The notes under the pieces: generated by a model | Databases searched by the model: none | Told to the model about the DNA's origin: nothing | Seen by the model: the letters and a program-made list of their open reading frames with translations, nothing else | Origin: Phaeobacter porticola | GTDB lineage: Bacteria; Pseudomonadota; Alphaproteobacteria; Rhodobacterales; Rhodobacteraceae | Assembly: GCF_001888185.1 (NCBI RefSeq) | Contig: NZ_CP016364.1 | Span: forward strand, 2,232,001-2,296,000 | Reading direction: 5' to 3' | DNA: 64,000 bases | Shown here: in pieces, positions 1-64,000 of the stretch | Position numbering within the stretch: the stretch's first letter is position 1 | How the letters are laid out: each line of letters starts with the position of its first letter | Program-made: the position numbers and the translations under genes

Positions 1-30
1 CCACCGCCTCCGCCCCCTCCTGCGGGTTGA
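1..30 (+). CDS. 3' end of an upstream gene (partial, proline-rich tail)
   Basis: Reading from base 1, the first ten codons give seven prolines, Ala, Gly and a TGA stop at 28-30. This looks like the C-terminal tail of a gene that begins left of the window. The next protein but one (654-1805) also opens with a run of prolines. SPFH-domain proteins often sit upstream of zinc-ribbon proteins like that one, but the visible part is too short to identify. Confidence 0.35.
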   Translation, partial: PPPPPPPAG

Positions 31-116
31 CATGAAACCGACCCAAGGGCGCTGTGATCATCGGCGCCCTTTCTCACGACCGACGCAGCCTCCTTGCCAC
101 GAAGGATTAAGCAGTC

Positions 117-644
117 ATGATCCGACGCAGTGCGCTCAAATGGCTCCGCTGGCTGAGCCTCGCTCTTATTGCCTACTTCTACCTGGTGGAGCCGGAGGAA
201 AACAGCGCAGCCCCTGGGCTGGCGTTGGCCACCTATGCCGGGGTTGGGTTGATCCTAGCGCTGGTCGTGCTGATCTTGATCGCAATCTATCTGCGCAATG
301 GGTTGGCCGGGCGCGCCGGTCCCAAACTGCCCGGCTGGGCCAAGCGGTTCCATGGGCTGAACCATCGTGTTCTGCAAATCGGCCTGCCGATTATGGTTGC
401 AACCGGCGCGCTGGCCGGGATGCTGGCGTCCTTTGCGATCCGTGCTTTTGGGGTTGTGCCGATCAACCCTGCGGCGGGCAGCCGCAACCTGCATGAACTG
501 GCTGAAGACCTGCATGAAATCGCCTTTGATGCGCTGCTCATCGTCATTGTGCTGCACGGGGTCTTTCATCTTTGGCGTCATTTCCTGTTGAAGGACAACG
601 CCCGGCGCATCATGGTGCCGAAACTGCTACACAAGTATCTCTGA
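117..644 (+). CDS. Cytochrome b561-family membrane protein
   Basis: This 175-residue protein has about four hydrophobic segments (roughly residues 8-23, 38-59, 86-108 and 136-156). Histidines fall at the membrane edges: H79/H83 in FHGLNHR, H126/H133 in NLHELAEDLHE, and H147/H151/H155 in VLHGVFHLWRH. Four helices with paired histidines fit the di-heme cytochrome b561 family, which carries electrons across or along the inner membrane. The stop lies 9 bases before the GTG start of the next gene, so the two are probably co-transcribed. The electron donor and acceptor cannot be told from the sequence. Confidence 0.75.
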   Translation: MIRRSALKWLRWLSLALIAYFYLVEPEENSAAPGLALATYAGVGLILALVVLILIAIYLRNGLAGRAGPKLPGWAKRFHGLNHRVLQIGLPIMVATGALAGMLASFAIRAFGVVPINPAAGSRNLHELAEDLHEIAFDALLIVIVLHGVFHLWRHFLLKDNARRIMVPKLLHKYL

Positions 645-653
645 GGCTCCCCC

Positions 654-1805
654 GTGACCCAACCCCCACCGCCGCCACCCGGCCCGCTCACTGCCGTGCC
701 CCCTGCGTCCTCCGGCGCCCACGCTCAGTCGGCAGAACACCGGTTCCCTTGCGAACAATGCGGCGCAGACTATCGTTATGACCCGCAGAACGGCACGCTG
801 ACCTGCGATCATTGCGGCCATCAGGAAACCATACGTTCCGGTCCCTGGCGCGGTGGCAGTCTGCGCGAGTTGGATTTCGATACCGCGCTATCATCCGGTC
901 TGGCCGAGGCCGACATGGAAGAAACCCGTGTTCTGCGCTGCCCCAATTGCGCCGCACAGGTGGAGCTGGACCCAAAGGACCACGCCGGCGAATGTCCCTT
1001 CTGCGCCACGCCCATGGTCACGGATACCGGCACCCATCGCCATATCAAGCCGAAGGGTGTCCTTCCCTTCGCTTTTGACGAGCGCAGCGCCCATAAGGCC
1101 ATGTCAGACTGGCTGGGTCAGCTGTGGTTCGCCCCAAACGGCCTGCAACAATACGCCCGCAAGGGGCGGCGCATGGACGGAATTTATGTGCCTTATTGGA
1201 CCTTCGATGCCGAAACCCGATCACAATATCGCGGTCAGCGTGGCACGGTCTACTATGTCACCGAAACTGTCGTGGTTGATGGCAAACGCCAGTCCCGGCA
1301 GGTGCCCAAAGTGCGTTGGCGACCAGTCTCAGGGCGGGTACAGCGGTTTTTCGATGATGTGCTGGTGCTGGCCTCCAAAAGCCTGCCGAAAAAGAACACC
1401 GACGCGCTGGAACCCTGGGATCTGTCCGCGCTGGAACCTTATCAGCCGCAGTATCTGGCCGGGTTCCGGGCCGAGGCCTACGCGGTGGAGCTGGCCGATG
1501 GTTACAGCGAGGCAAACGCGCGGATGAGCCGGGTGATCGAACGCGATGTGCGTTTTGACATCGGCGGTGACCGGCAACGCATTGAATTTATTGACAGCAA
1601 TTTCTCCGACATCACGTTCAAACATGTGCTGCTGCCCGTCTGGCTCGCGGCCTATAAGTATCGGGGCAAAACCTACCGGTTTGTGGTCAACGGACAATCG
1701 GGCCGGGTGCAGGGGGAACGTCCTTATTCCGCGTGGAAGATTGCAACAGCCGTTATCCTGGCACTGATCCTTGGCGGCGCTGTGGCGTATTTCGGATCAC
1801 GTTGA
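654..1805 (+). CDS. Double zinc-ribbon protein with C-terminal membrane anchor
   Basis: The GTG start at 654 follows the previous stop by 9 bases. A proline-rich N-terminus (residues 4-9 are all Pro) is followed by two zinc ribbons: C33-x2-C36 with C51-x2-C54, and C96-x2-C99 with C114-x2-C117. A long domain without a recognised catalytic motif follows, and a single hydrophobic helix lies near the end (about residues 360-380). Proteins of this architecture are often annotated as TFIIB-type zinc-finger or primosomal N'-like, but no helicase motif is present here. It is probably membrane-tethered. Its function is unknown. Confidence 0.7.
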   Translation: MTQPPPPPPGPLTAVPPASSGAHAQSAEHRFPCEQCGADYRYDPQNGTLTCDHCGHQETIRSGPWRGGSLRELDFDTALSSGLAEADMEETRVLRCPNCAAQVELDPKDHAGECPFCATPMVTDTGTHRHIKPKGVLPFAFDERSAHKAMSDWLGQLWFAPNGLQQYARKGRRMDGIYVPYWTFDAETRSQYRGQRGTVYYVTETVVVDGKRQSRQVPKVRWRPVSGRVQRFFDDVLVLASKSLPKKNTDALEPWDLSALEPYQPQYLAGFRAEAYAVELADGYSEANARMSRVIERDVRFDIGGDRQRIEFIDSNFSDITFKHVLLPVWLAAYKYRGKTYRFVVNGQSGRVQGERPYSAWKIATAVILALILGGAVAYFGSR

Positions 1806-1860
1806 CAGCCAAGGCTCGCCCTCATTTCCACTTACTGATGTCAGAAACCAAGGATCTGCC

Positions 1861-2532
1861 ATGACCACTCTGCCCGCGCTTGATGCCCTGTTCAGTCAGC
1901 GCCACAGCTGTCGTGCCTTTCGACCCGACCCGGTGCCACGCGCGGTGATCGAGGATATTCTGCGCTGTGCACAGAAAGTCCCGTCCTGGTGCAATGCCCA
2001 GCCCTGGCAGGTGACCCTGTTCAGCGGTGCGGCCACCAACGCGCTGCGCTCCGCTTTGATGGAGGCGGTCATGAAAGACCCCGTTGCACCGGATCTGCCC
2101 TTTCCTGAACGCTACAGCGACGAATACAAAACCCGCCGTCAGGCTTGCGGTTGGGCCTTATATGAGGCCGTAGGTGTCGAACGCGGTGATCGCGCCGCAT
2201 CTCACCAGCAGATTATGCGCAATTTCACCCTGTTTGACGCCCCCCATTGTGCCATTCTGACCAGTCCCAAGGAGCTTGGCCCTTATGGCGCGCTGGATTG
2301 CGGCGGGTTCGTCACTGGCTTCACGCTGGCCGCAACAGCTGCCGGTGTGGCCACCATCGCGCAGGCTGCGGTCGCCACATATGCGCCGATGCTGCATCAG
2401 TTCTGCGATATACCGGAGGATCGCAATATCCTTTGTGCGCTGTCCTTCGGCTACGGCGATCCTGATCACCTTACCAATCAGTTTCGGACGGAGCGCGCTG
2501 AGTTAGATGAGTTTATCAGCTGGCGTAACTGA
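1861..2532 (+). CDS. Nitroreductase family protein
   Basis: The start chosen is the ATG at 1861, preceded by AAGGA, giving 223 residues; an upstream in-frame ATG at 1771 lies inside the previous gene. The N-terminus ([14 protein letters not shown]) is the FMN-phosphate binding segment of nitroreductases, and [12 protein letters not shown] is the typical second FMN motif. The C-terminal FGYGDP is also usual. The family reduces nitro compounds, quinones or enones with NAD(P)H and FMN in the cytoplasm. The physiological substrate is not evident. Confidence 0.85.
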
Positions 2533-2560
2533 CGCGGCTGACCACCGAATAGGAGAGATC

Positions 2561-3007
2561 ATGCGGGCCTTGATACAACGCGTTTCTGAAGCCTCTGTCA
2601 GTGTTGACGGTGAGACCACCGGCGATATCGGCCCCGGTCTATTGATCCTGATCTGCGCCATGGAGGGTGACAGCGAGGCACAGGCGGATCAGATGGCGAC
2701 CAAGATCAGCAAGCTGCGGATTTTTCGTGATGAGGCGGGCAAGATGAACCGCTCGGTCAAGGATATTGGCGGCAGCGCGCTGGTGGTGAGCCAGTTCACC
2801 CTTGCTGCCGACACCCGTCGGGGCAACCGCCCCGGATTTTCCAATGCCGCCGCGCCTGAACTGGGCCGTGCGCTTTATACCCGGTTTGCCGATCAGCTTG
2901 CCGCGCTGGACGTACCGGTGGCGCGCGGATCGTTTGGTGCGGATATGCAGGTTGCCCTGGTCAATTCCGGCCCAGTGACCATCTGGATGGATAGCGCCGA
3001 CTGGTGA
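2561..3007 (+). CDS. dtd: D-aminoacyl-tRNA deacylase
   Basis: This 148-residue protein hydrolyses D-amino acids wrongly attached to tRNA, recycling the tRNA and keeping D-residues out of proteins. The N-terminus [13 protein letters not shown] is characteristic. Both catalytic-site motifs are visible: SQFTLAAD (about residues 78-85) and the Gly-cisPro segment NSGPVTI near the C-terminus. The start at 2561 has an AGGAGA ribosome site. An earlier in-frame ATG at 2507 overlaps the nitroreductase and is rejected. Length matches the family. Confidence 0.95.
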
Positions 3008-3463
3008 TCTTGCGCAGGCTGTTGATGTCGCGTTTCGTCAGGTCTTAAACAGTACTTTCGACCCGATCTCCGCCACCCAAATCGCGGCGAAGGTCTAAAA
3101 ATCCGACATTGTGTCGTCTGCCCGTCCCGGCCGACAAACCCGATACACGCACAGGTTTTGGCCAAAAATATGCTGATTTCTGCTAGCCATTGGCGAATAC
3201 TTCGCTGTGAGCGGGATAATATTTGGTCTCTGATCCGGGAGGCTTTTTTCCACATATTGTCCCGCCAAGCATTCACTTCCCACCAAATACGACATAGCAG
3301 TCGCAAAAGACGACGGGATCGCCGTCTCTTGATGACTTTGCCGCCCCCGCTGGTGCCAAAAAGGACGCTAATAAGGGTTGCGAGGTCGCATCAAATGCGC
3401 AAACCTTGAATGACAATTCAAGAAATGACGTGTTCAGCGTCTAAATACGACAGGGAGTCCGCA
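3008..3463 (+). other. Intergenic stretch without a recognised gene
   Basis: About 455 bases separate dtd from the binding-protein gene. Short open frames occur but none has a ribosome site or recognisable protein. The stretch must hold the promoter of the ABC importer operon, but no convincing -35/-10 pair stands out. A weak hairpin (AGACG...CGTCT) lies near 3309-3330. Confidence 0.5.
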
Positions 3464-5050
3464 ATGAAAGACCAACTTGATTTCATGACGCAAAGCGTCA
3501 CCTCCGGTAAAATGACCCGGCGTGAATTCATGGGCAAAACCGCAGCACTGGGGATCAGCGCCGCTGTTGCAGGCAGCATGTTTGCCCGCGCAGCTGAGGC
3601 CGCAGGCCCGGTCAAAGGGGGCACGCTGAAGCTGGGTTCCATCGGCGGTGGCAGCACCGACTCGCTGGATCCGGCCGTGGCCGCCAGCCAGGTGCCTTAC
3701 CACAATCTCTATCAATTTGGTGAGAACCTGGTGAATGTGACGCCTGAGGGCGGTATTGAAAACCGCGTCGCTGAAAGCGTTGAAGCCAGCGCCGACGCCA
3801 AGACCTGGACCTTCAAGATCCGCAAGGGCGTTGAGTTCCACAACGGCAAGCCGGTGACGGCTGAGGATGTGATGCGCACCATGGAGCGCCACTCCAACGA
3901 GGACAGTAAATCCGGTGCCCTGGGCATTATGCGCGGTATCGAAAGCATGAAGGCAGATGGTGACAACTTCATCGTTGAGCTGACCACACCTAATGCGGAC
4001 CTGCCCTATCTGATGGCCGATTATCACCTGATGATCCAGCCCGATGGCGGCTTTGACAACCCGGCGGCAGGAATCGGCTCTGGCGCCTATATGCTGGAAG
4101 CGAATGAGCCCGGCGTGCGCCACATGTGGAAGAAAAACCCCAACTACTGGGATGACACCCGCGGCCACGTTGATGAGGTCGAGATCGTTGTGATCAACGA
4201 TGCAACCGCCCGTATGGCGGCGCTGCAGTCTGGTCAGGTCCACATCGTCAACCGTGTTGAACCAAAGGTTGCAGGTCTGCTGGACCGCGCGCCGAACCTC
4301 ACCGTGCGCAATGCCGCAGGTCCGGGTCACTATGTGTTCATCATGCATTGCGACACAGCGCCGTTCGACAACAACGAACTGCGCCTGGCACTGAAATACG
4401 CTATCAACCGCGAAGAAATGGTCGACAAAGTGCTGCGCGGCTACGGCTCTGTCGGCAACGACATGCCTGTCAACGCAGCCTACCCGCTGTTTGACGACAG
4501 CATTCCGCAGCGCCCGTTTGATCCGGCCAAGGCGGCTGAGCACTACAAGAAATCCGGGCACGACGGCAGCCCGATCACCCTGCGGGTGTCAGATGTTGCC
4601 TTTCCCGGTGCTCTGGACGCAGCACAGCTGTTCCAGCAGTCGGCCAATGCCGCCGGTATCCCGCTGGAACTGAAACGCGAGCCCGGTGATGGCTACTGGT
4701 CGGAAGTCTGGAATGCACAGCCCTTCTGCGCCTCCTACTGGGGTGGCCGTCCCGTGCAGGATCAAATGTATTCGACCGCTTATCTGTCGACCGCAGACTG
4801 GAACGACACCCGCTTCAAGCGCGAAGACTTTGACAAGCTGTTGTTTGCCGCCCGCGGCGAGCTGGACGAAGCCAAGCGCAAAGCGCTCTACAGCCAGATG
4901 GGCATGATGGTGCGCGACGAAGGTGGTCTGATCTGCCCGATGTTCAACGACTTCATCGAAGCGACCAGCAGCAAGGTTCAGGGTTGGGTGGTGGATTCCA
5001 CCGGCGACACCATGGCCGGCAAGTGGTCGCATAAGTGCTGGTTGGCCTGA
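3464..5050 (+). CDS. Peptide-type ABC transporter, substrate-binding protein (SBP family 5)
   Basis: The ATG at 3464 follows a GGGAG site and gives 528 residues. The N-terminus carries a twin-arginine-like export signal (TRREFMG at residues 18-24, then a hydrophobic stretch ending ARAAEA), so it is probably folded before export to the periplasm. The body has the family 5 pattern: GGTLKLGSIGGG, the signature around DAKTWTFKIRKGVEFHNGKP, and PNYWDDTRGHVDEVEI. It captures a peptide, opine or similar ligand for the two permeases and the ATPase encoded next. The ligand is not predictable. Confidence 0.9.
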   Translation: MKDQLDFMTQSVTSGKMTRREFMGKTAALGISAAVAGSMFARAAEAAGPVKGGTLKLGSIGGGSTDSLDPAVAASQVPYHNLYQFGENLVNVTPEGGIENRVAESVEASADAKTWTFKIRKGVEFHNGKPVTAEDVMRTMERHSNEDSKSGALGIMRGIESMKADGDNFIVELTTPNADLPYLMADYHLMIQPDGGFDNPAAGIGSGAYMLEANEPGVRHMWKKNPNYWDDTRGHVDEVEIVVINDATARMAALQSGQVHIVNRVEPKVAGLLDRAPNLTVRNAAGPGHYVFIMHCDTAPFDNNELRLALKYAINREEMVDKVLRGYGSVGNDMPVNAAYPLFDDSIPQRPFDPAKAAEHYKKSGHDGSPITLRVSDVAFPGALDAAQLFQQSANAAGIPLELKREPGDGYWSEVWNAQPFCASYWGGRPVQDQMYSTAYLSTADWNDTRFKREDFDKLLFAARGELDEAKRKALYSQMGMMVRDEGGLICPMFNDFIEATSSKVQGWVVDSTGDTMAGKWSHKCWLA

Positions 5051-5064
5051 TAGAGGTCTATGCC

Positions 5065-6021
5065 ATGCACCCCGTCGTAAAACTTGTGTCCCAGCGCCTA
5101 GCGCTGGGATTAATACTCTTGATTGCCGCATCCGTGCTCATTTTTATGGGCACATTGATCCTGCCCGGCGATGTGGCGCAGTCCATTCTGGGCCAGTCGG
5201 CCACCCCTGAGGCGCTCGCCAATCTGCGCGAAGAGCTGGGCCTGAATGAACCTGCGATACTGCGCTATTTCGACTGGCTGTTCGGCGCCCTGCAGGGCGA
5301 TTTGGGCACCGCTCTGACCAATGGTCAGGACATTGCAACCAGCATCGGTCGCCGCCTTGGCAATACCCTGTTTCTGGCATTCTGGGCCGCCGTGATCTCG
5401 GTTCCGCTGGCAATCTTTCTGGGCCTTCTGGCGGTGCGCTACCGCGACCGTTGGCCTGACAAACTGATCTCGGCCGTGACTCTGGCCTCGATCTCTATCC
5501 CGGAATTCCTGATTGGCTATCTGCTGATCTATTTCGTTGCCGTGCAGTTGGGTTGGTTCAGCTCAGTCGCGATGATCAATGATTCCATGAGCTTGCTGGA
5601 AAAACTCAACGCCATTGCCCTGCCCGTCGCGGTTCTGACGCTGGTGGTTCTGGCGCATATGATGCGCATGACGCGGGCCGCGATCCTCAATGTGATGCAA
5701 TCGGCCTATATTGAGACCGCAGAACTGAAGGGCCTCAGCACATTTAAGGTGATTGCCCGCCATGCGTTCCCTAACGCCATTGCACCAATCGTCAACGTGG
5801 TGATGCTGAACCTCGCCTATCTGGTGGTGGGCGTCGTGGTGATCGAAGTGGTCTTTGTCTACCCCGGTATGGGGCAGTATCTGGTCGACCATGTGTCCAA
5901 GCGTGACGTGCCGGTGGTGCAGGCCTGCGGTCTGATTTTTGCGGCGGTCTATATCGTTCTGAACATGATCGCCGATATTGTGGCCATCCTGTCCAACCCG
6001 CGTCTGAGGCATCCGAAATGA
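5065..6021 (+). CDS. ABC transporter permease (DppB/OppB type)
   Basis: This 318-residue integral membrane protein starts at the ATG at 5065, 14 bases after the binding-protein stop. It has the DppB architecture: one N-terminal helix, a periplasmic loop with LREELGLNEP, and five further helices. The cytoplasmic coupling helix is seen as ETAELKGLSTFKVIARHAFPNA (E-A-A-like motif, residues about 222-243). The TGA stop overlaps the next start (ATGA at 6018), showing translational coupling. It forms the channel together with the next permease. Confidence 0.92.
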   Translation: MHPVVKLVSQRLALGLILLIAASVLIFMGTLILPGDVAQSILGQSATPEALANLREELGLNEPAILRYFDWLFGALQGDLGTALTNGQDIATSIGRRLGNTLFLAFWAAVISVPLAIFLGLLAVRYRDRWPDKLISAVTLASISIPEFLIGYLLIYFVAVQLGWFSSVAMINDSMSLLEKLNAIALPVAVLTLVVLAHMMRMTRAAILNVMQSAYIETAELKGLSTFKVIARHAFPNAIAPIVNVVMLNLAYLVVGVVVIEVVFVYPGMGQYLVDHVSKRDVPVVQACGLIFAAVYIVLNMIADIVAILSNPRLRHPK

Positions 6022-6962
6022 AGAATATCCCTATCTCTGCAATGATTGGGCTGTTGTTCACGGCCCTCTATTTTCTCATGGCGATCTTTGCCCCGCTGCT
6101 GGCCCCCTATGGCGTCGGCGAGGTGGTCGGAGATGTGTGGGAAATTTCCGCACTTAGCTATTATCTTTCTCCAGTCTCTTACTTCTTTTCGGAAGTTTGG
6201 TACTTCATCTCGACTTGGCCCTGGAACTGGGCCCACTTTCCGCTGCAACACTTTGCGGAGAACACCTTTATTGGAACGCCCGGTGATTATTGGCTGGGCA
6301 CCGATAACATCGGTCGCGATCTTCTCAGCCGAATGATCTACGGCGGGCGGACGACCATCTTCATCGCGACAGCGGCCACCATTCTGTCCTTTACCACGGG
6401 ATCAATCCTGGGTTTCTTTGCTGCCGTCTCCGGCGGCTGGGTGGATCAGGTGATGTCGCGGCTGGTCGATCTGGTGATGTCGATCCCAACGCTGATTTTT
6501 GCCCTTGTGGTGCTGTCAGTGATGCCAGTCACCGTGCCAGTGCTGATCGTGGTCATGGGGCTGCTGGACTCCACGCGTGTCTATCGTCTCGCCCGTGCGG
6601 TTGCGGTCGATATTGAGGTGATGGACTACGTCGAGGCGGCCCGTCTGCGTGGTGAGAAAACCGTCTGGATCATCTTCCGTGAGATCCTGCCCAATGCATT
6701 GTCACCACTGGTGGCCGAAATGGGTCTGCGGTTCATCTTTATGGTGCTGTTTGTCTCGACCCTGTCGTTCCTTGGCCTTGGCGTGCAACCTCCCGAAGCA
6801 GACTGGGGCGGGATCGTGAAGGAAAACAAGGAAGGCATTGTCTATGGAATCCCGGCGGCTCTGCTGCCTGCCATCGCCATCGCCACCCTTGCGATCTCGG
6901 TCAACCTTGTCGCGGACTGGGTCCTGAACCGCACAACATCACTGAAAGGAGGCCGCGGATGA
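6018..6962 (+). CDS. ABC transporter permease (DppC/OppC type)
   Basis: This 314-residue second permease subunit overlaps the previous gene by 4 bases and the ATPase gene by 4 bases. The N-terminal helix is followed by a longer-than-usual loop rich in Trp, Tyr and Phe (about residues 35-80). The standard segment GTDNIGRDLLSRMIYGGR comes next, and the coupling motif YVEAARLRGEKTVW. The long aromatic loop is an unusual insertion compared with ordinary DppC proteins. It is predicted to sit in the periplasm. Confidence 0.92.
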   Translation: MKNIPISAMIGLLFTALYFLMAIFAPLLAPYGVGEVVGDVWEISALSYYLSPVSYFFSEVWYFISTWPWNWAHFPLQHFAENTFIGTPGDYWLGTDNIGRDLLSRMIYGGRTTIFIATAATILSFTTGSILGFFAAVSGGWVDQVMSRLVDLVMSIPTLIFALVVLSVMPVTVPVLIVVMGLLDSTRVYRLARAVAVDIEVMDYVEAARLRGEKTVWIIFREILPNALSPLVAEMGLRFIFMVLFVSTLSFLGLGVQPPEADWGGIVKENKEGIVYGIPAALLPAIAIATLAISVNLVADWVLNRTTSLKGGRG

Positions 6963-8596
6963 GCGAACCTCTCGTGAAAGTGCGCGATCTCAAGATCGGC
7001 GCAACTGTCTACCCGCCGGGTGAAAAGCCCCACGACATCGAGATCGTGCATGGTGTCAGTTTTGATCTGCAACCGGGCAAGGTGCTGGGGCTGATCGGGG
7101 AATCCGGCGCGGGTAAATCCACCATCGGTCTGGCCTCCATGGCCTATGGCCGCGGTGGAGTCAAAATCACCGGCGGCGAGGTCTGGGTGAACGGTCGCGA
7201 TATCCTGCAATCCAAACTGCGCGATATCCGCCGTCTGCGCGGCGGCGAGGTCACCTATGTCTCGCAATCGGCGGCGGCCTCGTTCAACCCAGCCAAGAAA
7301 ATCATGGAACAAGTGATCGAAGCAGCGGTTGAGCAGGGCAAGTTCTCCAAAAAGGACGCCGAGGCGCGCGCGCGCGCGCTCTTTGCCAAGCTGGGTCTGC
7401 CTGATCCTGACAATATCGGCGAGCGGTACCCGCATCAGGTCTCCGGCGGGCAGCTGCAACGCTGCATGACCGCGCTGGCGCTCTGCCCGGAGCCGGATCT
7501 GGTGGTGTTTGACGAACCGACCACGGCGCTGGATGTGACCACACAGATCGAGGTGCTGATGGCGATCAAGGAAGCCATCCGCGACACCGGTGTCGCCGCG
7601 CTCTATATCACCCACGACCTCGCGGTTGTGGCGCAGGTGAGCGACGACATCATGGTGCTGCGCCATGGCAATATGGTGGAATACGGCCCCGTTGATCAGA
7701 TCATCAACGCACCGCAGGAGGAGTATACTCAGGCCCTGGTCTCGGTCCGCTCCATCACCCATGAGGAGAAGGCCCCCACCCCGGAGCCGGTGCTCAGCGT
7801 GCGCAATATCACCGCGCGCTACAAGGGCACCAAATTCGACGTGCTGCACAATGTGAACGTTGATCTGCACCCTGGTCAGACACTGGCCGTGGTCGGGGAA
7901 TCCGGCTCTGGGAAATCGACACTCGCACGGGTGATCACCGGCCTCTTGCCGCCGCGCGAGGGCGAGATCGAGTTCGCAGGGCGTACCCTGTCCTCCGATC
8001 TGGCGGGGCGCAGCCGCGAAGACCTGCGCGAGTTGCAGATGATCTACCAGATGGCAGATGTGGCCATGAACCCGCGCCAGACCGTCGGCACCATCATCGG
8101 GCGCCCGCTGGAGTTCTACTTCGGCATGAAAGGTGCGGAGAAGCGCAAGCGGATCATTGAGCTGCTGGATGAGATCGAACTGGGCGAAAGCTTCATGGAT
8201 CGCTACCCGGCAGAGCTGTCGGGTGGGCAGAAACAGCGTGTCTGCATTGCCCGCGCTCTGGCCGCCAAACCGAAGATGATCATCTGCGACGAGGTCACCT
8301 CGGCGCTGGATCCGCTGGTGGCAGACGGCATCCTCAAGCTGTTGCTGGAACTGCAGAAGATCGAGAATGTCGCCTTCCTGTTCATCACCCATGACCTCGC
8401 CACAGTGCGGGCGATTTCGGACAATATCGCGGTGATGTATCAGGGCCGCGTGCAACGCTATGGCGGCAAGACCGAGGTGCTGTCGCCGCCCTTCGACGAT
8501 TACACCGATCTGTTGCTTAGCTCGGTACCGGAAATGCGTCTGGGCTGGCTGGAAGAGGTCATCGCCAACCGCAAGATGGAAAGCGCCGGCAACTAG
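6959..8596 (+). CDS. Fused dual ATP-binding protein of the peptide-type ABC importer (DppD-DppF)
   Basis: This 545-residue protein contains two complete nucleotide-binding domains. Walker A motifs GESGAGKST (about residue 48) and GESGSGKST (about 311), signatures SGGQLQR (about 162) and SGGQKQR (about 420), and Walker B segments VVFDEPTTALD and IICDEVTSALD are all present. It powers both permeases and replaces the usual separate DppD and DppF. The Walker B of the second half reads DEV rather than DEP. The operon ends with this gene, followed by two hairpins. Confidence 0.93.
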   Translation: MSEPLVKVRDLKIGATVYPPGEKPHDIEIVHGVSFDLQPGKVLGLIGESGAGKSTIGLASMAYGRGGVKITGGEVWVNGRDILQSKLRDIRRLRGGEVTYVSQSAAASFNPAKKIMEQVIEAAVEQGKFSKKDAEARARALFAKLGLPDPDNIGERYPHQVSGGQLQRCMTALALCPEPDLVVFDEPTTALDVTTQIEVLMAIKEAIRDTGVAALYITHDLAVVAQVSDDIMVLRHGNMVEYGPVDQIINAPQEEYTQALVSVRSITHEEKAPTPEPVLSVRNITARYKGTKFDVLHNVNVDLHPGQTLAVVGESGSGKSTLARVITGLLPPREGEIEFAGRTLSSDLAGRSREDLRELQMIYQMADVAMNPRQTVGTIIGRPLEFYFGMKGAEKRKRIIELLDEIELGESFMDRYPAELSGGQKQRVCIARALAAKPKMIICDEVTSALDPLVADGILKLLLELQKIENVAFLFITHDLATVRAISDNIAVMYQGRVQRYGGKTEVLSPPFDDYTDLLLSSVPEMRLGWLEEVIANRKMESAGN

Positions 8597-8620
8597 CAAG
8601 CAGGCAGCGCATATCATCCC

Positions 8621-8642
8621 CCGTCGCAGGCGACTGCGACGG
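8621..8642 (+). repeat. GNRA-capped 9-bp hairpin after the ABC operon
   Basis: CCGTCGCAG pairs perfectly with CTGCGACGG around a GCGA tetraloop, which fits the stable GNRA loop class. It lies 24 bases after the ATPase stop and 10 bases before the intrinsic terminator. It may protect the mRNA 3' end from exonucleases or act as part of a tandem terminator. Confidence 0.6.
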
Positions 8643-8651
8643 AACGCTCTC

Positions 8652-8690
8652 AAAGGCGGTCGCAGGAACACTCCTCACGACCGCCTTTTT
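8652..8690 (+). terminator. Intrinsic terminator of the ABC importer operon
   Basis: AAGGCGGTCG (from 8653) pairs with CGACCGCCTT (from 8678) around a 15-base loop, and the stem runs into a five-T tract. It separates the importer operon from the phosphodiesterase gene. Confidence 0.85.
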
Positions 8691-8721
8691 AACTCACCTT
8701 TACAAGACCCTGGGTTCTGCG

Positions 8722-9558
8722 ATGGACAACAAACTTCTCCTCATCATCTTGGACGGCGTCCCCTGGCGCAATTTCCGTCGGCTGTTTGGCAATCTCGAAG
8801 GCTGGGTTGACAGCGGCGAGGCATGGGTCTGGAAACATCGGGCGGTGCTGCCGTCGATTTCCGCCAGCTGCTATGCCTCGATCCACACCGGCGTGGTCCC
8901 GGCCGAGCATGGCTGCACCGGCAATGGCAATGTCTTTCGTCTGGGGCACAAGGATGTATTCAGTCAGGTGCGCGACGGCGGCGGCGTGACCGGTGCGGTC
9001 GCGCATAGCTTCTGGTCCTCGTTCTTCAATCGCCATCCCTATGATCCGGTGCGCGATGTGGAATATGACGAACCCGAAAGCGCCACCATCAATCATGGGC
9101 GGTTTCATTCCATGACCGGCTACGGATTGGTGAACCAGATGACGCCGTCCGATGTGGATCTGTTTGGCACGCTGACCAATCTTTGCCTGCGCTTTGGCCT
9201 CAACTACGGCATGCTGCACACCTGCACGCTGGATTGCATGGGGCACCGGTTCTTTCACGACTGTCAGGAGATGGATCACGCCTGTTTCGTGATGGACGAG
9301 ATGCTGGCCCCGTTCATTATAAAATGGCGCGAAATGGGCTATGAGATCATCGTTACCGCAGATCATGGCCAGGATGAGCGCGGGCACCACGGCGGGCGCA
9401 GCCCCCTGCAACAGGAAACCGCGCTCTATTATTTTGGCGATGCGACAGGCCCCGCAGAGGATGTGGTAATTGATCAGCTGCAACTGGCCCCCACCATTCT
9501 CAGCCGTCTCGGTGCGCCAATTGCCGACACGATGAAGGCAAAATCTTTCCTCAGCTGA
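8722..9558 (+). CDS. Alkaline phosphatase superfamily protein (nucleotide pyrophosphatase/phosphodiesterase-like)
   Basis: This 278-residue protein opens with the metal-binding strand LLLIILDGVP. The nucleophile region is LPSISASCYASIHTGVVPAEHG, where the catalytic Thr/Ser is expected. Near the C-terminus TADHGQDERGHHGG provides the Asp-His-Gly and His-Gly ligands for the second zinc. These are the core elements of the alkaline phosphatase/type I phosphodiesterase fold. There is no signal peptide, so it is cytoplasmic. It follows the importer operon but is cut off from it by a terminator. The substrate is unknown. Confidence 0.8.
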   Translation: MDNKLLLIILDGVPWRNFRRLFGNLEGWVDSGEAWVWKHRAVLPSISASCYASIHTGVVPAEHGCTGNGNVFRLGHKDVFSQVRDGGGVTGAVAHSFWSSFFNRHPYDPVRDVEYDEPESATINHGRFHSMTGYGLVNQMTPSDVDLFGTLTNLCLRFGLNYGMLHTCTLDCMGHRFFHDCQEMDHACFVMDEMLAPFIIKWREMGYEIIVTADHGQDERGHHGGRSPLQQETALYYFGDATGPAEDVVIDQLQLAPTILSRLGAPIADTMKAKSFLS

Positions 9559-9614
9559 GGATCCGTGGCAGGCTTCTTTGGGTGATCAATATATCCGCCC
9601 GACAGGAGCCTGCC

Positions 9615-10178
9615 ATGACCCGACGTTGCCTTGCCCTGATACTGCTGCTTCTGCCACTGCCTGCATTGGCGCAGGACGGCTGCGACGATCTATGGTTTAC
9701 CCGAAACCTGATCATGGACCGGGCGGGCTATTGCTTTGGGTCGACACTGGGGCAAAGCGTCTTTGACAATAGCGACTGTCTGGGAAAATCGGTTGTGCTT
9801 GATCCACACAGCAATCGACAGGTGCAGGAAATCCGGGGGCTAGAGCAATTTCACGGCTGCAAGGTCAATACCAAGCGCCGTCAACTGACGCTTAATGACA
9901 CCCACCTGCGCCGCCTGCTTGTCGATCTGCCGATCCGGGATGAGTTTGAAAGCGCCTGCCTCGGCTGGCTGGGGACGCCGGTCCCGCTTTACTCGGGTCA
10001 CAGCGCGGGGACCGCCCGCATTGGACTGATCCAACCCGGCGATGTCATTGGTTATTCCCATCTTCCGGTGGGTAACTGGTCCTATGTGACCACCCACACG
10101 AGCAACTGGCGCGTCAAGAGCGGGGGATGGTATGATCGCAGTGCCGCACCCGAACAATGCCGTGACTTTGCAGGCTAG
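9615..10178 (+). CDS. Secreted YARHG-domain protein (DUF4453-like)
   Basis: The start at 9615 follows an AGGAG site and gives a clear signal peptide (TRRCLALILLLLPLPALA, then QDG). Right after it comes a YARHG-like domain (about residues 20-55): LWFTRNLIMDRAGYCFGS followed by VFDNSDC. The rest (about 60-187) resembles the C-terminal DUF4453 region found in Rhodobacteraceae. It has about seven cysteines and probably acts in the periplasm or outside. The role is not known. It converges on the esterase gene, with only 8 bases between the two stops. Confidence 0.7.
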   Translation: MTRRCLALILLLLPLPALAQDGCDDLWFTRNLIMDRAGYCFGSTLGQSVFDNSDCLGKSVVLDPHSNRQVQEIRGLEQFHGCKVNTKRRQLTLNDTHLRRLLVDLPIRDEFESACLGWLGTPVPLYSGHSAGTARIGLIQPGDVIGYSHLPVGNWSYVTTHTSNWRVKSGGWYDRSAAPEQCRDFAG

Positions 10179-10186
10179 GGCTGGCG

Positions 10187-11113
10187 TCACTCATAAGGCC
10201 AGAGCCCCTGCCCCAACGCTTCCACGGCCACGGAAATCCGCTCAAAACTGTCGCGGGCGCGGCCAACGCTGTGGCGGGCGCGTAGGTAGCCATGGACCAG
10301 CCCTGGCTCATTGATCCAATGCGCCTTGCCCCCTGCAGCCAAAATCTTGTCGCGGTAGTGGCGGGAGTCATCCCGCACCGGATCGCAATCAGCGGTGACC
10401 AGCACCGTGGCGGGCAGCCCGGCGAAATCACTGTCCGACAGCGGGGCCATGGTCGGGTCTGGTACATCGCCCGCGCCATCAGGACGGCGAATATCACCAT
10501 AGAACAGAAGATCATCCCGCGTCAGCATCGGGGCTTGGGCGTGCTCAAGATACGAGCCTTCGTCTATATCACCGCCAAAGGCCCCATAGATCAGCACCTG
10601 ACCGACCAGCCCCGTGAGCCGTCCACGGGCATGATGTGCCACCGCAGCGCAGAGATTAGCACCGGCGCTGTCCCCGGCCAGGACCAGATCGCCATCGAAG
10701 CTGGCAGAGATCCACTGACAGACTGCCCAGGCATCTTCAAAGGCCGCAGGATGCAGGTGTTCGGGAGACAGCCGGTAGTCCACAGCGACCACGCGATAAC
10801 CGGTTTGCGCGCAAAGCTCGGCACAGACATCATCATGGCTGTCCAGCCCGCCAACCACGAACCCGCCGCCATGACAGAACATTACCGTACAGCTGGGCTC
10901 TCCAGCGGTGTAAATGCGCACCGGGACGGCACCGACCAGACGATCCTCGCAGCTGACACTATCAGGACGCGCGGCGCGAAACTCAGCGGCCATGGCGTTG
11001 TAGACCTCTCGCTGCTGTTCGATAGTCAGATCAACGGCATCATCTGGATAACACTCACCTGTTTTTTTGATAAAGGCCCAGGTTTCTTCGTCGATCAGCC
11101 GTTCGTAATTCAT
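10187..11113 (-). CDS. Alpha/beta hydrolase, hormone-sensitive-lipase (HSL) type esterase
   Basis: This 308-residue protein is counted from the ATG at 11113 (MNYERLIDEE). It has the HSL oxyanion motif HGGGFVVGG, the nucleophile elbow GDSAGAN, the acidic residue in TADCDPVRDD and the catalytic His in LVHGYL near the end. Such enzymes hydrolyse short carboxyl esters; some relatives are arylformamidases of the kynurenine route. The gene stands alone on the minus strand, and the substrate cannot be assigned. Confidence 0.85.
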   Translation of the reverse strand: MNYERLIDEETWAFIKKTGECYPDDAVDLTIEQQREVYNAMAAEFRAARPDSVSCEDRLVGAVPVRIYTAGEPSCTVMFCHGGGFVVGGLDSHDDVCAELCAQTGYRVVAVDYRLSPEHLHPAAFEDAWAVCQWISASFDGDLVLAGDSAGANLCAAVAHHARGRLTGLVGQVLIYGAFGGDIDEGSYLEHAQAPMLTRDDLLFYGDIRRPDGAGDVPDPTMAPLSDSDFAGLPATVLVTADCDPVRDDSRHYRDKILAAGGKAHWINEPGLVHGYLRARHSVGRARDSFERISVAVEALGQGLWPYE

Positions 11114-11190
11114 CTTGCCCGTTCCCTGTGTCGTAGTGCGTCGGATGAGCCTAGCAGCGCGGCGGTCAAAAACCATGCCCCACAATTGAA

Positions 11191-11216
11191 AAAAGCGCCC
11201 CAGTAGGGCGCTTTCC
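11191..11216 (-). terminator. Intrinsic terminator of the acyl-CoA synthetase gene
   Basis: On the minus strand AAAGCGCCC pairs with GGGCGCTTT around a five-base loop and is followed by a T-rich run (TTTTTTCAATT). It lies 37 bases after the stop of the gene at 11253-13148. Confidence 0.8.
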
Positions 11217-11252
11217 TAGTCTCGCTGAACAGCCAAGGCCGAGGGCATGTGA

Positions 11253-13148
11253 TCATGCCTTGGGCATAGGTTCCCATGGACGGGTAAAGACGCCCAGTAC
11301 ATCGGAAATGTCCGAGGCCTTGGCGCCGTTTTCTTCAACCTGCGCGACCAGTCCACGGCCCTTGTCATCGACCACATGTTCGACACGGGCGGGCAAACCA
11401 GCCTTCAGCAGTGCGTCGTTATAGATCCGGGTAATCGCATTCTTGCGCAGATCCGGTTTGAAGACCTTGCCCACAGCCGTTTTCGGGAGCTCGTCCATCA
11501 CAGTTACATGTTTGGGGATCGCAGCCCGCTCATGTACGTGAATTTGGCAATAAGCCAGAAGCTCGTCAGGCGTCACAGTTGCGCCGTCCACCAGTTCGAC
11601 AAAGGCGCAGGGCACCTCGCCTGCATGGGCATCCGGCTGGCCGATAGCGCCGGCAAAGGCCACGGCCTCATGCCCCAATAGCGCCTCTTCGATCTCGGCC
11701 GGGTCGATATTGTGACCACCGCGAATGATCAGATCCTTGGCACGACCGGTGATCCAGAGATACCCGTCGCTGTCCAGCTTCCCAAGGTCGCCGGTGCGCA
11801 GATGCGTGCCTTGATAGAACAACCCTTCGTTCTTCTCGACCTCTGTATAGGTATGACCGGCATAGACACCGGGGCTGGAGATGCAGATCTCGCCGATCTC
11901 ATCCACGCCCAGTTCTACGGTTCCCTCGTCGGTGCCCTTGACGATTTTCACATCGGTATAGGGCAGTGGAATGCCGATGGATCCAATTTTCTTTTCACCC
12001 AACACCGGGTTGCAGGACACCAGACATGTGGCCTCGGTCAGGCCATAGCCCTCAACGATTTTCACACCCGTTGCTTCTTCGAACCGCCTGAACAGTTCCA
12101 CCGGCAGCGGCGCGGACCCGGAAAAGGCGGTTTTCACGGTTGAGACATCCGCATCAACGGGCCGCTGCATCTTGGCAGAGATCGCCGTGGGCACTGTAAT
12201 GATAAAGGAAATCTTCCACCGTTCGACCAGCTTCCAGAAATTGTCGAACACCCCCTCGCCGCGATATCCCTGTGGGGTCGGGAACACCACATGCGCGCCA
12301 GACGCAACAGCCGCCATCAGGATCACATGGCAGGCAAAGACATGGAACAGCGGCAACGGACACATGATGTTGTCTTCGGCAGTGAACAGCAGTTTGCTGC
12401 CCAACCAGCCGTTGTAGTTCATGCCAGAATAGGTGTGCTGCGCCACCTTGGGCATGCCGGTGGTGCCGCCGGTGTGGAAATAGCAGGCCACCCGGTCGCT
12501 GTCGGAATCCGCAAAGGTCAGCTCGGTGGGATGTTTGCGCAGCTCGCGGTTGAAGTTTTTGTAATTCGCATGTGCCAGTTTGTCCTTGCCCTCAAGCTTG
12601 GGGCGGATCAGGGGCACAATCCAGGATTTTGGCGGTGTCAGATAACGGTTGAGGTCGATTTCCAGAACCGTATGCACCTTGGGCGCATGGCGCACGGCTT
12701 CAGCGACCTTTTGTGCCACATCGGTCTTGGGAAAGGGTTTCAGCGTCACCACGACCTTCGCCCCGGTTTCGCGCAGGATCGAGGCGATCTGTTCTGGCTC
12801 AAGCAATGGGTTAATAGGATTGGCAATACCCGCAACGGCGCCGCCCAGAAGGGTCACAACCGTTTCGTTGCAGTTGGGCAGAATATAGGCCACCACATCC
12901 TTTTCGCCGATGCCCATTGAACGGAACATATTCGCCGCTTGGGTCACCTTGTCTTTCAACTGGCGCCAGGTCAGGGTCTCAGCCTTATCGGTCGGACCGG
13001 AAAAGATCTGATAACTTATTGCCTTGTTGTCGGGAAACTTCCCGGCCGTACGGGACAACAGCCCGTATAGCGTTGTCGGCATATTCCGTTGCCCGAAAGG
13101 CATCTCATTCACTAGTGCCAAGCAGTCCGCGGCCGTGGCAAATCCCAT
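11253..13148 (-). CDS. Acyl-CoA synthetase (AMP-forming, long 630-residue type)
   Basis: The protein activates a carboxylic acid to its CoA thioester through an acyl-AMP. Key motifs are the P-loop YFHTGGTTGMPKVAQH (about residue 218), the A5 motif EGYGLTEAT, and the hinge and A8 region TGDLGKLDSDGYLWITGRAK followed by RGGHNIDPAEIEE. At 631 residues it is longer than the FadD and benzoate ligases and fits the group annotated as AMP-binding domain protein or fatty-acid-type synthetase. It starts at the ATG at 13148 behind GGGGAGGAAA. It is monocistronic. Confidence 0.88.
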   Translation of the reverse strand: MGFATAADCLALVNEMPFGQRNMPTTLYGLLSRTAGKFPDNKAISYQIFSGPTDKAETLTWRQLKDKVTQAANMFRSMGIGEKDVVAYILPNCNETVVTLLGGAVAGIANPINPLLEPEQIASILRETGAKVVVTLKPFPKTDVAQKVAEAVRHAPKVHTVLEIDLNRYLTPPKSWIVPLIRPKLEGKDKLAHANYKNFNRELRKHPTELTFADSDSDRVACYFHTGGTTGMPKVAQHTYSGMNYNGWLGSKLLFTAEDNIMCPLPLFHVFACHVILMAAVASGAHVVFPTPQGYRGEGVFDNFWKLVERWKISFIITVPTAISAKMQRPVDADVSTVKTAFSGSAPLPVELFRRFEEATGVKIVEGYGLTEATCLVSCNPVLGEKKIGSIGIPLPYTDVKIVKGTDEGTVELGVDEIGEICISSPGVYAGHTYTEVEKNEGLFYQGTHLRTGDLGKLDSDGYLWITGRAKDLIIRGGHNIDPAEIEEALLGHEAVAFAGAIGQPDAHAGEVPCAFVELVDGATVTPDELLAYCQIHVHERAAIPKHVTVMDELPKTAVGKVFKPDLRKNAITRIYNDALLKAGLPARVEHVVDDKGRGLVAQVEENGAKASDISDVLGVFTRPWEPMPKA

Positions 13149-13329
13149 TGGTTTCCTCCCCTAGTCCCCTTGTGCCGGGGAATTTCAGTTAACACAAAAT
13201 GATTTGAAACGGCCCGTCGTGCAAGCGCGCCGACAGGGTCACGTCAAGGAAGCCTGCGCTTTGACGCAGCGACATTTGACAGTTTTCAACCTTGAAGCCG
13301 AATTTCTGAGCGTTTGAGGCCGGTATTGC

Positions 13330-15129
13330 CTATTCTGCCGCCATTCCGTCGGTGAACTGCAAACGCGCCAAGCGGGCGTAAAGACCGTCCTCGGCAACCA
13401 GCTGATCATGGGTGCCGGTGGCGATGATGCGCCCCTCTTCCATGACCACGATGCGGTCAGCCTTTTTCACGGTCGCCAGACGATGCGCCACGATGAGTGT
13501 GGTCCGGCCTTGGCTCAGCTCGTCCACGGCGGCCTGCACCAGACGTTCGCTTTCGGCGTCAAGCGCAGAGGTCGCCTCGTCCAGCAGCAGCACCGGCGCG
13601 TCACGCAGGATGGCACGCGCGATGGCGATCCGCTGTTTCTGGCCACCCGACAGCATCACACCGCGCTCGCCAACCTGGCTGTCATAGCCTTCGGGTAGCG
13701 CAGAAATGAAGTCATGGGCGGCAGCGGCCCTGGCAGCGGCCTCAACCTCGGCATCACTGGCACCGGGACGGCCAAAGCGAATGTTGTCACGCGCGGACAG
13801 CGCAAAGATCACCGGATCCTGCGGCACCAGCGCGATATGCTGGCGGAAGTCATCCCGTTGCAGATCCCGCAGCGGCCTACCATCCAGGCAAACAGCACCA
13901 GACGTCGGATCGTAAAACCGCTGGATCATCTGAATTATTGTTGTCTTGCCTGCACCAGACGGCCCGACAAAGGCAACTGTTTCACCTGGCTGCACGGTAA
14001 GCGAAACATCCACCAACGCCGGGATCTGTGGGCGTGCGGGATAGCGGAACGACACATCGTCAAAGCGGATTTCGCCGCGCACCGGGGCTGCCAATGCGCG
14101 TGGGGCATAAGGGTCCTGAACCTGATCCACCGCTGTCAGCAACTCAACCAAACGCTCAGTCGCGCCTGCGGCCCGTTGCAATTCACTCCAGATCTCAGAC
14201 AGCGCGGCCACGGATCCTGCCACCAGCACCGCATAGATCACGAATTGCACCAATGTGCCTTCGCTCATGATACCGGCACGCACGTCATTGGCGCCCATCC
14301 ACAACACACCAACCACCCCGGAGAACACTAGGAAGATCACGATGACGGTCAGAAAGGCGCGCGTCTGGATACGTCGCATCGACACGTCAAAGGCGGTTTC
14401 GGTCATACGCGCAAACTCACCCCGGCTTGCGGTCTCATGGGTGTAGGCTTGTACGGTCTGCACCGCGCCCAGCGCCTCGCCCGCCTTGCCGGACGAGGCG
14501 GCGATCCAGTCCTGGTTTTCCTTGCTGATGACACGAAGGCGTCGGCCGAGAAGCAAGATCGGCACAATCACCGCAGGTACGATCAACAGCACAAGGCTGG
14601 TCAATTTGGCCGAGGTCAGAAGCATCAGCACCAAACCACCACTGAAGATCAGCATATTGCGTAGCGCGATTGACACCGATGAGCCAAGCACCGACTGTAT
14701 CAAGGTGGTGTCAGTGGTGATCCGGCTCAGCACTTCGCCGGTCATAACCTGTTCAAAAAAGGCAGGGCTCATGCCGATGACACGGTCAAACACCGCCTTG
14801 CGGATATCCGCAACCACCCGTTCACCCAACCGGGTCACCAGCGCATATCGCAGACCAGTGCCCAGGGCGAGCAGCGCCGCAATCACAAGAGCCGCCCCAA
14901 AATACTGGTTAAGCAAAGCGGTTTCGGAGATGCGGAAATTATCAACCACCCGGCGCACAGCGAGCGGCAATGTCAGCGACAGCGCAGCAGTCAGCACCAG
15001 CGCCAGCGTGGCCGAAGCCATCAGCAGGCGATAGGGGCGCATGAATGGCCAAAGGGCGGAGAGAACACTTATCTTACGTGATGTCTTACGCTCTTCATCC
15101 GCAGTCGGGACCGCTTGATTGCCCGCCAT
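13330..15129 (-). CDS. ABC exporter half-transporter (MsbA/multidrug type)
   Basis: This 599-residue protein combines six transmembrane helices (about residues 35-320) with one ATPase domain. The ATPase has Walker A GPSGAGKTT, signature LSGGQKQR, Walker B LLLDEATSALD and the H-loop IVAHRLATV. Homodimers of this type export lipids, drugs or peptides. The start is the ATG at 15129 behind a strong AAGGAG; further ATGs up to 15183 in frame are less likely. The closest named relatives are the Rhodobacteraceae MsbA/LmrA-like exporters. The substrate is unknown. Confidence 0.88.
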   Translation of the reverse strand: MAGNQAVPTADEERKTSRKISVLSALWPFMRPYRLLMASATLALVLTAALSLTLPLAVRRVVDNFRISETALLNQYFGAALVIAALLALGTGLRYALVTRLGERVVADIRKAVFDRVIGMSPAFFEQVMTGEVLSRITTDTTLIQSVLGSSVSIALRNMLIFSGGLVLMLLTSAKLTSLVLLIVPAVIVPILLLGRRLRVISKENQDWIAASSGKAGEALGAVQTVQAYTHETASRGEFARMTETAFDVSMRRIQTRAFLTVIVIFLVFSGVVGVLWMGANDVRAGIMSEGTLVQFVIYAVLVAGSVAALSEIWSELQRAAGATERLVELLTAVDQVQDPYAPRALAAPVRGEIRFDDVSFRYPARPQIPALVDVSLTVQPGETVAFVGPSGAGKTTIIQMIQRFYDPTSGAVCLDGRPLRDLQRDDFRQHIALVPQDPVIFALSARDNIRFGRPGASDAEVEAAARAAAAHDFISALPEGYDSQVGERGVMLSGGQKQRIAIARAILRDAPVLLLDEATSALDAESERLVQAAVDELSQGRTTLIVAHRLATVKKADRIVVMEEGRIIATGTHDQLVAEDGLYARLARLQFTDGMAAE

Positions 15130-15140
15130 ATCAGCTCCTT

Positions 15141-15163
15141 CGATCTTGCTATTCCGCAAGATC
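15141..15163 (-). repeat. Hairpin in the leader of the ABC exporter gene
   Basis: GATCTTGC pairs perfectly with GCAAGATC around a six-base loop, just upstream of the AAGGAG ribosome site of the exporter gene. It could influence translation or be a binding site. Confidence 0.4.
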
Positions 15164-15595
15164 ATCGCCCTGCGCATCGCCAAGGTTCATGACTGGGCAA
15201 ACCTTTGGCGTCAAGCGCACAGGCACCACAGCGCCCCAGTCAAACCGCCGCATTGCATGCGCTTTGTACTGGCTCGCAACCCAGGACCTGGGCAACAGAG
15301 CGTTAAACTGGAGATATCCCTGAGCGGGCAGCAGGGGTCCGGCCCAACACTTAAGTAACTGATATTTAATATAATTAAATCGTGTGGCGTTTTGTGTGGC
15401 GACGTATTTTCTGAGCTTTGCTATATTCCGTAGCACTGATCTCTGGACGAAACTTGAGAACAGCTCGCGACATGCGCGAGACGAACTCGGCTTCCGCTCG
15501 AAATCCGGGTAATCCTAAGATAGCAGTTCCTGCTCGTCACGCCACTCAACCAATTGTTTTTGTATCGTTTTTCCACCCCAAGACGCGTCATCAGT
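15164..15595. other. Intergenic, no recognised gene
   Basis: This stretch of about 430 bases between the exporter leader and the small zinc-ribbon frame holds only short frames without family resemblance. The part around 15355-15395 is markedly AT-rich (TTTAATATAATTAAAT) and may contain the exporter promoter. No CRISPR repeats or tracrRNA-like sequence are visible. Confidence 0.5.
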
Positions 15596-15745
15596 TCAGC
15601 CAAAGCGTATGTCTTCAATCTGACCCAGACGCCCGCAAACTGTGCATCGCGCGCGGGCACAAAGAGGGGCAGGATCAGCTGTGTAAGACACCTCTATCGT
15701 CCCAACATGACCGCAGACACACCACATATGCATAACCTCTGGCAT
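15596..15745 (-). CDS. Possible small zinc-ribbon protein (49 aa)
   Basis: A 49-codon frame starts at the ATG at 15745, behind GGAGG on the minus strand. It contains MWCVCGHVGTIEV and, later, CTVCGRLGQIE. C9/C11 and C34/C37 could bind one zinc, as in the many small Rhodobacteraceae proteins with CRCGH...CxxCG patterns. No neighbour supports a role, and the region around it is decayed, so it may be a remnant. Confidence 0.4.
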   Translation of the reverse strand: MPEVMHMWCVCGHVGTIEVSYTADPAPLCARARCTVCGRLGQIEDIRFG

Positions 15746-15853
15746 CCCATCACCTCCATTGGAGGTTAGGAACATAGCGCGAACATGTTGTAAAATTCAA
15801 GCTTTGGCCTATCGTGTTGCACTGACCCCATTTTGGTAAGAGGTACATGCTTC

Positions 15854-16233
15854 ATGTGCGGAAGATTTGGCAGACCAGATCTGGCGTGGCGACAGTTGTA
15901 CTAGATGGAGCGCCGTTTTTCTCGGCCCGCCTATACCGGTGCGCGATCCAAATGCGATTGAGCTATCAGCGAGCTGGAATGTAAAGCCCACCCAAGTGGT
16001 GGACATCGCCTATCTGAACGGCGACCAGCTGTTCAGTACAACAGCCCGCTGGTGGTTCGTGCCAAGCTGGCACCGCGGCGGTGTAAAGGGTTGGAAACGC
16101 ACCGCCCTTAACGCCAAGATTGAGACAGCGGCCAGCCTGCCGAATTTTCGCAATGCATGGAAGTCACAGCAAAGAATCATCCCGGCTGCAGGTTACTATG
16201 AATGGACTGGACCCAAAGGGTCCAAAAAACTGG
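15854..16233 (+). pseudogene. Broken SRAP (SOS response-associated peptidase, YedK/HMCES-like) gene
   Basis: The frame opens with ATG TGC, giving MCGRFGRPDLAWRQLY, which has the catalytic Cys2 of the SRAP family, but hits TAG at 15902. The rest lies in another frame: ASWNVKPTQ, WWFVPSWHRGG, ALNAKIETAASLPNFRNAWK, then IIPAAGYYEWTGPKG. These match the SRAP core, including the conserved Asn-Ala-(K/R)-x-E and YEW segments. Intact SRAP proteins form a thiazolidine crosslink with abasic sites in single-stranded DNA. The gene is frameshifted near 15900 and lost beyond about 16233, where the IS begins. It is certainly non-functional. Confidence 0.85.
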
Positions 16234-16258
16234 ACCTGTCGCGGTTTGATGGCGGCCC
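16234..16258 (+). repeat. IS3 left terminal inverted repeat
   Basis: This 25-base end matches the complement of 17681-17705 at 24 of 25 positions. It starts ACCTGTCGCGG; the IS proper may begin at the TG at 16237, as IS3-family ends usually start with TG. Confidence 0.8.
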
Positions 16259-16444
16259 GGGTGCTCGTTTAAGCCACCTTTTGTTCGAATGCGACCGGGC
16301 TTTTCCGGCCCAGTGCTGAGTATCGGCGTCGCGGATTGTAGAAGCCGTTGATGTATTCAAAGATCGCCATCTCGGCTTGCCTGCGGGTGTCCCATGATCT
16401 TCGCCAGATCAATTCTGCCTTGATGGTTTTGAAGAACGTCTCGA

Positions 16445-16489
16445 CCACTGCTCGGCAGGCGATTTGCAGTGCAAATCTGCCGAGAGGGG
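16445..16489 (+). repeat. Palindromic insert A, copy 1 (in orfB)
   Basis: A palindromic segment of about 42-45 bases. Outer stem CTCGGCAG/CTGCCGAG, inner stem GATTTGC/GCAAATC. It sits in frame between the DNAA and VETFF codons of orfB and adds 14 residues next to the catalytic Glu. Confidence 0.8.
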
Positions 16490-16640
16490 CCGCATTATCG
16501 TAGCAGTTTCCTGTCCCGCTCATCGATACCTTGAACCCGTTTTGGCGCAGGATCTTCTGATCGTCGTGAGAACAGTATTGCGATCCACGATCCGTGTGGT
16601 GAATGCAGCCTTTTGGCGGTGACCGGAATGCGATGGCCAT

Positions 16641-16680
16641 CCACCGCCCGGCAGTGGTTTGCCTGCAAACCATGAGAGGG
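16641..16680 (+). repeat. Palindromic insert A, copy 2 (in orfB)
   Basis: Starts CCACCGCCCGGCAG and ends GAGAGGG like the other copies. Inner stem GGTTTGC/GCAAACC. It adds 14 codons in frame between RAL and MAIAFR. Confidence 0.75.
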
Positions 16681-16894
16681 ATCAGCGCCCGGATCGCCAG
16701 ATCCCGTTTCATTCGATTACTCACCGCCCAGCCGATGACTTGCCTGGAATGCAGGTCCAGAATCACTGCGAGATACAGCCAGCCTTCACGGGGCCAGATA
16801 TAGCTGATGTCACCGGCCCATTTCTGGTTCGGCTGATCAGCCGTGACGTCCCGATCCAGCAGGTTGGGCGCGATATTGAATTTATGATCACTAT

Positions 16895-16937
16895 CCCCTC
16901 TCGGCAGATTGCTTTGCAATCGCCTTCTGGGCAATGG
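16895..16937 (-). repeat. Palindromic insert A, copy 3 (in orfB)
   Basis: Opposite orientation to copies 1, 2 and 4 (reads CCCCTCTCGGCAG on the plus strand). Inner stem GATTGC/GCAATC. About 40 bases are inserted between KVTT and DSDHKFN, shifting the frame. Confidence 0.78.
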
Positions 16938-17000
16938 TCGTCACCTTGTGTTTGCGCGTTCTGACAACAGATATGCCGTTCTGGCGCATTAGGCGGCCCA

Positions 17001-17043
17001 CCACTGCCCGGCAGGCGATTGCAAAGCATTCTGCCGAGAGGGG
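17001..17043 (+). repeat. Palindromic insert A, copy 4 (in orfB)
   Basis: CCACTGCCCGGCAGG at one end and CTGCCGAGAGGGG at the other. Inner stem GATTGC/GCATTC with one mismatch. About 41 bases are inserted after GHRR, shifting the frame. Confidence 0.78.
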
Positions 17044-17269
17044 CGACGGTGCCCGATATCCAGACCTATCTCTTTCAGCTCCTCCGTCATCCGTGGCCTG
17101 CCACAGCTGCCCAAGCTGAGGCGCAACTGTTCCTTGATATGCGCCAGTGCCACCAAAGCACTGCGCTGTCTGCAGCTGGTCGGACGGCTGCGGAAGGCCC
17201 GCAAACCGCGCGGACCAACATCCATGACATCACACAGCCGGTGGGCGGGAAAGCTGTCGCGGTGTTCCT

Positions 17270-17312
17270 CCCCTTCCGGGACATTGCTACGCAATGCCCT
17301 GCCGGGCAGTGG
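17270..17312 (-). repeat. Palindromic insert A, copy 5 (in orfB)
   Basis: Opposite orientation. Ends CCCCTTCCGGG and CTGCCGGGCAGTGG; inner stem CATTGC/GCAATG around TAC. About 41 bases are inserted between RFI and EEHRDSF, shifting the frame. Confidence 0.78.
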
Positions 17313-17361
17313 ATGAACCTGAACCTCATGGCCTTTGGCCCGCGAAGAACTGCGTTGCCTT

Positions 17362-17406
17362 CATCGGGAAAACAGTCCCCCGGACTGTTTTCTGGTCCTC
17401 TTCAGT
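17362..17406 (+). repeat. Palindromic insert B (in orfA)
   Basis: GAAAACAGTCC (17368-17378) pairs perfectly with GGACTGTTTTC (17382-17392) around CCC. It is unrelated in sequence to insert A. It interrupts orfA between the EREIL codons and the AACGCAGTTCTTCGCG that should continue them. Confidence 0.75.
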
Positions 17407-17645
17407 TTAAGATCTCCCTCTCCTCCTTGAGAATGCGGTTCTCACGTCGAAGCCGGTCATTCTCTTGGACCAGGCTCAAATCCTCGTGCGACACTACATC
17501 CGTGTCCCGGTGTGCCGTGATCCATTTGTTAAGCGTTGACAGGCCAACACCAGGATCATCAGCAACCTGCTTGCGGTTAAGCCCGCTGGTCAGCGCTCTT
17601 CGCAACCGCATCAGCTCGGAATTCGTCCGTCCGGTTCGTGCCCAT
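17362..17645 (-). pseudogene. IS3-family OrfA (helix-turn-helix), frameshifted
   Basis: The original start is probably the ATG at 17645 behind AGGAGACGAGGT (MGTNRTDEFRADAV). A single-base shift near 17605 moves it to the frame reading ALTSGLNRKQVADDPGVGLS (HTH) and HRDTDVVSHEDL, then the leucine-zipper part ENDRLRRENRILKEEREI. The frame stops at 17402 because a second kind of palindromic insert (17362-17406) follows. Confidence 0.8.
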
Positions 17646-17680
17646 ACCTCGTCTCCTTTGGTGCAGTAAATGCGATCAAA

Positions 17681-17705
17681 GGGCCGGCATCAAACCGCGA
17701 CAGGT
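17681..17705 (-). repeat. IS3 right terminal inverted repeat
   Basis: This is the partner of the repeat at 16234-16258. It ends CCGCGACAGGT; if the terminal dinucleotide is CA, the IS ends at 17702. Confidence 0.8.
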
Positions 17706-18372
17706 ACAGACCTGCCTGGGACGCAATCGAAGCCAACCTCAAAAACCTGCCGGGCAACAGGCGTGGCGCTTTGCCCCAGACACGACGGAGCGTTTCGAGG
17801 GTGAGAATGATTTTACAGCCCGCGCTTTGAAAGATACGCAATACCTGTCGCGTATCGCTCGCGGTTATCTTGATGCGCTCTATGACGGGGTAGACGGCAA
17901 AAGCCACGTCTGGGTTGTGCCCGGCCGCCTGACCGAAAGGCTGCGCCGCCATTGGGGGTTGAACAGCCTGCTGCCCGACAAGGATGGCGCGGTCAAATCC
18001 AAGAACCGCACCGATCACCGCCACCATGCAATCGATGCCGCCGTTGTTGCGGCCACGGATCGCTCCTTGATCAAGCGGATCAGCCAGATGGCGCAAAAAG
18101 ACGAAGTGAACGGCGCCGAAGATGTCGCCCGCTCCGTTCGCCCCCCATGGGAGGGATTCCGTGCCGATATAGAAGCGCAACTGAACCGCATCATCGTTAG
18201 CCACCGCGCCGATCACGGGCGCATCGATCTGGCAGCACGCAAGGCCGGACGGGACAGTACTTCGGGGCAGCTGCACAACGATACCGCCTATGGGGTGGGC
18301 GAAGGCAGTTCAGTCGTCAGCCGCAAACCGCTCCTGTCGCTTAGCTTGCCCCGATTCTCGCCAAGCCTTTAG
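17706..18372 (+). pseudogene. cas9: Remnant of a type II (probably II-C) cas9: RuvC-III region
   Basis: Only the C-terminal third of a Cas9 is left. Readable segments are RPAWDAIEANLKNLPGN, then, after a one-base frameshift near 17760, WRFAPDTTERFEGEND, FTARALKDTQYLSRIARGYL, VVPGRLTERLRRHWGL, the RuvC-III signature NRTDHRHHAIDAAVVAAT, and GQLHNDTAYGVGEGSSVVSRKPL. The HHAID motif contains the catalytic His and Asp of Cas9 RuvC. HNH, bridge helix, RuvC-I and RuvC-II are gone on the left (IS end at 17705), and the PAM-interacting part is lost after 18372. No cas1, cas2, tracrRNA or array is present in the window. Confidence 0.85.
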
Positions 18373-18387
18373 GCCATCGTTTTTATT

Positions 18388-18413
18388 GGGGCAGGCATCG
18401 CGATGCCTGCCCC
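18388..18413. repeat. Perfect 26-bp palindrome after the TRAP operon
   Basis: GGGGCAGGCATCG is followed directly by its complement, making a 13-bp stem without loop. It lies 7 bases downstream of the TRAP permease stop on the minus strand. There is no T tract on that side, so it is at best an atypical terminator or an mRNA-end hairpin. Confidence 0.55.
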
Positions 18414-18420
18414 AAGTCTA

Positions 18421-20643
18421 TTAGGCAGCTTCGGTTCTTGAGGAAGCTTTGGCACGCGCCAAAATGCCCAACACGACCACAGATCCGACAGCAATCGCGA
18501 TCAGGTTGTTGGAAATCAAAACAAGCCCTGCCATTGTCAGCAGCACCTTTTCGAAAAGGACCAGCTCCCGCTTCCAGAACCCGATGTAAGCCGCCGACAA
18601 CGCAAGGATCGCGAGGATACCGCTGGTCAGGGCCAAGACAAATTCCAGCGGTGAGAAATCGACAAACAGCAGGCTTGGTGCATAGATGAACATGAAAGGC
18701 ACCAGGGCCTTGCCCATCGACAGCCTGAACGCTGTTGTGCCTGTACGCATGGGATCTGCGCGTGAAAGGCCCGCGGCGGCATAGGCTGCAAGGGCAACAG
18801 GTGGCGTCACATCCGCAAGCACGCCGAAGTAGAACACAAAGAAGTGGGTTGCGATCAGCGGCACATCGAACTCTGTCAGGGCGGGGGCCGCGATGGAGGC
18901 CAGAATGATGTAGGTTGGCGTGGTCGGAATGCCCGCCCCCATCAAGATACAGGCGATGGCTACGAAGAAGAGCCCGAAGAACAGCGCGATGGATTTTTCC
19001 GACAGCAGCCCCGTAAAGTCGAGCGCGGTAACAAACGCGGCCAGATCATAAGCCAGCTGCACAACCGCGGCCGAGAACTTGAACCCCAGTCCAGTGAGCG
19101 TCGTGACCCCCAGAAGGAAGCCGACGCAGGCACAGGCGGCGCCGATGGCCAGGGCGAATTTGGCGCCGTCCTCGAAACCGATAACCAGCCGTTTCGGCGT
19201 CAGCACGGTGTCCAGATCCATATCACGGTTGCCCATCTTATGCGCCACCAGCGGGATATAGGAGAAGCCGATGGTCAGCAGAATGCCCCAGAAGGCAGCC
19301 AGAAACGGGGTGTACTGCATCAGCAACAGTGCCACCATGACCCCTAATGGAACCAGCAGGTGCCAGGACCGCTTTAGGACCTGAGCCATTTGCGGGATTT
19401 TGTCGGCAGACATGCCCGCCAGACCCAGCCGTTTGGATTCCAGATGCACCATCAGCAGGATGGCCAGATAGTGAAAGGCCGCCGGAATGATCGCGATCAG
19501 AATGATCTCGTTATAGGGCACGCCCAGCATTTCGGTCATGACAAATGCCGAAGCGCCCATGATCGGCGGCGTGACCTGCCCGCCACAGGATGCCGAGGCC
19601 TCGACAGCACCGGCAAAGCGGCCCGAGAACCCCATTTTCTTCATCAGCGGAATGGTGAAGGCGCCGGTTGTGACCGTATTGGCAATCGGCGAGCCTGAAA
19701 TCATGCCAAAGAAACCGGACGACACGACCGAGACTTTTGCGCTGCCGCCCGAATGCCGGCCTGCGATGATCGTTGCCAGATCGATGAACAGCTGTCCCAG
19801 GCCGCTCATCTGGGCGAGAATGCCAAACAGGACGAAGTGGAACACATAGGTCGCAACCACACCAACGGCTACACCGTAGATGCCCTCGGTACCGACAAAG
19901 AGGTGATTGATAATGCGATCAATCCCATAACCGCGGTGCGCCAGAATGCCAGGCATATAGGGGCCGAACATGGCGTACAGAATGCAAAATGCGCCGATAT
20001 AGGCCAGTGTCGGACCCATGGTGCGGCGGGTGGCTTCGAGCGTCATAACGATGGCAATCAGGCCCATCATGTATTCCTGTGGGCGCGGATCGCCTACATT
20101 CACGATGAAGATGTCCTTGAAAAACACCGCCAGATAGGCCGAGAACCCCGCCCCGAGCGCGGCAAACAGCCAGTCGCGCAGCGCAATCCGGCCCGGTTTT
20201 GCCCCCTTGCCGTTTATGGGTAGAGTCAGGGCCGCCAGCGCGACCATCCCGGCGCTGAAAATATAGGTCGACGGGGTTGGCGGCAGTTGATCAAACAGAT
20301 CAAAGATCAGGAACAGATAGAACGCGGCGAAAACGATAGATGTCCGCCACATGGCCGGGGTCGGCGCGGCGCGTTTGCGCGGGAACACCAGAAACACCAG
20401 GCCCATCACGAATGCAAGGTGGACGGTACGGTGCATGACCTCGTTCAGCAGGCCAAAGCCAGCTGTATAAAGGTGGAACAGAGAAAGGACGACAGAGGTG
20501 ACTGTCACAAGAACTGCGATGGGGCCGGCAATGTCGCGGAAATTTGACTCCGAGTCGAACTCCTTGATCATCGCCTCGATTTCGTCGGGCGACAGGGCTT
20601 GCTCGGCGTCAGCCTGCACTGTTTTCCCATGTTGTTGTGACAT
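18421..20643 (-). CDS. TRAP transporter permease, fused 4TM-12TM type
   Basis: This 740-residue membrane protein corresponds to DctQ and DctM fused in one chain, as usual for TAXI systems. The N-terminal soluble part (about 40 residues, ALSPDEIEAMIKEFD) is followed by many hydrophobic helices. The DctM core shows FGMISGSPIANTVTTGAFTI and GAGIPTTPTYII, which line the substrate path. It uses an ion gradient to import the ligand delivered by the TAXI protein encoded two genes upstream. It starts 4 bases after the DUF1850 stop. Confidence 0.92.
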   Translation of the reverse strand: MSQQHGKTVQADAEQALSPDEIEAMIKEFDSESNFRDIAGPIAVLVTVTSVVLSLFHLYTAGFGLLNEVMHRTVHLAFVMGLVFLVFPRKRAAPTPAMWRTSIVFAAFYLFLIFDLFDQLPPTPSTYIFSAGMVALAALTLPINGKGAKPGRIALRDWLFAALGAGFSAYLAVFFKDIFIVNVGDPRPQEYMMGLIAIVMTLEATRRTMGPTLAYIGAFCILYAMFGPYMPGILAHRGYGIDRIINHLFVGTEGIYGVAVGVVATYVFHFVLFGILAQMSGLGQLFIDLATIIAGRHSGGSAKVSVVSSGFFGMISGSPIANTVTTGAFTIPLMKKMGFSGRFAGAVEASASCGGQVTPPIMGASAFVMTEMLGVPYNEIILIAIIPAAFHYLAILLMVHLESKRLGLAGMSADKIPQMAQVLKRSWHLLVPLGVMVALLLMQYTPFLAAFWGILLTIGFSYIPLVAHKMGNRDMDLDTVLTPKRLVIGFEDGAKFALAIGAACACVGFLLGVTTLTGLGFKFSAAVVQLAYDLAAFVTALDFTGLLSEKSIALFFGLFFVAIACILMGAGIPTTPTYIILASIAAPALTEFDVPLIATHFFVFYFGVLADVTPPVALAAYAAAGLSRADPMRTGTTAFRLSMGKALVPFMFIYAPSLLFVDFSPLEFVLALTSGILAILALSAAYIGFWKRELVLFEKVLLTMAGLVLISNNLIAIAVGSVVVLGILARAKASSRTEAA

Positions 20644-20646
20644 AAA

Positions 20647-21144
20647 CTAGTCTCCCCGCTTCCCGCAGATTTGGAGGCCAATCGATTTGGCATCTAAATC
20701 AGCAAGTGTGATTGTCTGATCCGCTATGTGCAGCGTATTGAGATATTCGCGCTGTATCCGCAGCTGTATCCGATCAAACTGCCTGTCCATTTCCAGAACG
20801 AACTTGCCGTTTTCAAAACGCCAGCCGGTTTCGCCGACATCGCCTGCAAATGATGGAAGCCCGGCGCCATGCGCTTCGAAAACTTCCGCAACCTGATGAA
20901 TTCCGGCCGGTCTTAATTCGTAAATATCAACGACCGGTGTGAGTGACACCGAATGCAGAAACGATAACGAAAAAGCCCCGGATTGGCCCGGTGCATATCT
21001 TGCCAGTTCTGTATCGGTATAGCCCTTGTAGATGCACAGATTATCACCGGCTGCTTCACTCGCGGCCGCATGCGGCAACAGGAGAAGGCCCGCTGCGAAA
21101 GCGAGCCTCCAGGTGCCAAGTGTATGAGCGTTACTGCCCAACAC
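20647..21144 (-). CDS. DUF1850 protein, TRAP-TAXI accessory
   Basis: Starting at the GTG at 21144 (or TTG at 21141), which overlaps the end of the TAXI gene, this gives about 165 residues. It has a signal-like helix (WRLAFAAGLLLLPHAAASEA). It reads LSFLHSVSLTPVVDIYEL and GWRFENGKFVLEM, the pattern of the DUF1850 family, which is nearly always found beside TAXI-TRAP permeases. The role is unknown; it is probably periplasmic or membrane-anchored. Position between receptor and permease supports one operon. Confidence 0.8.
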   Translation of the reverse strand: MLGSNAHTLGTWRLAFAAGLLLLPHAAASEAAGDNLCIYKGYTDTELARYAPGQSGAFSLSFLHSVSLTPVVDIYELRPAGIHQVAEVFEAHGAGLPSFAGDVGETGWRFENGKFVLEMDRQFDRIQLRIQREYLNTLHIADQTITLADLDAKSIGLQICGKRGD

Positions 21145-22108
21145 CGATTTCTTGATAGTATTTGGCCGCACCGGGGTGGACCGGGATGGACACACTCTGC
21201 AGTGCAGTCTCAGCAGCGATTTCGCGGCCTTTCGGGTGCACTTTGCCCAGTGTCTCGGTGTTTTCATACAGAGCTTTGGTGACGGCATAAATAATGTCTT
21301 CGGACACATCCGCGTGGGTCGCCCAGATTGCGCGGACCGCCAGTGTTTCCACATCAGTGTCCACCCCTTTGTACGATCCGGCAGGCAGGATCGAGCTGAC
21401 ATAATAGGGCTGTGTTTCCTGAAGCTTGGCAATGGCAGGCCCGGTCAGCGGCACGATGCGGATCTCATGGCCATTGGCCAATTCGGTCACCGAAGAGGTC
21501 GGCGCACCGGCGGTGATCAGCGAAGCGTCCAGGTTGCCGTCTTTGATCTTCTCAACCGATTGCGAGAAAGAGGAATAATCTTCGGACACATCTTCACGCG
21601 ACATGCCATGGGCCTCGATCAGATCGCCCAGCAGCTGCCACTGGCCAGAACCCGGCGAACCGGAAGAAATCGACTTTCCGACCAGATCTTCGAACTTTTC
21701 AATGCCGGAATCCGCGCGCACAACCAGCTGCACGGTTTCCGGATACAGGGCGCCGATCGCGCGGATGTTCTCGATTTTGCCATCTTCAAACTGGCCGGTG
21801 CCTTTGTAGGCCGCGTCCAGAATGTCTGCGGCGGCGAAGGCGCTTTCGATTTCACCGCGGCTCAGCAGTTTGGTGTTTGCAACAGACGCGTTGCCGGTTT
21901 CCGCGGTTGCCGACAGCTTGGTATCCGGCAGTTCAGCGGTGTTCGAGATCAGCTGAGCAAGCATGCCGCCAAGCGGATAATAGGTGCCGCCGGTACCGCC
22001 GGTCGCAATGCCGAAGAAAGAGCGCGACTGCGCCATGGCTGCCTGACCGGAAAGCCCAGCCAAGGGCAACGCAGCTGCTGAAAGCATAAGAGTTCTGCGA
22101 GTGAGCAT
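21131..22108 (-). CDS. TAXI-family TRAP solute receptor
   Basis: The ATG at 22108 follows CAGGAGGAC and gives 325 residues with a signal peptide (LTRRTLMLSAAALPLAGLSG, cleavage near AMA-QS). The body starts FFGIATGGTGGTYYPLGG, the hallmark of TAXI receptors, and has GSPGSGQWQL. It binds the ligand in the periplasm. TAXI ligands include glutamate-like compounds in some organisms. Divergence from hutG and hutF suggests a histidine-degradation intermediate, but this is inference. Confidence 0.9.
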   Translation of the reverse strand: MLTRRTLMLSAAALPLAGLSGQAAMAQSRSFFGIATGGTGGTYYPLGGMLAQLISNTAELPDTKLSATAETGNASVANTKLLSRGEIESAFAAADILDAAYKGTGQFEDGKIENIRAIGALYPETVQLVVRADSGIEKFEDLVGKSISSGSPGSGQWQLLGDLIEAHGMSREDVSEDYSSFSQSVEKIKDGNLDASLITAGAPTSSVTELANGHEIRIVPLTGPAIAKLQETQPYYVSSILPAGSYKGVDTDVETLAVRAIWATHADVSEDIIYAVTKALYENTETLGKVHPKGREIAAETALQSVSIPVHPGAAKYYQEIGVGQ

Positions 22109-22221
22109 ATTGTCCTCCTGTTGATGCCAACCGGGATTCATCTCGCGACCCGGCATGCAGATCATTGACTCAATCAGTTTTAAATGTCAAAGATGATTTT
22201 CAATATTAAAAAGAGTGGGCC

Positions 22222-23022
22222 ATGGCGACTCCAGATCTGATGACATTCGTAGCGGGATCCACGCCTGTTTTGCTGAATGTGCCGCATGCCGGAACATTGC
22301 TGCCTGGCGAGGTCAAAAGCCGGTTGCGAGAAGACGCGCTGGAGTTGAAGGACACGGATTGGCATATGGATCAGCTGGCGCTGCCCTGCGCCGATCTGGG
22401 CGTCAGCATCCTGGCAGCGGATTATTCACGTTATGTTGTGGATCTGAACCGCTCCGCCGAAGACATGCCTCTTTATTCAGGGCCGACAACCGGTCTGGTG
22501 TCGCAAATCGACTTTGATGGCTGCCCGCTGTATCTGGAAGGCCAGGAACCGGACACAGATGATACGGAGGCGCGCATCCAGTCCTACTGGGCGCCTTATC
22601 ATCAGGCATTGAATGCCGAGATTCAGCGGATCAAGGCGCAGTTCGGCATATGTGTTCTGGTTGACCTGCATTCCATCCGGTCACAGGTTCCCAGACTGTT
22701 TGACGGCGTACTACCGGACTTCAATCTGGGAACCAACAGCGGCGCCAGCACCGCCGCCCGCTTTGAATCCTGCGCTGAAAAATTCCTTCAGTCAGCCAGC
22801 TACAGCTTTGTGAAAAACGGCCGCTTCAAAGGCGGTTACATTACCAGGCATTACGGGCGGCCCAGCCAGAATGTTCACGCTTTGCAACTTGAGATCGCGC
22901 AGGCGACATATATGCGGGAGTACGCTCCGTGGGATCTGGTGGACAACAAGGCGAACAAACTGAAGATCGCGATCAAGGGCCTGGTTTCCGCGTTACTGCA
23001 CGAGCTTGACACCACCGCCTGA
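22222..23022 (+). CDS. hutG: N-formylglutamate deformylase (amidohydrolase)
   Basis: This 266-residue protein hydrolyses N-formyl-L-glutamate to glutamate and formate, the last step of the five-step histidine route. Diagnostic segments are LLNVPHAGTLLP with the metal-binding His, DTDWHMDQL, YSRYVVDLNR and VDLHSIRS. It is the first gene of the rightward operon, starting 113 bases from the divergent TAXI gene. HutF follows after 84 bases. Confidence 0.9.
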   Translation: MATPDLMTFVAGSTPVLLNVPHAGTLLPGEVKSRLREDALELKDTDWHMDQLALPCADLGVSILAADYSRYVVDLNRSAEDMPLYSGPTTGLVSQIDFDGCPLYLEGQEPDTDDTEARIQSYWAPYHQALNAEIQRIKAQFGICVLVDLHSIRSQVPRLFDGVLPDFNLGTNSGASTAARFESCAEKFLQSASYSFVKNGRFKGGYITRHYGRPSQNVHALQLEIAQATYMREYAPWDLVDNKANKLKIAIKGLVSALLHELDTTA

Positions 23023-23106
23023 CCGCTGCCCGAGTCAGCCCTGACGCGGCCGCCCTGCGCAGAGACACACAGCCCACTGCTCCGGCACTGGAACAAAGGA
23101 AGACAA

Positions 23107-24483
23107 ATGATGACGGGTTTTCATTTCAAGCAAGCGCTGACAGACCAGGGCTGGAAAAAGAACGTATCAGCAACGGTTTCGGGCGTCGGCACATTCGAAA
23201 CGCTGGTTCAGGATGACAACCCGAACGGCTATCCGGTGATTGAAAACCCGGTTGTGCCCGGGATGCCGAACCTGCACAGCCACTCCTTCCAGTACGCCAT
23301 GGCCGGTCTGTCCGAGGTGCGCCGCAATCCGGTCGACAGCTTCTGGTCCTGGCGCGAGATGATGTATCGTTTTGCGCATAGCGTATCGCCGGAAGATTTG
23401 CAGGCCATCACAGCAAAGCTGTACATGGACCTGCTGAAGGGCGGCTATACCGAAGTCGTTGAATTCCACTATCTGCACAACGATCTGGATGGCAGCTTTT
23501 ACGCGCGACCAGAGGAACTCTCTGCCGCGGTGATATCCGCAGCAGAACAGACCGGGCTTGGCCTGACACATCTTCCGGTATTTTACGCGCATGCGAACTT
23601 CGGCGGTGTTTCCCCGCAGGATGCGCAGCGGCGCTTTATCAACTCGCGCGATCAATACGCCCTGCTGATCGAGTCCTTGAAACTGCAGCAGGAAAATCAC
23701 AACCTAGGTATTGCACCGCATTCGCTGCGGGCTGTCACCGAAGAGGAAATGACCTGGCTGATGGAGCTTCGGCGGGATCTACTGCCGGGCTGCCCGGTTC
23801 ACATCCATGTCGCGGAACAGACCAAGGAAGTAGACGACAGCCTCGCCCATAGCGGCAAACGCTCTGTGACTGCCCTCATGGATCAGGCGCCGGTGGATGA
23901 GGCATGGTGCCTGATCCACTCTACCCATCTTGATGACAGCGAAGTTGCGGCTATCGCCGCTTCCGGGGCAACCGTGGGCCTGTGCCCACTGACCGAATCG
24001 AACCTTGGCGATGGAATTTTCCGTGCTGTCGATTTTCTGACCGCGGATGGCCACTTTGGCATTGGGTCCGACAGCAATATTTGCACCCAACCCATGCAGG
24101 AGCTGCGCACACTGGAATACAGCCAGCGACTGTTGCACCGCCAACGCAATATCCTTTGCTCTGAACACCTGCCGAATGTCGGCAGCTATCTATGGCAAAA
24201 GGCAGCCCATGGTGGGGCGCGGGCCGCCGGGCGCGCTATTGGTCGCATTACTGAGGGCTGCCGCGCAGATTTTGTAGAACTTGGCTACAGCATCGACGGT
24301 ATTATGGCAGCGGTGACACCAGAAGCGGTGCTGGACTTCCATATGTTTGCGGGGCAACAGGCCGAAATCTCAGGCGTGTATGTGGCGGGTCGTCAGATTA
24401 TCCGCGATGGGCACCACCCCCACCAGGCCGCGATTGACGCCAGCTATGTTTCCACTATGCAGCGGCTGGCGCAAAAACTATGA
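23107..24483 (+). CDS. hutF: Formimidoylglutamate deiminase
   Basis: This 458-residue amidohydrolase converts N-formimino-L-glutamate to N-formylglutamate and ammonia, supplying the substrate of HutG. Motifs: PGMPNLHSHSFQYAMAG (HxH metal ligands), EVVEFHYLHND, IHVAEQ and GIGSDSNICTQPMQELR with the catalytic Asp. An AAAGGAAGACAA site lies before the ATG at 23107. hutH, hutU and hutI are not in this window. Confidence 0.92.
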   Translation: MMTGFHFKQALTDQGWKKNVSATVSGVGTFETLVQDDNPNGYPVIENPVVPGMPNLHSHSFQYAMAGLSEVRRNPVDSFWSWREMMYRFAHSVSPEDLQAITAKLYMDLLKGGYTEVVEFHYLHNDLDGSFYARPEELSAAVISAAEQTGLGLTHLPVFYAHANFGGVSPQDAQRRFINSRDQYALLIESLKLQQENHNLGIAPHSLRAVTEEEMTWLMELRRDLLPGCPVHIHVAEQTKEVDDSLAHSGKRSVTALMDQAPVDEAWCLIHSTHLDDSEVAAIAASGATVGLCPLTESNLGDGIFRAVDFLTADGHFGIGSDSNICTQPMQELRTLEYSQRLLHRQRNILCSEHLPNVGSYLWQKAAHGGARAAGRAIGRITEGCRADFVELGYSIDGIMAAVTPEAVLDFHMFAGQQAEISGVYVAGRQIIRDGHHPHQAAIDASYVSTMQRLAQKL

Positions 24484-24490
24484 CTGGGGC

Positions 24491-25246
24491 ATGACGAAAG
24501 ACAAAAAATACCAATCGAACTCGCTGCTTCGGGGGTTGAAAATCCTCGAAGCCTTTGGCGCAGGCAGAGCGGAAATGACCCTCTCTCAGATTGCTGAGGA
24601 AATATCTGTCACCAGCTCCGCGGCCTTTCGATTTGTCCACACGTTGGAACAAGAGGGGTTTTTGATAAAAGATGAGAAATCCCGCAATTTCCGACTTGCT
24701 CCGCGCGTGATGGAGCTGGGCTACAGCTATATCAAATCCCTTGACCTGGGCGATGTGGCGGCGTTGCATGCACGTTCCCTGCGCGACATTTCGGGATTTT
24801 CCGTACATGTTGCGGTGCTTGAAAATACTGAAGCGGTCTACATTTACCGGGCGATGTCACCCAGCCCAATGGTTTCAAACATCCCCGTCGGCTCCCGCCT
24901 TCCGGCGTTTGCGACCTCTATGGGCCGCATCATGTTGGCAGACCTCAGCGATGCCGAACTGGATCGCAGGTATGAAGGCTATGCGTTTGAGAAGTTCACG
25001 GATGACACGATAGAAACTCTGTCGGAATTGAAGACCGCCCTAGCAGCAGATCGCAAGCGTGGCTACGTAGCACAAGCGTCGCAACTCGCAGAAGGTACGG
25101 TTGCCATTGCTGCGCCTATTTTTGACCGGTCAAAGCATGTAATCGGGGCAATTAACATTTCCGGGCACCGCAATCAGCTGCTTCCAACAGAGGGTCGGAT
25201 CGAACAAGTGCGCAGTTGCGCATTGCGGATTTCAGAAATGCAATGA
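24491..25246 (+). CDS. IclR-family transcriptional regulator
   Basis: The start is taken at the ATG at 24491, 7 bases after the hutF stop, giving 251 residues. An N-terminal winged HTH (SLLRGLKILEAFGAG, MTLSQIAEEISVTSSAAFRF) is followed by the IclR effector domain (about 80-250: GSRLPAFATSMGRIMLAD, IAAPIFDRSKHVIGAINISG). It probably responds to a histidine-pathway metabolite and controls the divergent TRAP and hut operons. Histidine genes are more often under HutC (GntR family), so an IclR protein here is a local variation. Confidence 0.88.
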   Translation: MTKDKKYQSNSLLRGLKILEAFGAGRAEMTLSQIAEEISVTSSAAFRFVHTLEQEGFLIKDEKSRNFRLAPRVMELGYSYIKSLDLGDVAALHARSLRDISGFSVHVAVLENTEAVYIYRAMSPSPMVSNIPVGSRLPAFATSMGRIMLADLSDAELDRRYEGYAFEKFTDDTIETLSELKTALAADRKRGYVAQASQLAEGTVAIAAPIFDRSKHVIGAINISGHRNQLLPTEGRIEQVRSCALRISEMQ

Positions 25247-25462
25247 AGCGTTACCGAGAGCAGCCGTCTTCGCCGTAGCGTTCCCGTGCACGAAAACTCC
25301 TGTTTGCCGAACTTGCAAGAGCACATTTTGATGTATTCTCTTTTCGTGACCGAAGATGAAGCAGCCATTTGAGAAGACCGCAGCATTGGTCGACATTGGT
25401 CGAAATGGGCTCGCAGTCAGGTTTCGGTGTAGACCGTCGCCATCGCATCAAGCGCGAGACGT

Positions 25463-25771
25463 TTGGACAACCGGCATGACGCCCGCGCCGTGTTCGGTGA
25501 TCAGCGCCGCGAGACGCACACGCTGAAAGACAAATCCAGCAAGGGCGGCAGCCGCGAACTGATCATCGACCCGGATGTACTGATGGACTTTCGGGACACT
25601 CCCTTTCCGTCCGAGACGTTCAGCCTGGTGGTTTTCGACCCACCGCACCTAATCGACTGCGGGCCAAAAAGCTGGCTTGCGCTGAAATACGAGAAGCTGC
25701 GCAACGACTGGCGCGATGACCTACGGCCGGGTTTGTGCGCGTACATTATCATGTTCGGATCACCAAACTGA
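25463..25771 (+). pseudogene. Fragment of a phage/island-type SAM-dependent DNA methyltransferase
   Basis: The frame reads DARAVFGDQRRETHTLKDKS, then IDPDVLMDFRDTPFPSETF, the methylase motif VVFDPPHL, and GPKSWLALKYEKLRNDWRDDL. This is the middle of a small class I methyltransferase common in prophages and integrative elements of alphaproteobacteria. The N-terminal SAM-binding motif and the C-terminal third are missing, and the frame runs into IS66 sequence. It is a remnant of a mobile element. Confidence 0.7.
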
Positions 25772-25841
25772 AGAAGGTGCTCATGCAGCATGAGGGTGGC
25801 CGTCCGGCGAAGGCGCTCTGGTGTGGTTCCGATGCTGCCTG

Positions 25842-25972
25842 CTACGCTGCGATAGCAGCGTAGCGCCATGGCATGAGCTCGTTCAGGCGCGTGATCTTAT
25901 GATCCGCGATCTGGGCCAGAACCCAGGCCATCCAGGCCTGCGGATCTACGCTGTTCATCTTGGCGGCTTTGC
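25842..25972 (-). pseudogene. C-terminal fragment of an IS66-family transposase
   Basis: On the minus strand the sequence reads KMNSVDPQAWMAWVLAQIAD followed by HKITRLNELMPWRYAAIAA and a stop. This is the characteristic IS66 TnpC terminus. Nothing of the catalytic part is present. It adjoins the methyltransferase fragment. Confidence 0.8.
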
Positions 25973-26217
25973 CTCGGCGACCAGCAGATCTGGCGCCTTT
26001 AGTGAGATATCGACCTCATTCCGCGGCTTGACCTCAGGAAACATCTTTGGACGCGCATTCTGAACCGATAGGTTCTGCCAACCAGCTTTACCCGCGTCAT
26101 CACGCTCTCCAAACGCCCTTTGTGTGGCGATTTGCGGGGTGTTTCAATGCCTCATTGCGAGGCAACATTCTGACACTATGTTTTGCAACGATTTTAAATC
26201 CACAAAGGGAGGTTCAC

Positions 26218-26291
26218 TGGAGCGGGTAGCGGGAATCGAACCCGCACCTTAAGCTTGGAAGGCTCTTATGATACCATTTCACCATACCCGC
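26218..26291 (-). tRNA. tRNA-Gly (TCC)
   Basis: A complete cloverleaf on the minus strand: acceptor GCGGGTA/TACCCGC, anticodon loop CTTCCAA with anticodon TCC, T arm GCGGGTTCGATTCCCGC, discriminator T and encoded CCA. Its 3' end faces the methyltransferase and IS66 remnants, so it may have served as an integration site. Confidence 0.93.
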
Positions 26292-26410
26292 TCAGAGAAT
26301 TTGGTCTATAAATCGGTGCTTTCCGAGCGTCAAGCGGTCGCGGATGGATTTTCCCATTTTTTCGCGCAAGGTCGGCCTCCGCCTGATTTCCGAATCGTCA
26401 GACATTCCTA

Positions 26411-26956
26411 TCAACTGCCCAGAACGCGCCCGATCCAACTCTTGCGTGGCGCAGCATCGTTGTCCTCGCTTGCGACAGGTTCGTCTGCATCGTCGCTCGC
26501 GTCGTGCACAGTCTCGCCCTCGACCTCGCTCTGGAAACGTTCAAAAAACTGATCTGCCATTTTTTTGGCAAACCCGTCGATAATACGGCTGCCAAGCTGG
26601 GCCAACTTGCCACCGACCTTTGCCTCGACCTCGTAGGACAACAGGGTCTTACCGTCTTCAGCATCGCTCAGCGTCACATGGGCGTCCCCTTTGGCAAAGC
26701 CGGCAGCACCGCCTTTGCCCTCGCCACGCAGGGTCAGGCTATTGGGCGCGTCGAGATCAGACAGGGTGACGACGCCCCGAAATGTTGCTTTCACCGGGCC
26801 AACTTTCTGCACCACCACGGCGGAAAAGCCCTCCTCGGCTGAACCTTCCATCTCTTGGCAGCCTGGCACGGCATTCTTCAAAGTCTCGGCGTCCAACAAC
26901 GCCTCCCAGACATCACTGCGTGGGGCATCTATTGTGCGGGTATCTGCAAGTTTCAT
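26411..26956 (-). CDS. CoxG-family (SRPBCC) protein
   Basis: This 181-residue protein begins MKLADTRTIDAPRSDVWEAL and continues DAETLKNAVPGCQEME. It ends in a glycine-poor acidic tail after a helix with FAKKMADQFFERF. This is the START-like fold of carbon monoxide dehydrogenase subunit G. CoxG helps recruit molybdenum hydroxylases to the membrane. No coxSML genes are near, so the partner enzyme is elsewhere or the role differs. The start follows AGAAGGAAGA. Confidence 0.85.
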   Translation of the reverse strand: MKLADTRTIDAPRSDVWEALLDAETLKNAVPGCQEMEGSAEEGFSAVVVQKVGPVKATFRGVVTLSDLDAPNSLTLRGEGKGGAAGFAKGDAHVTLSDAEDGKTLLSYEVEAKVGGKLAQLGSRIIDGFAKKMADQFFERFQSEVEGETVHDASDDADEPVASEDNDAAPRKSWIGRVLGS

Positions 26957-27273
26957 CAGCGTGTCTTCCTTCTGCTGGCAGAGATAGTGGCGCTCTCTTG
27001 GCGAGCAACTTGGGTCTAAATTGCCCTACCCCGGCTGCTCTGGATATGCGACATTGGTTGCAGGCGCCAGGAACCGCAAGAGAGTCGACAGGACGGTCGC
27101 CGATCCAGGACGGCTCATCGTCTTAGACCTTTCGCCTATTGGCGCCAACGTATCTGCCCTGTTAGCATTGTTTAGGCAACTGGTCGTCCGAAATGCTCAT
27201 ACCCCTGTTGTTGTCGCACAAATGAACCTTTCGCAGGCGCAGGATCGACCTATGGCAAGTCTTTAGGAGTTTG
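26957..27273. other. Divergent intergenic region between coxG-like gene and response regulator
   Basis: About 317 bases that should hold both promoters. A short frame at 27021-27266 ends just before the regulator but shows no family resemblance or ribosome site and is not called. Confidence 0.4.
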
Positions 27274-27972
27274 ATGTCACATCTGCCCACCCGCCCTCGC
27301 GATCCGCAAAACGCAGCTGTACGGTTTGTCAGCGCACTGATTGTCGAAGATCATCCGTTGTTTTGTGATGCTTTGGCGATGACATTGCGCGCAACCGTCG
27401 GGATTAGCAGTATTGCCACGGCCTCCTCGTTAGAGGCGGCCACTGTTGAAATCACAGAGAACCCGGCGCCAGATGTTGTAGTGCTGGATCTGAACCTGCC
27501 TGACGTACAGGGGCTGGACGGGCTGGTGCGGCTGCATACAGCAACGCCTGCGCCGATCCTTGTGGTGTCTTCCATGGCAGACAATCGCATCATCAGCGCT
27601 GCAATCCACGCAGGGGCTGCCGGATTTGTGCCCAAACATAGCCAGCGCGAGATCTATGCTTCTGCGTTCGAAGCCATTGCTCGGGATATCCCGTTTGTAC
27701 CACCTGGCTATGATCTGCTGCAACAGGATACCGACGTGAATGATGCCGCAAGCCGCCTCTCGAAACTGACCAATCAACAGGGGCGGATCCTGCAACTGAT
27801 CTGCGAGGGTAAGCTGAACAAGCAAATCGCCTATGATCTGTCGATTGCCGAAACGACGGTTAAGGCCCATGTCACTGCGATCATGCGCAAGCTAGGAGTT
27901 CAGAGCCGGACCCAAGCGGTTCTGATCGCAAAAGAAACCAGCTTTGCAAACGTCTTGCAAGACCTCGGCTGA
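27274..27972 (+). CDS. LuxR/NarL-family response regulator
   Basis: The ATG at 27274 lies behind AGGAG; 232 residues. The receiver domain (about 15-130) has ALIVEDHPLF with acidic residues, the phospho-acceptor Asp in VVLDLNLPD (about residue 70) and the Lys in GFVPKHS. The C-terminal LuxR helix-turn-helix (about 160-220) reads LTNQQGRILQLICEGKLNKQ and IAETTVKAHVTAIMRKLGV. It is probably the output of the hybrid kinase encoded two genes downstream. Confidence 0.92.
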   Translation: MSHLPTRPRDPQNAAVRFVSALIVEDHPLFCDALAMTLRATVGISSIATASSLEAATVEITENPAPDVVVLDLNLPDVQGLDGLVRLHTATPAPILVVSSMADNRIISAAIHAGAAGFVPKHSQREIYASAFEAIARDIPFVPPGYDLLQQDTDVNDAASRLSKLTNQQGRILQLICEGKLNKQIAYDLSIAETTVKAHVTAIMRKLGVQSRTQAVLIAKETSFANVLQDLG

Positions 27973-27989
27973 CCCGCCTACCATCCGGT

Positions 27990-29243
27990 ATGAACGACGC
28001 AAAACGTCCCACCCAAGCCGACCCCATGCCTGCACCCGTCGGCGCATCCCCGAAAATGCGTGGATCAGCTATTGCGACGGCATTGAAACATGCGGATCGG
28101 ATCACCCGCACCGGGTTTGCCGATGCACAGGATTTTGGTGCCCTCGACAGGCTGGCCGAAATGCTGGCGCCCCTGGACGAGCTGGAGCTGGTGATCCTGT
28201 TTGTCTCGCCGCTGGCTGACATAGACACACTCAGCGCCAATGCGGCGCGACAGCTTGCTCCGGCGCAGGTGGTCGGTTGCACCACGGCAGGCGAGATCGG
28301 GTCGAATGGGTATACCGACGGGGAAATCGTTGCCATTGGCCTGCCCCGCAGCCATTTCTGTGCCCGTGTCCTGCGCATTGACGATCTGGATCACTATGAC
28401 GGTCAACAGCAGATCGACCAAATCATTCGCAATCGCAACGACATGGCACGGGAAACACCAGATTGGACGTCGGAATTTGCCTTTCTCCTCGTCGATGGGC
28501 TGTCGGTCAAAGAAGACGCACTGACAGCTGATCTGGCCCCCGGCCTCGGCCCGGTGCCGCTGTTTGGCGGGTCCGCGGGGGACGGGACCGATTTTGGGGC
28601 CACCTATGTGCTCTGCAATGGTATCGCCCGCCGGAACGCGGCTGTACTGTTACAGATCCGCAGCAACTGTCCGATCAAGGTTTTTAACACCGATCATCTG
28701 GTGCCCAGCACCCAGCGTATGGTTGTAACCGGTGCCAATCCGGCGCGGCGACTGGTGCATGAGATCAACGCCGAACCCGCAGCCCGTGAATATGCCCGGT
28801 TGCTGGGCAAAGACCCCGAGCAGTTGACCAGCTTTACCTTTGCTGCCCATCCACTGGTCGTGCGCATCGGCGGTCAGCACCATGTACGTGCGATCCAGCA
28901 GGTCGCCGAAAATGGCGATTTGGTGTTCTTTTCCGCCATTGACGAAGGCGTGGTGCTCACCCTTGCCGAGCCACTCGATATGATTGCGCATCTGGACCAC
29001 GCCCTGACCGGGCTGAGCGCGCAACAAACCCCAGATGTGATCCTGGCCTGTGACTGCCTGCTCCGCCGAATGGAGGCCCAGCAAAAGCAGCTGACACCAC
29101 AGATTTCAGCCCTACTGGCGGCACATCGGACTGTCGGATTTTGCACATACGGTGAACAGGTGAATTCCATCCACGTAAACCAGACCCTGACGGGTGTCGC
29201 GATCTATCCGCCCAGCGCGACAGACACGGGGCAACGGTCATGA
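27990..29243 (+). CDS. FIST-domain sensory protein (NosP-like)
   Basis: This 417-residue protein has FIST N and FIST C domains: VVGCTTAGEIGSNGYTDGEI, PLFGGSAGDG, and a C-terminal part with LACDCLLRRME and VGFCTYGEQ. NosP, a heme-binding nitric-oxide sensor, belongs to this family and is usually encoded next to a NahK-type hybrid kinase. Here the FIST gene overlaps the kinase gene by 4 bases (ATGA), which fits such a pair. Heme binding itself cannot be read from the sequence with certainty. Confidence 0.85.
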   Translation: MNDAKRPTQADPMPAPVGASPKMRGSAIATALKHADRITRTGFADAQDFGALDRLAEMLAPLDELELVILFVSPLADIDTLSANAARQLAPAQVVGCTTAGEIGSNGYTDGEIVAIGLPRSHFCARVLRIDDLDHYDGQQQIDQIIRNRNDMARETPDWTSEFAFLLVDGLSVKEDALTADLAPGLGPVPLFGGSAGDGTDFGATYVLCNGIARRNAAVLLQIRSNCPIKVFNTDHLVPSTQRMVVTGANPARRLVHEINAEPAAREYARLLGKDPEQLTSFTFAAHPLVVRIGGQHHVRAIQQVAENGDLVFFSAIDEGVVLTLAEPLDMIAHLDHALTGLSAQQTPDVILACDCLLRRMEAQQKQLTPQISALLAAHRTVGFCTYGEQVNSIHVNQTLTGVAIYPPSATDTGQRS

Positions 29244-31564
29244 CGCAGGGCCTGATTGATCCAAACGACACGCTGGAACGGCAGAACGAAAAACTGCTGA
29301 AGATCGCCGCAACCCTGATGCGGCGCGTGGAACAAGACACCGATGCATCGGGCCTTGCCTATGCACAGTTTGAACGCGCCGTCCTGCTGGAAGAGGAAAT
29401 CCGCACACGCACACGCGATCTGGAGCGGACGCTGGATTTGCTCAACCTATCCAATGCCAGACTTGCCGAGGCCAACCGAGAAACAGAAGCGGCCCGCGCC
29501 AATCTTGCCAATGCGATTGAGACCGTGCAGGAAGGCTTTGCCCTGTTTAGCCCGGCAGAGATTCTGGTGATGTGCAACAGCCGCTTTGGCATGCATATGG
29601 CCGATATCCGTGCAAAGCTTCGCCCTGGTCTGGCATTCGGCGCCTACGTAAAGTTGATCAGCAGTAGCAACGCCTTATCCCTGCCGACGGGCACAAACCC
29701 GGCCGATTGGGCCGCCCGGCGTATGGCGCGGCACCAGGATCGCAGCGTGATGTTCAATGTGCGCATGACAGGCAATCGTTGGGTCCAGGTCAGCGAACAC
29801 CGCACGCCCGATGGCGGCACTGTCGTATTGCAGACCGATGTCACCGACATCATGCGTCTGCAACATCAAGAGCGCGAGCGGATCCTTGACGATCAGGCCC
29901 GACTGATCCGCGCCACACTGGAACATCTGAATCAGGGGGTCTGCATCTTTGATCGCGAAGCCCGTCTGGTTGGCTGGAACCGGCTGATGGGCGATCTGCT
30001 ATCGATCCCGATTGGGCGATTTCATCTGGGTAGCCGTTTCCGAACAATCTTTGAGCGTCTGCGCAGCGATTTCACCTTTCACAGCCCTGAGATGGCCGAC
30101 AGGGTGGAACATTGGGCGCGTGGCCAGACTTCAGAGCCACAAGACGGCCACACCCCCACGGCACGCGCGCCCTTGACCTTTGACATCCTACAAGGGGCGC
30201 AGCGCGTTCTGACCGTGTTTATGCAGGACATGCCCGACGGTGGTTTTGTCATCAGCTTTACGGATGTCACTGCCGAACGCCACGCCGCGCGTGCGATGAG
30301 CGAGGCTCGCGATACGCTGGAACAGCGAGTGCAGGAGCGCACCCTGGAACTGGAAGATGCTCTCCAAGCCGCCGAACGAGCCAATGCCTCCAAATCGCGC
30401 TTTGTAGCAGCCGCCTCTCACGACCTGTTACAGCCGCTGTCAGCCGCCAAGCTGTTTGTCGCGGCATTGGACGCAGAGCTGCCATCCGGCACCCCCCGTG
30501 ACACCCTGTCGAAGGCCGCCAATGCTCTGGACAGCGTAGAGACCCTGCTGGCGGCGCTTCTTGATATCTCACGGTTGGATTCCGGCCGCGCCGAGGTCCA
30601 TGTGGCACCAGTCGACCTAGATAAGCTGTTGGGGCAGCTGTACGACGAAATGCGCCCCATCGCCGAGGCAAAAGGTCTGTCCTTCCGGCTGCGGCGTAGC
30701 GGAACCACGGTGCTGAGCGATGTGACCTATCTCCGACGCATTCTGCAAAATCTGATTTCCAACGCGCTACGCTATACGACACGTGGCACTGTGTTGGTTG
30801 GGTTGCGCAAGCGCGCAGGCTCCGTCCGGGTTGAGGTCTGGGACAGCGGCCCCGGCATCGCCGAGGCTGATCGTGCTCGCATCTTTGCAGAGTTTCAACG
30901 TCTCAATGCCTCCGCCAGCGCCGCTGATGGTATGGGGCTGGGCCTTGCCATCGTCGAACGCGCCTGTGCGCTCTTGGGGCATCCGCTTACGCTGCGATCC
31001 CACGTCGGGCGTGGCACGGTTTTTGCCATTGATGTGCCGCGCACCACCGCCAGCGCGACAGTCACCGACACTGCGGCTGGGTCAATGTCCACACTGGTAA
31101 GACGCTCCGGCCAACACATGTCGCCACACATGCAACCTGACGACAACCTCCCTGCACGCCATCAGACCGCATCAGAACAGACCGATTTGAGGCAACTGAT
31201 CGTGCTGATGATCATAAGTGATGCCGATCTTTGTCACGCCCTTACACTCACCCTGGAGCATTGGGGCATTGATGTTCTCCCCTGCAACACTGAAGATGAG
31301 GCCCGCGCGTTGCTGACAGAAATCGACGTCGCCCCCGATCTGGTCATGACCGATCTACACCTCAGCAATACTCACGGCGGTGCCACTGCCATTGTCAATC
31401 TGCGCCGCGACCTTGGTCCCCTGCCCGCCTGCCTGATCTCGGCCGACCGCAGTCCGAAAATCGCCAATCTGGCCGCAGATCTTGACGTCGCATTGTTCTA
31501 CAAGCCTCTAGATCCCGATGATCTGTATGGTTTTCTGCAGGCCCGGCGAATGTCGTCCTTATGA
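29240..31564 (+). CDS. Hybrid sensor histidine kinase/response regulator (NahK-like)
   Basis: The 774-residue protein has no membrane helix. An N-terminal coiled-coil (about 12-95) precedes two PAS-type domains (about 95-195 and 215-350). A second coiled-coil leads to the HisKA box ASHDLLQPLSAAKLFVAAL (His about 390). The ATPase has the N box LQNLISNALRYT, VWDSGPGI and GMGLGLAIV. A C-terminal receiver carries MTDLHLS (Asp about 703) and the Lys in FYKPLDP. The domain order matches cytoplasmic NahK kinases regulated by FIST proteins. Confidence 0.9.
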   Translation: MTQGLIDPNDTLERQNEKLLKIAATLMRRVEQDTDASGLAYAQFERAVLLEEEIRTRTRDLERTLDLLNLSNARLAEANRETEAARANLANAIETVQEGFALFSPAEILVMCNSRFGMHMADIRAKLRPGLAFGAYVKLISSSNALSLPTGTNPADWAARRMARHQDRSVMFNVRMTGNRWVQVSEHRTPDGGTVVLQTDVTDIMRLQHQERERILDDQARLIRATLEHLNQGVCIFDREARLVGWNRLMGDLLSIPIGRFHLGSRFRTIFERLRSDFTFHSPEMADRVEHWARGQTSEPQDGHTPTARAPLTFDILQGAQRVLTVFMQDMPDGGFVISFTDVTAERHAARAMSEARDTLEQRVQERTLELEDALQAAERANASKSRFVAAASHDLLQPLSAAKLFVAALDAELPSGTPRDTLSKAANALDSVETLLAALLDISRLDSGRAEVHVAPVDLDKLLGQLYDEMRPIAEAKGLSFRLRRSGTTVLSDVTYLRRILQNLISNALRYTTRGTVLVGLRKRAGSVRVEVWDSGPGIAEADRARIFAEFQRLNASASAADGMGLGLAIVERACALLGHPLTLRSHVGRGTVFAIDVPRTTASATVTDTAAGSMSTLVRRSGQHMSPHMQPDDNLPARHQTASEQTDLRQLIVLMIISDADLCHALTLTLEHWGIDVLPCNTEDEARALLTEIDVAPDLVMTDLHLSNTHGGATAIVNLRRDLGPLPACLISADRSPKIANLAADLDVALFYKPLDPDDLYGFLQARRMSSL

Positions 31565-31744
31565 TCCGCGCATGGCATGAAATCATGAAACAGATCCGAG
31601 TTCTGCGGCCCTCCTAATGCTGCCCGGTGCAAAAGTGATCCATCGCTTATGGCCATTCGTAACGATATCGCATCCAAATGCACGATACGTGTCACCCTTC
31701 CATCTCTGCACTGCGCTGCCTCCATAGACTGAAAGCCGCCAAGT

Positions 31745-32506
31745 ATGACCTATTCCAACCCTTCCCTTGGCCCGCGTCCTATCGCTGTGATCACCGCCCA
31801 CGGGCAGCCCTCTGATCCAGAGCCACAGGAAATCGCCCTGGCAGATCTCGCGGTCGCAGTTGCAGAGCGGCTGCCCGATTGGGACATCCGTTCCGCCACT
31901 CTTGCGAGCCCTGGCCGGTTGGAGCAGATGACAGAACCCGGCGCGCTCATCTATCCGTTTTTCATGGCCCGTGGCTGGTTCACCGGCACCGTGCTGCCCC
32001 GCCGTTTGCAAGGGCATACTGCGCATGTGCTCATGCCCTTCGGCTTGGATCCCAATTTACCACAGCTGGCCTGCGATGCGCTGGAGGTTGCCTGCAAAGC
32101 CCGAGGTTGGTCACTGGCAGAGACCCGTATTCTGCTGGCGGCCCATGGGTCTGCACGCGGCCCCAAAGCCGCCGAGGCCGCTGAGTCGTTCGCCACTGAT
32201 ATGCGCCAACGCCTACCCGGCACATATTTGGCCACAGGCTATGTCGAAGAGGATCCCCGCATCGCCGATACCGCCCGCCTGTTCGAAGCCAAAGCACCAC
32301 GGCTGCCAAGCCTATGCCTGCCCTTCTTTGCCCAAGCCGGCGAACATGTCCGCGATGACATCCCCGAGGCCCTCAATGAGGCGCACTTCACCGGAGAGAC
32401 CCTACCCGTGCTCGGCGCCCTTCCCCGCGTACCTCAGCTGATCGCAAACGCTCTCATGACCACGGTGCGTGGGTCTAACATCGCTGCGACCAAACCGTCA
32501 CACTAG
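31745..32506 (+). CDS. CbiX-domain protein (sirohydrochlorin chelatase-like)
   Basis: This 253-residue protein has two CbiX-like halves, each with an AHG metal-site motif: VITAHGQPSDPE near residue 18 and LLAAHGSARGP near 140. Chelatases of this family insert Co2+ or Fe2+ into sirohydrochlorin for cobalamin or siroheme. No cobalamin genes are adjacent, so the metal and product are uncertain. The gene is preceded by 180 bases of non-coding DNA and followed by a tRNA. Confidence 0.8.
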   Translation: MTYSNPSLGPRPIAVITAHGQPSDPEPQEIALADLAVAVAERLPDWDIRSATLASPGRLEQMTEPGALIYPFFMARGWFTGTVLPRRLQGHTAHVLMPFGLDPNLPQLACDALEVACKARGWSLAETRILLAAHGSARGPKAAEAAESFATDMRQRLPGTYLATGYVEEDPRIADTARLFEAKAPRLPSLCLPFFAQAGEHVRDDIPEALNEAHFTGETLPVLGALPRVPQLIANALMTTVRGSNIAATKPSH

Positions 32507-32712
32507 CGATGACAGAGCGTACCAAACAACAACCAGCCCAATGACCTTTGCCAAAGTATCTTTGTTCAAACGGAGGTTGCGCCGAACGCAGCACCCACCA
32601 AGAGCACCACATACGGTGTCGGAAATTTTTCCGACTTTCCCGCCTGCTCCACGCAAGACACCTCTTGCGCCTCTCCCCCGCATGTGATTAATCACGCTCA
32701 TACCACCAGGAC

Positions 32713-32786
32713 GGCGAGTTGGCGGAGTGGTGACGCAGCGGATTGCAAATCCGTGTACACCGGTTCGATTCCGGTACTCGCCTCCA
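32713..32786 (+). tRNA. tRNA-Cys (GCA)
   Basis: Cloverleaf with acceptor GGCGAGT/ACTCGCC, anticodon stem-loop GGATTGCAAATCC (anticodon GCA), T arm CCGGTTCGATTCCGG and encoded CCA. An integrase gene starts about 70 bases after its 3' end, so this tRNA is the likely attachment site of the following island. Confidence 0.95.
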
Positions 32787-32856
32787 CAAACCCCCCACCC
32801 ACTTTCAACACATTGAAACAGTTGATTTTGTTGAGTTTATGCATACACTCAACTGC

Positions 32857-34206
32857 ATGATGGACTATATTTCGGACACTACGACTGGTCTAGTTCGGCC
32901 AGAATACCATGCACCGACGCTTGTAAAGCTCAACGGCAAGGGTGGCATCTGGTATGTGTCTGTCACTATGCCCAAAGCCCTCCAAAAGGGAGCAATGCGG
33001 CAGGAAAAACGCTCTACTGGCACGACCGATAAACGGGCAGCTAAGACCAAAATTGCACCCTTAACCAATGAAATATATGCGAAATTTGATCGTGGCTTGG
33101 CTGCACTACACAACAGCTATGTCCAGGAGACGAACCAACCTGCATACACAAACACTATCGGTGACTTCACGAAGGTGTTTACGGCCGCCCCGTTCTTGAT
33201 AAAGCAGCATGGCTTGGACAAAGACCCCGACCGAAAAATTACTAACCTGCTTCCTAGCTGGATCGTCTACCTGGAAGATACCAATCAAGGAAACCACAAG
33301 GAACGTACCTCGCGAAGGAGCAAACTCTTGGAGTTTGTTAGTGTTGTGGGAAACCTCCACGTCGAGGACATCAAGAAGCAGCACGGCTACCAGTACGAGA
33401 AGTGGTTGAATGACGAAGGTAAGGCGAACAGCACGGTGAGATCGCTGATAACGAAGGTTGGTGCATTTCTCACATGGTGCGAACAAGAGGACTTCATTGA
33501 AAACAACCCCTTCTACAACCTCAAACTTTCCCACTACGGCAAAGAGAGCCTTCCCTATTTGCCCTTCGATCTCGATGAACTTACCGCAATATTTGCTCAG
33601 GAAATGAACGATGCAGACCGACTGTGCCTGAGCATACTTGCTGTGACGGGTGCGAGGTTGGACGAAATTGCCCTCCTGGATTGGTCTCAGGTCAAGACCG
33701 AGTTTGGCATCACATTTATCGATCTAAGACCCGAAGAAGTGATCGTGAAGACTGATGGCTCACATCGCGTTGTCCCCATCCACCCAGCAGTTGCCGAAAC
33801 TTTATGGTCAACGAAGAAATCCGAAACGGGGCGCATCTTCGACTACAAGATCGATGTGAACGGGAAGTCTCAGAATGACGCCAGCAAGACTCTGATGCCT
33901 TACATCAGGAACGTCACAAAGCATGATCGAAAAGTCGTGCATTCCTTACGCGGCACTTTCAAACAGATGTTGGAAAATGCGGGTATCACGCAAAGCATGG
34001 TCGAAAAGCTAGAATCGGGAGAGATTTCGCTGACGGAGATTGACCTCGCAATCCGAGAGAACAAGGTGGACAAACGTGTGAATGACAAGATCACTGGTCA
34101 CTCCGCCCGTGATACAGCAGGGAAATACGGCTTCGGACCACTGCTGATCCCACGTGCCAACGCCGTATCGAAGATTGATGTTAGCTTCCTAGGCCCACAT
34201 CATTGA
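32857..34206 (+). CDS. Tyrosine-type site-specific recombinase (island integrase)
   Basis: The start could be the ATG at 32857 or 32839; neither has a good ribosome site. The protein is about 449 residues: an N-terminal arm/SAM-like region (to about 240) and a catalytic domain. Catalytic residues are visible as R in VTGARLDEIALLDW (about 265), H-x-x-R in HSLRGTF (about 361), and H and Tyr in ITGHSARDTAGKYGFG (about 412-423). It reads away from tRNA-Cys, as island integrases usually do. Confidence 0.9.
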   Translation: MMDYISDTTTGLVRPEYHAPTLVKLNGKGGIWYVSVTMPKALQKGAMRQEKRSTGTTDKRAAKTKIAPLTNEIYAKFDRGLAALHNSYVQETNQPAYTNTIGDFTKVFTAAPFLIKQHGLDKDPDRKITNLLPSWIVYLEDTNQGNHKERTSRRSKLLEFVSVVGNLHVEDIKKQHGYQYEKWLNDEGKANSTVRSLITKVGAFLTWCEQEDFIENNPFYNLKLSHYGKESLPYLPFDLDELTAIFAQEMNDADRLCLSILAVTGARLDEIALLDWSQVKTEFGITFIDLRPEEVIVKTDGSHRVVPIHPAVAETLWSTKKSETGRIFDYKIDVNGKSQNDASKTLMPYIRNVTKHDRKVVHSLRGTFKQMLENAGITQSMVEKLESGEISLTEIDLAIRENKVDKRVNDKITGHSARDTAGKYGFGPLLIPRANAVSKIDVSFLGPHH

Positions 34207-34213
34207 GGCTCAG

Positions 34214-34245
34214 TTCGATAGTGACAGGAGTTCGACACTATCGAA
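34214..34245. repeat. Hairpin downstream of the integrase
   Basis: TTCGATAGTG pairs perfectly with CACTATCGAA around a 12-base loop, 7 bases after the integrase stop. It lacks a T tract and may be an mRNA-end hairpin or a recombination-related site. Confidence 0.5.
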
Positions 34246-34364
34246 AGCGAACGATTGTCGTATTGGATGTCTGAGTTCCTTTATCCAACACCTCGTATCG
34301 ACATGTAACAGTCAGCACATTTGCCAGTGTTGTCGTGCAGGTCCAAGCGATCACCGATACAAAA

Positions 34365-34650
34365 TCACTCTGCTGGTGCCAGCGTCGGTTGCGGTCTAGC
34401 ACGACTCTTTCGTTTCTCACCCAGCATCAACGTGCCAGGGGTCACCACCAGTGTCAGGATCGTCGCAATCACAAGCCCACCTGCAATTGCCGATGACGGT
34501 TCGGTCCACCACTGCGTTGATGGTGCGCCGTAAACAACGTCACGTGTGAAGAAGTTCAGGTTCACCCCGATCACTATTGGAATGAGACCTAGTGCGGTCG
34601 TGACGGATGTCAGGATGACGGGACGTAGACGTTGTGCGCCTGTGCGTAAG
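34365..34650 (-). pseudogene. 3' fragment of an RND efflux pump permease
   Basis: The minus strand encodes the last two membrane helices of an AcrB-like pump: LRPVILTSVTTALGLIPIVI and SSAIAGGLVIATILTLVVTP, then a basic tail. The homology ends around 34650 (near LRTGAQRLRP), where the sequence joins the leader of the HEPN gene. It is a left-over of a larger pump gene cut by a rearrangement. Confidence 0.8.
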
Positions 34651-34721
34651 CACGGATGGTCAAAGCATGAAGGATGTCGCAGACTTGTGCTGGCAAACTC
34701 GGAGAAGCAGGAGGCTATTCT

Positions 34722-36104
34722 TTGGAAGATTTCTTTAAGCCCAACGAAAAAATCCTGTGCGTAGAGCAAGAAACAGAGCGTGGGATCACGGGTTTTTTCA
34801 GATACTCACCAGACAGCATTGAGACCCAACTCACATCTTTTGATGGCTTTTTTCATCTCCCTGATCACGGCTGCATAACACTGCTGGCAGAAGACCTTCA
34901 ATTCATCACTCTGTTCAACAGCTTTTCCAGTCCAGGGACTCGAACAAAGCACTCAGAACCTGAACAGCACAGTTATACTCAAAGGGTTCATTCGAACCTG
35001 GCGCTGGTCGGTCATAGCCCTTGGACGGAAGAGATGACGGTTAAGCAAGTTAGCTTCGAAGTGCCACACGCTCAGCGCATTCTTGAGAACAGTGAGTTCA
35101 TTGAATTACTTGCAGGTCAAGAACGATACAGTGATATGGACCGTCGAGTTGTGCATACATCAGTGAATGGCGTCACCATATCGGTTTGGTATGCTGCACG
35201 TTATGGGTCGACTGGTGAATTTCCAACCGAGTGGGGGCCAAGGATCGAAGTCACATTCGATGAACCCAAGTCAGTGTATGATTTCACAGATGCATTGTTC
35301 TTTGTTACGTCATTCCTTTCATTCAACCTTGGCACTGATTTGCAATGGCAGGAAGCCAGCATCTCTCACATGGATGACGATGAGATCGACGCCGCAATCG
35401 CTGCCCAGTCATATGTTGGGCGACATCAAGCTATCTTTCTTTTGGGCGACAATGACCCTGAGATGCAGGGTAGCGGCAACTGGGGCAGCCCATGCCTCTG
35501 CTACAATGACAACGAGCGGGCAGTCTTTGGGGATTGCCTGAACAAATGGGTAGCACGTGCGCCCGAATGGAAGACCGCATATGGCCTCATGATGAACTTT
35601 CTTAGGCACAAAGGTACGATTGGGGCTGATCGGTTACTTGCGGCTTGCAAGTGTCTGGAACAGATTCCTGATACTCAAAGTCTGAAGGTTCTCGATGATA
35701 GCGACATTGACCAAGTGATCTCGGCAGCAGTAACTAAGGCCAACGATCTGGGGCATGGGAAATTAGGCGGACGAATCAGGTCATCCCTTCAACGAGTTGG
35801 CACCGAAGATCATGATGCGAGGTTTAGAAGGCTATACGCTGGCGCTCTGAACGGTCACAGGACTGTAAGGCCGTTCGACTCAGTCATATCGGACCTCAAG
35901 AACGCCATGCGCCTTCGCGGCCATGCAGCACATCGTGCCTTACACACCGATACTGACGCAGAATTTCAAACGTTGGCACGGGCGATCAGTTCAGTTGAGT
36001 GTCTGTGCTTTCTTCTGCTGGCAAAGGATTTGCCTCTATCTGCTGAGGGCAAGGAGCGAATGTTCCGCAATCCACTGGTCTCGGACTACATCACGTCGTT
36101 CTGA
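34722..36104 (+). CDS. ApeA-like HEPN-domain protein, candidate anti-phage defence gene
   Basis: I place the start at the TTG at 34722 because a perfect AGGAGG lies 7 bases upstream; an in-frame ATG at 34674 has no such site. The protein has about 460 residues. The N-terminal beta-rich part (LEDFFKPNEK, GITGFFRYSPDSIETQLTSF) resembles the N-terminal domain of ApeA proteins, and the next 250 residues match their middle part. The C-terminus has a HEPN-type RNase motif R-x4-H (RGHAAH, about residue 398) within LKNAMRLRGHAAHRALH. ApeA proteins stop phage growth by an abortive mechanism, probably by RNA cleavage. The island setting supports defence. Activity is inferred. Confidence 0.65.
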   Translation: MEDFFKPNEKILCVEQETERGITGFFRYSPDSIETQLTSFDGFFHLPDHGCITLLAEDLQFITLFNSFSSPGTRTKHSEPEQHSYTQRVHSNLALVGHSPWTEEMTVKQVSFEVPHAQRILENSEFIELLAGQERYSDMDRRVVHTSVNGVTISVWYAARYGSTGEFPTEWGPRIEVTFDEPKSVYDFTDALFFVTSFLSFNLGTDLQWQEASISHMDDDEIDAAIAAQSYVGRHQAIFLLGDNDPEMQGSGNWGSPCLCYNDNERAVFGDCLNKWVARAPEWKTAYGLMMNFLRHKGTIGADRLLAACKCLEQIPDTQSLKVLDDSDIDQVISAAVTKANDLGHGKLGGRIRSSLQRVGTEDHDARFRRLYAGALNGHRTVRPFDSVISDLKNAMRLRGHAAHRALHTDTDAEFQTLARAISSVECLCFLLLAKDLPLSAEGKERMFRNPLVSDYITSF

Positions 36105-36343
36105 TGGCAGTCTTGGTCTTGAGACATGATGTTGATATTGTGCCAAAGAGGCAGAAGCACACAATAATTGGGTACGAGTTTGACAGAAGAAGAACGACGA
36201 CAGTATTTCCCTGGATTGTCAATGAGCGTTCAAAGTTGACCCGGTTTCAGCATTTAAAATTGACCCACCCCATGTGGCGCAAAGCCCCCAGGCGGGCCGC
36301 CCTCATATAGCGAGTCCGTCTGGGGGCTTTGCTTTCGGGACGG

Positions 36344-37075
36344 TTACTTTTCTCTGCGGCTTTTGCTCTGAGCAAAGCGATAGGACGTGTTGCCGGTTTC
36401 GATGATTGCGCAATGGTGGGTGACGCGATCCAGCAGCGCGGTGGTCATCTTGGCATCGCCAAAGACCGAGACCCACTCTCCGAACTCCAGGTTGGTGGTG
36501 ATGATGACGCTGGTTTTCTCGTAGAGCTTGCTGATCAGATGGAACAGCAATGCTCCGCCAGACTTGGGGAACGGGATGTAGCCCAGCTCGTCGATGATGA
36601 CGCAATCCAGAGCCGAGAGTTGCCGGATGATCTTCCCGGCATTGCCCTCGGCCTGTTCCTTGATCAGGGCGTTGATCAGATCGACGGCGTTGAAGAAGCG
36701 TGCCTTCTTGCCGTTGGTGATCAGGGTGGTGCCCAAAGCGATGGCGATATGGGTTTTGCCGGTGCCGGTTCCGCCCACCAGGATGAGGTTGTGCGCCTCT
36801 TGGGTGAACTGCCCTGTGCAGAACGGTTCGATCTGGGTCTGGGTGATGGCGGCAGCACCATAATCGAAGGTGGCGAAGTCCTTATGATGGGGGAACTTCG
36901 CGATCCTCATTTGATACTGGATAGAGCGCGCCCGCCGCTCTACAGTCTCCGCGTCGATCAGTTGCTTTATCGCTGTGGTCAGACTTGGTGGCTTGCGCGC
37001 GGACAGCAAATCATGTGCGCAAGCTGCCATTCCGTGCAACCTCAGGGCGGTCAGTTGGTCGATCAGGGCGTTCAT
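36344..37075 (-). CDS. istB: IS21 helper ATPase IstB
   Basis: Complete at 243 residues. AAA+ motifs: Walker [11 protein letters not shown], Walker [13 protein letters not shown], sensor region [10 protein letters not shown] and an arginine in ALLDRVTHH. IstB assembles on DNA and directs target choice for IstA. Its ATG overlaps the istA stop by 4 bases. Confidence 0.93.
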
Positions 37076-38598
37076 GCGGCAACCTCCTCAGTCGAGCACA
37101 GGATCTCATAGCGCTTGCAGTCGGCCTCGGGTCGCAGGGTCAGTTGCGGATAGGCATAGGCTTCGCTGAGCGGCGTGATGACCGGCTCCACCAACTGGTT
37201 AATCAGGTTGATGATGGCGGGCAGGCGGAGGGTGTTTTGTGCCACGGCCAGTTCACAAGCCATCTCGACAACCTCGATCCCGTGATCCTGGACGAGCAGA
37301 AGCAGATCAACGAACTCCCGATCCCCGCCCTTGTCTGCCATGTAATGTTCCCTGATCTGGTGCATGGCCTCAGGCAGTTGCCAGTCCACGAAGGGTGCGC
37401 CATTGCGTAGGGCGCCGGGCTTGCGATCCAGCAGAGGAACATAGTGCCAGGGTTCAAAGTAGCTGACGTTGCGGGTGAAGCGGCGCTTATGCTCGGCGAT
37501 GATATCCTGGCCCGACACCAGCATAATCCGGCCCGCATAAGCGCGCAGCGACACATGTTGACCGGCAAAGTGGGACGGGACGCTGTAGCGGTTGCTGGCA
37601 TATTGAACCAGGCAAGTGGATCGGACACGAACCGTCTTCTCAACATAGCCGTCAAAAGGCCGACCCAAGGGGCGCAGCTCGGCGCGTTCGTCTTCGAACA
37701 CCTCGGCAATCGTGCGATCCTGCTGTTCGGGATGGGGACGATTGGCCAGTTCTTCACAGCGCAGGCGCAACCAGTTGTTCAGCGCATCAAGATCTTCAAA
37801 GGCAGGCTTGGGCACAAACAACCGGCCGCGCAAAAACTGGACCTGGTTCTCGACCTGCCCCTTCTCCCAACCCGCTGCGGGCGTGCAGGCAACAGGTTCC
37901 ATCACATAGTGGTTCATCAGAGCCAGGAACCGGGGATGGAATATCCGGTCCTTCGAGCGGGACACATAGGTCACCATGGTCTTGGGGTTATCAATGATCA
38001 CCCGTCGTGGAACCCCGCCATAGAAAGACAGTGCCTGCACAAAAGCATCCAGAACCATCTCCTGGGCTTCGCCGGGATAGGCGATCACCAAAGGCTTGCG
38101 GCTGTGGCACAGGCGGAAATGGGCAACCTAGATCTTTTGTTCAACGCCGCCCAGGACAACCCGTTCTTCGCTCCAGTCAAACTGAAGGGCGTCACCAGCA
38201 GCAAAATGCAGGGGGATAAAAGCATCGCCAGAACCGGCGCCAGCCCGCTTCAGATCGCGGACAAATCGCTGAACTGGAGAATAGGACCCGGTGTAGCCTT
38301 CCACCACGAGCTGCTCATAAAGCTTCTGGGCCGTTCGCCGCTCCCGACGTGGTCGCTTCTGGTCCTGATCGAACAGTTCCTGAAGCCGGAGATCAAACCC
38401 GTTGCACAGTTTGTGCCGAACCGGTGGAGCCTGGCGCTGGTAGCTCGGCGGGCTCTCATCCTTCAAATACTTCTTGATCGTGTTGCGCGATAATCCCGTC
38501 GCCCGCGCAACAGACCGGATACTGCGCCCTTCAACCAGCACCCACAGACGGATCTTCGATACACTTTCCATCAATAACACCTGCTCTTTCCTCCGCAC
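37072..38598 (-). pseudogene. istA: IS21 transposase IstA with in-frame amber stop
   Basis: The 509-codon frame is intact except for a TAG at 38128-38130 after VVLGGVEQKI; the frame continues VAHFRLCHSRKPLVIAYPGE. The N-terminal HTH (IRSVARATGLSRNTIKKYL) and the rve core (FDWSEE; YGGVPRRVIIDNPKTMV; E in AAGWEKGQVENQVQ) are present. A lysine or glutamine codon probably mutated to TAG. Unless suppressed, the IS cannot transpose by itself. Confidence 0.88.
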
Positions 38599-38704
38599 TT
38601 GAAGCGCGGATGTTAACGAAACAGGTGGGTCAATTTTACTCGCTCATAACCCACCTAAGTGGGTCAATTTCGCATGCCGATTCACAGCCTGGACGATCTG
38701 GAAT

Positions 38705-39696
38705 GGCCTTGTTGCACAAATCGGTTTGGGGATTCACTGCGTGAATTCAGTGTGATAGCTGAAACAGCATGAGCAGTTGGGCCCCTACGAAATACAAGAC
38801 CAGGAACTGGCCTTCGTAAAACACAGCACTAAAGCGGCGCGGATCGCTTTCGATTGGTTTGATCCCGAGATGGTCTGGGTGCCGCTGCCGAGCGGCAAGC
38901 GGGGCCGACAGCAGCAATTCAGCGACGCTGCGATCCAGACCTGCCTGACCTTGAAGATGTTGTTCGGCATGCCGCTGCGACAGACGACCGGATTTGGCGA
39001 AAGTCTGCTGCGGCTCGTTGGACTGGATTGGGCAGTGCCCGATTTCAGCACACTTTGCCGCCGTCAGAAGACACTGAACGTGAGCCTGCCGTATCGCGGT
39101 GGAACCGGCCCGCTGAACCTTCTTATCGATAGCACCGGCATCAAGGCCGAGGGTGAAGGGGAATGGAACGCCCGCAAGCATGGTGGCGCCAAATGCCGGA
39201 TTTGGCGTAAGACACCCATGGGGATCGACAAAGTAACGCTGGAAGTTCGGGCGGCCGAGGTCACCACCAGTAATGTTGGTGATGCGCCGATGCTGCCGGA
39301 ACTGCTCGCGCAAATGCCCCGACGCGATTGCTGCCCGTGGTGCCGGCGCCGTCATTCCGCCCCGCAAGAACGCCAAACTCTGAAAGCCCACAAGCGCCGG
39401 GGCCGCTGCCCGGAACGAAGCGGTCAACGCGTCGCGAGACCTGGCTCGCGCCCTGTGGCGGCGATGGAGCGGATACCACCGTAGAAGCCGTGTCGAGAGC
39501 AAGATGAACTGTGTGAAACTTCTTGGCCAGTCACTCATGGCACGCGACTTTGACAGACAAGTCGCGGAAGTCCAAATCCGCGGCGCCGCGCTCAATCGCT
39601 ACACCGCTCCGGGCATACCAGTCACAGAGCCCGTAGGATAAGTCCGTCCGGGGAAAGGGTAAGCCTGCCCATCAACGGATTTGCGCAACAAAGCCC
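38705..39696 (+). mobile_element. Decayed IS5-family insertion sequence
   Basis: Ends GGCCTTGTTGCACAAATC (left) and GATTTGCGCAACAAAGCCC (right) form imperfect terminal inverted repeats. The one transposase gene inside is broken. It abuts the IS21 element, so the island's right part is built of nested or adjacent insertions. Confidence 0.8.
38777..39641 (+). pseudogene. IS5-family transposase, frameshifted and deleted
   Basis: The frame starts MGPYEIQDQELAFV and has RRQQFSDAAIQ-like and LLIDSTGIKAEGEGEW (first Asp) segments up to DAPMLPELLAQM. The DGAYD segment carrying the second Asp is missing. The remainder continues in other frames (VIPPRKNAKL; SRVESKMNCVKLLGQSLMA, with the catalytic Glu; IPVTEPVG). 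It is inactive. Confidence 0.85.
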
Positions 39697-39978
39697 ATAG
39701 CCGCCGTAACACAAGCCCGAAAACGCCCCGCGGGCTCTGGAAAAGCTACGGTCCAGCCAGATCCTGCTCAACCCGTTCATCAGTTTTCATAAGTATTTCC
39801 ACTGCCAACTGCGGTTGGGAATATGCGATTGTCAGCAATCTCTAGTCGGTCATCATCGCGTTCTCAGGGTTCATTTCACCGGACCGCCGCTTATCGCTGC
39901 GGCGTCGTATGGCCTCATGACCGTGCTCGGTCGCCCCGTGTTATACTTACAGATCGGTCGGTTCTTGATCAAGCCCAC

Positions 39979-41601
39979 CTACGCCGGATCTTCTTTGAGC
40001 CGAAACCGCTGAATCTTGCCAGTTTCGGTCTTGGGCAGTGCTTGGGTGAACTGGATGTCGCGCGGGTACTTATAGGGCGCAATAGCGGCCTTCACGTGAT
40101 CCTGCAACAGATTGATCAATTCCGGCGACGCCGATTGCCCTTCGGCCAGAACGATATGGGCCTGAACGATTTCGCCACGTGCCTCATCTGCGGCGCCAAT
40201 GACGGCGCATTCCGCGACGGCCGGATGAGCAAGCAGAGCTGCCTCCACCTCGGGACCAGCGATATTATACCCAGCAGAAACGATCATATCGTCATTGCGG
40301 GCGGCGAAATGCAGATAACCCTCTGCGTCCATCATGAAGCTATCGCCAGTGATGTTCCAGCCGTCCTGAACGTACTCTGTCTGACGCGCATCTGCCAGAT
40401 AGCGGCAGCCTGTCGGCCCCTTCACCGCAAGCCTGCCGACCTCACCACGCGGCGTCTCAACGCCGTCCACATCCTGAACCCGCACCTGATAACCACGCAC
40501 AGGTTTGCCGGTACAAGCCGGTCGGTGATCGTCGAACCGGTTAGAGATAAAGATATGCAGCATCTCGGTCGCTCCGATGCCGTCCAGCATCGGCTTACCG
40601 GTCTTTGCGATCCAGTCTTCATAAACTGGCGCAGGCAATGTCTCGCCCGCTGAAACCGCGGCACGCAGGGACGAAAGATCTGCCCCCTCTTCCATTGCAT
40701 GCAACATGACGCGATAGGCAGTTGGCGCAGTCAAACAGACGGTGGCACGGTATTTCTCAATGATCTCAATCAGATTGGGCGGCGACGCATTCTCCAACAA
40801 CGTTGCAGCCGCCCCAAACCGCAGCGGAAAGATCGCCAGTCCCCCCAGCCCAAAGGTAAAGGCCAGCGGCGGTGAGCCGACAAAAATATCCTGCGGCGTC
40901 ACTCCCAGAACCGCGGCGGCATAGCCATCGGCAATCATCAACAGATCGCGATGAAAATGCATTGTCGCCTTGGGTGACCCTGTGGTGCCAGAAGTAAACC
41001 CCAACAGCGCCACATCATCCCGCCCGGTGGAGACGGCCTCATAGCTCACCGGTTTCTCCAGCGCCAGGCGATCCAGCTCGGCGTCATGATTGGACGTGCC
41101 GTCAAACCCGACAACAGAGGTCAGATAGGCGGATGTCTTGGCGCAAGACACCAGCGCATCCATCAGGCGGCTGTCACACAGCGCGTGGCTGATTTCGCCC
41201 TTATCGATGATCTTTGACAGCTCACCTGCACGCAGCATTGGCATGGTATTGACCACCACCGCCCCCGCCTTGGTCGCAGCAAGCCAGCAGGCCACCATCG
41301 CCGGGTTGTTGGCCGATCTGATCAGCACCCGGTTGCCCGGCTTCACGCCCATATCCTCGGTCAACACATGGGCCAGCCGGTTTGTCCAGTCACTCAGTTC
41401 CTTGTAGGTACGTCGACGACCATTGCCGATCAGCGCGGTGTTGTCGCCAAACCCTTTGGCAACCATGGCGTCGGTAAGCTCCACCGCCGCATTCAGGTGC
41501 TCGGGATAGTCGAACCCCTCCAGCAGGAACTCTGGCCACTGGTCTGTCGGCGGCAGGTTATCGCGGGTGAAACTGTCGATATGTGCGGTTGGACCCAACA
41601 T
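39979..41601 (-). CDS. 2-aminobenzoate (benzoate)-CoA ligase
   Basis: This AMP-forming ligase of 540 residues is counted from the ATG at 41601 behind GGGAGACTGAG, 4 bases after the dehydrogenase stop. Motifs: GFTSGTTGSPKATMHFH (P-loop), DGIGATEMLHIFISN (A5, typical of benzoate-type ligases) and the final PKTETGKIQRF with the catalytic Lys. The operon, whose key enzyme is a 2-aminobenzoyl-CoA monooxygenase/reductase, makes anthranilate the probable substrate; benzoate or salicylate are alternatives. It is the last gene before the island. Confidence 0.85.
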   Translation of the reverse strand: MLGPTAHIDSFTRDNLPPTDQWPEFLLEGFDYPEHLNAAVELTDAMVAKGFGDNTALIGNGRRRTYKELSDWTNRLAHVLTEDMGVKPGNRVLIRSANNPAMVACWLAATKAGAVVVNTMPMLRAGELSKIIDKGEISHALCDSRLMDALVSCAKTSAYLTSVVGFDGTSNHDAELDRLALEKPVSYEAVSTGRDDVALLGFTSGTTGSPKATMHFHRDLLMIADGYAAAVLGVTPQDIFVGSPPLAFTFGLGGLAIFPLRFGAAATLLENASPPNLIEIIEKYRATVCLTAPTAYRVMLHAMEEGADLSSLRAAVSAGETLPAPVYEDWIAKTGKPMLDGIGATEMLHIFISNRFDDHRPACTGKPVRGYQVRVQDVDGVETPRGEVGRLAVKGPTGCRYLADARQTEYVQDGWNITGDSFMMDAEGYLHFAARNDDMIVSAGYNIAGPEVEAALLAHPAVAECAVIGAADEARGEIVQAHIVLAEGQSASPELINLLQDHVKAAIAPYKYPRDIQFTQALPKTETGKIQRFRLKEDPA

Positions 41602-41605
41602 GCTC

Positions 41606-42766
41606 TCAGTCTCCCTTTTGAAAAGCATTCAGCGCCTGGCGCGCGATGACAACGCGCTGCACATCCGACGCCCCCTCATAGATGCGCAGGGCACGAATAT
41701 CGCGGTACAGTTCTTCCACTTTTTGCCCTCGACGGACACCATCCCCGCCATGTAGCTGCACCGCCCGATCAATGACTTTCTGCGCCTGATCGGTGGAAAA
41801 CAGCTTGGCCATTGCAGCCTCACGAGTGATGCGGGCGGCGCCGCTGTCCTTGGCCCAGGCCGCGCGGTAAACAAGCAGCGCACTTGCATCCACATCCAGG
41901 GCCATATCGGCGATATGGCCCTGCACCATCTGCAAATCCGCCAAGGACGCGCCCTGCACATGGCGCTGTGTCACCCGCGCCAACGCCTCATCCAATGCCC
42001 GGCGTGCAAACCCCAACGCTGCTGCCGCCACGGTAGAACGGAACACATCCAGCACCGACATGGCTATTTTAAAGCCATCACCCGCCCCACCCAACCGGGC
42101 ACTGCGCGGAATGCGACAATCGCTAAACCGCAAACGGGCCAGCGGGTGCGGCGCGATAGTCTCAAGCCGCTCCACCACCTCAAACCCCGGCAGCCCCGCA
42201 GGCACAACAAAAGCCGACAACCCCCTTGCCCCCGGCTCCTCGCCGGTACGGGCAAAGACGGTATAGACATCAGCGATTCCACCGTTGGAGATCCACGTCT
42301 TTTCACCGTTTAGCACATAGGTATCGCCGTCCAACTTTGCCGTCATGGTGGAATTGGCAACATCCGATCCCGATTGTGGCTCGGTCAGCGCAAAGGCGGC
42401 AATCGCCTTACCGCTGCGGGTCAGTGGCAACCACTCTGCCTGCTGCGCCTCATTGCCAAAGAGCGAGATCGCTCCAGTCCCAAGCCCCTGCATGGCAAAA
42501 GCAAAATCGGCGAGCCCATCATGGCGTGCCAGAGTCTCACGGATCAAACACAGCGTGCGCACATCCAGGCGCTCGCCCTGCGGGGCACCTGAATGTTGTG
42601 TCCAACCAACCTCACCCAACGCGGCAACCAGCCCCCGGCAGGCAGCATCGGTGTCGCTATGATCGACGTCTGCCAGCGCGCCTGCGGCCCAGATTTCAAG
42701 ATCTGCGGCCAATGCGCGGTGGCGGTCCTCGAAAAATGGCCAGCTCAAAAACGTTCTATCCGCCAT
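41606..42766 (-). CDS. Acyl-CoA dehydrogenase
   Basis: 386 residues from the ATG at 42766 (behind GGGAGGAA). Signature motifs are [16 protein letters not shown] and [20 protein letters not shown] followed by the [10 protein letters not shown] terminal segment. FAD-dependent alpha,beta-oxidation of a CoA ester is expected. In this operon it probably acts on a ring or ring-opened intermediate of 2-aminobenzoyl-CoA breakdown. A 106-base gap separates it from the hydratase gene, the only sizeable gap of the operon. Confidence 0.88.
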
Positions 42767-42872
42767 CTCGTTCCTCCCGGTATCAGGGCTGACCACCCTG
42801 TCATCTTTCCTCAAATACTCCCGCCGGAGGCTTCTGCGCCCTCCTCCGACGCACCGGCCCCCAAGGCGCGAC

Positions 42873-43676
42873 TCAATCGCCCTCAAACAGCGGTTTTTCC
42901 TTTTTGACGAAGGCCTGATAGGCACGTTCGAAATCCGCCGTCTGCATACAGATGGCCTGCGCCTGCGCCTCGGCCTCAATGGCCTGCTCAATCGACATGG
43001 ACCATTCCTGCACCAGCATTGTCTTAGTCATCATATGGCCAAAGTTCGGTCCCGCCGCGATCCGCTCGGCCCAGTTGTGCGCCTCGCCCATCAGCTCCGC
43101 AGATGAGACGAGCTTGTTATGGAACCCCCAGGCCACGCCTTCATCAGCGCTCATCGACCGTCCCGTATACAGCAGCTCAGCCGCCCGCCCCTGACCGATG
43201 ATGCGGGGCAGAATAGCGCAGGCCCCCATGTCACAGCCCGCCAGACCCACGCGGGTGAACAAAAATGCCGTCTTGGTCTCAGGTGTCGCGATGCGCAGAT
43301 CCGATGCCATGGCGATGATGGCGCCTGCGCCAACACAGACACCATCCAGTGCAGCAATAATCGGTTTGCCGCAATTGACCATCGCCTTTACCAGATCGCC
43401 GGTCATCCGGGTAAAGGCCAGCAGGTCCTTCATCGACATCTTGGTCAAAGGGCCAATGATATCATGTACATCGCCACCAGAACTGAAGTTGCCACCGTTG
43501 GGGGCAAAAATCACTGCCTTTACGTCATCATCATAATGAAGCGCGCGAAACCAGTCGCGCAACTCGGCGTAGCTGTCAAAGCTCAGAGGGTTCTTGCGGT
43601 CTGGCCGGTCCAGCGACACGGTCGCCACCCCGTCCTCAATGCTACACAGAAAGTACTTGGTATCCGTCGAAATCAT
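42873..43676 (-). CDS. Enoyl-CoA hydratase/isomerase family protein
   Basis: 267 residues of crotonase fold. Oxyanion-hole segments are FSSGGDVHD (about residues 63-71) and [18 protein letters not shown] (about 113-130). The Asp-rich and [15 protein letters not shown] parts replace the usual glutamates, so the exact chemistry may be ring hydration or C-C bond hydrolysis. The ATG at 43676 overlaps the MarR stop by 4 bases. Confidence 0.87.
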
Positions 43677-44131
43677 CCGTCACGTCCTTCACTCTCAAGT
43701 TGCTTTGCCACCTTGTCCAGCGCATCAGACAAGGTCTGAACCTGCTCTTGCGGGACGGTGTCAAACATCTGGTCGATCCAACCCTCATGTGCGGCGGCCT
43801 GCCGGGCAAATTCCTCCACGCCCTCGTCCGTCAGCCGCACGCGGCTGGCGCGCCGGTCGCCTGGAACCTTTTCACGCTGCACATGACCATCATCGACTAG
43901 CCGCTCGACGATCCCCGTCACATTACCATTTGAAACTTTCAATACACCGGAGAGCTGGCTCATCTTCAGCCCATCTCGATGTTGGTTCAGGGCGGCCATC
44001 ACGTCGAAACGCGGCAAAGTCGTGGTAAAGTCCTGACGCAAGCTCTCGCGGATTTCGCTTTCAACAGCACGGGTGGCCTTCAGGACTTTCAGCCACAGCC
44101 GCAGCCGGTCCTTGGAGCTGTCGGATTGCAT
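43673..44131 (-). CDS. MarR-family transcriptional regulator
   Basis: 152 residues with a winged [42 protein letters not shown] and the wing [17 protein letters not shown]. It sits inside the aromatic operon, overlapping both neighbours, and so probably represses this operon until an aryl-CoA ligand binds, as known for BadR- and CouR-type regulators. A candidate operator lies upstream of the first gene (47246-47280). Confidence 0.9.
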
Positions 44132-44898
44132 CAGATCTCACCTCCGGTAATGGGCAGCGCGCTGCCGTTGATGGACGCCGCCGCAGATCCCGCCAGATAC
44201 AGCGCCGCCTCGGCCACTTCTTCGGGCTGAATAAATCGGCCTTGCGGGTTGCCTGCACGCAGCGACTTTGCCGCCTGCTCCTCGCTCATGCCAGTGGTGC
44301 TGACTATGGTCCTGATCGACCGCTCCAGCAGCGGCGTATCTATAAAACCGGGGCACAGCGCATTCACCGTGATGCCCGTGCACGCCAGTTCCTGCGCCAA
44401 TGCCCGGGTCAGCCCCAGCACCCCGTGTTTGGCTGCACAATAGCCCGAGACATACGGATACCCCTTCAATCCGGCGGTTGAGGCCACCGCGATCATCCGC
44501 CCCCAGCCCGCCGTCTTCATATCCGGCAGTACTGCTTGCCACAGGTTGAACACTCCCGACAGGTTGACCGACAGCGCGGCCTCAAAATCCGCCAGATCCA
44601 TCTTGGCAAAGGGTTTGGACGGCGCCGCCCCCGCATTGGCAATCGCCACCGCAACCGGCCCGTTCTGCACCCGCGCTTGGTTCAACGCATCCTGAACAAC
44701 CTTCGCATCCGTGACATCACAGATCAGCGGGGTCGCGCCTGTTTCGGCAGCGATTTCCTCCAGCGGATCCAACCGACGACCCAGCAGGCTAAGGTGCGCA
44801 CCACGCGCAGCAAAGACCCGTGCCAGTGCGGCCCCAACGCCAGAGCCGCCGCCGGTAATCACCACATGTTTTCCCAATAGATCCTTTGACGGGCTCAT
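44131..44898 (-). CDS. Short-chain dehydrogenase/reductase
   Basis: 255 residues from the ATG at 44898. The NAD(P) motif [12 protein letters not shown], the NAG motif IANAGAAP, and the catalytic Ser...YxxxK ([21 protein letters not shown]) are present. It probably oxidises or reduces a hydroxy-cyclohexene-CoA formed by the monooxygenase/reductase. It overlaps the upstream gene by 4 bases and the MarR gene by 1. Confidence 0.9.
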
Positions 44899-47189
44899 GC
44901 GCGGATCACCTCTGCATCTCGATCGGCCAATCGCCAGGCCTGATCGCGCCCGGCCTGATAGGGCAGTGGCCATTCTGCATCACGATCACCAACACGGGTC
45001 GCCTCATGCAGCGTCCAGTAAGGATCCGCCAGATGTGGGCGCCCGATACACACCAGATCCGCGCGGCCTGCCATCAGGATGGAATTCGCGTGATCCGCCT
45101 CGTAGATATTGCCCACCGCCATGGTCGCGATTCCGGCATCATTGCGGATGCGGTCGGAGAACGGCGTCTGAAACATCCGCCCATAGACCGGTTTCGCCTC
45201 AACTGAAGTCTGACCGGCGGACACATCAATGATATCGGCTCCGACCGCCGTAAACGCCTGCGCGATCTCAACCGCCTCTTCCGGTGTGACGCCATCCTCT
45301 GCCACCCAATCGGTCGCAGAGATCCGCACTGACATCGGTTTTTGCGCGGGCCAGACCGCGCGCATTGCCTCGAACACCTCCAGCGGGTAGCGCAGCCGGT
45401 TTTCCAGGCTTCCGCCATAGGCGTCATCCCGAATGTTGGATTTAGGCGAAATAAAGGATGAAATCAGATAGCCATGCGCGGCATGAAGTTCGACCATGTC
45501 AAATCCAGCGCGATCAGCCATCTGCGCGGCTGCGACAAATTCCGCCTTGATCGCCGCCATTTCATCCCGCGTGATCTCTCGCGGAGCCGGGTTGTCCGGC
45601 GACCACGCAATGGCGGAGGCTGACACGGTCGGCCAGTTCCCATCAAGCAGTGGCGCGTCCATGGTTTCCCAGCCCAGTTGCGTCGATCCTTTACGTCCCG
45701 AATGGCCAATCTGGCAGCAGATCTTGGCCTCTGTCTCGGCATGAACAAAATCGGTCAACCGCGCCCAGGCAGCTTCATGCTCGGGCGCGTATAGCCCCGG
45801 ACAGCCAAGGGTAATCCGTCCTTCGGCGCTGACGCAGGTCATTTCCGTATAAACCAGCCCTGCCCCGCCTTTGGCCCGTTCGCCATAGTGGATCAGATGC
45901 CAATCCGTCGGACTGCCATTCTTGGCCTTATATTGCGCCATCGGGGACACCACGATACGGTTCTTCAGCGCCATATCGCGCAGACGATAAGGCGCAAACA
46001 TTGGCGCACGTACCGGCGCATCATGGCTGACACCCGCCCGCATTTGAAACCATTTTTCGGCTGATGCCAACCAGTCCGCGTCCCGCAAGCGTAGGTTTTC
46101 GTGGGAAATTCTCTGCGAGCGCGTCAGCAGCGAGTAGTTGAATTGTACCGGATCCATATCCAGATAGCGCTCAACGTCCTCAAACCACTCCAGCGAATTG
46201 CGCGCAGCGGATTGCAGGCGTAGCACATCCAGGCGGCGCTCTTCCTGATAGCGGGCAAAGGCCCGTTCCAGCGATGGTTCCGTGCTGATGAACTCGGCCA
46301 GTGCAATCGCGCTGTCAAAAGCCAACCGGGTACCTGACCCGATGGAAAAATGCGCCGTCGCCGACGCATCACCGAGCAACACGACGTTCTGATGATACCA
46401 GGTCTCGCAGAGCACCCGCGGGAAGTTGATCCAGACCGCCGAACCGCGCAGGTGGTCCGCATTGGAAATCAACGCATTTCCATCCAGATGATCGACAAAG
46501 ATCTCCTCGCAGGTGCGCAGAATTTTGTCCTTGCTCATCCCTTCAAAGCCCCAGTTATTCCAGGTCTCGGCAGAGCATTCGACAATCACTGTCGCCGTGT
46601 CGGCATCAAATTGATAGGCATGGATCCACATCCAGCCATGCTGTGTTTTTTCAAAGATAAAGGTAAAGGCATCGTCGAATTTCTGCTTTGTGCCTAACCA
46701 GATGAACTTGCAGGGGCGTACATCGACATTGGGCTTGAAATGCTCGGCAAACTCGGACCGGACCGCAGAATTCAAACCATCACAAGCGACGACAAGATCG
46801 TAATCGCCCTGATAGGACGCAGCTGGACCGACGTTGGTTTCAAATTGCAGATCAATGCCCAGCTCACGGGCACGATCCTGCAAGATCACCAGCATCGCCT
46901 TGCGCCCGATCCCTGCAAACCCATGCCCACCTGAGACGGTCCGCGCGCCGCCATGCACCACGGCGATATCATCCCAATAGGCAAATTTATCGCGGATCTG
47001 CCCGGCACTGACGGGGTCGTTGCGCGATAGGTTATCAAGCGCGTCATCCGACAGCACGACCCCCCAGCCAAAGGTGTCATCGGGTTTGTTCCGCTCAAAC
47101 ACCGTGATCTCGGCGTCAGGCTGTCGCAATTTGGTCGAAATTGCAAAATAGAGGCCAGCCGGGCCGCCTCCTAAACAGGCGATTTTCAT
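44895..47189 (-). CDS. 2-aminobenzoyl-CoA monooxygenase/reductase (salicylyl-CoA 5-hydroxylase/oxidoreductase type)
   Basis: This 764-residue fusion has an N-terminal FAD monooxygenase (about 1-380: [47 protein letters not shown]). A C-terminal old-yellow-enzyme domain follows (about 390-764: [46 protein letters not shown]). The family hydroxylates and then reduces the ring of 2-aminobenzoyl-CoA, an aerobic dearomatisation without ring-cleaving dioxygenase. It is the first gene of the six-gene operon and defines its purpose. The start follows GGGGAG. Confidence 0.9.
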
Positions 47190-47245
47190 GATGCCGCTCC
47201 CCTATTGCTATCAGACCTGAGAACAGGATAATCCGATGCGCATAA

Positions 47246-47280
47246 ACTTCAAGCTTAAAATTTTATACTTGAAGCTTTTA
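47246..47280 (-). promoter_or_regulatory. Candidate MarR operator upstream of the aromatic operon
   Basis: Two near-identical 11-base motifs ACTTCAAGCTT and ACTTGAAGCTT lie about two helical turns apart, and TTCAAG...CTTGAA forms an inverted pair across an AT-rich spacer. The position, 57-91 bases before the first gene, fits an operator overlapping the promoter. The MarR protein encoded in the operon is the obvious candidate. Confidence 0.5.
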
Positions 47281-47800
47281 CCAATATGCCTGATTTTCTC
47301 CGTTAAGGGAATATTCACCGAAACCTGAAAAACTGCGATCTGTGTCAGGATCCCCCCGGTTTCTCGGCGCCTATCGGTGCGCGGGCGACAAACCTGCTGA
47401 TATACCAGCGCGTATTCTCTCTATATTTCAGATATCTAGGCGTCATAGTTGATGTTGAGAACTTATTAAACCCGCCCCATCCCCTCGCGAACAAGACCCC
47501 ACTTAGTTAAATAATATCAATAACATACGTGTATTTCTAATACATCGTAACGCCTGTGGATAAGTCAGGGGGTAACCTAAGAACTCTCAACCATTACGCG
47601 ACCGGACCACAAACCTCGCGAAATGTGAAATATTATCAGCATCCTGCAAGGGAATGTACGATTTTCGAAATTTTTACTAGATATTTTCAGGAGGAAAATC
47701 GCTATCCGTCAAACATGGGGTGCGATGATTTCGACAATTCGTCCACAGCCAACCACTCAAGGACGCCCATAGGCTGCAGTCCGCAGGCAGAGACAGCCGT
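47281..47800. other. Non-coding region between ptsP terminator and aromatic operon
   Basis: About 520 bases, partly AT-rich, with only short frames. A promoter of the aromatic operon is expected at its left edge. I see no RNA gene or repeat. Confidence 0.5.
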
Positions 47801-47830
47801 AAAAAAACCGCGCGGAATAGGCCGCGCGGT
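47801..47830 (-). terminator. Intrinsic terminator of ptsP
   Basis: On the minus strand ACCGCGCGG pairs with CCGCGCGGT around five bases and runs into seven T. It lies 36 bases after the ptsP stop. Confidence 0.9.
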
Positions 47831-47865
47831 CTTTGAATTCTGACCCTCGCTGTCTTGCGATATGT

Positions 47866-50106
47866 TCAGAGCTCTCGCAGATACTGCATCACCGCTGGGC
47901 GTACGGTTTGAACCCCGCGATGGCGTGCATCGGTGATGATTTTGCGCAACTCATTCAGGTCCACACGCATCAGCAGCGACTTTACCGGACCAACAGAAGC
48001 CGGACGCATCGACAGAACCCGAAGCCCCATGGCAGCAAGGCAGACGGCCTCAATCGGGCGCCCCGCATCCTCGCCACAAAAGCTGAGAGGTGTCCTGGAA
48101 TTGTCGCAGCGTTCAACAATTTGCGCAATAAAGCTCAGGTAGCTGACATTCAGCGTGTCATAGCGTTTGCGCACCCGTTCATTCTCGCGGTCAGCGGCAA
48201 AAAAGAACTGCTTCAGATCATTGCCGCCAATGGACAGAAACTCCACCTCGTCAAAGAACTTTTGCGGCGCAAAGGCAAGTGATGGGGTCTCTAGCATCGC
48301 CCCCACCTCCAGCTTGGAGGGCAGCGCGTGACCAAGACGGCGCTCGCGTTCCAGCGTTTTTTCGACCTCAGCCTTGGCATCGCGGAACTCTTCGAACTGG
48401 GCCACAAAGGGGAACATCACCGTCAAGGGACGTCCGTTGGCGGCCCGGATCAACGCCTGCAACTGCATGCGCATCACACCAGGCTTGTCCAGTCCGACCC
48501 GGATTGCCCGCCAGCCAAGGGCTGGATTGGGTTCATCCGTGGGTTTCATATAGGGCAGCACCTTGTCCGAGCCGATGTCCAGCGTGCGAAACACCACCCG
48601 CTTGCCGCCCGCTGCATCCAGCACGCGCTGATACAACGCCACCAACTCTGAGCGTTTCGGCATCTGATTGCGAACCAGGAATTGCAATTCGGTGCGAAAC
48701 AGGCCCACACCTTCGGCGCCGGAATTCTCCAGCGAAGGCAGATCCGCCATTAGCCCAGCATTCATCACCAAGTGGACGCGGGTGCCATCGCGGGTCAAAG
48801 CCTGCTTATCCCGAATTGACGCATACCGCTCCTGCGCTTTGGCCTGCATCGCGATTTTGTCACGAAAGGCGCTGACGACGGTATCATCGGGTCGCAAATG
48901 CACAACACCCTGTTCGCCATCCACCATGATGTGATCGCCATTCAGCGCCTCTGTGGTGATGCGTTTGGTATGGACGACCAGCGGAATGGCCAAGGCGCGG
49001 GCGATGATCGCGGCATGTGAGCCGACAGAGCCCTCCTCCAGCACGATGCCACGCAGATTGCGGCCATATTCCAGCAGCTCTCCCGGTCCGATGTTACGCG
49101 CGATCAGCACCGGATCTTCTGGCAGCTCGGCACCAGTTTCACTGCCCTGCCCGGTCAGAATGCGCAGCAGGCGGTTCGACAGATCATCAAGATCGCTAAG
49201 ACGTTCGCGCAGATAGGCATCCTGCACCTGGCCCATCCGGGCACGCGCTTGGGATTGTTCTTTCTCCACAGCGGCTTCTGCACTCAAACCCCGGCCAATG
49301 TCCTCTTCCATCCGGCGCATCCAGCCCTTGGAATTGGCAAACATCCGGTAGGCTTCCAGCACCTGCAACTGTTCCTTGTCACCGGTCTGGGTAACCTCCA
49401 GCATTTTGTCCACACCGACGCGCAGCTCTTCAACCGCCTCATGCAGGCGCTCCAGCTCGCGGTGCGGGTCATCCGCAATTGGATTGGTGACCACAACGCG
49501 CGGTTCATGCAGCCAGACATGGCCCTCAACCGCGCCTTCCTGGGCGATTGTACCGCGCATCAGAACGGGCTGTTGGTGCAGCGGCGACAGGGCCGCGCCC
49601 TCGCCGACAAAGGCGCCAAGCTCGGTCATCTCAGCGATGACCATGGCAACCACCTCAAGTGCGTAAACCGCATCGGAAGAGAATTCGCGCCCCTCTTTTG
49701 ATTGTACTACCAAAACGCCCAGCATTTCGCCAAGGCGCTGGATCGGCACTCCGAGGAAAGACGCATAGCGCTCTTCCCCGGTTTCCGGCATGTAACGGAA
49801 CCCCTTGGCATTGGGGGCGTCAGGCGTGTTCACCACCTTGCCATAGCGCGCCACGCGGCCCACCAGCCCCTCGCCGATACGCATACGTGTCTGGTGAACG
49901 GACTCAAGGTTCAGACCCTGCGTCGCGCATAGCTCAAGCGTCTCGTCATCTCGAAACAGATAGACCGAACAGACCTCGCAGCGCATGCTGTCCGCAATAA
50001 GCTGGGTAATCTTGTCCAGCCGGGCCTGACCAGCATCATCGCCAGCCATCGCCTCGCGCAACCGCATCAATAGGTTGCGACTTTCGGATTCGCTTGTCTT
50101 CGCCAT
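47866..50106 (-). CDS. ptsP: Nitrogen-type PTS enzyme I (phosphoenolpyruvate-protein phosphotransferase)
   Basis: 746 residues: an N-terminal GAF domain (about 15-165), the EI N-terminal/swivelling domain with the phosphorylated His in EEGSVGSHAAIIARAL (about 357), and the PEP-binding barrel (GLFRTELQFLVRNQMP, FRTLDIGSDKVLPYM, FLSIGGNDLKQ, SFCGEDAGRP). It passes phosphate from PEP to NPr and on to EIIA-Ntr, a regulatory rather than sugar-uptake chain; the GAF domain senses glutamine in relatives. It lies 46 bases downstream of lysC. Confidence 0.95.
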   Translation of the reverse strand: MAKTSESESRNLLMRLREAMAGDDAGQARLDKITQLIADSMRCEVCSVYLFRDDETLELCATQGLNLESVHQTRMRIGEGLVGRVARYGKVVNTPDAPNAKGFRYMPETGEERYASFLGVPIQRLGEMLGVLVVQSKEGREFSSDAVYALEVVAMVIAEMTELGAFVGEGAALSPLHQQPVLMRGTIAQEGAVEGHVWLHEPRVVVTNPIADDPHRELERLHEAVEELRVGVDKMLEVTQTGDKEQLQVLEAYRMFANSKGWMRRMEEDIGRGLSAEAAVEKEQSQARARMGQVQDAYLRERLSDLDDLSNRLLRILTGQGSETGAELPEDPVLIARNIGPGELLEYGRNLRGIVLEEGSVGSHAAIIARALAIPLVVHTKRITTEALNGDHIMVDGEQGVVHLRPDDTVVSAFRDKIAMQAKAQERYASIRDKQALTRDGTRVHLVMNAGLMADLPSLENSGAEGVGLFRTELQFLVRNQMPKRSELVALYQRVLDAAGGKRVVFRTLDIGSDKVLPYMKPTDEPNPALGWRAIRVGLDKPGVMRMQLQALIRAANGRPLTVMFPFVAQFEEFRDAKAEVEKTLERERRLGHALPSKLEVGAMLETPSLAFAPQKFFDEVEFLSIGGNDLKQFFFAADRENERVRKRYDTLNVSYLSFIAQIVERCDNSRTPLSFCGEDAGRPIEAVCLAAMGLRVLSMRPASVGPVKSLLMRVDLNELRKIITDARHRGVQTVRPAVMQYLREL

Positions 50107-50152
50107 GGGGGCCGTTCACACAGGTTGTCGGTGTCAGGCGGTCAGGACCAGA

Positions 50153-51391
50153 TCAGGCCGCCTTGTCCAATTCAAACGCATCATGCAGTGCTTGCACCGC
50201 AAGTTCCATGTATTTCCGGTCGATAAGCACCGAAATCTTGATTTCAGAGGTGGTGATGACTTTGATGTTAATGCCCTCATCCGACAGCACTTTGAACATC
50301 TTCGCCGCAACTCCAGATTGCGAACGCATGCCAATACCAACCACGGAGACCTTGGCAACGTCGCGGTCGGCCAGCAGTTCCGCGTAGTTCAGCTCGCCCT
50401 TCTCCTTGACCGCCTGCAATGCCTGTTCTGCACGCACAACCTGATCGGTCGGGCAGGAGAAGGTCATATCGGTGCGGCCTTCATCTGAGATATCCTGCAC
50501 GATCATATCCACATTCACGCCCGCTTCGCTCAGCGCGGTGAAGATATGCGCCGCAATACCGGGACGGTCGGCAACCGATTGGACGGTCAGCTTGGCTTCG
50601 TCACGGGAATAGGCCACACCGGCCACAACATTGGATTCCATGATTTCCTCCTCGTCGCAGACCAGGGTTCCGGCCTCGTCCGATTGTTCCTCGAAACTGG
50701 ACAGCACGCGCAGTTTCACCTTGTAACGCATCGCCAGCTCAACCGAGCGGGTCTGCAAAACCTTGGCGCCCAGCGACGCCAGCTCCAGCATTTCCTCAAA
50801 AGCGATCTTATCCAGTTTGCGCGCCTTGTCGCAAATCCGCGGGTCGGTGGTATAGACCCCGTCCACATCGGTGTAGATATCGCAGCGCTCAGCCTCAAAC
50901 GCCGCGGCAAAGGCCACGGCAGTGGTGTCCGATCCCCCCCGGCCCAGCGTGGTGATGCGCCCCTCAGGGCTGATCCCCTGAAAACCCGCAACAACGGCCA
51001 CACGCATACCTTCGCCGAACTTGGCGTTGATGTTTTCCGGCGGGATTTCCTCAATCCGCGCCTGGCTATGGGCGCTCGTGGTCTTCAGCGGCACCTGCCA
51101 GCCCTGCCAGCTGCGCGCCGGGATATCCATTTCCTGCAGGGTCAACGCCATCAGCCCGGCGGTGACATTCTCGCCAGAGGACACAACGGCATCATATTCG
51201 CGCGCATCAAACAGTGGCGAGGTCTCATTGACCCAGCCGACCAGCTCGTTGGTCTTGCCCGACATGGCAGAGACAATAACGATCACGTTATAGCCCTTGG
51301 CCACCTCGACGCCGACGCGTTTCGCCGCGCGGCGGATGCGGTCAGGATTGGCGACAGATGTGCCGCCGAATTTCATCACAAGAACGGGCAT
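50153..51391 (-). CDS. lysC: Aspartate kinase
   Basis: 412 residues. N-terminal kinase domain with MKFGGTSVANPDRIRRAA, GRGGSDTTAVA and the aspartate-binding TDVDGVYTTDPRI. Two C-terminal ACT domains (about 265-410) are expected to bind lysine/threonine for feedback control. It makes aspartyl phosphate, the entry to lysine, threonine and methionine; metZ is 4 kb upstream on the same strand. Confidence 0.95.
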   Translation of the reverse strand: MPVLVMKFGGTSVANPDRIRRAAKRVGVEVAKGYNVIVIVSAMSGKTNELVGWVNETSPLFDAREYDAVVSSGENVTAGLMALTLQEMDIPARSWQGWQVPLKTTSAHSQARIEEIPPENINAKFGEGMRVAVVAGFQGISPEGRITTLGRGGSDTTAVAFAAAFEAERCDIYTDVDGVYTTDPRICDKARKLDKIAFEEMLELASLGAKVLQTRSVELAMRYKVKLRVLSSFEEQSDEAGTLVCDEEEIMESNVVAGVAYSRDEAKLTVQSVADRPGIAAHIFTALSEAGVNVDMIVQDISDEGRTDMTFSCPTDQVVRAEQALQAVKEKGELNYAELLADRDVAKVSVVGIGMRSQSGVAAKMFKVLSDEGINIKVITTSEIKISVLIDRKYMELAVQALHDAFELDKAA

Positions 51392-51548
51392 GGGGCAAAA
51401 CTCTCCGTGCGCTTGCGGGTTTCAACTCCCCGCCTCTTATGCGAGCGGCCCCACAAGGGCAAGCCTGCGGATTGTAGCGATACATATAGATACGCCGGGG
51501 AAACACGCACTATTGATGCGTCAAAGCGGCGCGTTACAGACAATCTGC

Positions 51549-52997
51549 CTAGTTGCGCCAGAAACGGATGGTCAGAATGGCATAAACAGCCATCAGTTCC
51601 AGCCGACCGATCAGCATCGCCGCACTCAGGATCCACTTCGCCCCGTCGTTCAGCGTCGAGAAATTGCCCGAAGGCCCGATCCGGTCGCCCAGACCGGGAC
51701 CGATATTGGCAACTGCCGTTGCCGCGCCTGACACAGCGGTCACAAAATCCAGTCCCGTCAGCGCCAGCGCCCAGGCCACAATGCCGAGCGTGACAACAAA
51801 GAACATAAAGAATGAGATCACCGAGCTCAGTACCTCGGTATCCACCGCCCGCCCCTGATAGCGCGGCACAAACACGCCATGCGGCGAATGAATACGCTGA
51901 ATCTGCACCCGGATCGAAGCAAAGAGCAGCTGATAGCGGAAAATCTTGACCGAACAGGCAGTTGATCCCGCGCACCCGCCGATCAGCCCGACAAAGAAGA
52001 ACAACGTCACAAGGAAACTGCCCCAGGTCATGTAGTCAACACTGGCATAGCCGGTGCCGGAAATGATGGAGGTGATATTGAACAGGGCTTCGCGCACCGC
52101 TTGTTCAGGATGGTGCGGAAAGATATAGACCAGCACGCAGGAGGTCACGATCACCAGAACAGCAATTGTCGCCAGAAACGCCTTGATCTGACTGTCGCGA
52201 AACAAGGGCTTGGATTGACCGTTTATCAGTTGCACATAGCGCACAAACGGCAATGCGGCGAGGATCATAAAAATGGATGCGGCATATTCCGGCGCGCCAG
52301 AGAATGCCCCGAACGAGGCGTCATAATTGGAAAACCCACCCGTTGAACTGGTGGTCAACGCGTGCACCAGCGCATCGAACGGTTCCAGTCCCAACAACAT
52401 GTAAACCACCATGCACGCGATCGTCAGCCCCACATAGATCAACGAAATCTGCTTGGCGATCGCCTGGGCGCGAGGCAGAATTTTCCCCATGGTATCAAAC
52501 GCTTCAGATCTGAAAATCTGCATGCCGCCGACCCGCAGCTCGGGCAAGAACACCATGGCGACAACAATAATGCCGATACCGCCCAGCCATTGCAGGATCC
52601 CCCTCCACAGCAACAAGCCGCGCGGCAAATCGTCAAGGCCGGAAATAACAGTAGACCCAGTGGTTGTGAGGCCGGACATGGCCTCGAAAAACGCATCGAC
52701 AAAACGCAATTCAGTCCCGCCAAGCATTAAAGGGATCGCGCCAAACAACGGCAGCGCAACCCAGACAAGCGTGGTCAACAGAAATGTCTGTTGAATCGTC
52801 AGCCCTTCACGTACCCCATTGGCACAGCTCAACGCGATCAATCCACCGCCAAGAATGGTGATGACCCCGCTTTCCAGAAAGACAGGCCATTCCCCCTGCC
52901 CGTCGTATAAATCGACAGCCAGAGGAAACACCATGGTTGCCCCAAGAATGGCCACCAAAAGGCCAATGACATATCCAACCGGACGTAGATCCAACAT
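51549..52997 (-). CDS. trkH: Potassium uptake protein TrkH
   Basis: 482 residues from the ATG at 52997. Four repeats with potassium-selectivity loops are visible: GLTTTGSTVISGLDDLPRG, LTTSSTGGFSNYDASFGAFS, ISGTGYASVDY and IGGCAGSTACSVKIFRYQ. It is the membrane channel of the Trk system and needs TrkA-type regulators, not encoded here. The ribosome site (GGAGG) lies about 15 bases upstream, so a slightly different start is possible. Confidence 0.92.
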   Translation of the reverse strand: MLDLRPVGYVIGLLVAILGATMVFPLAVDLYDGQGEWPVFLESGVITILGGGLIALSCANGVREGLTIQQTFLLTTLVWVALPLFGAIPLMLGGTELRFVDAFFEAMSGLTTTGSTVISGLDDLPRGLLLWRGILQWLGGIGIIVVAMVFLPELRVGGMQIFRSEAFDTMGKILPRAQAIAKQISLIYVGLTIACMVVYMLLGLEPFDALVHALTTSSTGGFSNYDASFGAFSGAPEYAASIFMILAALPFVRYVQLINGQSKPLFRDSQIKAFLATIAVLVIVTSCVLVYIFPHHPEQAVREALFNITSIISGTGYASVDYMTWGSFLVTLFFFVGLIGGCAGSTACSVKIFRYQLLFASIRVQIQRIHSPHGVFVPRYQGRAVDTEVLSSVISFFMFFVVTLGIVAWALALTGLDFVTAVSGAATAVANIGPGLGDRIGPSGNFSTLNDGAKWILSAAMLIGRLELMAVYAILTIRFWRN

Positions 52998-53061
52998 TTG
53001 CGCAGCGTTGGCCTCCACCGGACGCGGTGTCAAGAGAGCGCGCGCGCTAGATGTTCTGCCG

Positions 53062-53760
53062 TTATTGTTTTGTCGGCTTCTTTGGCGTGGTCTTGGCGGT
53101 ATCTGTGGCAGATTTGGCTGTGGCAGTCCCGCCACCCTGCCCGACCATCAGCGCCTGACTGCTGGTGCTGCTGGCCTGTTTGGCCCCCATCGACGAGGCC
53201 GCTTTCGATGCTGGTTTGGCGGTTTCTGCCTTGGGAGCTGCGGACTTGGGCTCCGCGCCCTGTTTAACTGGCATGGCCGCAGGCGTTGCCGGAGCACGGG
53301 TATTTTTTCGGGTCGAGGTCGCAGCCGTGGTCTCAGCATCGCCCGGGGTGCGTTTGCTCGCAAAATCAGATGCCGCAGCCGCGCTGGCCTTGGCTTGCCC
53401 CCTTGTGGATGCAGGTGTCGACTTGGCCGCTGACACCTGTGCGGAACGGGCGGGTTTGCGCGGCGCTTTACGACGGGGGGCTGGGGTTGTTTTGGCAGCA
53501 GCTGCCGGCGCGGGTTTGGCTGCTGGGGTAACACGCGTTTCTGGGCGGCTTGCGGGCATCATTTGGGCTCCGACCAAGTTCACACCAGACGACTTTGCCC
53601 CGGCGGCGAGCACCTGGCCCGCCAGTGTTATCTGCGCAGACGGCATCGCGCCCATCAAGGCAATTGCGCCGCGCCAGAACCGCATCTGTCGCCCAACAAT
53701 CGTCCCTGCCAATTCCGCAGGTGTCCGGGGAAGGTCAGTGAAGTCAAGTAGAGGGATCAT
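53062..53760 (-). CDS. Ala/Pro/Lys/Thr-rich protein with short N-terminal domain
   Basis: 232 residues from the ATG at 53760, behind AGGAG. The first 70 residues (MIPLLDFTDLPRTPAELAG, VGRQMRFWRGAIALMGAMPS) are folded-looking and hydrophobic. The remaining 160 are low-complexity Ala, Lys, Pro, Ser and Thr, like histone H1 or PHA-granule (PhaF-type) tails. I do not recognise the N-terminus; a phasin-like or DNA-binding role is possible. The nearby TGC...GCA motifs would fit a PhaR link. Confidence 0.6.
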   Translation of the reverse strand: MIPLLDFTDLPRTPAELAGTIVGRQMRFWRGAIALMGAMPSAQITLAGQVLAAGAKSSGVNLVGAQMMPASRPETRVTPAAKPAPAAAAKTTPAPRRKAPRKPARSAQVSAAKSTPASTRGQAKASAAAASDFASKRTPGDAETTAATSTRKNTRAPATPAAMPVKQGAEPKSAAPKAETAKPASKAASSMGAKQASSTSSQALMVGQGGGTATAKSATDTAKTTPKKPTKQ

Positions 53761-53933
53761 CAAAATCTCCTGTAAGGCGGATCGAACCGCCACGATATTG
53801 CCGCGCCCAGCATTGGGCCAAACCTGAACAACGGCCCAGATGCGCCGAGAACCAAAAAAGCACCGGCTGGTCATCCACCGTGCCAGACGCTCAATGCGCC
53901 TTGGCCAAGACCTCCGTTGCCTTTTGGATAGGG

Positions 53934-54009
53934 GCAATGCATATGCAATCACCCCTTCTGGTTGCAAGTTTACTTGATTCCTGCGGCATTGCAGCAAAAA
54001 AATGCCGCA
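53934..54009. promoter_or_regulatory. TGC/GCA palindromes upstream of the Ala-rich gene
   Basis: The sequence holds TGCATATGCA near 53938, CTGC-N6-GCAG at 53981-53994, and a 9-bp inverted repeat TGCGGCATT/AATGCCGCA (53982-54009). PhaR of related bacteria binds CTGC-N3/4-GCAG-type sites; the spacing here is not exact. The region 53761-54034 contains no gene. Confidence 0.35.
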
Positions 54010-54034
54010 CCGCAGAAGTGTCCGTCAGACATAG

Positions 54035-54065
54035 AAAAACCGCCGCCCAAACGGGCGACGGTTTC
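54035..54065 (-). terminator. Intrinsic terminator of folE2
   Basis: On the minus strand AACCGTCGCCCG pairs (one G-T or mismatch) with GGGCGGCGGTT around TTT and is followed by T residues. It lies about 40 bases after the folE2 stop. Confidence 0.85.
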
Positions 54066-54106
54066 TTATTTCATTCAATGTCCAGCACGTCTGCAGAGTC
54101 CGATTC

Positions 54107-55210
<1,104 letters not shown>

Positions 55211-55411
55211 GAAACAGAGACCTCCGCTGGCGCTGCCCATTATCAAGCAGCAGGTTTGGTTTTAGTCTGTTACGCAGCAGATCGCAAAACGGATCATTCA
55301 AAAGCGTCGTGTTATGCGCGAATACGGCGATTGACGCAGCAACATCCGGCGCATCAGGCAGAGAGGGGGCAAACCCTGCCCCTTCACCTTCGTTGATGCA
55401 CCGAAACCGAT

Positions 55412-56602
55412 TTATGATTCTGCCGCAGACAGCGCCTGGGTCAGATCCGCAATCAGATCCTCGGCATCCTCCAACCCGACGGAGAAACGCACCAGACCGG
55501 GCGTAATGCCCAACTCGTCCTTCAGGGCCTCTGACAGACGTTGATGGGTGGTGGTCGCCGGATGGGTGGCGATAGATTTCGCATCGCCGAGATTGTTGGA
55601 AATCACCGGAATGGTCAGCGCGTTCAGGAAGCGAAAGGCTGCATCCTTGCCGCCCTTCAGATCCAGCGAGAGCACAGTGCCGCCTTTGCCGCCCAGTTGC
55701 CGCTGCACCAGCGCGTGCTGGGCATGATCTTCCAGACCCGGGTACATCAGCCGACTGAGCGCCGGATGACCGCTCAGCGCCTGCGCCAGTTCCAGCGCGG
55801 TCTCCGCCTGGGCATTTACCCGCAGGGAAATCGTCTCCAGCCCCTTTAGCAGGGTCCAGGCGCTGAATGGGCTGAGGCTGCCGCCGGTGTGTTTCATGTA
55901 GGGTTCGACGGTGCCTCGGATGAAGTCACGCGTACCCAGAATGACACCGCCCAAGACCCGGCCCTGCCCGTCGATATGTTTGGTCGCAGAGTATATCACC
56001 ACATCCGCGCCCTGTTCTATCGCGTTGGAGAAAACCGGTGTCGAGAACACATTGTCCACCACCACAGTGGCGCCGACCGCATGGGCCAGCTCTGCCACGG
56101 CAGCAATATCGATCACTTCCAACGTCGGATTGGACATGGATTCGAAAAACACCGCCTTGGTGTCCGACCGCAGCGCCGCCCGCCAAGCGTCAAGATCGGT
56201 GCCGTCAACAAATGTTACTTCAACCCCATAGCGGGTCAGGATATTCTCAAGGATATAGAGACAGGAGCCAAACAGCGCCTTGGCCGAAACCACATGGTCA
56301 CCCGCCTTCAGCATCGAAGTAAGCGCGCCGTTGACCGCCGCCATGCCCGATGCGGTGGCAAAGGCATCTTCCGCCCCCTCCAGCGCGGCAATACGCTCTT
56401 CGAACATGGCCACCGTTGGGTTGCCGTAGCGGGCATAGATGAATTCATCCGGGCCGGTCTCGATGAACCGGGCCTCGGCCTGTTCGGCAGTGTCATAGAC
56501 AAAACCCTGGGTCAGGTAGATCGCTTCGCTGACCTCATTGTACTGGCTGCGCCGGGTGCCGCTATGGACCAGTTTGGTGCGCTTGTTCCAGGTCTCGCTC
56601 AT
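55412..56602 (-). CDS. metZ: O-succinylhomoserine sulfhydrylase
   Basis: 396 residues of the Cys/Met-metabolism PLP family. The PLP lysine lies in VIYSATKHIDGQGRVLGG; SGMAAVNGAL and VVVDNVFSTPVF are typical MetZ. It forms homocysteine from O-succinylhomoserine and sulfide. The ATG at 56602 follows AGGAG by 7 bases. Expression is expected to be shut off by S-adenosylmethionine through the SAM-II element and terminator directly upstream. Confidence 0.93.
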   Translation of the reverse strand: MSETWNKRTKLVHSGTRRSQYNEVSEAIYLTQGFVYDTAEQAEARFIETGPDEFIYARYGNPTVAMFEERIAALEGAEDAFATASGMAAVNGALTSMLKAGDHVVSAKALFGSCLYILENILTRYGVEVTFVDGTDLDAWRAALRSDTKAVFFESMSNPTLEVIDIAAVAELAHAVGATVVVDNVFSTPVFSNAIEQGADVVIYSATKHIDGQGRVLGGVILGTRDFIRGTVEPYMKHTGGSLSPFSAWTLLKGLETISLRVNAQAETALELAQALSGHPALSRLMYPGLEDHAQHALVQRQLGGKGGTVLSLDLKGGKDAAFRFLNALTIPVISNNLGDAKSIATHPATTTHQRLSEALKDELGITPGLVRFSVGLEDAEDLIADLTQALSAAES

Positions 56603-56631
56603 CTCATGTCTCCTTGCGCGTATTGCGCATT

Positions 56632-56664
56632 AAAAAACCCCCGTTCGGCCAAGCGAAAGGGGGT
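56632..56664 (-). terminator. Riboswitch-linked terminator before metZ
   Basis: On the minus strand ACCCCC(TT)...GGGGG(T): GACCCCCTTTCGCTTGGCC and GAACGGGGGTTTTTT form a hairpin followed by six T. It sits between the SAM-II aptamer and the metZ ribosome site, so it can stop transcription when SAM is bound. Confidence 0.85.
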
Positions 56665-56677
56665 CCTTCACATCCTG

Positions 56678-56736
56678 ACCTCTTTAGCGGGATTGTTTTA
56701 CGTGGCCCGCAATCCGGTAACAAATCGCCACGATAT
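56678..56736 (-). promoter_or_regulatory. SAM-II riboswitch
   Basis: The minus strand contains the SAM-II core: CGTGGCGATTTG, then GGGCCACGTAAAAC, then CCGCTAAAGAGG. CGTGG pairs with CCACG, and the downstream GCTAAAG segment forms the pseudoknot with the loop. SAM-II elements in alphaproteobacteria control metA, metX and metZ. Its place 76 bases before metZ, followed by a terminator, is canonical. Confidence 0.9.
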
Positions 56737-56744
56737 ATATGTCT

Positions 56745-56773
56745 CGGATACGCCCAAACCGCCTTTCGGTCAA
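56745..56773 (-). promoter_or_regulatory. metZ promoter
   Basis: On the minus strand TTGACC and TATCCG are separated by 17 bases, a good sigma-70 type match. The -10 ends about 9 bases before the riboswitch, so the transcript would begin right at the aptamer. Confidence 0.65.
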
Positions 56774-56900
56774 GACCACAGCACCCCAGGAACGCGGTTG
56801 GCGTTCGCTTTCACATCACGTCCGCGTGCGCAGTTATCAAAGGCGACAGCATGCTTGCGACATGCGACATCGGTGGTCCGCATGGGGCGCAGGCCGCCGC

Positions 56901-57515
56901 TCACTCGGCGTCGTCAACCTCGGCATCCGGCAGCGCATAGGCCTGAAACACCCGCGCCTGCGTCATGAAGAAGGCAAACATCGCCAGCGACAGGCCAAAG
57001 GTTTTGAAGTAGACCCAAGTGTCGGTGCTCTGAGTACGCCAAATCAGCTCGTTCGCGACTGCCAGCGCAAAGAAGAATACGCAGAGCCTGCGAGTCAGGA
57101 TCATCCAACCTGCGTCCTGCAACGGCATAAGCTCTTCAATCATCAGCTTGAGATAGCTCTGCCCCTTTAGCAGACCAACCCCCAGCGCACTGCCAAGCGT
57201 CACATAGAGGATTGTCGGCTTCATCTTGAAAAACCGCTCATCATTGAACCAAACCGACAGTCCGCCGAACAGGATCACGATCACCAGCGTGCCGATCTGC
57301 ATCTTGGAGATATGGCCAGTGAGCCGCCACAGAGCCAGGCTGGACAGCACCATCAGCGGAATGAACGCGGCCGTCACAACAATAAAGCCTTTGTATTCCT
57401 GCCCGCCGATCATCAACAACTCATCGCGCAGCCGCAGATACCCGACGAAGAACAGCACCAAGGGGCCAAATTCCAGCACCATCTTGAGGGTTGGGTTGAT
57501 CGGTTGTCCCGCCAT
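56901..57515 (-). CDS. yciB: Intracellular septation protein A-family membrane protein
   Basis: 204 residues with about five helices. LKMVLEFGPLVLFFVGYL and IGTLVIVILFGGLSVWFNDE are diagnostic of the YciB/IspZ family, as is the C-terminal region NELIWRTQSTDTWVYFKTFG. It is an inner-membrane protein linked to envelope and septum formation. It is co-directional with the DMT gene and ftsY, a common order in Rhodobacteraceae. Confidence 0.9.
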   Translation of the reverse strand: MAGQPINPTLKMVLEFGPLVLFFVGYLRLRDELLMIGGQEYKGFIVVTAAFIPLMVLSSLALWRLTGHISKMQIGTLVIVILFGGLSVWFNDERFFKMKPTILYVTLGSALGVGLLKGQSYLKLMIEELMPLQDAGWMILTRRLCVFFFALAVANELIWRTQSTDTWVYFKTFGLSLAMFAFFMTQARVFQAYALPDAEVDDAE

Positions 57516-57583
57516 TTCTAATCCTGCCGTTCCTGTCTGTTGCCAGCGGTTCCCGCCAGCGCCTGTTGCGCGAAATCTGCGAC

Positions 57584-58486
57584 CTAGCCGCCGATCTCCA
57601 CTATCACGGCCCCCAGCGCGATCAAAGCCATCAGCGCAATCCGGCGTGGACCAACCGTTTCCTTTAGCACCAGCCAGCCGATCAGGGCGGCAAAGACGGT
57701 CGAGGTTTCGCGCAGCACCGCCGCCTCGCCCACCTTGTCCAGCCGGGTGGCAAGCATCACGGCACCAAAGGAGCCAAAGGCGATCACACCGCCGAGCAGA
57801 CCCTTCGCCATCAAAGGCCCGGGGTCAGGGCGCGGCGTCATCGTCCGCCAGCGCATATAGGCATAAGGCGGCATCGCCAGCCCGTCGATGAAGAAGAACC
57901 ACGCAAGAAAAGTAAAAGGATCCGCGGTCGCCCGTATGCCATAGGCATCATAGGTGGTGTAGAGAGCCACCAATACGCCGGTGGCCACCGCCAGCGCCAA
58001 CGCGCTGCCAAGAGTGTCGCGATTGTGGGTCAGGTTGCGAAAGTTATAGAGCGCCAGACCAAAGATACCTGCCAGCAAAACTGCAACTCCAAACCACTGC
58101 ACGGGCAAGAACCGCTCGTCAAACAGCACAGTGGCGCCAATCACCGTGAACAAGGGCCCGGTGCCGCGCACCACCGGATAGACCACAGTATAGCTGCCCT
58201 TACTGTAGGCCAGCCCCTGAAGAATTTTGTAAACCACATGGATCAACCAGACGGCAGCAAAGATTGGCCACATGTGCGGTTCCGGCCAGGGCACGACGAA
58301 CAACGCCAGTGGCATCGCCATCATCCCGTAGGAAAAATCAATTGCCCCGCGCGACAGCCAAGGGTCATATCGCCCCTTCTGCAAGGCGCCAAACACCGCG
58401 TGCAGCACCGCCGCCAGCACTGCCAGCACCAACGCGGCATGATGCCCCGCCTCCGTGCCTTCCAATGAGATCAGCCAATCGCTCAC
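57584..58486 (-). CDS. EamA/DMT-superfamily transporter
   Basis: Starts with GTG at 58486; 300 residues with about ten hydrophobic helices in two EamA repeats. GSYTVVYPVVRGTGPLFTVI (first repeat) and AAVLRETSTVFAALIGWLVL (second) are typical. It probably exports a metabolite; the substrate is unknown. It is separated from yciB by 68 bases. Confidence 0.85.
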   Translation of the reverse strand: MSDWLISLEGTEAGHHAALVLAVLAAVLHAVFGALQKGRYDPWLSRGAIDFSYGMMAMPLALFVVPWPEPHMWPIFAAVWLIHVVYKILQGLAYSKGSYTVVYPVVRGTGPLFTVIGATVLFDERFLPVQWFGVAVLLAGIFGLALYNFRNLTHNRDTLGSALALAVATGVLVALYTTYDAYGIRATADPFTFLAWFFFIDGLAMPPYAYMRWRTMTPRPDPGPLMAKGLLGGVIAFGSFGAVMLATRLDKVGEAAVLRETSTVFAALIGWLVLKETVGPRRIALMALIALGAVIVEIGG

Positions 58487-58799
58487 ACAAATAACCTTTG
58501 TACAATGACGAAAGGCCGGGGGGCGCCCCTGAACCCCCGAGGGTTATGCGTAAGATATTGCCTCTATTTTCTTCTCTGACAGAATGCAAGCCGTCGGTTT
58601 CTCTGGACGGCCATCCGGGAGCTGGTGGCGGGCGGGCCTCCCCGAGGGATCACCCAATCTGCGGTCGCAAGATATCTTTCTACCTGTCAGATCTGCCCGG
58701 CCATCCAAACGGTAGAAGGGCCTTCGCTGCGTAATGCGTGAGCTGGCAAGACACGGAACAAGCTGCCCTTCGTAATCTTCAGCTAAATGACTGGTTTCA
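58487..58799. other. Intergenic, no recognised gene
   Basis: About 310 bases between the DMT gene and the HxlR gene, both on the minus strand. Several GC-rich inverted patches occur (for example GGGGGCGCCCC near 58519) but no terminator with a T tract or coding sequence. Confidence 0.4.
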
Positions 58800-59342
58800 C
58801 TAGATGAAAGTAACCGCAGACCCCGTGACTTCACTTATGATACTGCCAGTGCTCACTGCTGAGTATCGAGACCGAGGCGGTCGCGTAAGTTCGTCAATTT
58901 GACGGCACACCCAATTTCTCGCTTCCAAAGTTTTTAACGACTGCGACAAGGCGCGATCCGTTATCGGTGCAAGGTCTCGTTTGATCTCTATAAAGTGGCG
59001 CGGGGTGTGAAGTGATGCCAAAACGGGAAGCGTCCACGAACGACGAAGCAGGCCTTGATCTTCTTCTTTCGAAACGCGGTTGATTTGGCTGGCGAGTTTG
59101 GCGGCAGATATTCCCATTTGGGTAAGCCGGAACTCTGGACGCAATGGATGGCCATGGCCAGGGTTTCGTTCGACCAATCCTATTGTGATCAGATGATCCA
59201 TACTTTGTACGAAAGCGGTCCTGCCAGCACCGGTTGCGGCCAGCAGTGAGGCTTGCCGACCTGGAATGCCAGCGTGAAGATGCGCAAGGATTGGTAAAGC
59301 CCAAGCTCTTGAAGTGATGTTGACAAACAAACCAATGTACAT
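58800..59342 (-). CDS. HxlR-type regulator with two winged-helix domains
   Basis: 180 residues. Two similar winged-helix units are seen: the first with SRAWALPILAHLHAGIPGR (about 11-29), the second RRSWTLPVLASLHTPRHFIE (about 100-119), which corresponds to the HxlR motif (W..P.L..L). The duplication within one chain makes a pseudo-dimer. The ATG at 59342 lies next to the palindrome 59346-59360, which probably mediates autoregulation and control of the divergent VOC gene. Confidence 0.75.
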   Translation of the reverse strand: MYIGLFVNITSRAWALPILAHLHAGIPGRQASLLAATGAGRTAFVQSMDHLITIGLVERNPGHGHPLRPEFRLTQMGISAAKLASQINRVSKEEDQGLLRRSWTLPVLASLHTPRHFIEIKRDLAPITDRALSQSLKTLEARNWVCRQIDELTRPPRSRYSAVSTGSIISEVTGSAVTFI

Positions 59343-59345
59343 AAA

Positions 59346-59360
59346 GTATAGTTACTATAC
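59346..59360. promoter_or_regulatory. Palindromic operator between HxlR and VOC genes
   Basis: GTATAG-TTA-CTATAC is a perfect palindrome in the 39-base gap between the divergent starts, with a further TGTACAT immediately left. HxlR proteins bind GTA...TAC-type palindromes, so this is the likely operator. Confidence 0.6.
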
Positions 59361-59381
59361 ATTGAAATATAAGGGAAGCCT

Positions 59382-59753
59382 ATGTCACTCATTTCAGTAG
59401 ATAAAACGATTACCATTGCGATGTCGGTGAAAGATCGGCACGCCAGCGCGAAGTGGTACCAACGCATGTTAGGTTTTGCGCTGCTTTACCATGCTGATGA
59501 GGCAGGATGGTCCGAGATGCAGACAAACACACCCGGTGTTGCAATCGGTTTTGGTGAACATACCAAACCCGTGCCGGGAAATTGTGTTCCCGTTTTTGGG
59601 ATCGCCGATTTGGATACTGCAAGGCAAAAGCTGGAACAGGCCGAAGTAAAGTTCGATGGTGACACTGACATTGTCGAAGGCATGGTCAAAACCGCAACAT
59701 TTTACGATCCAGACGGCAATGCGCTGATGCTTGCTGAGGATTTGACTGGCTAG
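59382..59753 (+). CDS. VOC (glyoxalase/bleomycin-resistance) family protein
   Basis: 123 residues with the two beta-alpha-beta-beta-beta modules of the fold. TIAMSVKDRHASAKWYQRML opens the first, and VFGIADLDTARQKLEQAEV with ATFYDPDGNALMLAED closes the second. Metal ligands are not clearly complete (no His in the first strand), so it may bind rather than convert a ligand. It is probably induced by whatever the divergent regulator senses. Confidence 0.85.
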   Translation: MSLISVDKTITIAMSVKDRHASAKWYQRMLGFALLYHADEAGWSEMQTNTPGVAIGFGEHTKPVPGNCVPVFGIADLDTARQKLEQAEVKFDGDTDIVEGMVKTATFYDPDGNALMLAEDLTG

Positions 59754-59835
59754 GCCGCATAATGCGCGGATTGATTGTCGCTGCTACGTCTCATGTGCTT
59801 ATGGCCAGGCTGCAGTTACCGAACCTTTCAGGGAG

Positions 59836-60085
59836 GTCACCATTGCAGTTCCCGTGATGTCCATTGACGATGCGGAACCTTGGTATTTCAATTTATTTGG
59901 CTCGGGTGTTGAGGTTTTTCACCCGGTTCCTGGCGTTGTAGAGTTGTTTCAAATCTATGAAGCCGGCGAACAGCAAGCAGCTGGAAACATCGTGCGGTTT
60001 TTTAGTCGGTGACATCGAAGAAACTCAGCGCGCAGGATCCGATGCATTTGACGCTCGCAGCCTGATTTTGCCACGCGCGGCATGA
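59836..60085 (+). pseudogene. Broken second VOC-family gene
   Basis: Readable segments are VTIAVPVMSIDDAEPWYFNL, FGSGVEVFHPVPGVVELFQI and YEAGEQQAAGNIVRF, then in another frame FLVGDIEETQRAGSDAFDAR. A single-base shift near 60000 and loss of the C-terminus make it inactive. It follows the intact VOC gene and might be its degraded operon partner. Confidence 0.65.
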
Positions 60086-60234
60086 CGGGCCGCTTTGATG
60101 AATCCGCAAGGGCATTGAGCAGTCCAATACTTAAGGTCTCCACGGGCAATGCCCTTGCTACCGCAGCATGAAAGTGTTGACCGGACTCACACGTTAAATA
60201 TCTTCAGCCAGAAGGCGCCATCATAGATTGGGGA

Positions 60235-61431
60235 TCAGGATTTCTCCAGACCGGTCAGCGCGGCGGCGAATTCGTCGGGATCGAAGGGAGCCAGATCGTC
60301 GATCTGCTCACCTACGCCAATGGCATGGATTGGCAGGCCAAAGCGGTCTGCCAGCGCCACCAGAACACCCCCTTTGGCAGTGCCGTCCAGTTTGGTCATC
60401 ACCAACCCCGACACATCAGCCAGTTTCTGGAAGGTATCGACCTGATTCAGCGCGTTTTGTCCGGTGGTGGCATCCAGAACCAAGAGCGTATTATGCGGCG
60501 CGCTGGGGTCTTTTTTCTGGATCACCCGCACGATTTTTGCCAGTTCTTCCATCAGATCCGCGCGATTTTGCAGACGCCCTGCGGTGTCGATCATCAACAG
60601 ATCTGCGCCGTCCTCCTGGGCACGCGTCATCGCATCAAAGGCCAGGCTAGCCGGGTCAGACCCCTCGGGCGCGGTCAGCACCGGCACCCCTGCACGGTCC
60701 CCCCAGACCTGTAGCTGTTCAACGGCGGCCGCACGAAAGGTGTCGCCCGCCGCGATCACAACCTTCTTGCCTGCCGCCTTGAACTGACTGGCCAATTTGC
60801 CGATAGTCGTGGTCTTGCCAGATCCGTTGACGCCAACCACCAGCACCACTTGCGGACGTTTCTCATAGATCGGCATCGGGCGTGCGACAGGTTCCATGAT
60901 CCGGGCCACCTCGGCGGCCAGAAGTTCCTTGATCTCGCGGGTAGAAAGACGTTTTCCAAAACGCCCCTCCGCCATATTGGCGGTGACGCGCAACGCGGTG
61001 TTCACGCCCATATCGGCACCAACCAACAGATCCTCCAGCTGTTCCAGCATCTCGTCATCCAAGGCCCGACGTGGTTCATCAACCTTGCCGCGCCCGATCA
61101 AACGCCCAAGGAGTCCGGGCGATGCGGGGGCCGGAGCAGGCTCTGCCGCGGCGACGGGCTTCAGAGCAGGTTTGGCGATGGGTTGGGCCGGGCTGGTGGA
61201 GGGGGTCGGCGCCTCTTTGGCTTGTTCGGCAGGCTGTGTGATCGGCGTGTCAGCAGGCGCATCGTTTGGCGCGGATTCTGGTGTCGGCGTGGGTTCGGGG
61301 GCCAGATCCGGCGTGAGTTCAGGCTCTGCCGCGGCTGTCGCAGCGGCCTCCTCGACGATGGCATCCAGCCCTTCCTCAAGCTTTGTTGACGACTTGAACA
61401 GCCGATCCTTCAGTTTTGAGAAAAACGCCAT
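60235..61431 (-). CDS. ftsY: Signal recognition particle receptor FtsY
   Basis: 398 residues. An acidic/proline-rich A region (about 20-95) precedes the NG domain. GTPase motifs: GVNGSGKTTTIGKLA (G1), AGDTFRAAA (G2), LLMIDTAGRLQNRADL (G3), TKLDGTAKGGVLVAL (G4) and GVGEQIDDLAPFD (G5). It docks ribosome-SRP complexes at the membrane. Confidence 0.96.
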   Translation of the reverse strand: MAFFSKLKDRLFKSSTKLEEGLDAIVEEAAATAAAEPELTPDLAPEPTPTPESAPNDAPADTPITQPAEQAKEAPTPSTSPAQPIAKPALKPVAAAEPAPAPASPGLLGRLIGRGKVDEPRRALDDEMLEQLEDLLVGADMGVNTALRVTANMAEGRFGKRLSTREIKELLAAEVARIMEPVARPMPIYEKRPQVVLVVGVNGSGKTTTIGKLASQFKAAGKKVVIAAGDTFRAAAVEQLQVWGDRAGVPVLTAPEGSDPASLAFDAMTRAQEDGADLLMIDTAGRLQNRADLMEELAKIVRVIQKKDPSAPHNTLLVLDATTGQNALNQVDTFQKLADVSGLVMTKLDGTAKGGVLVALADRFGLPIHAIGVGEQIDDLAPFDPDEFAAALTGLEKS

Positions 61432-61536
61432 CTCGGCCTCCGCATACAGGTTCTTCGCGAGTTATCACGCGGACACCTAATGCGGTTTTACGGCAAGTGC
61501 AAAGCACCTGACGTGCGGATTCCCTGAGAACAGCGC

Positions 61537-62220
61537 TCAGCCTCCGTAAAATGCCAGCAAAAACCCCACCTGTGCCCCCCAATAGAGCGGCCAAACCACA
61601 TATGGTGTAATCCGGCGTGCGGGATGGTCCTGATCCAGCACAAAGGTTTCAAATGCGAGCACTATGTCCGAGGCCATAAACGCAATCGCCGCAGGCAGAA
61701 CCAGCGCCAGCCCCACAACAGCGCCCCCCAATGGCAAAGTCAGTGCCGCCAGCCCCATGCCGATGATAATCGGCACATAGGCCAGCATCGGCGTCTTAAG
61801 CGCACCTGCACGCGGTGCCAGCAGCCGAACCATCGCCAGACCGGCCAACACCAGCACCGCCACCCCAAAGATCTGCGGCATCTGCGTTAGCCGCGCAACG
61901 TCGCTCAGGTTCTGACCAAGAAACAGCCAAATATAGACCAGATGCCCCGCAGCAAAGGCACCGACCCCCCCCATGAACGCGCCCTCTCCATCGCGCGAGA
62001 GACAGAAATCCCCCACCGCACAAAGGCCAAGCGCCACGACCAGCAGCACTGGCCCACCACCCAGCCAGGCAACAATCGCCAAAAGAAACACCGCTCCGGT
62101 CTTGGTCACGCTGCGCAGTGGGCCGGGCGCACGCGCGGTCAATCCAAGATAAACCAGTGCAAACAGAGCCGCGATCAGGATCAAGATATCCCCGAATGGG
62201 CTGCCACCAATATCAATCAT
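61537..62220 (-). CDS. YhhN-family membrane protein (lysoplasmalogenase-like)
   Basis: 227 residues from the ATG at 62220, eight predicted helices. VALGLCAVGDFCLSRDGEG and IAFMASDIVLAFETF carry the two conserved Asp pairs of the YhhN/TMEM86 family, which hydrolyses vinyl-ether lysolipids in animals. The C-terminus ITPYVVWPLYWGAQVGFLL is also typical. Bacterial function is not firmly known. Confidence 0.85.
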   Translation of the reverse strand: MIDIGGSPFGDILILIAALFALVYLGLTARAPGPLRSVTKTGAVFLLAIVAWLGGGPVLLVVALGLCAVGDFCLSRDGEGAFMGGVGAFAAGHLVYIWLFLGQNLSDVARLTQMPQIFGVAVLVLAGLAMVRLLAPRAGALKTPMLAYVPIIIGMGLAALTLPLGGAVVGLALVLPAAIAFMASDIVLAFETFVLDQDHPARRITPYVVWPLYWGAQVGFLLAFYGG

Positions 62221-62309
62221 GCTGCTCTCTCCCCCGCATAGGGCGCTGGTCTGTGCCAGGTCCCATGCGCAGTGTTGCCCGCACGCGCCTGCGTGGTCAA
62301 AGGTGACGC

Positions 62310-62349
62310 CGCGAGAGGCAGAGCAACAGCGCGAGAGGCAGAGCAACAG
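62310..62349 (+). repeat. Tandem duplication of 20 bases
   Basis: CGCGAGAGGCAGAGCAACAG occurs twice in direct succession in the gap between the YhhN gene and the small secreted protein gene. Confidence 0.85.
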
Positions 62350-62445
62350 ACTGCCACGTGCCCGCCGCTTTGCGGTCCGTTGTCGGCACCGCAGTCACAC
62401 TCGGAAACATTGGTCACAGCCGCGCTGCTCTGGCACAATTGGCAT

Positions 62446-62844
62446 ATGCAGATTTTTGGGTCGATTCTTATTGTGGTCCTATCCGGTGGTCTGGTCCAGG
62501 CCGGGGCGCCGCTTACGGCAGATCAGTTTGATCGCTACACGCAGGGGCGCACGCTATTTTATGGCTTTGACGGGGTGCCCTACGGGGTGGAGCGCTACCT
62601 GCCGGGCCGCCGGGTGATCTGGTCGTTTCTGGACGGGCAATGCCAGGATGGCGAATGGTACCCTCAGGCCGATCAGATCTGCTTTGTCTATGATGAGATC
62701 GGCACGCCACAATGCTGGCAGTTTTCCGTAGGAGACAGCGGGTTGATTGCCCAGTTTGACGGAGACCCCGAGGCAACTGAACTGTATGAGGCCGAAGAAC
62801 TGGGCGAAGAGATGCTCTGCCTTGGTCCGAAAATTGGTGTCTGA
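62446..62844 (+). CDS. Small secreted protein, unknown function
   Basis: 132 residues from the ATG at 62446. A signal peptide (MQIFGSILIVVLSGGLVQA) precedes an acidic mature part with YLPGRRVIWSFLDGQCQDGE, WYPQADQICFVYD and PQCWQFSV. The paired cysteines would form disulfides in the periplasm. Similar proteins occur in Rhodobacteraceae, but I know no function. An earlier in-frame ATG at 62272 is unlikely, since the region before 62446 has repeats and no signal sequence. Confidence 0.75.
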   Translation: MQIFGSILIVVLSGGLVQAGAPLTADQFDRYTQGRTLFYGFDGVPYGVERYLPGRRVIWSFLDGQCQDGEWYPQADQICFVYDEIGTPQCWQFSVGDSGLIAQFDGDPEATELYEAEELGEEMLCLGPKIGV

Positions 62845-62915
62845 ACGGATAAACTGGACAGGGCCAGATCTGCTATAGGATCGGCCCTATCTGCCACCTG
62901 TCCGCAGCTTCGGTA

Positions 62916-64000
62916 TTAGAACAGAGATCCCTGATCGTCGGCACTTGGCTTTGCGTTATCTGGCGTGTTTTCCTGCGGCTTTGCCGCCTGTGCCTTGCGT
63001 CTGGGCCGCGCGTCAGCACCTGCATCCATTGGGGTGACATCAATCTTTGCATCGGCAAATTCAATTTGCAGGTGGCTTTGCGATGCCGCATCAGCGGCGC
63101 AGGTAATCACCCCGTCCGCACCATGGACCACCGCATAGCCACGATCCAAAGTCGCCTTGTAGCTGAGAATCTCAAGCTGACGGCCACTGGACTCAAGCGA
63201 TTTTCGATAGCGGTCCAACCGTTGTGTCTGTCCGTTGTCCAACCGTTGCGCCAATTGCGCCAGCCGATCCTGCTGCCTAGCAAGCCCTTGTTGTATGGGG
63301 CGAATGTTCAGACGCGATGACAAGTTGCGCAGCTGGTCGCCGCGTGCCTGTACCAATTGTCGCAGAGTCGCCGGGCGCAGACTGGCGGCGGTTTCGCTCA
63401 GCCGCAGACGACGGCGATCGACACCCCGGATCAGCGCATCCGGCAGCCGGTCGGCAATCCGGTCCAATCGTTGCCGCGGGGTCTCTAGCAATGTGTCAGG
63501 CCGTGGCAGCGCGCGCGACAGATCATTCAACCGTTGGCGACGCATCTGTACGGCCTGCCCTGCCGAGCGCACCAACCGTGCCCCCTGCCCCTCGGTCCAG
63601 CCCAGCAGCTCCAGCCGCACAGGTACCGCCAGTTCTGCCGCCGCCGTAGGGGTCGGCGCGCGCCGGTCAGAGACGAAATCAATCAACGTGGTATCCGTTT
63701 CATGTCCCACTGCCGAGATCAGCGGAATGTCCGAAGCCGCCACAGCGCGGGCCACGATTTCCTCATTGAACCCCCAGAGATCCTCAATCGAGCCACCGCC
63801 ACGGGCGACGATGATCAGATCAGGGCGCGGCAGCGCACCGCCCGGCGTCAGCGCATTAAAGCCGTTGATGGCGCGGGACACCTCGGCCGCAGAGCTTTGC
63901 CCCTGAACCGCGACCGGCCAGACCAGAACCTTGCGCGGGAAGCGGTCGCGCAGACGATGCAGAATATCGCGGATCACCGCCCCTGAGGGCGAGGTCACGA
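62916..64000 (-). CDS. xseA: Exodeoxyribonuclease VII large subunit (5' part outside window)
   Basis: The visible 361 residues lack the N-terminal OB fold; the gene runs off the right edge. The catalytic region reads [29 protein letters not shown] (GGGS motif) and [21 protein letters not shown] long arginine- and leucine-rich coiled-coil (about 150-290) and an acidic tail follow, ending DDQGSLF. XseA with XseB degrades single-stranded DNA in repair. Confidence 0.93.

Follow-up and report, generated by a model that had tools for sequence, protein, structure and literature searches.

The orfB gene of an IS3-family insertion sequence (IS) in the window analysed here, by which we mean the whole 64-kb stretch of DNA, is interrupted by short palindromes, and the locus raises the question whether these belong to the IS or entered it later and, if they entered it, what kind of element they are and what moves them. 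The original prediction placed five related palindromes in orfB, and these were borne out at their positions (P1 to P5, Table 1) both by the model R1 and by an alignment with relatives of the IS. R1, built from 16 hairpins including the window's five, gave five strong matches over the whole 64 kb (E 2e-12 to 3e-8), the next match having E 0.19, and found no match at E<=1 when three related genomes supplied 400 kb of control DNA; the repeat finding and the alignment with relatives are independent of R1. Compared with intact copies, the window IS holds six inserts (lengths in Table 1), four of which break the reading frame. That two of the palindromes keep the frame had been stated correctly, at lengths of 42 and 39 nt rather than 42 nt for both, and the sixth insert, a 43-nt hairpin assigned to family B (the other five being family A), had been missed. 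This hairpin lies where intact copies carry the run AAAAAAG at the orfA/orfB junction, which, by analogy with other IS3 elements, is probably the frameshift site. The IS ends read TGGACCTGTC...GACAGGT, and then ACA in the window copy as against CCA in the other copies. The prediction spoke of one IS3 element, whereas the host genome holds four copies of the IS, which agree in their family A inserts as far as each copy retains the region; its central observation is right and understated. Two of the host copies (C3:52750-54088 and C1:2463370-2464381) share a deletion of ~125 bp between short GTCACC repeats, with which P3 is lost.

Table 1. Coordinates of the IS3-family copy in the window and of the hairpins inserted in it
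Feature	Position	Strand	Description
IS3-family element, non-functional	16231..17705	- (transposase strand)	rve and rve_2 in orfB; aligned with seven intact 1225-bp relatives
Family A hairpin P1	16445..16489	+	42-nt insert, in frame
Family A hairpin P2	16641..16681	+	39-nt insert, in frame
Family A hairpin P3	16895..16937	-	40-nt insert, frame-breaking; site also filled in L067 (Leisingera plasmid NZ_CP038238.1)
Family A hairpin P4	17001..17043	+	41-nt insert, frame-breaking
Family A hairpin P5	17270..17312	-	41-nt insert, frame-breaking; site also filled, with other stems, in L037 and L045
Family B hairpin	17363..17405	undefined	43-nt insert at the junction of orfA and orfB; L040 has a hairpin with a different stem at this site

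The alignment comprised the window copy and 15 relatives (13 loci and two plasmid copies) and omitted L049, the shorter matches, and the second copies in the genomes G013, G123 and G271. Seven of the relatives are intact, each exactly 1225 bp long, and inserts are present in none of the seven. The nine filled copies, the window copy included, carry 23 inserts of 36-57 nt, 17 of them similar inserts in the eight other relatives; by our sorting, 16 of the 23 belong to family A, four are of family B type and three are of a third type. Outside the inserts these copies are well preserved in length: indels amount to one base for the window copy and to two for L045, six copies have none, and L040 lacks only its end. 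The filled L039 and the empty L042 are 94.7% identical, and their site differs by a clean 41 nt with no duplication. Because the palindromes are absent from all seven intact relatives, they are inserts and not parts of the IS. The original prediction had named the same segments in intact relatives as what would speak against later insertion, and had proposed comparing empty and filled sites in related IS copies; the segments were looked for and found in 0 of 7, and the comparison supports later insertion. That the palindromes are parts of the IS itself is accordingly next to impossible. The four host-genome copies do have them in identical positions as far as the region is retained, but the same hairpins also occur at unrelated transposases and between genes, and the intact copies refute this explanation. 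The third hairpin type (CCATTGTCCTCGGACCAATGG) was seen in the same IS3 group in L045 and L046, at the same site, and in L038.

The P3 and P5 sites recur among the filled copies (Table 1), as does another site filled in both L037 and L045, and the stems at these recurrent sites differ. In the tree L037 is sister to the intact L043 (99/99) and L045 to the intact L050 (100/99), and with strong branches only, at least five changes between the filled and the empty state are required. Since L037 and L045 each pair with an intact sister, the fillings of the P5 site are most simply read as separate gains, so that three IS lineages would each have received at this site a hairpin with a stem of its own. 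A single IS may hold several inserts (6 in the window copy, 4 in L037 and 4 in L045), and pairs within one IS are common, with irregular spacing, while single inserts are exact. Among the 16 family A inserts of the IS3 set, 11 are not multiples of three, and the orientation relative to the gene, by our count, is 9 to 7.

Family A is built on one plan, taken from 69 elements (71 of 78 model hits were used and 69 kept): CCAYTGCCCGGCAG is constant at the 5' end and GAGAGGGG at the 3' end, and the hairpin between them varies freely in sequence, with a total length of ~38-45 nt (39-42 nt for the inserts in the window IS). The RNAalifold consensus of the first alignment gave five pairs only, probably because the stem lengths differ, and pairing was therefore assessed by swapping arms between elements. 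In the hand-picked 59 elements that made up the arm-swap and covariation sets, the mean longest perfect stem is 5.5 bp, against 3.3 bp with the arms swapped, and the highest mean among 200 shuffles was 3.63. The arm-swap test thus agrees with the earlier claim that the stems differ yet stay paired. Folded alone, the P4 hairpin does no better than its shuffles. A GC-rich variant (stems e.g. GCGGC/GCCGC) whose fixed ends are identical or almost identical was met at L088 (C1:539257) and L089 (C5:35489) of the host genome and at L256, L319, L342 and L355; it seems to be intergenic and may be the chromosomal root of family A.

Comparison of filled and empty sites places the element, in either orientation, just 3' of Y-R-W-C, with no duplication of the target. 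This target is degenerate and not fixed. In the left flank of the 69 elements, position -2 is A in 39, G in 20, T in 10 and C in 0, position -1 is T in 45, A in 15, C in 9 and G in 0, and position +1 is C in 57; the right flank is nearly flat. The same rule was repeated in 99 exact-pattern elements among the matches listed. Covariation between element and target, calculated for 192 position pairs in the 59 elements, gave nothing convincing: the best value was 0.003 uncorrected, and it concerns -2 paired with +3, a right-flank position that is not part of the element. With no clear covariation among the 192 pairs, a choice of target guided by pairing with the element was rejected.

A one-sided target, the lack of duplication and hairpin ends are features of the IS200/IS605 elements, and family A resembles them in inserting 3' of a short target, with Y-R-W-C to the left and a nearly flat right side. 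Miniature elements derived from IS200/IS605 have two separate hairpin ends, whereas family A is one hairpin of ~40 nt for which no tnpA partner was found. The lack of target duplication at the compared sites sets it apart from the MITEs of DDE transposons. Family A is also like the small dispersed repeats of Nostoc, reportedly described by Elhai et al. in 2008 as very small mobile palindromic repeats.

The original prediction proposed a search of the consensus across genomes of the family, and R1 detected family A in 115 of 295. The number of R1 hits reaches 21 per genome, only 21 candidates having been scored, and another search gave 59 in G007. The host genome accounts for 22 model hits. The four IS copies contain 17 of them, IS5-type copies another three, and the remaining two are weak and apparently intergenic. 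Going by the names, we take nine of 80 titles, among at least 120 stretches, not to be Rhodobacterales; seven of these nine matches have stems of at most 4 bp and are not close to a transposase, whereas the other two, from a Haliea bin and Labrenzia, form good stems and are located at IS3-type genes. Family A matches are spread over many plasmids in, for example, Pseudosulfitobacter pseudonitzschiae and Leisingera. The exact pattern occurs in 7 stretches of IMG/VR, and the phage collection gave no match to a 43-nt hairpin. One locus, L120 (G013:C1:710938 and three more places), has a family A hairpin in four equal-scoring copies, with IS3-like homology and a frame resembling a DNA methylase next to it.

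Residence at transposases was measured in two ways. For the model hits, 74 of 78 entered the context test (three duplicate another locus and one is partial), and for 57 of the 74 (49 loci) homology to one of 16 reference transposases begins no more than 250 bp away, as compared with 200 of 7960 control positions; 13 of the 16 references come from the hit loci themselves, and with references from other loci only, 54 of the 74 remain. R1 was trained on the hairpins of this IS3 group, and surveys made with it lean towards such hairpins, whereas the exact-pattern scans use the two fixed ends and ignore stem and place. Among the matches listed, the exact-pattern set, drawn from public genomes, has 128 elements, 80 of them near transposases; after 29 with a stem of <5 bp were set apart (14 near transposases), 66 of the 99 stem-forming elements lie within 250 bp of transposase homology. 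The corresponding background, taken >2 kb away in the same stretches, is 200 of 8883 positions (2.3%). Still among the matches listed, 36 of the 99 overlap transposase homology, 53 lie within 60 bp of it, and in 31 it flanks the element on both sides or spans the site; 33 of the 99 (with 17 references) and 17 of the 74 model hits are not near a reference transposase.

More than one kind of IS is involved. Pfam assigned a transposase-type domain to 14 of 30 segments picked by eye, another family (beta-lactamase, DNA methylase) to 2 and no family to 14, some of which are probably wrong frames. The families IS3, IS5 and IS21 were recognised at the sites by Pfam or by plasmid annotation, the annotated plasmid windows offering few usable annotations at the sites in a table that omits pseudogenes; by our reading, IS30, IS66, IS481, IS1182, IS6 and IS256 would have to be added. 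The preference for this IS in the original prediction therefore stands as a link to ISs, wider than proposed and spanning several families, and falls as a restriction to this one.

That family A is a small non-autonomous palindrome, mobile but gene-less, as had been suggested, is well supported by the empty sites, the independent hits and the target rule. The account that we consider rather probable is that of a miniature non-autonomous mobile element of Rhodobacterales, moved in trans by a hairpin-reading enzyme, resident at ISs and spread by passenger ISs. The enzyme, of HUH type or like it, would work in trans on a single DNA strand, recognise the folded hairpin and place the element, as in IS200/IS605 and, as has been proposed, in REP systems. 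The ISs would serve as target or refuge and also as vehicle, and those bearing inserts would move as passengers, carrying the hairpins between replicons and species. Action on a single strand is probable, judging from the one-sided target and the hairpin alone.

Residence at ISs might also arise with no targeting of ISs at all, if the elements insert anywhere, survive in dispensable DNA and are multiplied by the IS that carries them. We regard such neutral refuge with hitch-hiking as a real possibility, short of probable. Much of the raw excess at transposases is indeed amplification: in eight genomes scanned by exact pattern (29 matches in six of them, none for the reversed control), 25 of the 29 matches lie at transposase homology by our reading, which become 9 of 13 distinct events when copies of one IS are collapsed. 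Insert-bearing ISs do multiply, and some elements lie away from ISs, namely L088, L089, L241, L242 and L244, which have no transposase homology, and L224, with only a 14-residue match on the hairpin itself. However, hitch-hiking copies an existing insert and adds no new ones to the same IS, whereas single ISs here took several hits with few other mutations and with few copies elsewhere in the same genomes. As a rough argument from few copies, refuge and spread by the IS explain part of the residence at ISs, but the four to six hits on one IS not easily. The opposite extreme, an enzyme that places hairpins preferentially into ISs of whatever family, and so fast that four to six hits precede many ordinary mutations, strikes us as doubtful; if true, the hairpins would be the work of a parasite aimed at transposons or else of the host, as a means of disabling transposons.

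With regard to the mover assumed in our preferred account, the closest known systems are small palindromic repeats of bacteria. REP/REPIN elements are described, in the parts of PMC3733652 and PMC3116915 available to us, as gene-less imperfect hairpins of 20-40 bp with a tetranucleotide at one foot, thought to be mobile in trans, and family A shares with them the small gene-less hairpin thought to be moved in trans. Its foot is CCAYTG (CCAYTGCCCGGCAG) with the degenerate Y-R-W-C target outside the foot, in contrast to a GTAG at the foot, and it shows exact single inserts where REPINs are thought to move as doublets. The available part of PMC3733652 also describes CGTC repeats as small palindromes common in Alphaproteobacteria with no dedicated transposase known, mostly head-to-head dimers and with only few fortuitous associations with transposase genes, and it places most REPs between genes. 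Unlike these, family A ends in CCAYTG and GAGAGGGG and has no CGTC, TGTC or CCTC tag. Two of the four family B type inserts (L040 and L045) do have, on the other strand and by our reading, a CGTC-like foot. The palindromic elements of Rickettsia (RPEs) are a further parallel, being palindromes inside protein genes of Alphaproteobacteria; they stand in frame in metabolic genes according to the available part of a review (PMC10969869), in contrast to family A, in which the majority of the inserts in the IS3 set change the frame.

Classification of family A as REP/REPIN elements of the GTAG or CGTC class, moved by a RAYT, is in our judgement unlikely. Size, imperfect hairpin and short one-sided target would suit it, and family A occurs in 21 of 30 Y1-positive genomes as compared with 94 of 265 others (Fisher p 5.5e-4), an association that the IS load could also explain. 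Against this, family A has neither a GTAG nor a CGTC tag and is found mostly at ISs rather than in intergenic DNA, and Y1_Tnp (PF01797), present in 30 of 295 family genomes, was not found in the host genome (G000) or in G013, the IS of which carries four inserts. A REP-type tyrosine transposase, the example given in the original prediction, is thus not supported as the present mover. No gene tied to the hairpins was found. R1 was also run on six Y1 loci, of which L187 (read as L245) alone had a family A match on each side, the second being weak (25.1 bits); its Y1 gene looks like an ordinary IS200 tnpA, and by our reading the right hairpin would lie in an IS5-like remnant.

Among known RNA families the only match is a weak one, of the family B hairpin, to a Brucella sRNA (21.8 bits, with a gathering score of 137), and a known RNA family was rejected on this basis. 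Matches to family B were recorded in 32 plasmid records, 17 of them from Paracoccus and others from Phaeobacter, Leisingera and Moraxella (the last in the tally only), and one match lies inside an annotated IS110 transposase gene.

The passenger role that our account gives to the ISs can be followed in copies of the IS3 element that were still multiplied despite their inserts. G013 has six full-length copies with four inserts each, none a multiple of three, and no full-length insert-free copy was found there. Matching 3-bp flanks are present in three of the six (CTT, GAT and CAG) and absent in the other three; in the host genome, GCT stands to the left and to the right of the copy at C1:2617351, and neither the window copy nor the C3 copy has a flank match. 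Comparisons of the G013 copies with L037 gave 0-2 silent and 7-9 replacement differences in four copies and no differences in a fifth, and those between host-genome copies gave 4 silent against 5 replacement differences in one case and 5 against 10, with one stop in addition, in the other, so that there is no sign of purifying selection between copies. The other IS3 proteins found in the host genome and G013 are 25-42% identical to the query, apart from short remnants. With no sign of selection at the level of the protein, the dead ISs were most likely mobilised by another transposase, being copied as its passengers. The right flank of the C3 copy (C3:54092 onward) has ~31 bases beyond the IS end in common with the window copy (17709-17739), as if flanking DNA had moved along with the IS.

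If the hairpins were removed from the RNA or skipped in translation, in the manner of mini-introns or mobile bypassing elements, the IS would stay functional. Such an explanation could call on the fact that outside the inserts no stop occurs in 359 codons of the window copy or in 360 codons of L037, and on the multiplication in G013 of insert-bearing copies only. But the differences between copies are mostly replacements, and the orientation of the inserts to the gene is about even. The absent protein-level selection between copies renders bypassing or splicing very improbable. At sites invariant in the intact copies, the changes at codon positions 1, 2 and 3 number 9, 12 and 7 in the window copy, 7, 3 and 5 in L037, and 13, 15 and 24 in the intact L050; roughly, and from few copies, replacement-type changes are somewhat more numerous in the window copy than in most of the intact ones, which is not so for L037. 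The prediction had offered already inactive DNA as a second preference, and this covers only part of the cases: the IS of G013 took its four inserts but shows no stop in its 360 codons, no indel besides them and no clear surplus of replacement changes.

Small palindromic repeats are known in many bacteria, and how most of them move is unsolved. In our account of family A as a mobile element carried by ISs, the filled and empty sites, the readable target rule, the repeated sites and the range within Rhodobacterales make movement directly testable. Few such repeats would be expected to gather at unrelated IS families as family A does, and one may ask whether transposons are being aimed at. The portions of PMC3116915, PMC3733652 and PMC10969869 available to us name neither the family A sequence nor an IS-bound family, and the word Rhodobacter is absent from that of PMC3733652. 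A search of the open literature, including the string GCCCGGCAG, gave no title or abstract that describes family A, most subscription journals lying outside its scope. As far as we have found, family A is a new family within a known kind, the small mobile palindromes, and its residence at ISs is unusual.

The surroundings of the window copy are themselves remnants. The IS is flanked by a truncated gene for SRAP (SOS-associated peptidase) at 15867-16230 and by the C-terminal RuvC-III end of Cas9 at 17709-18372, and from these two remnants it seems that deletion or rearrangement of a CRISPR locus took place at the site of the IS.
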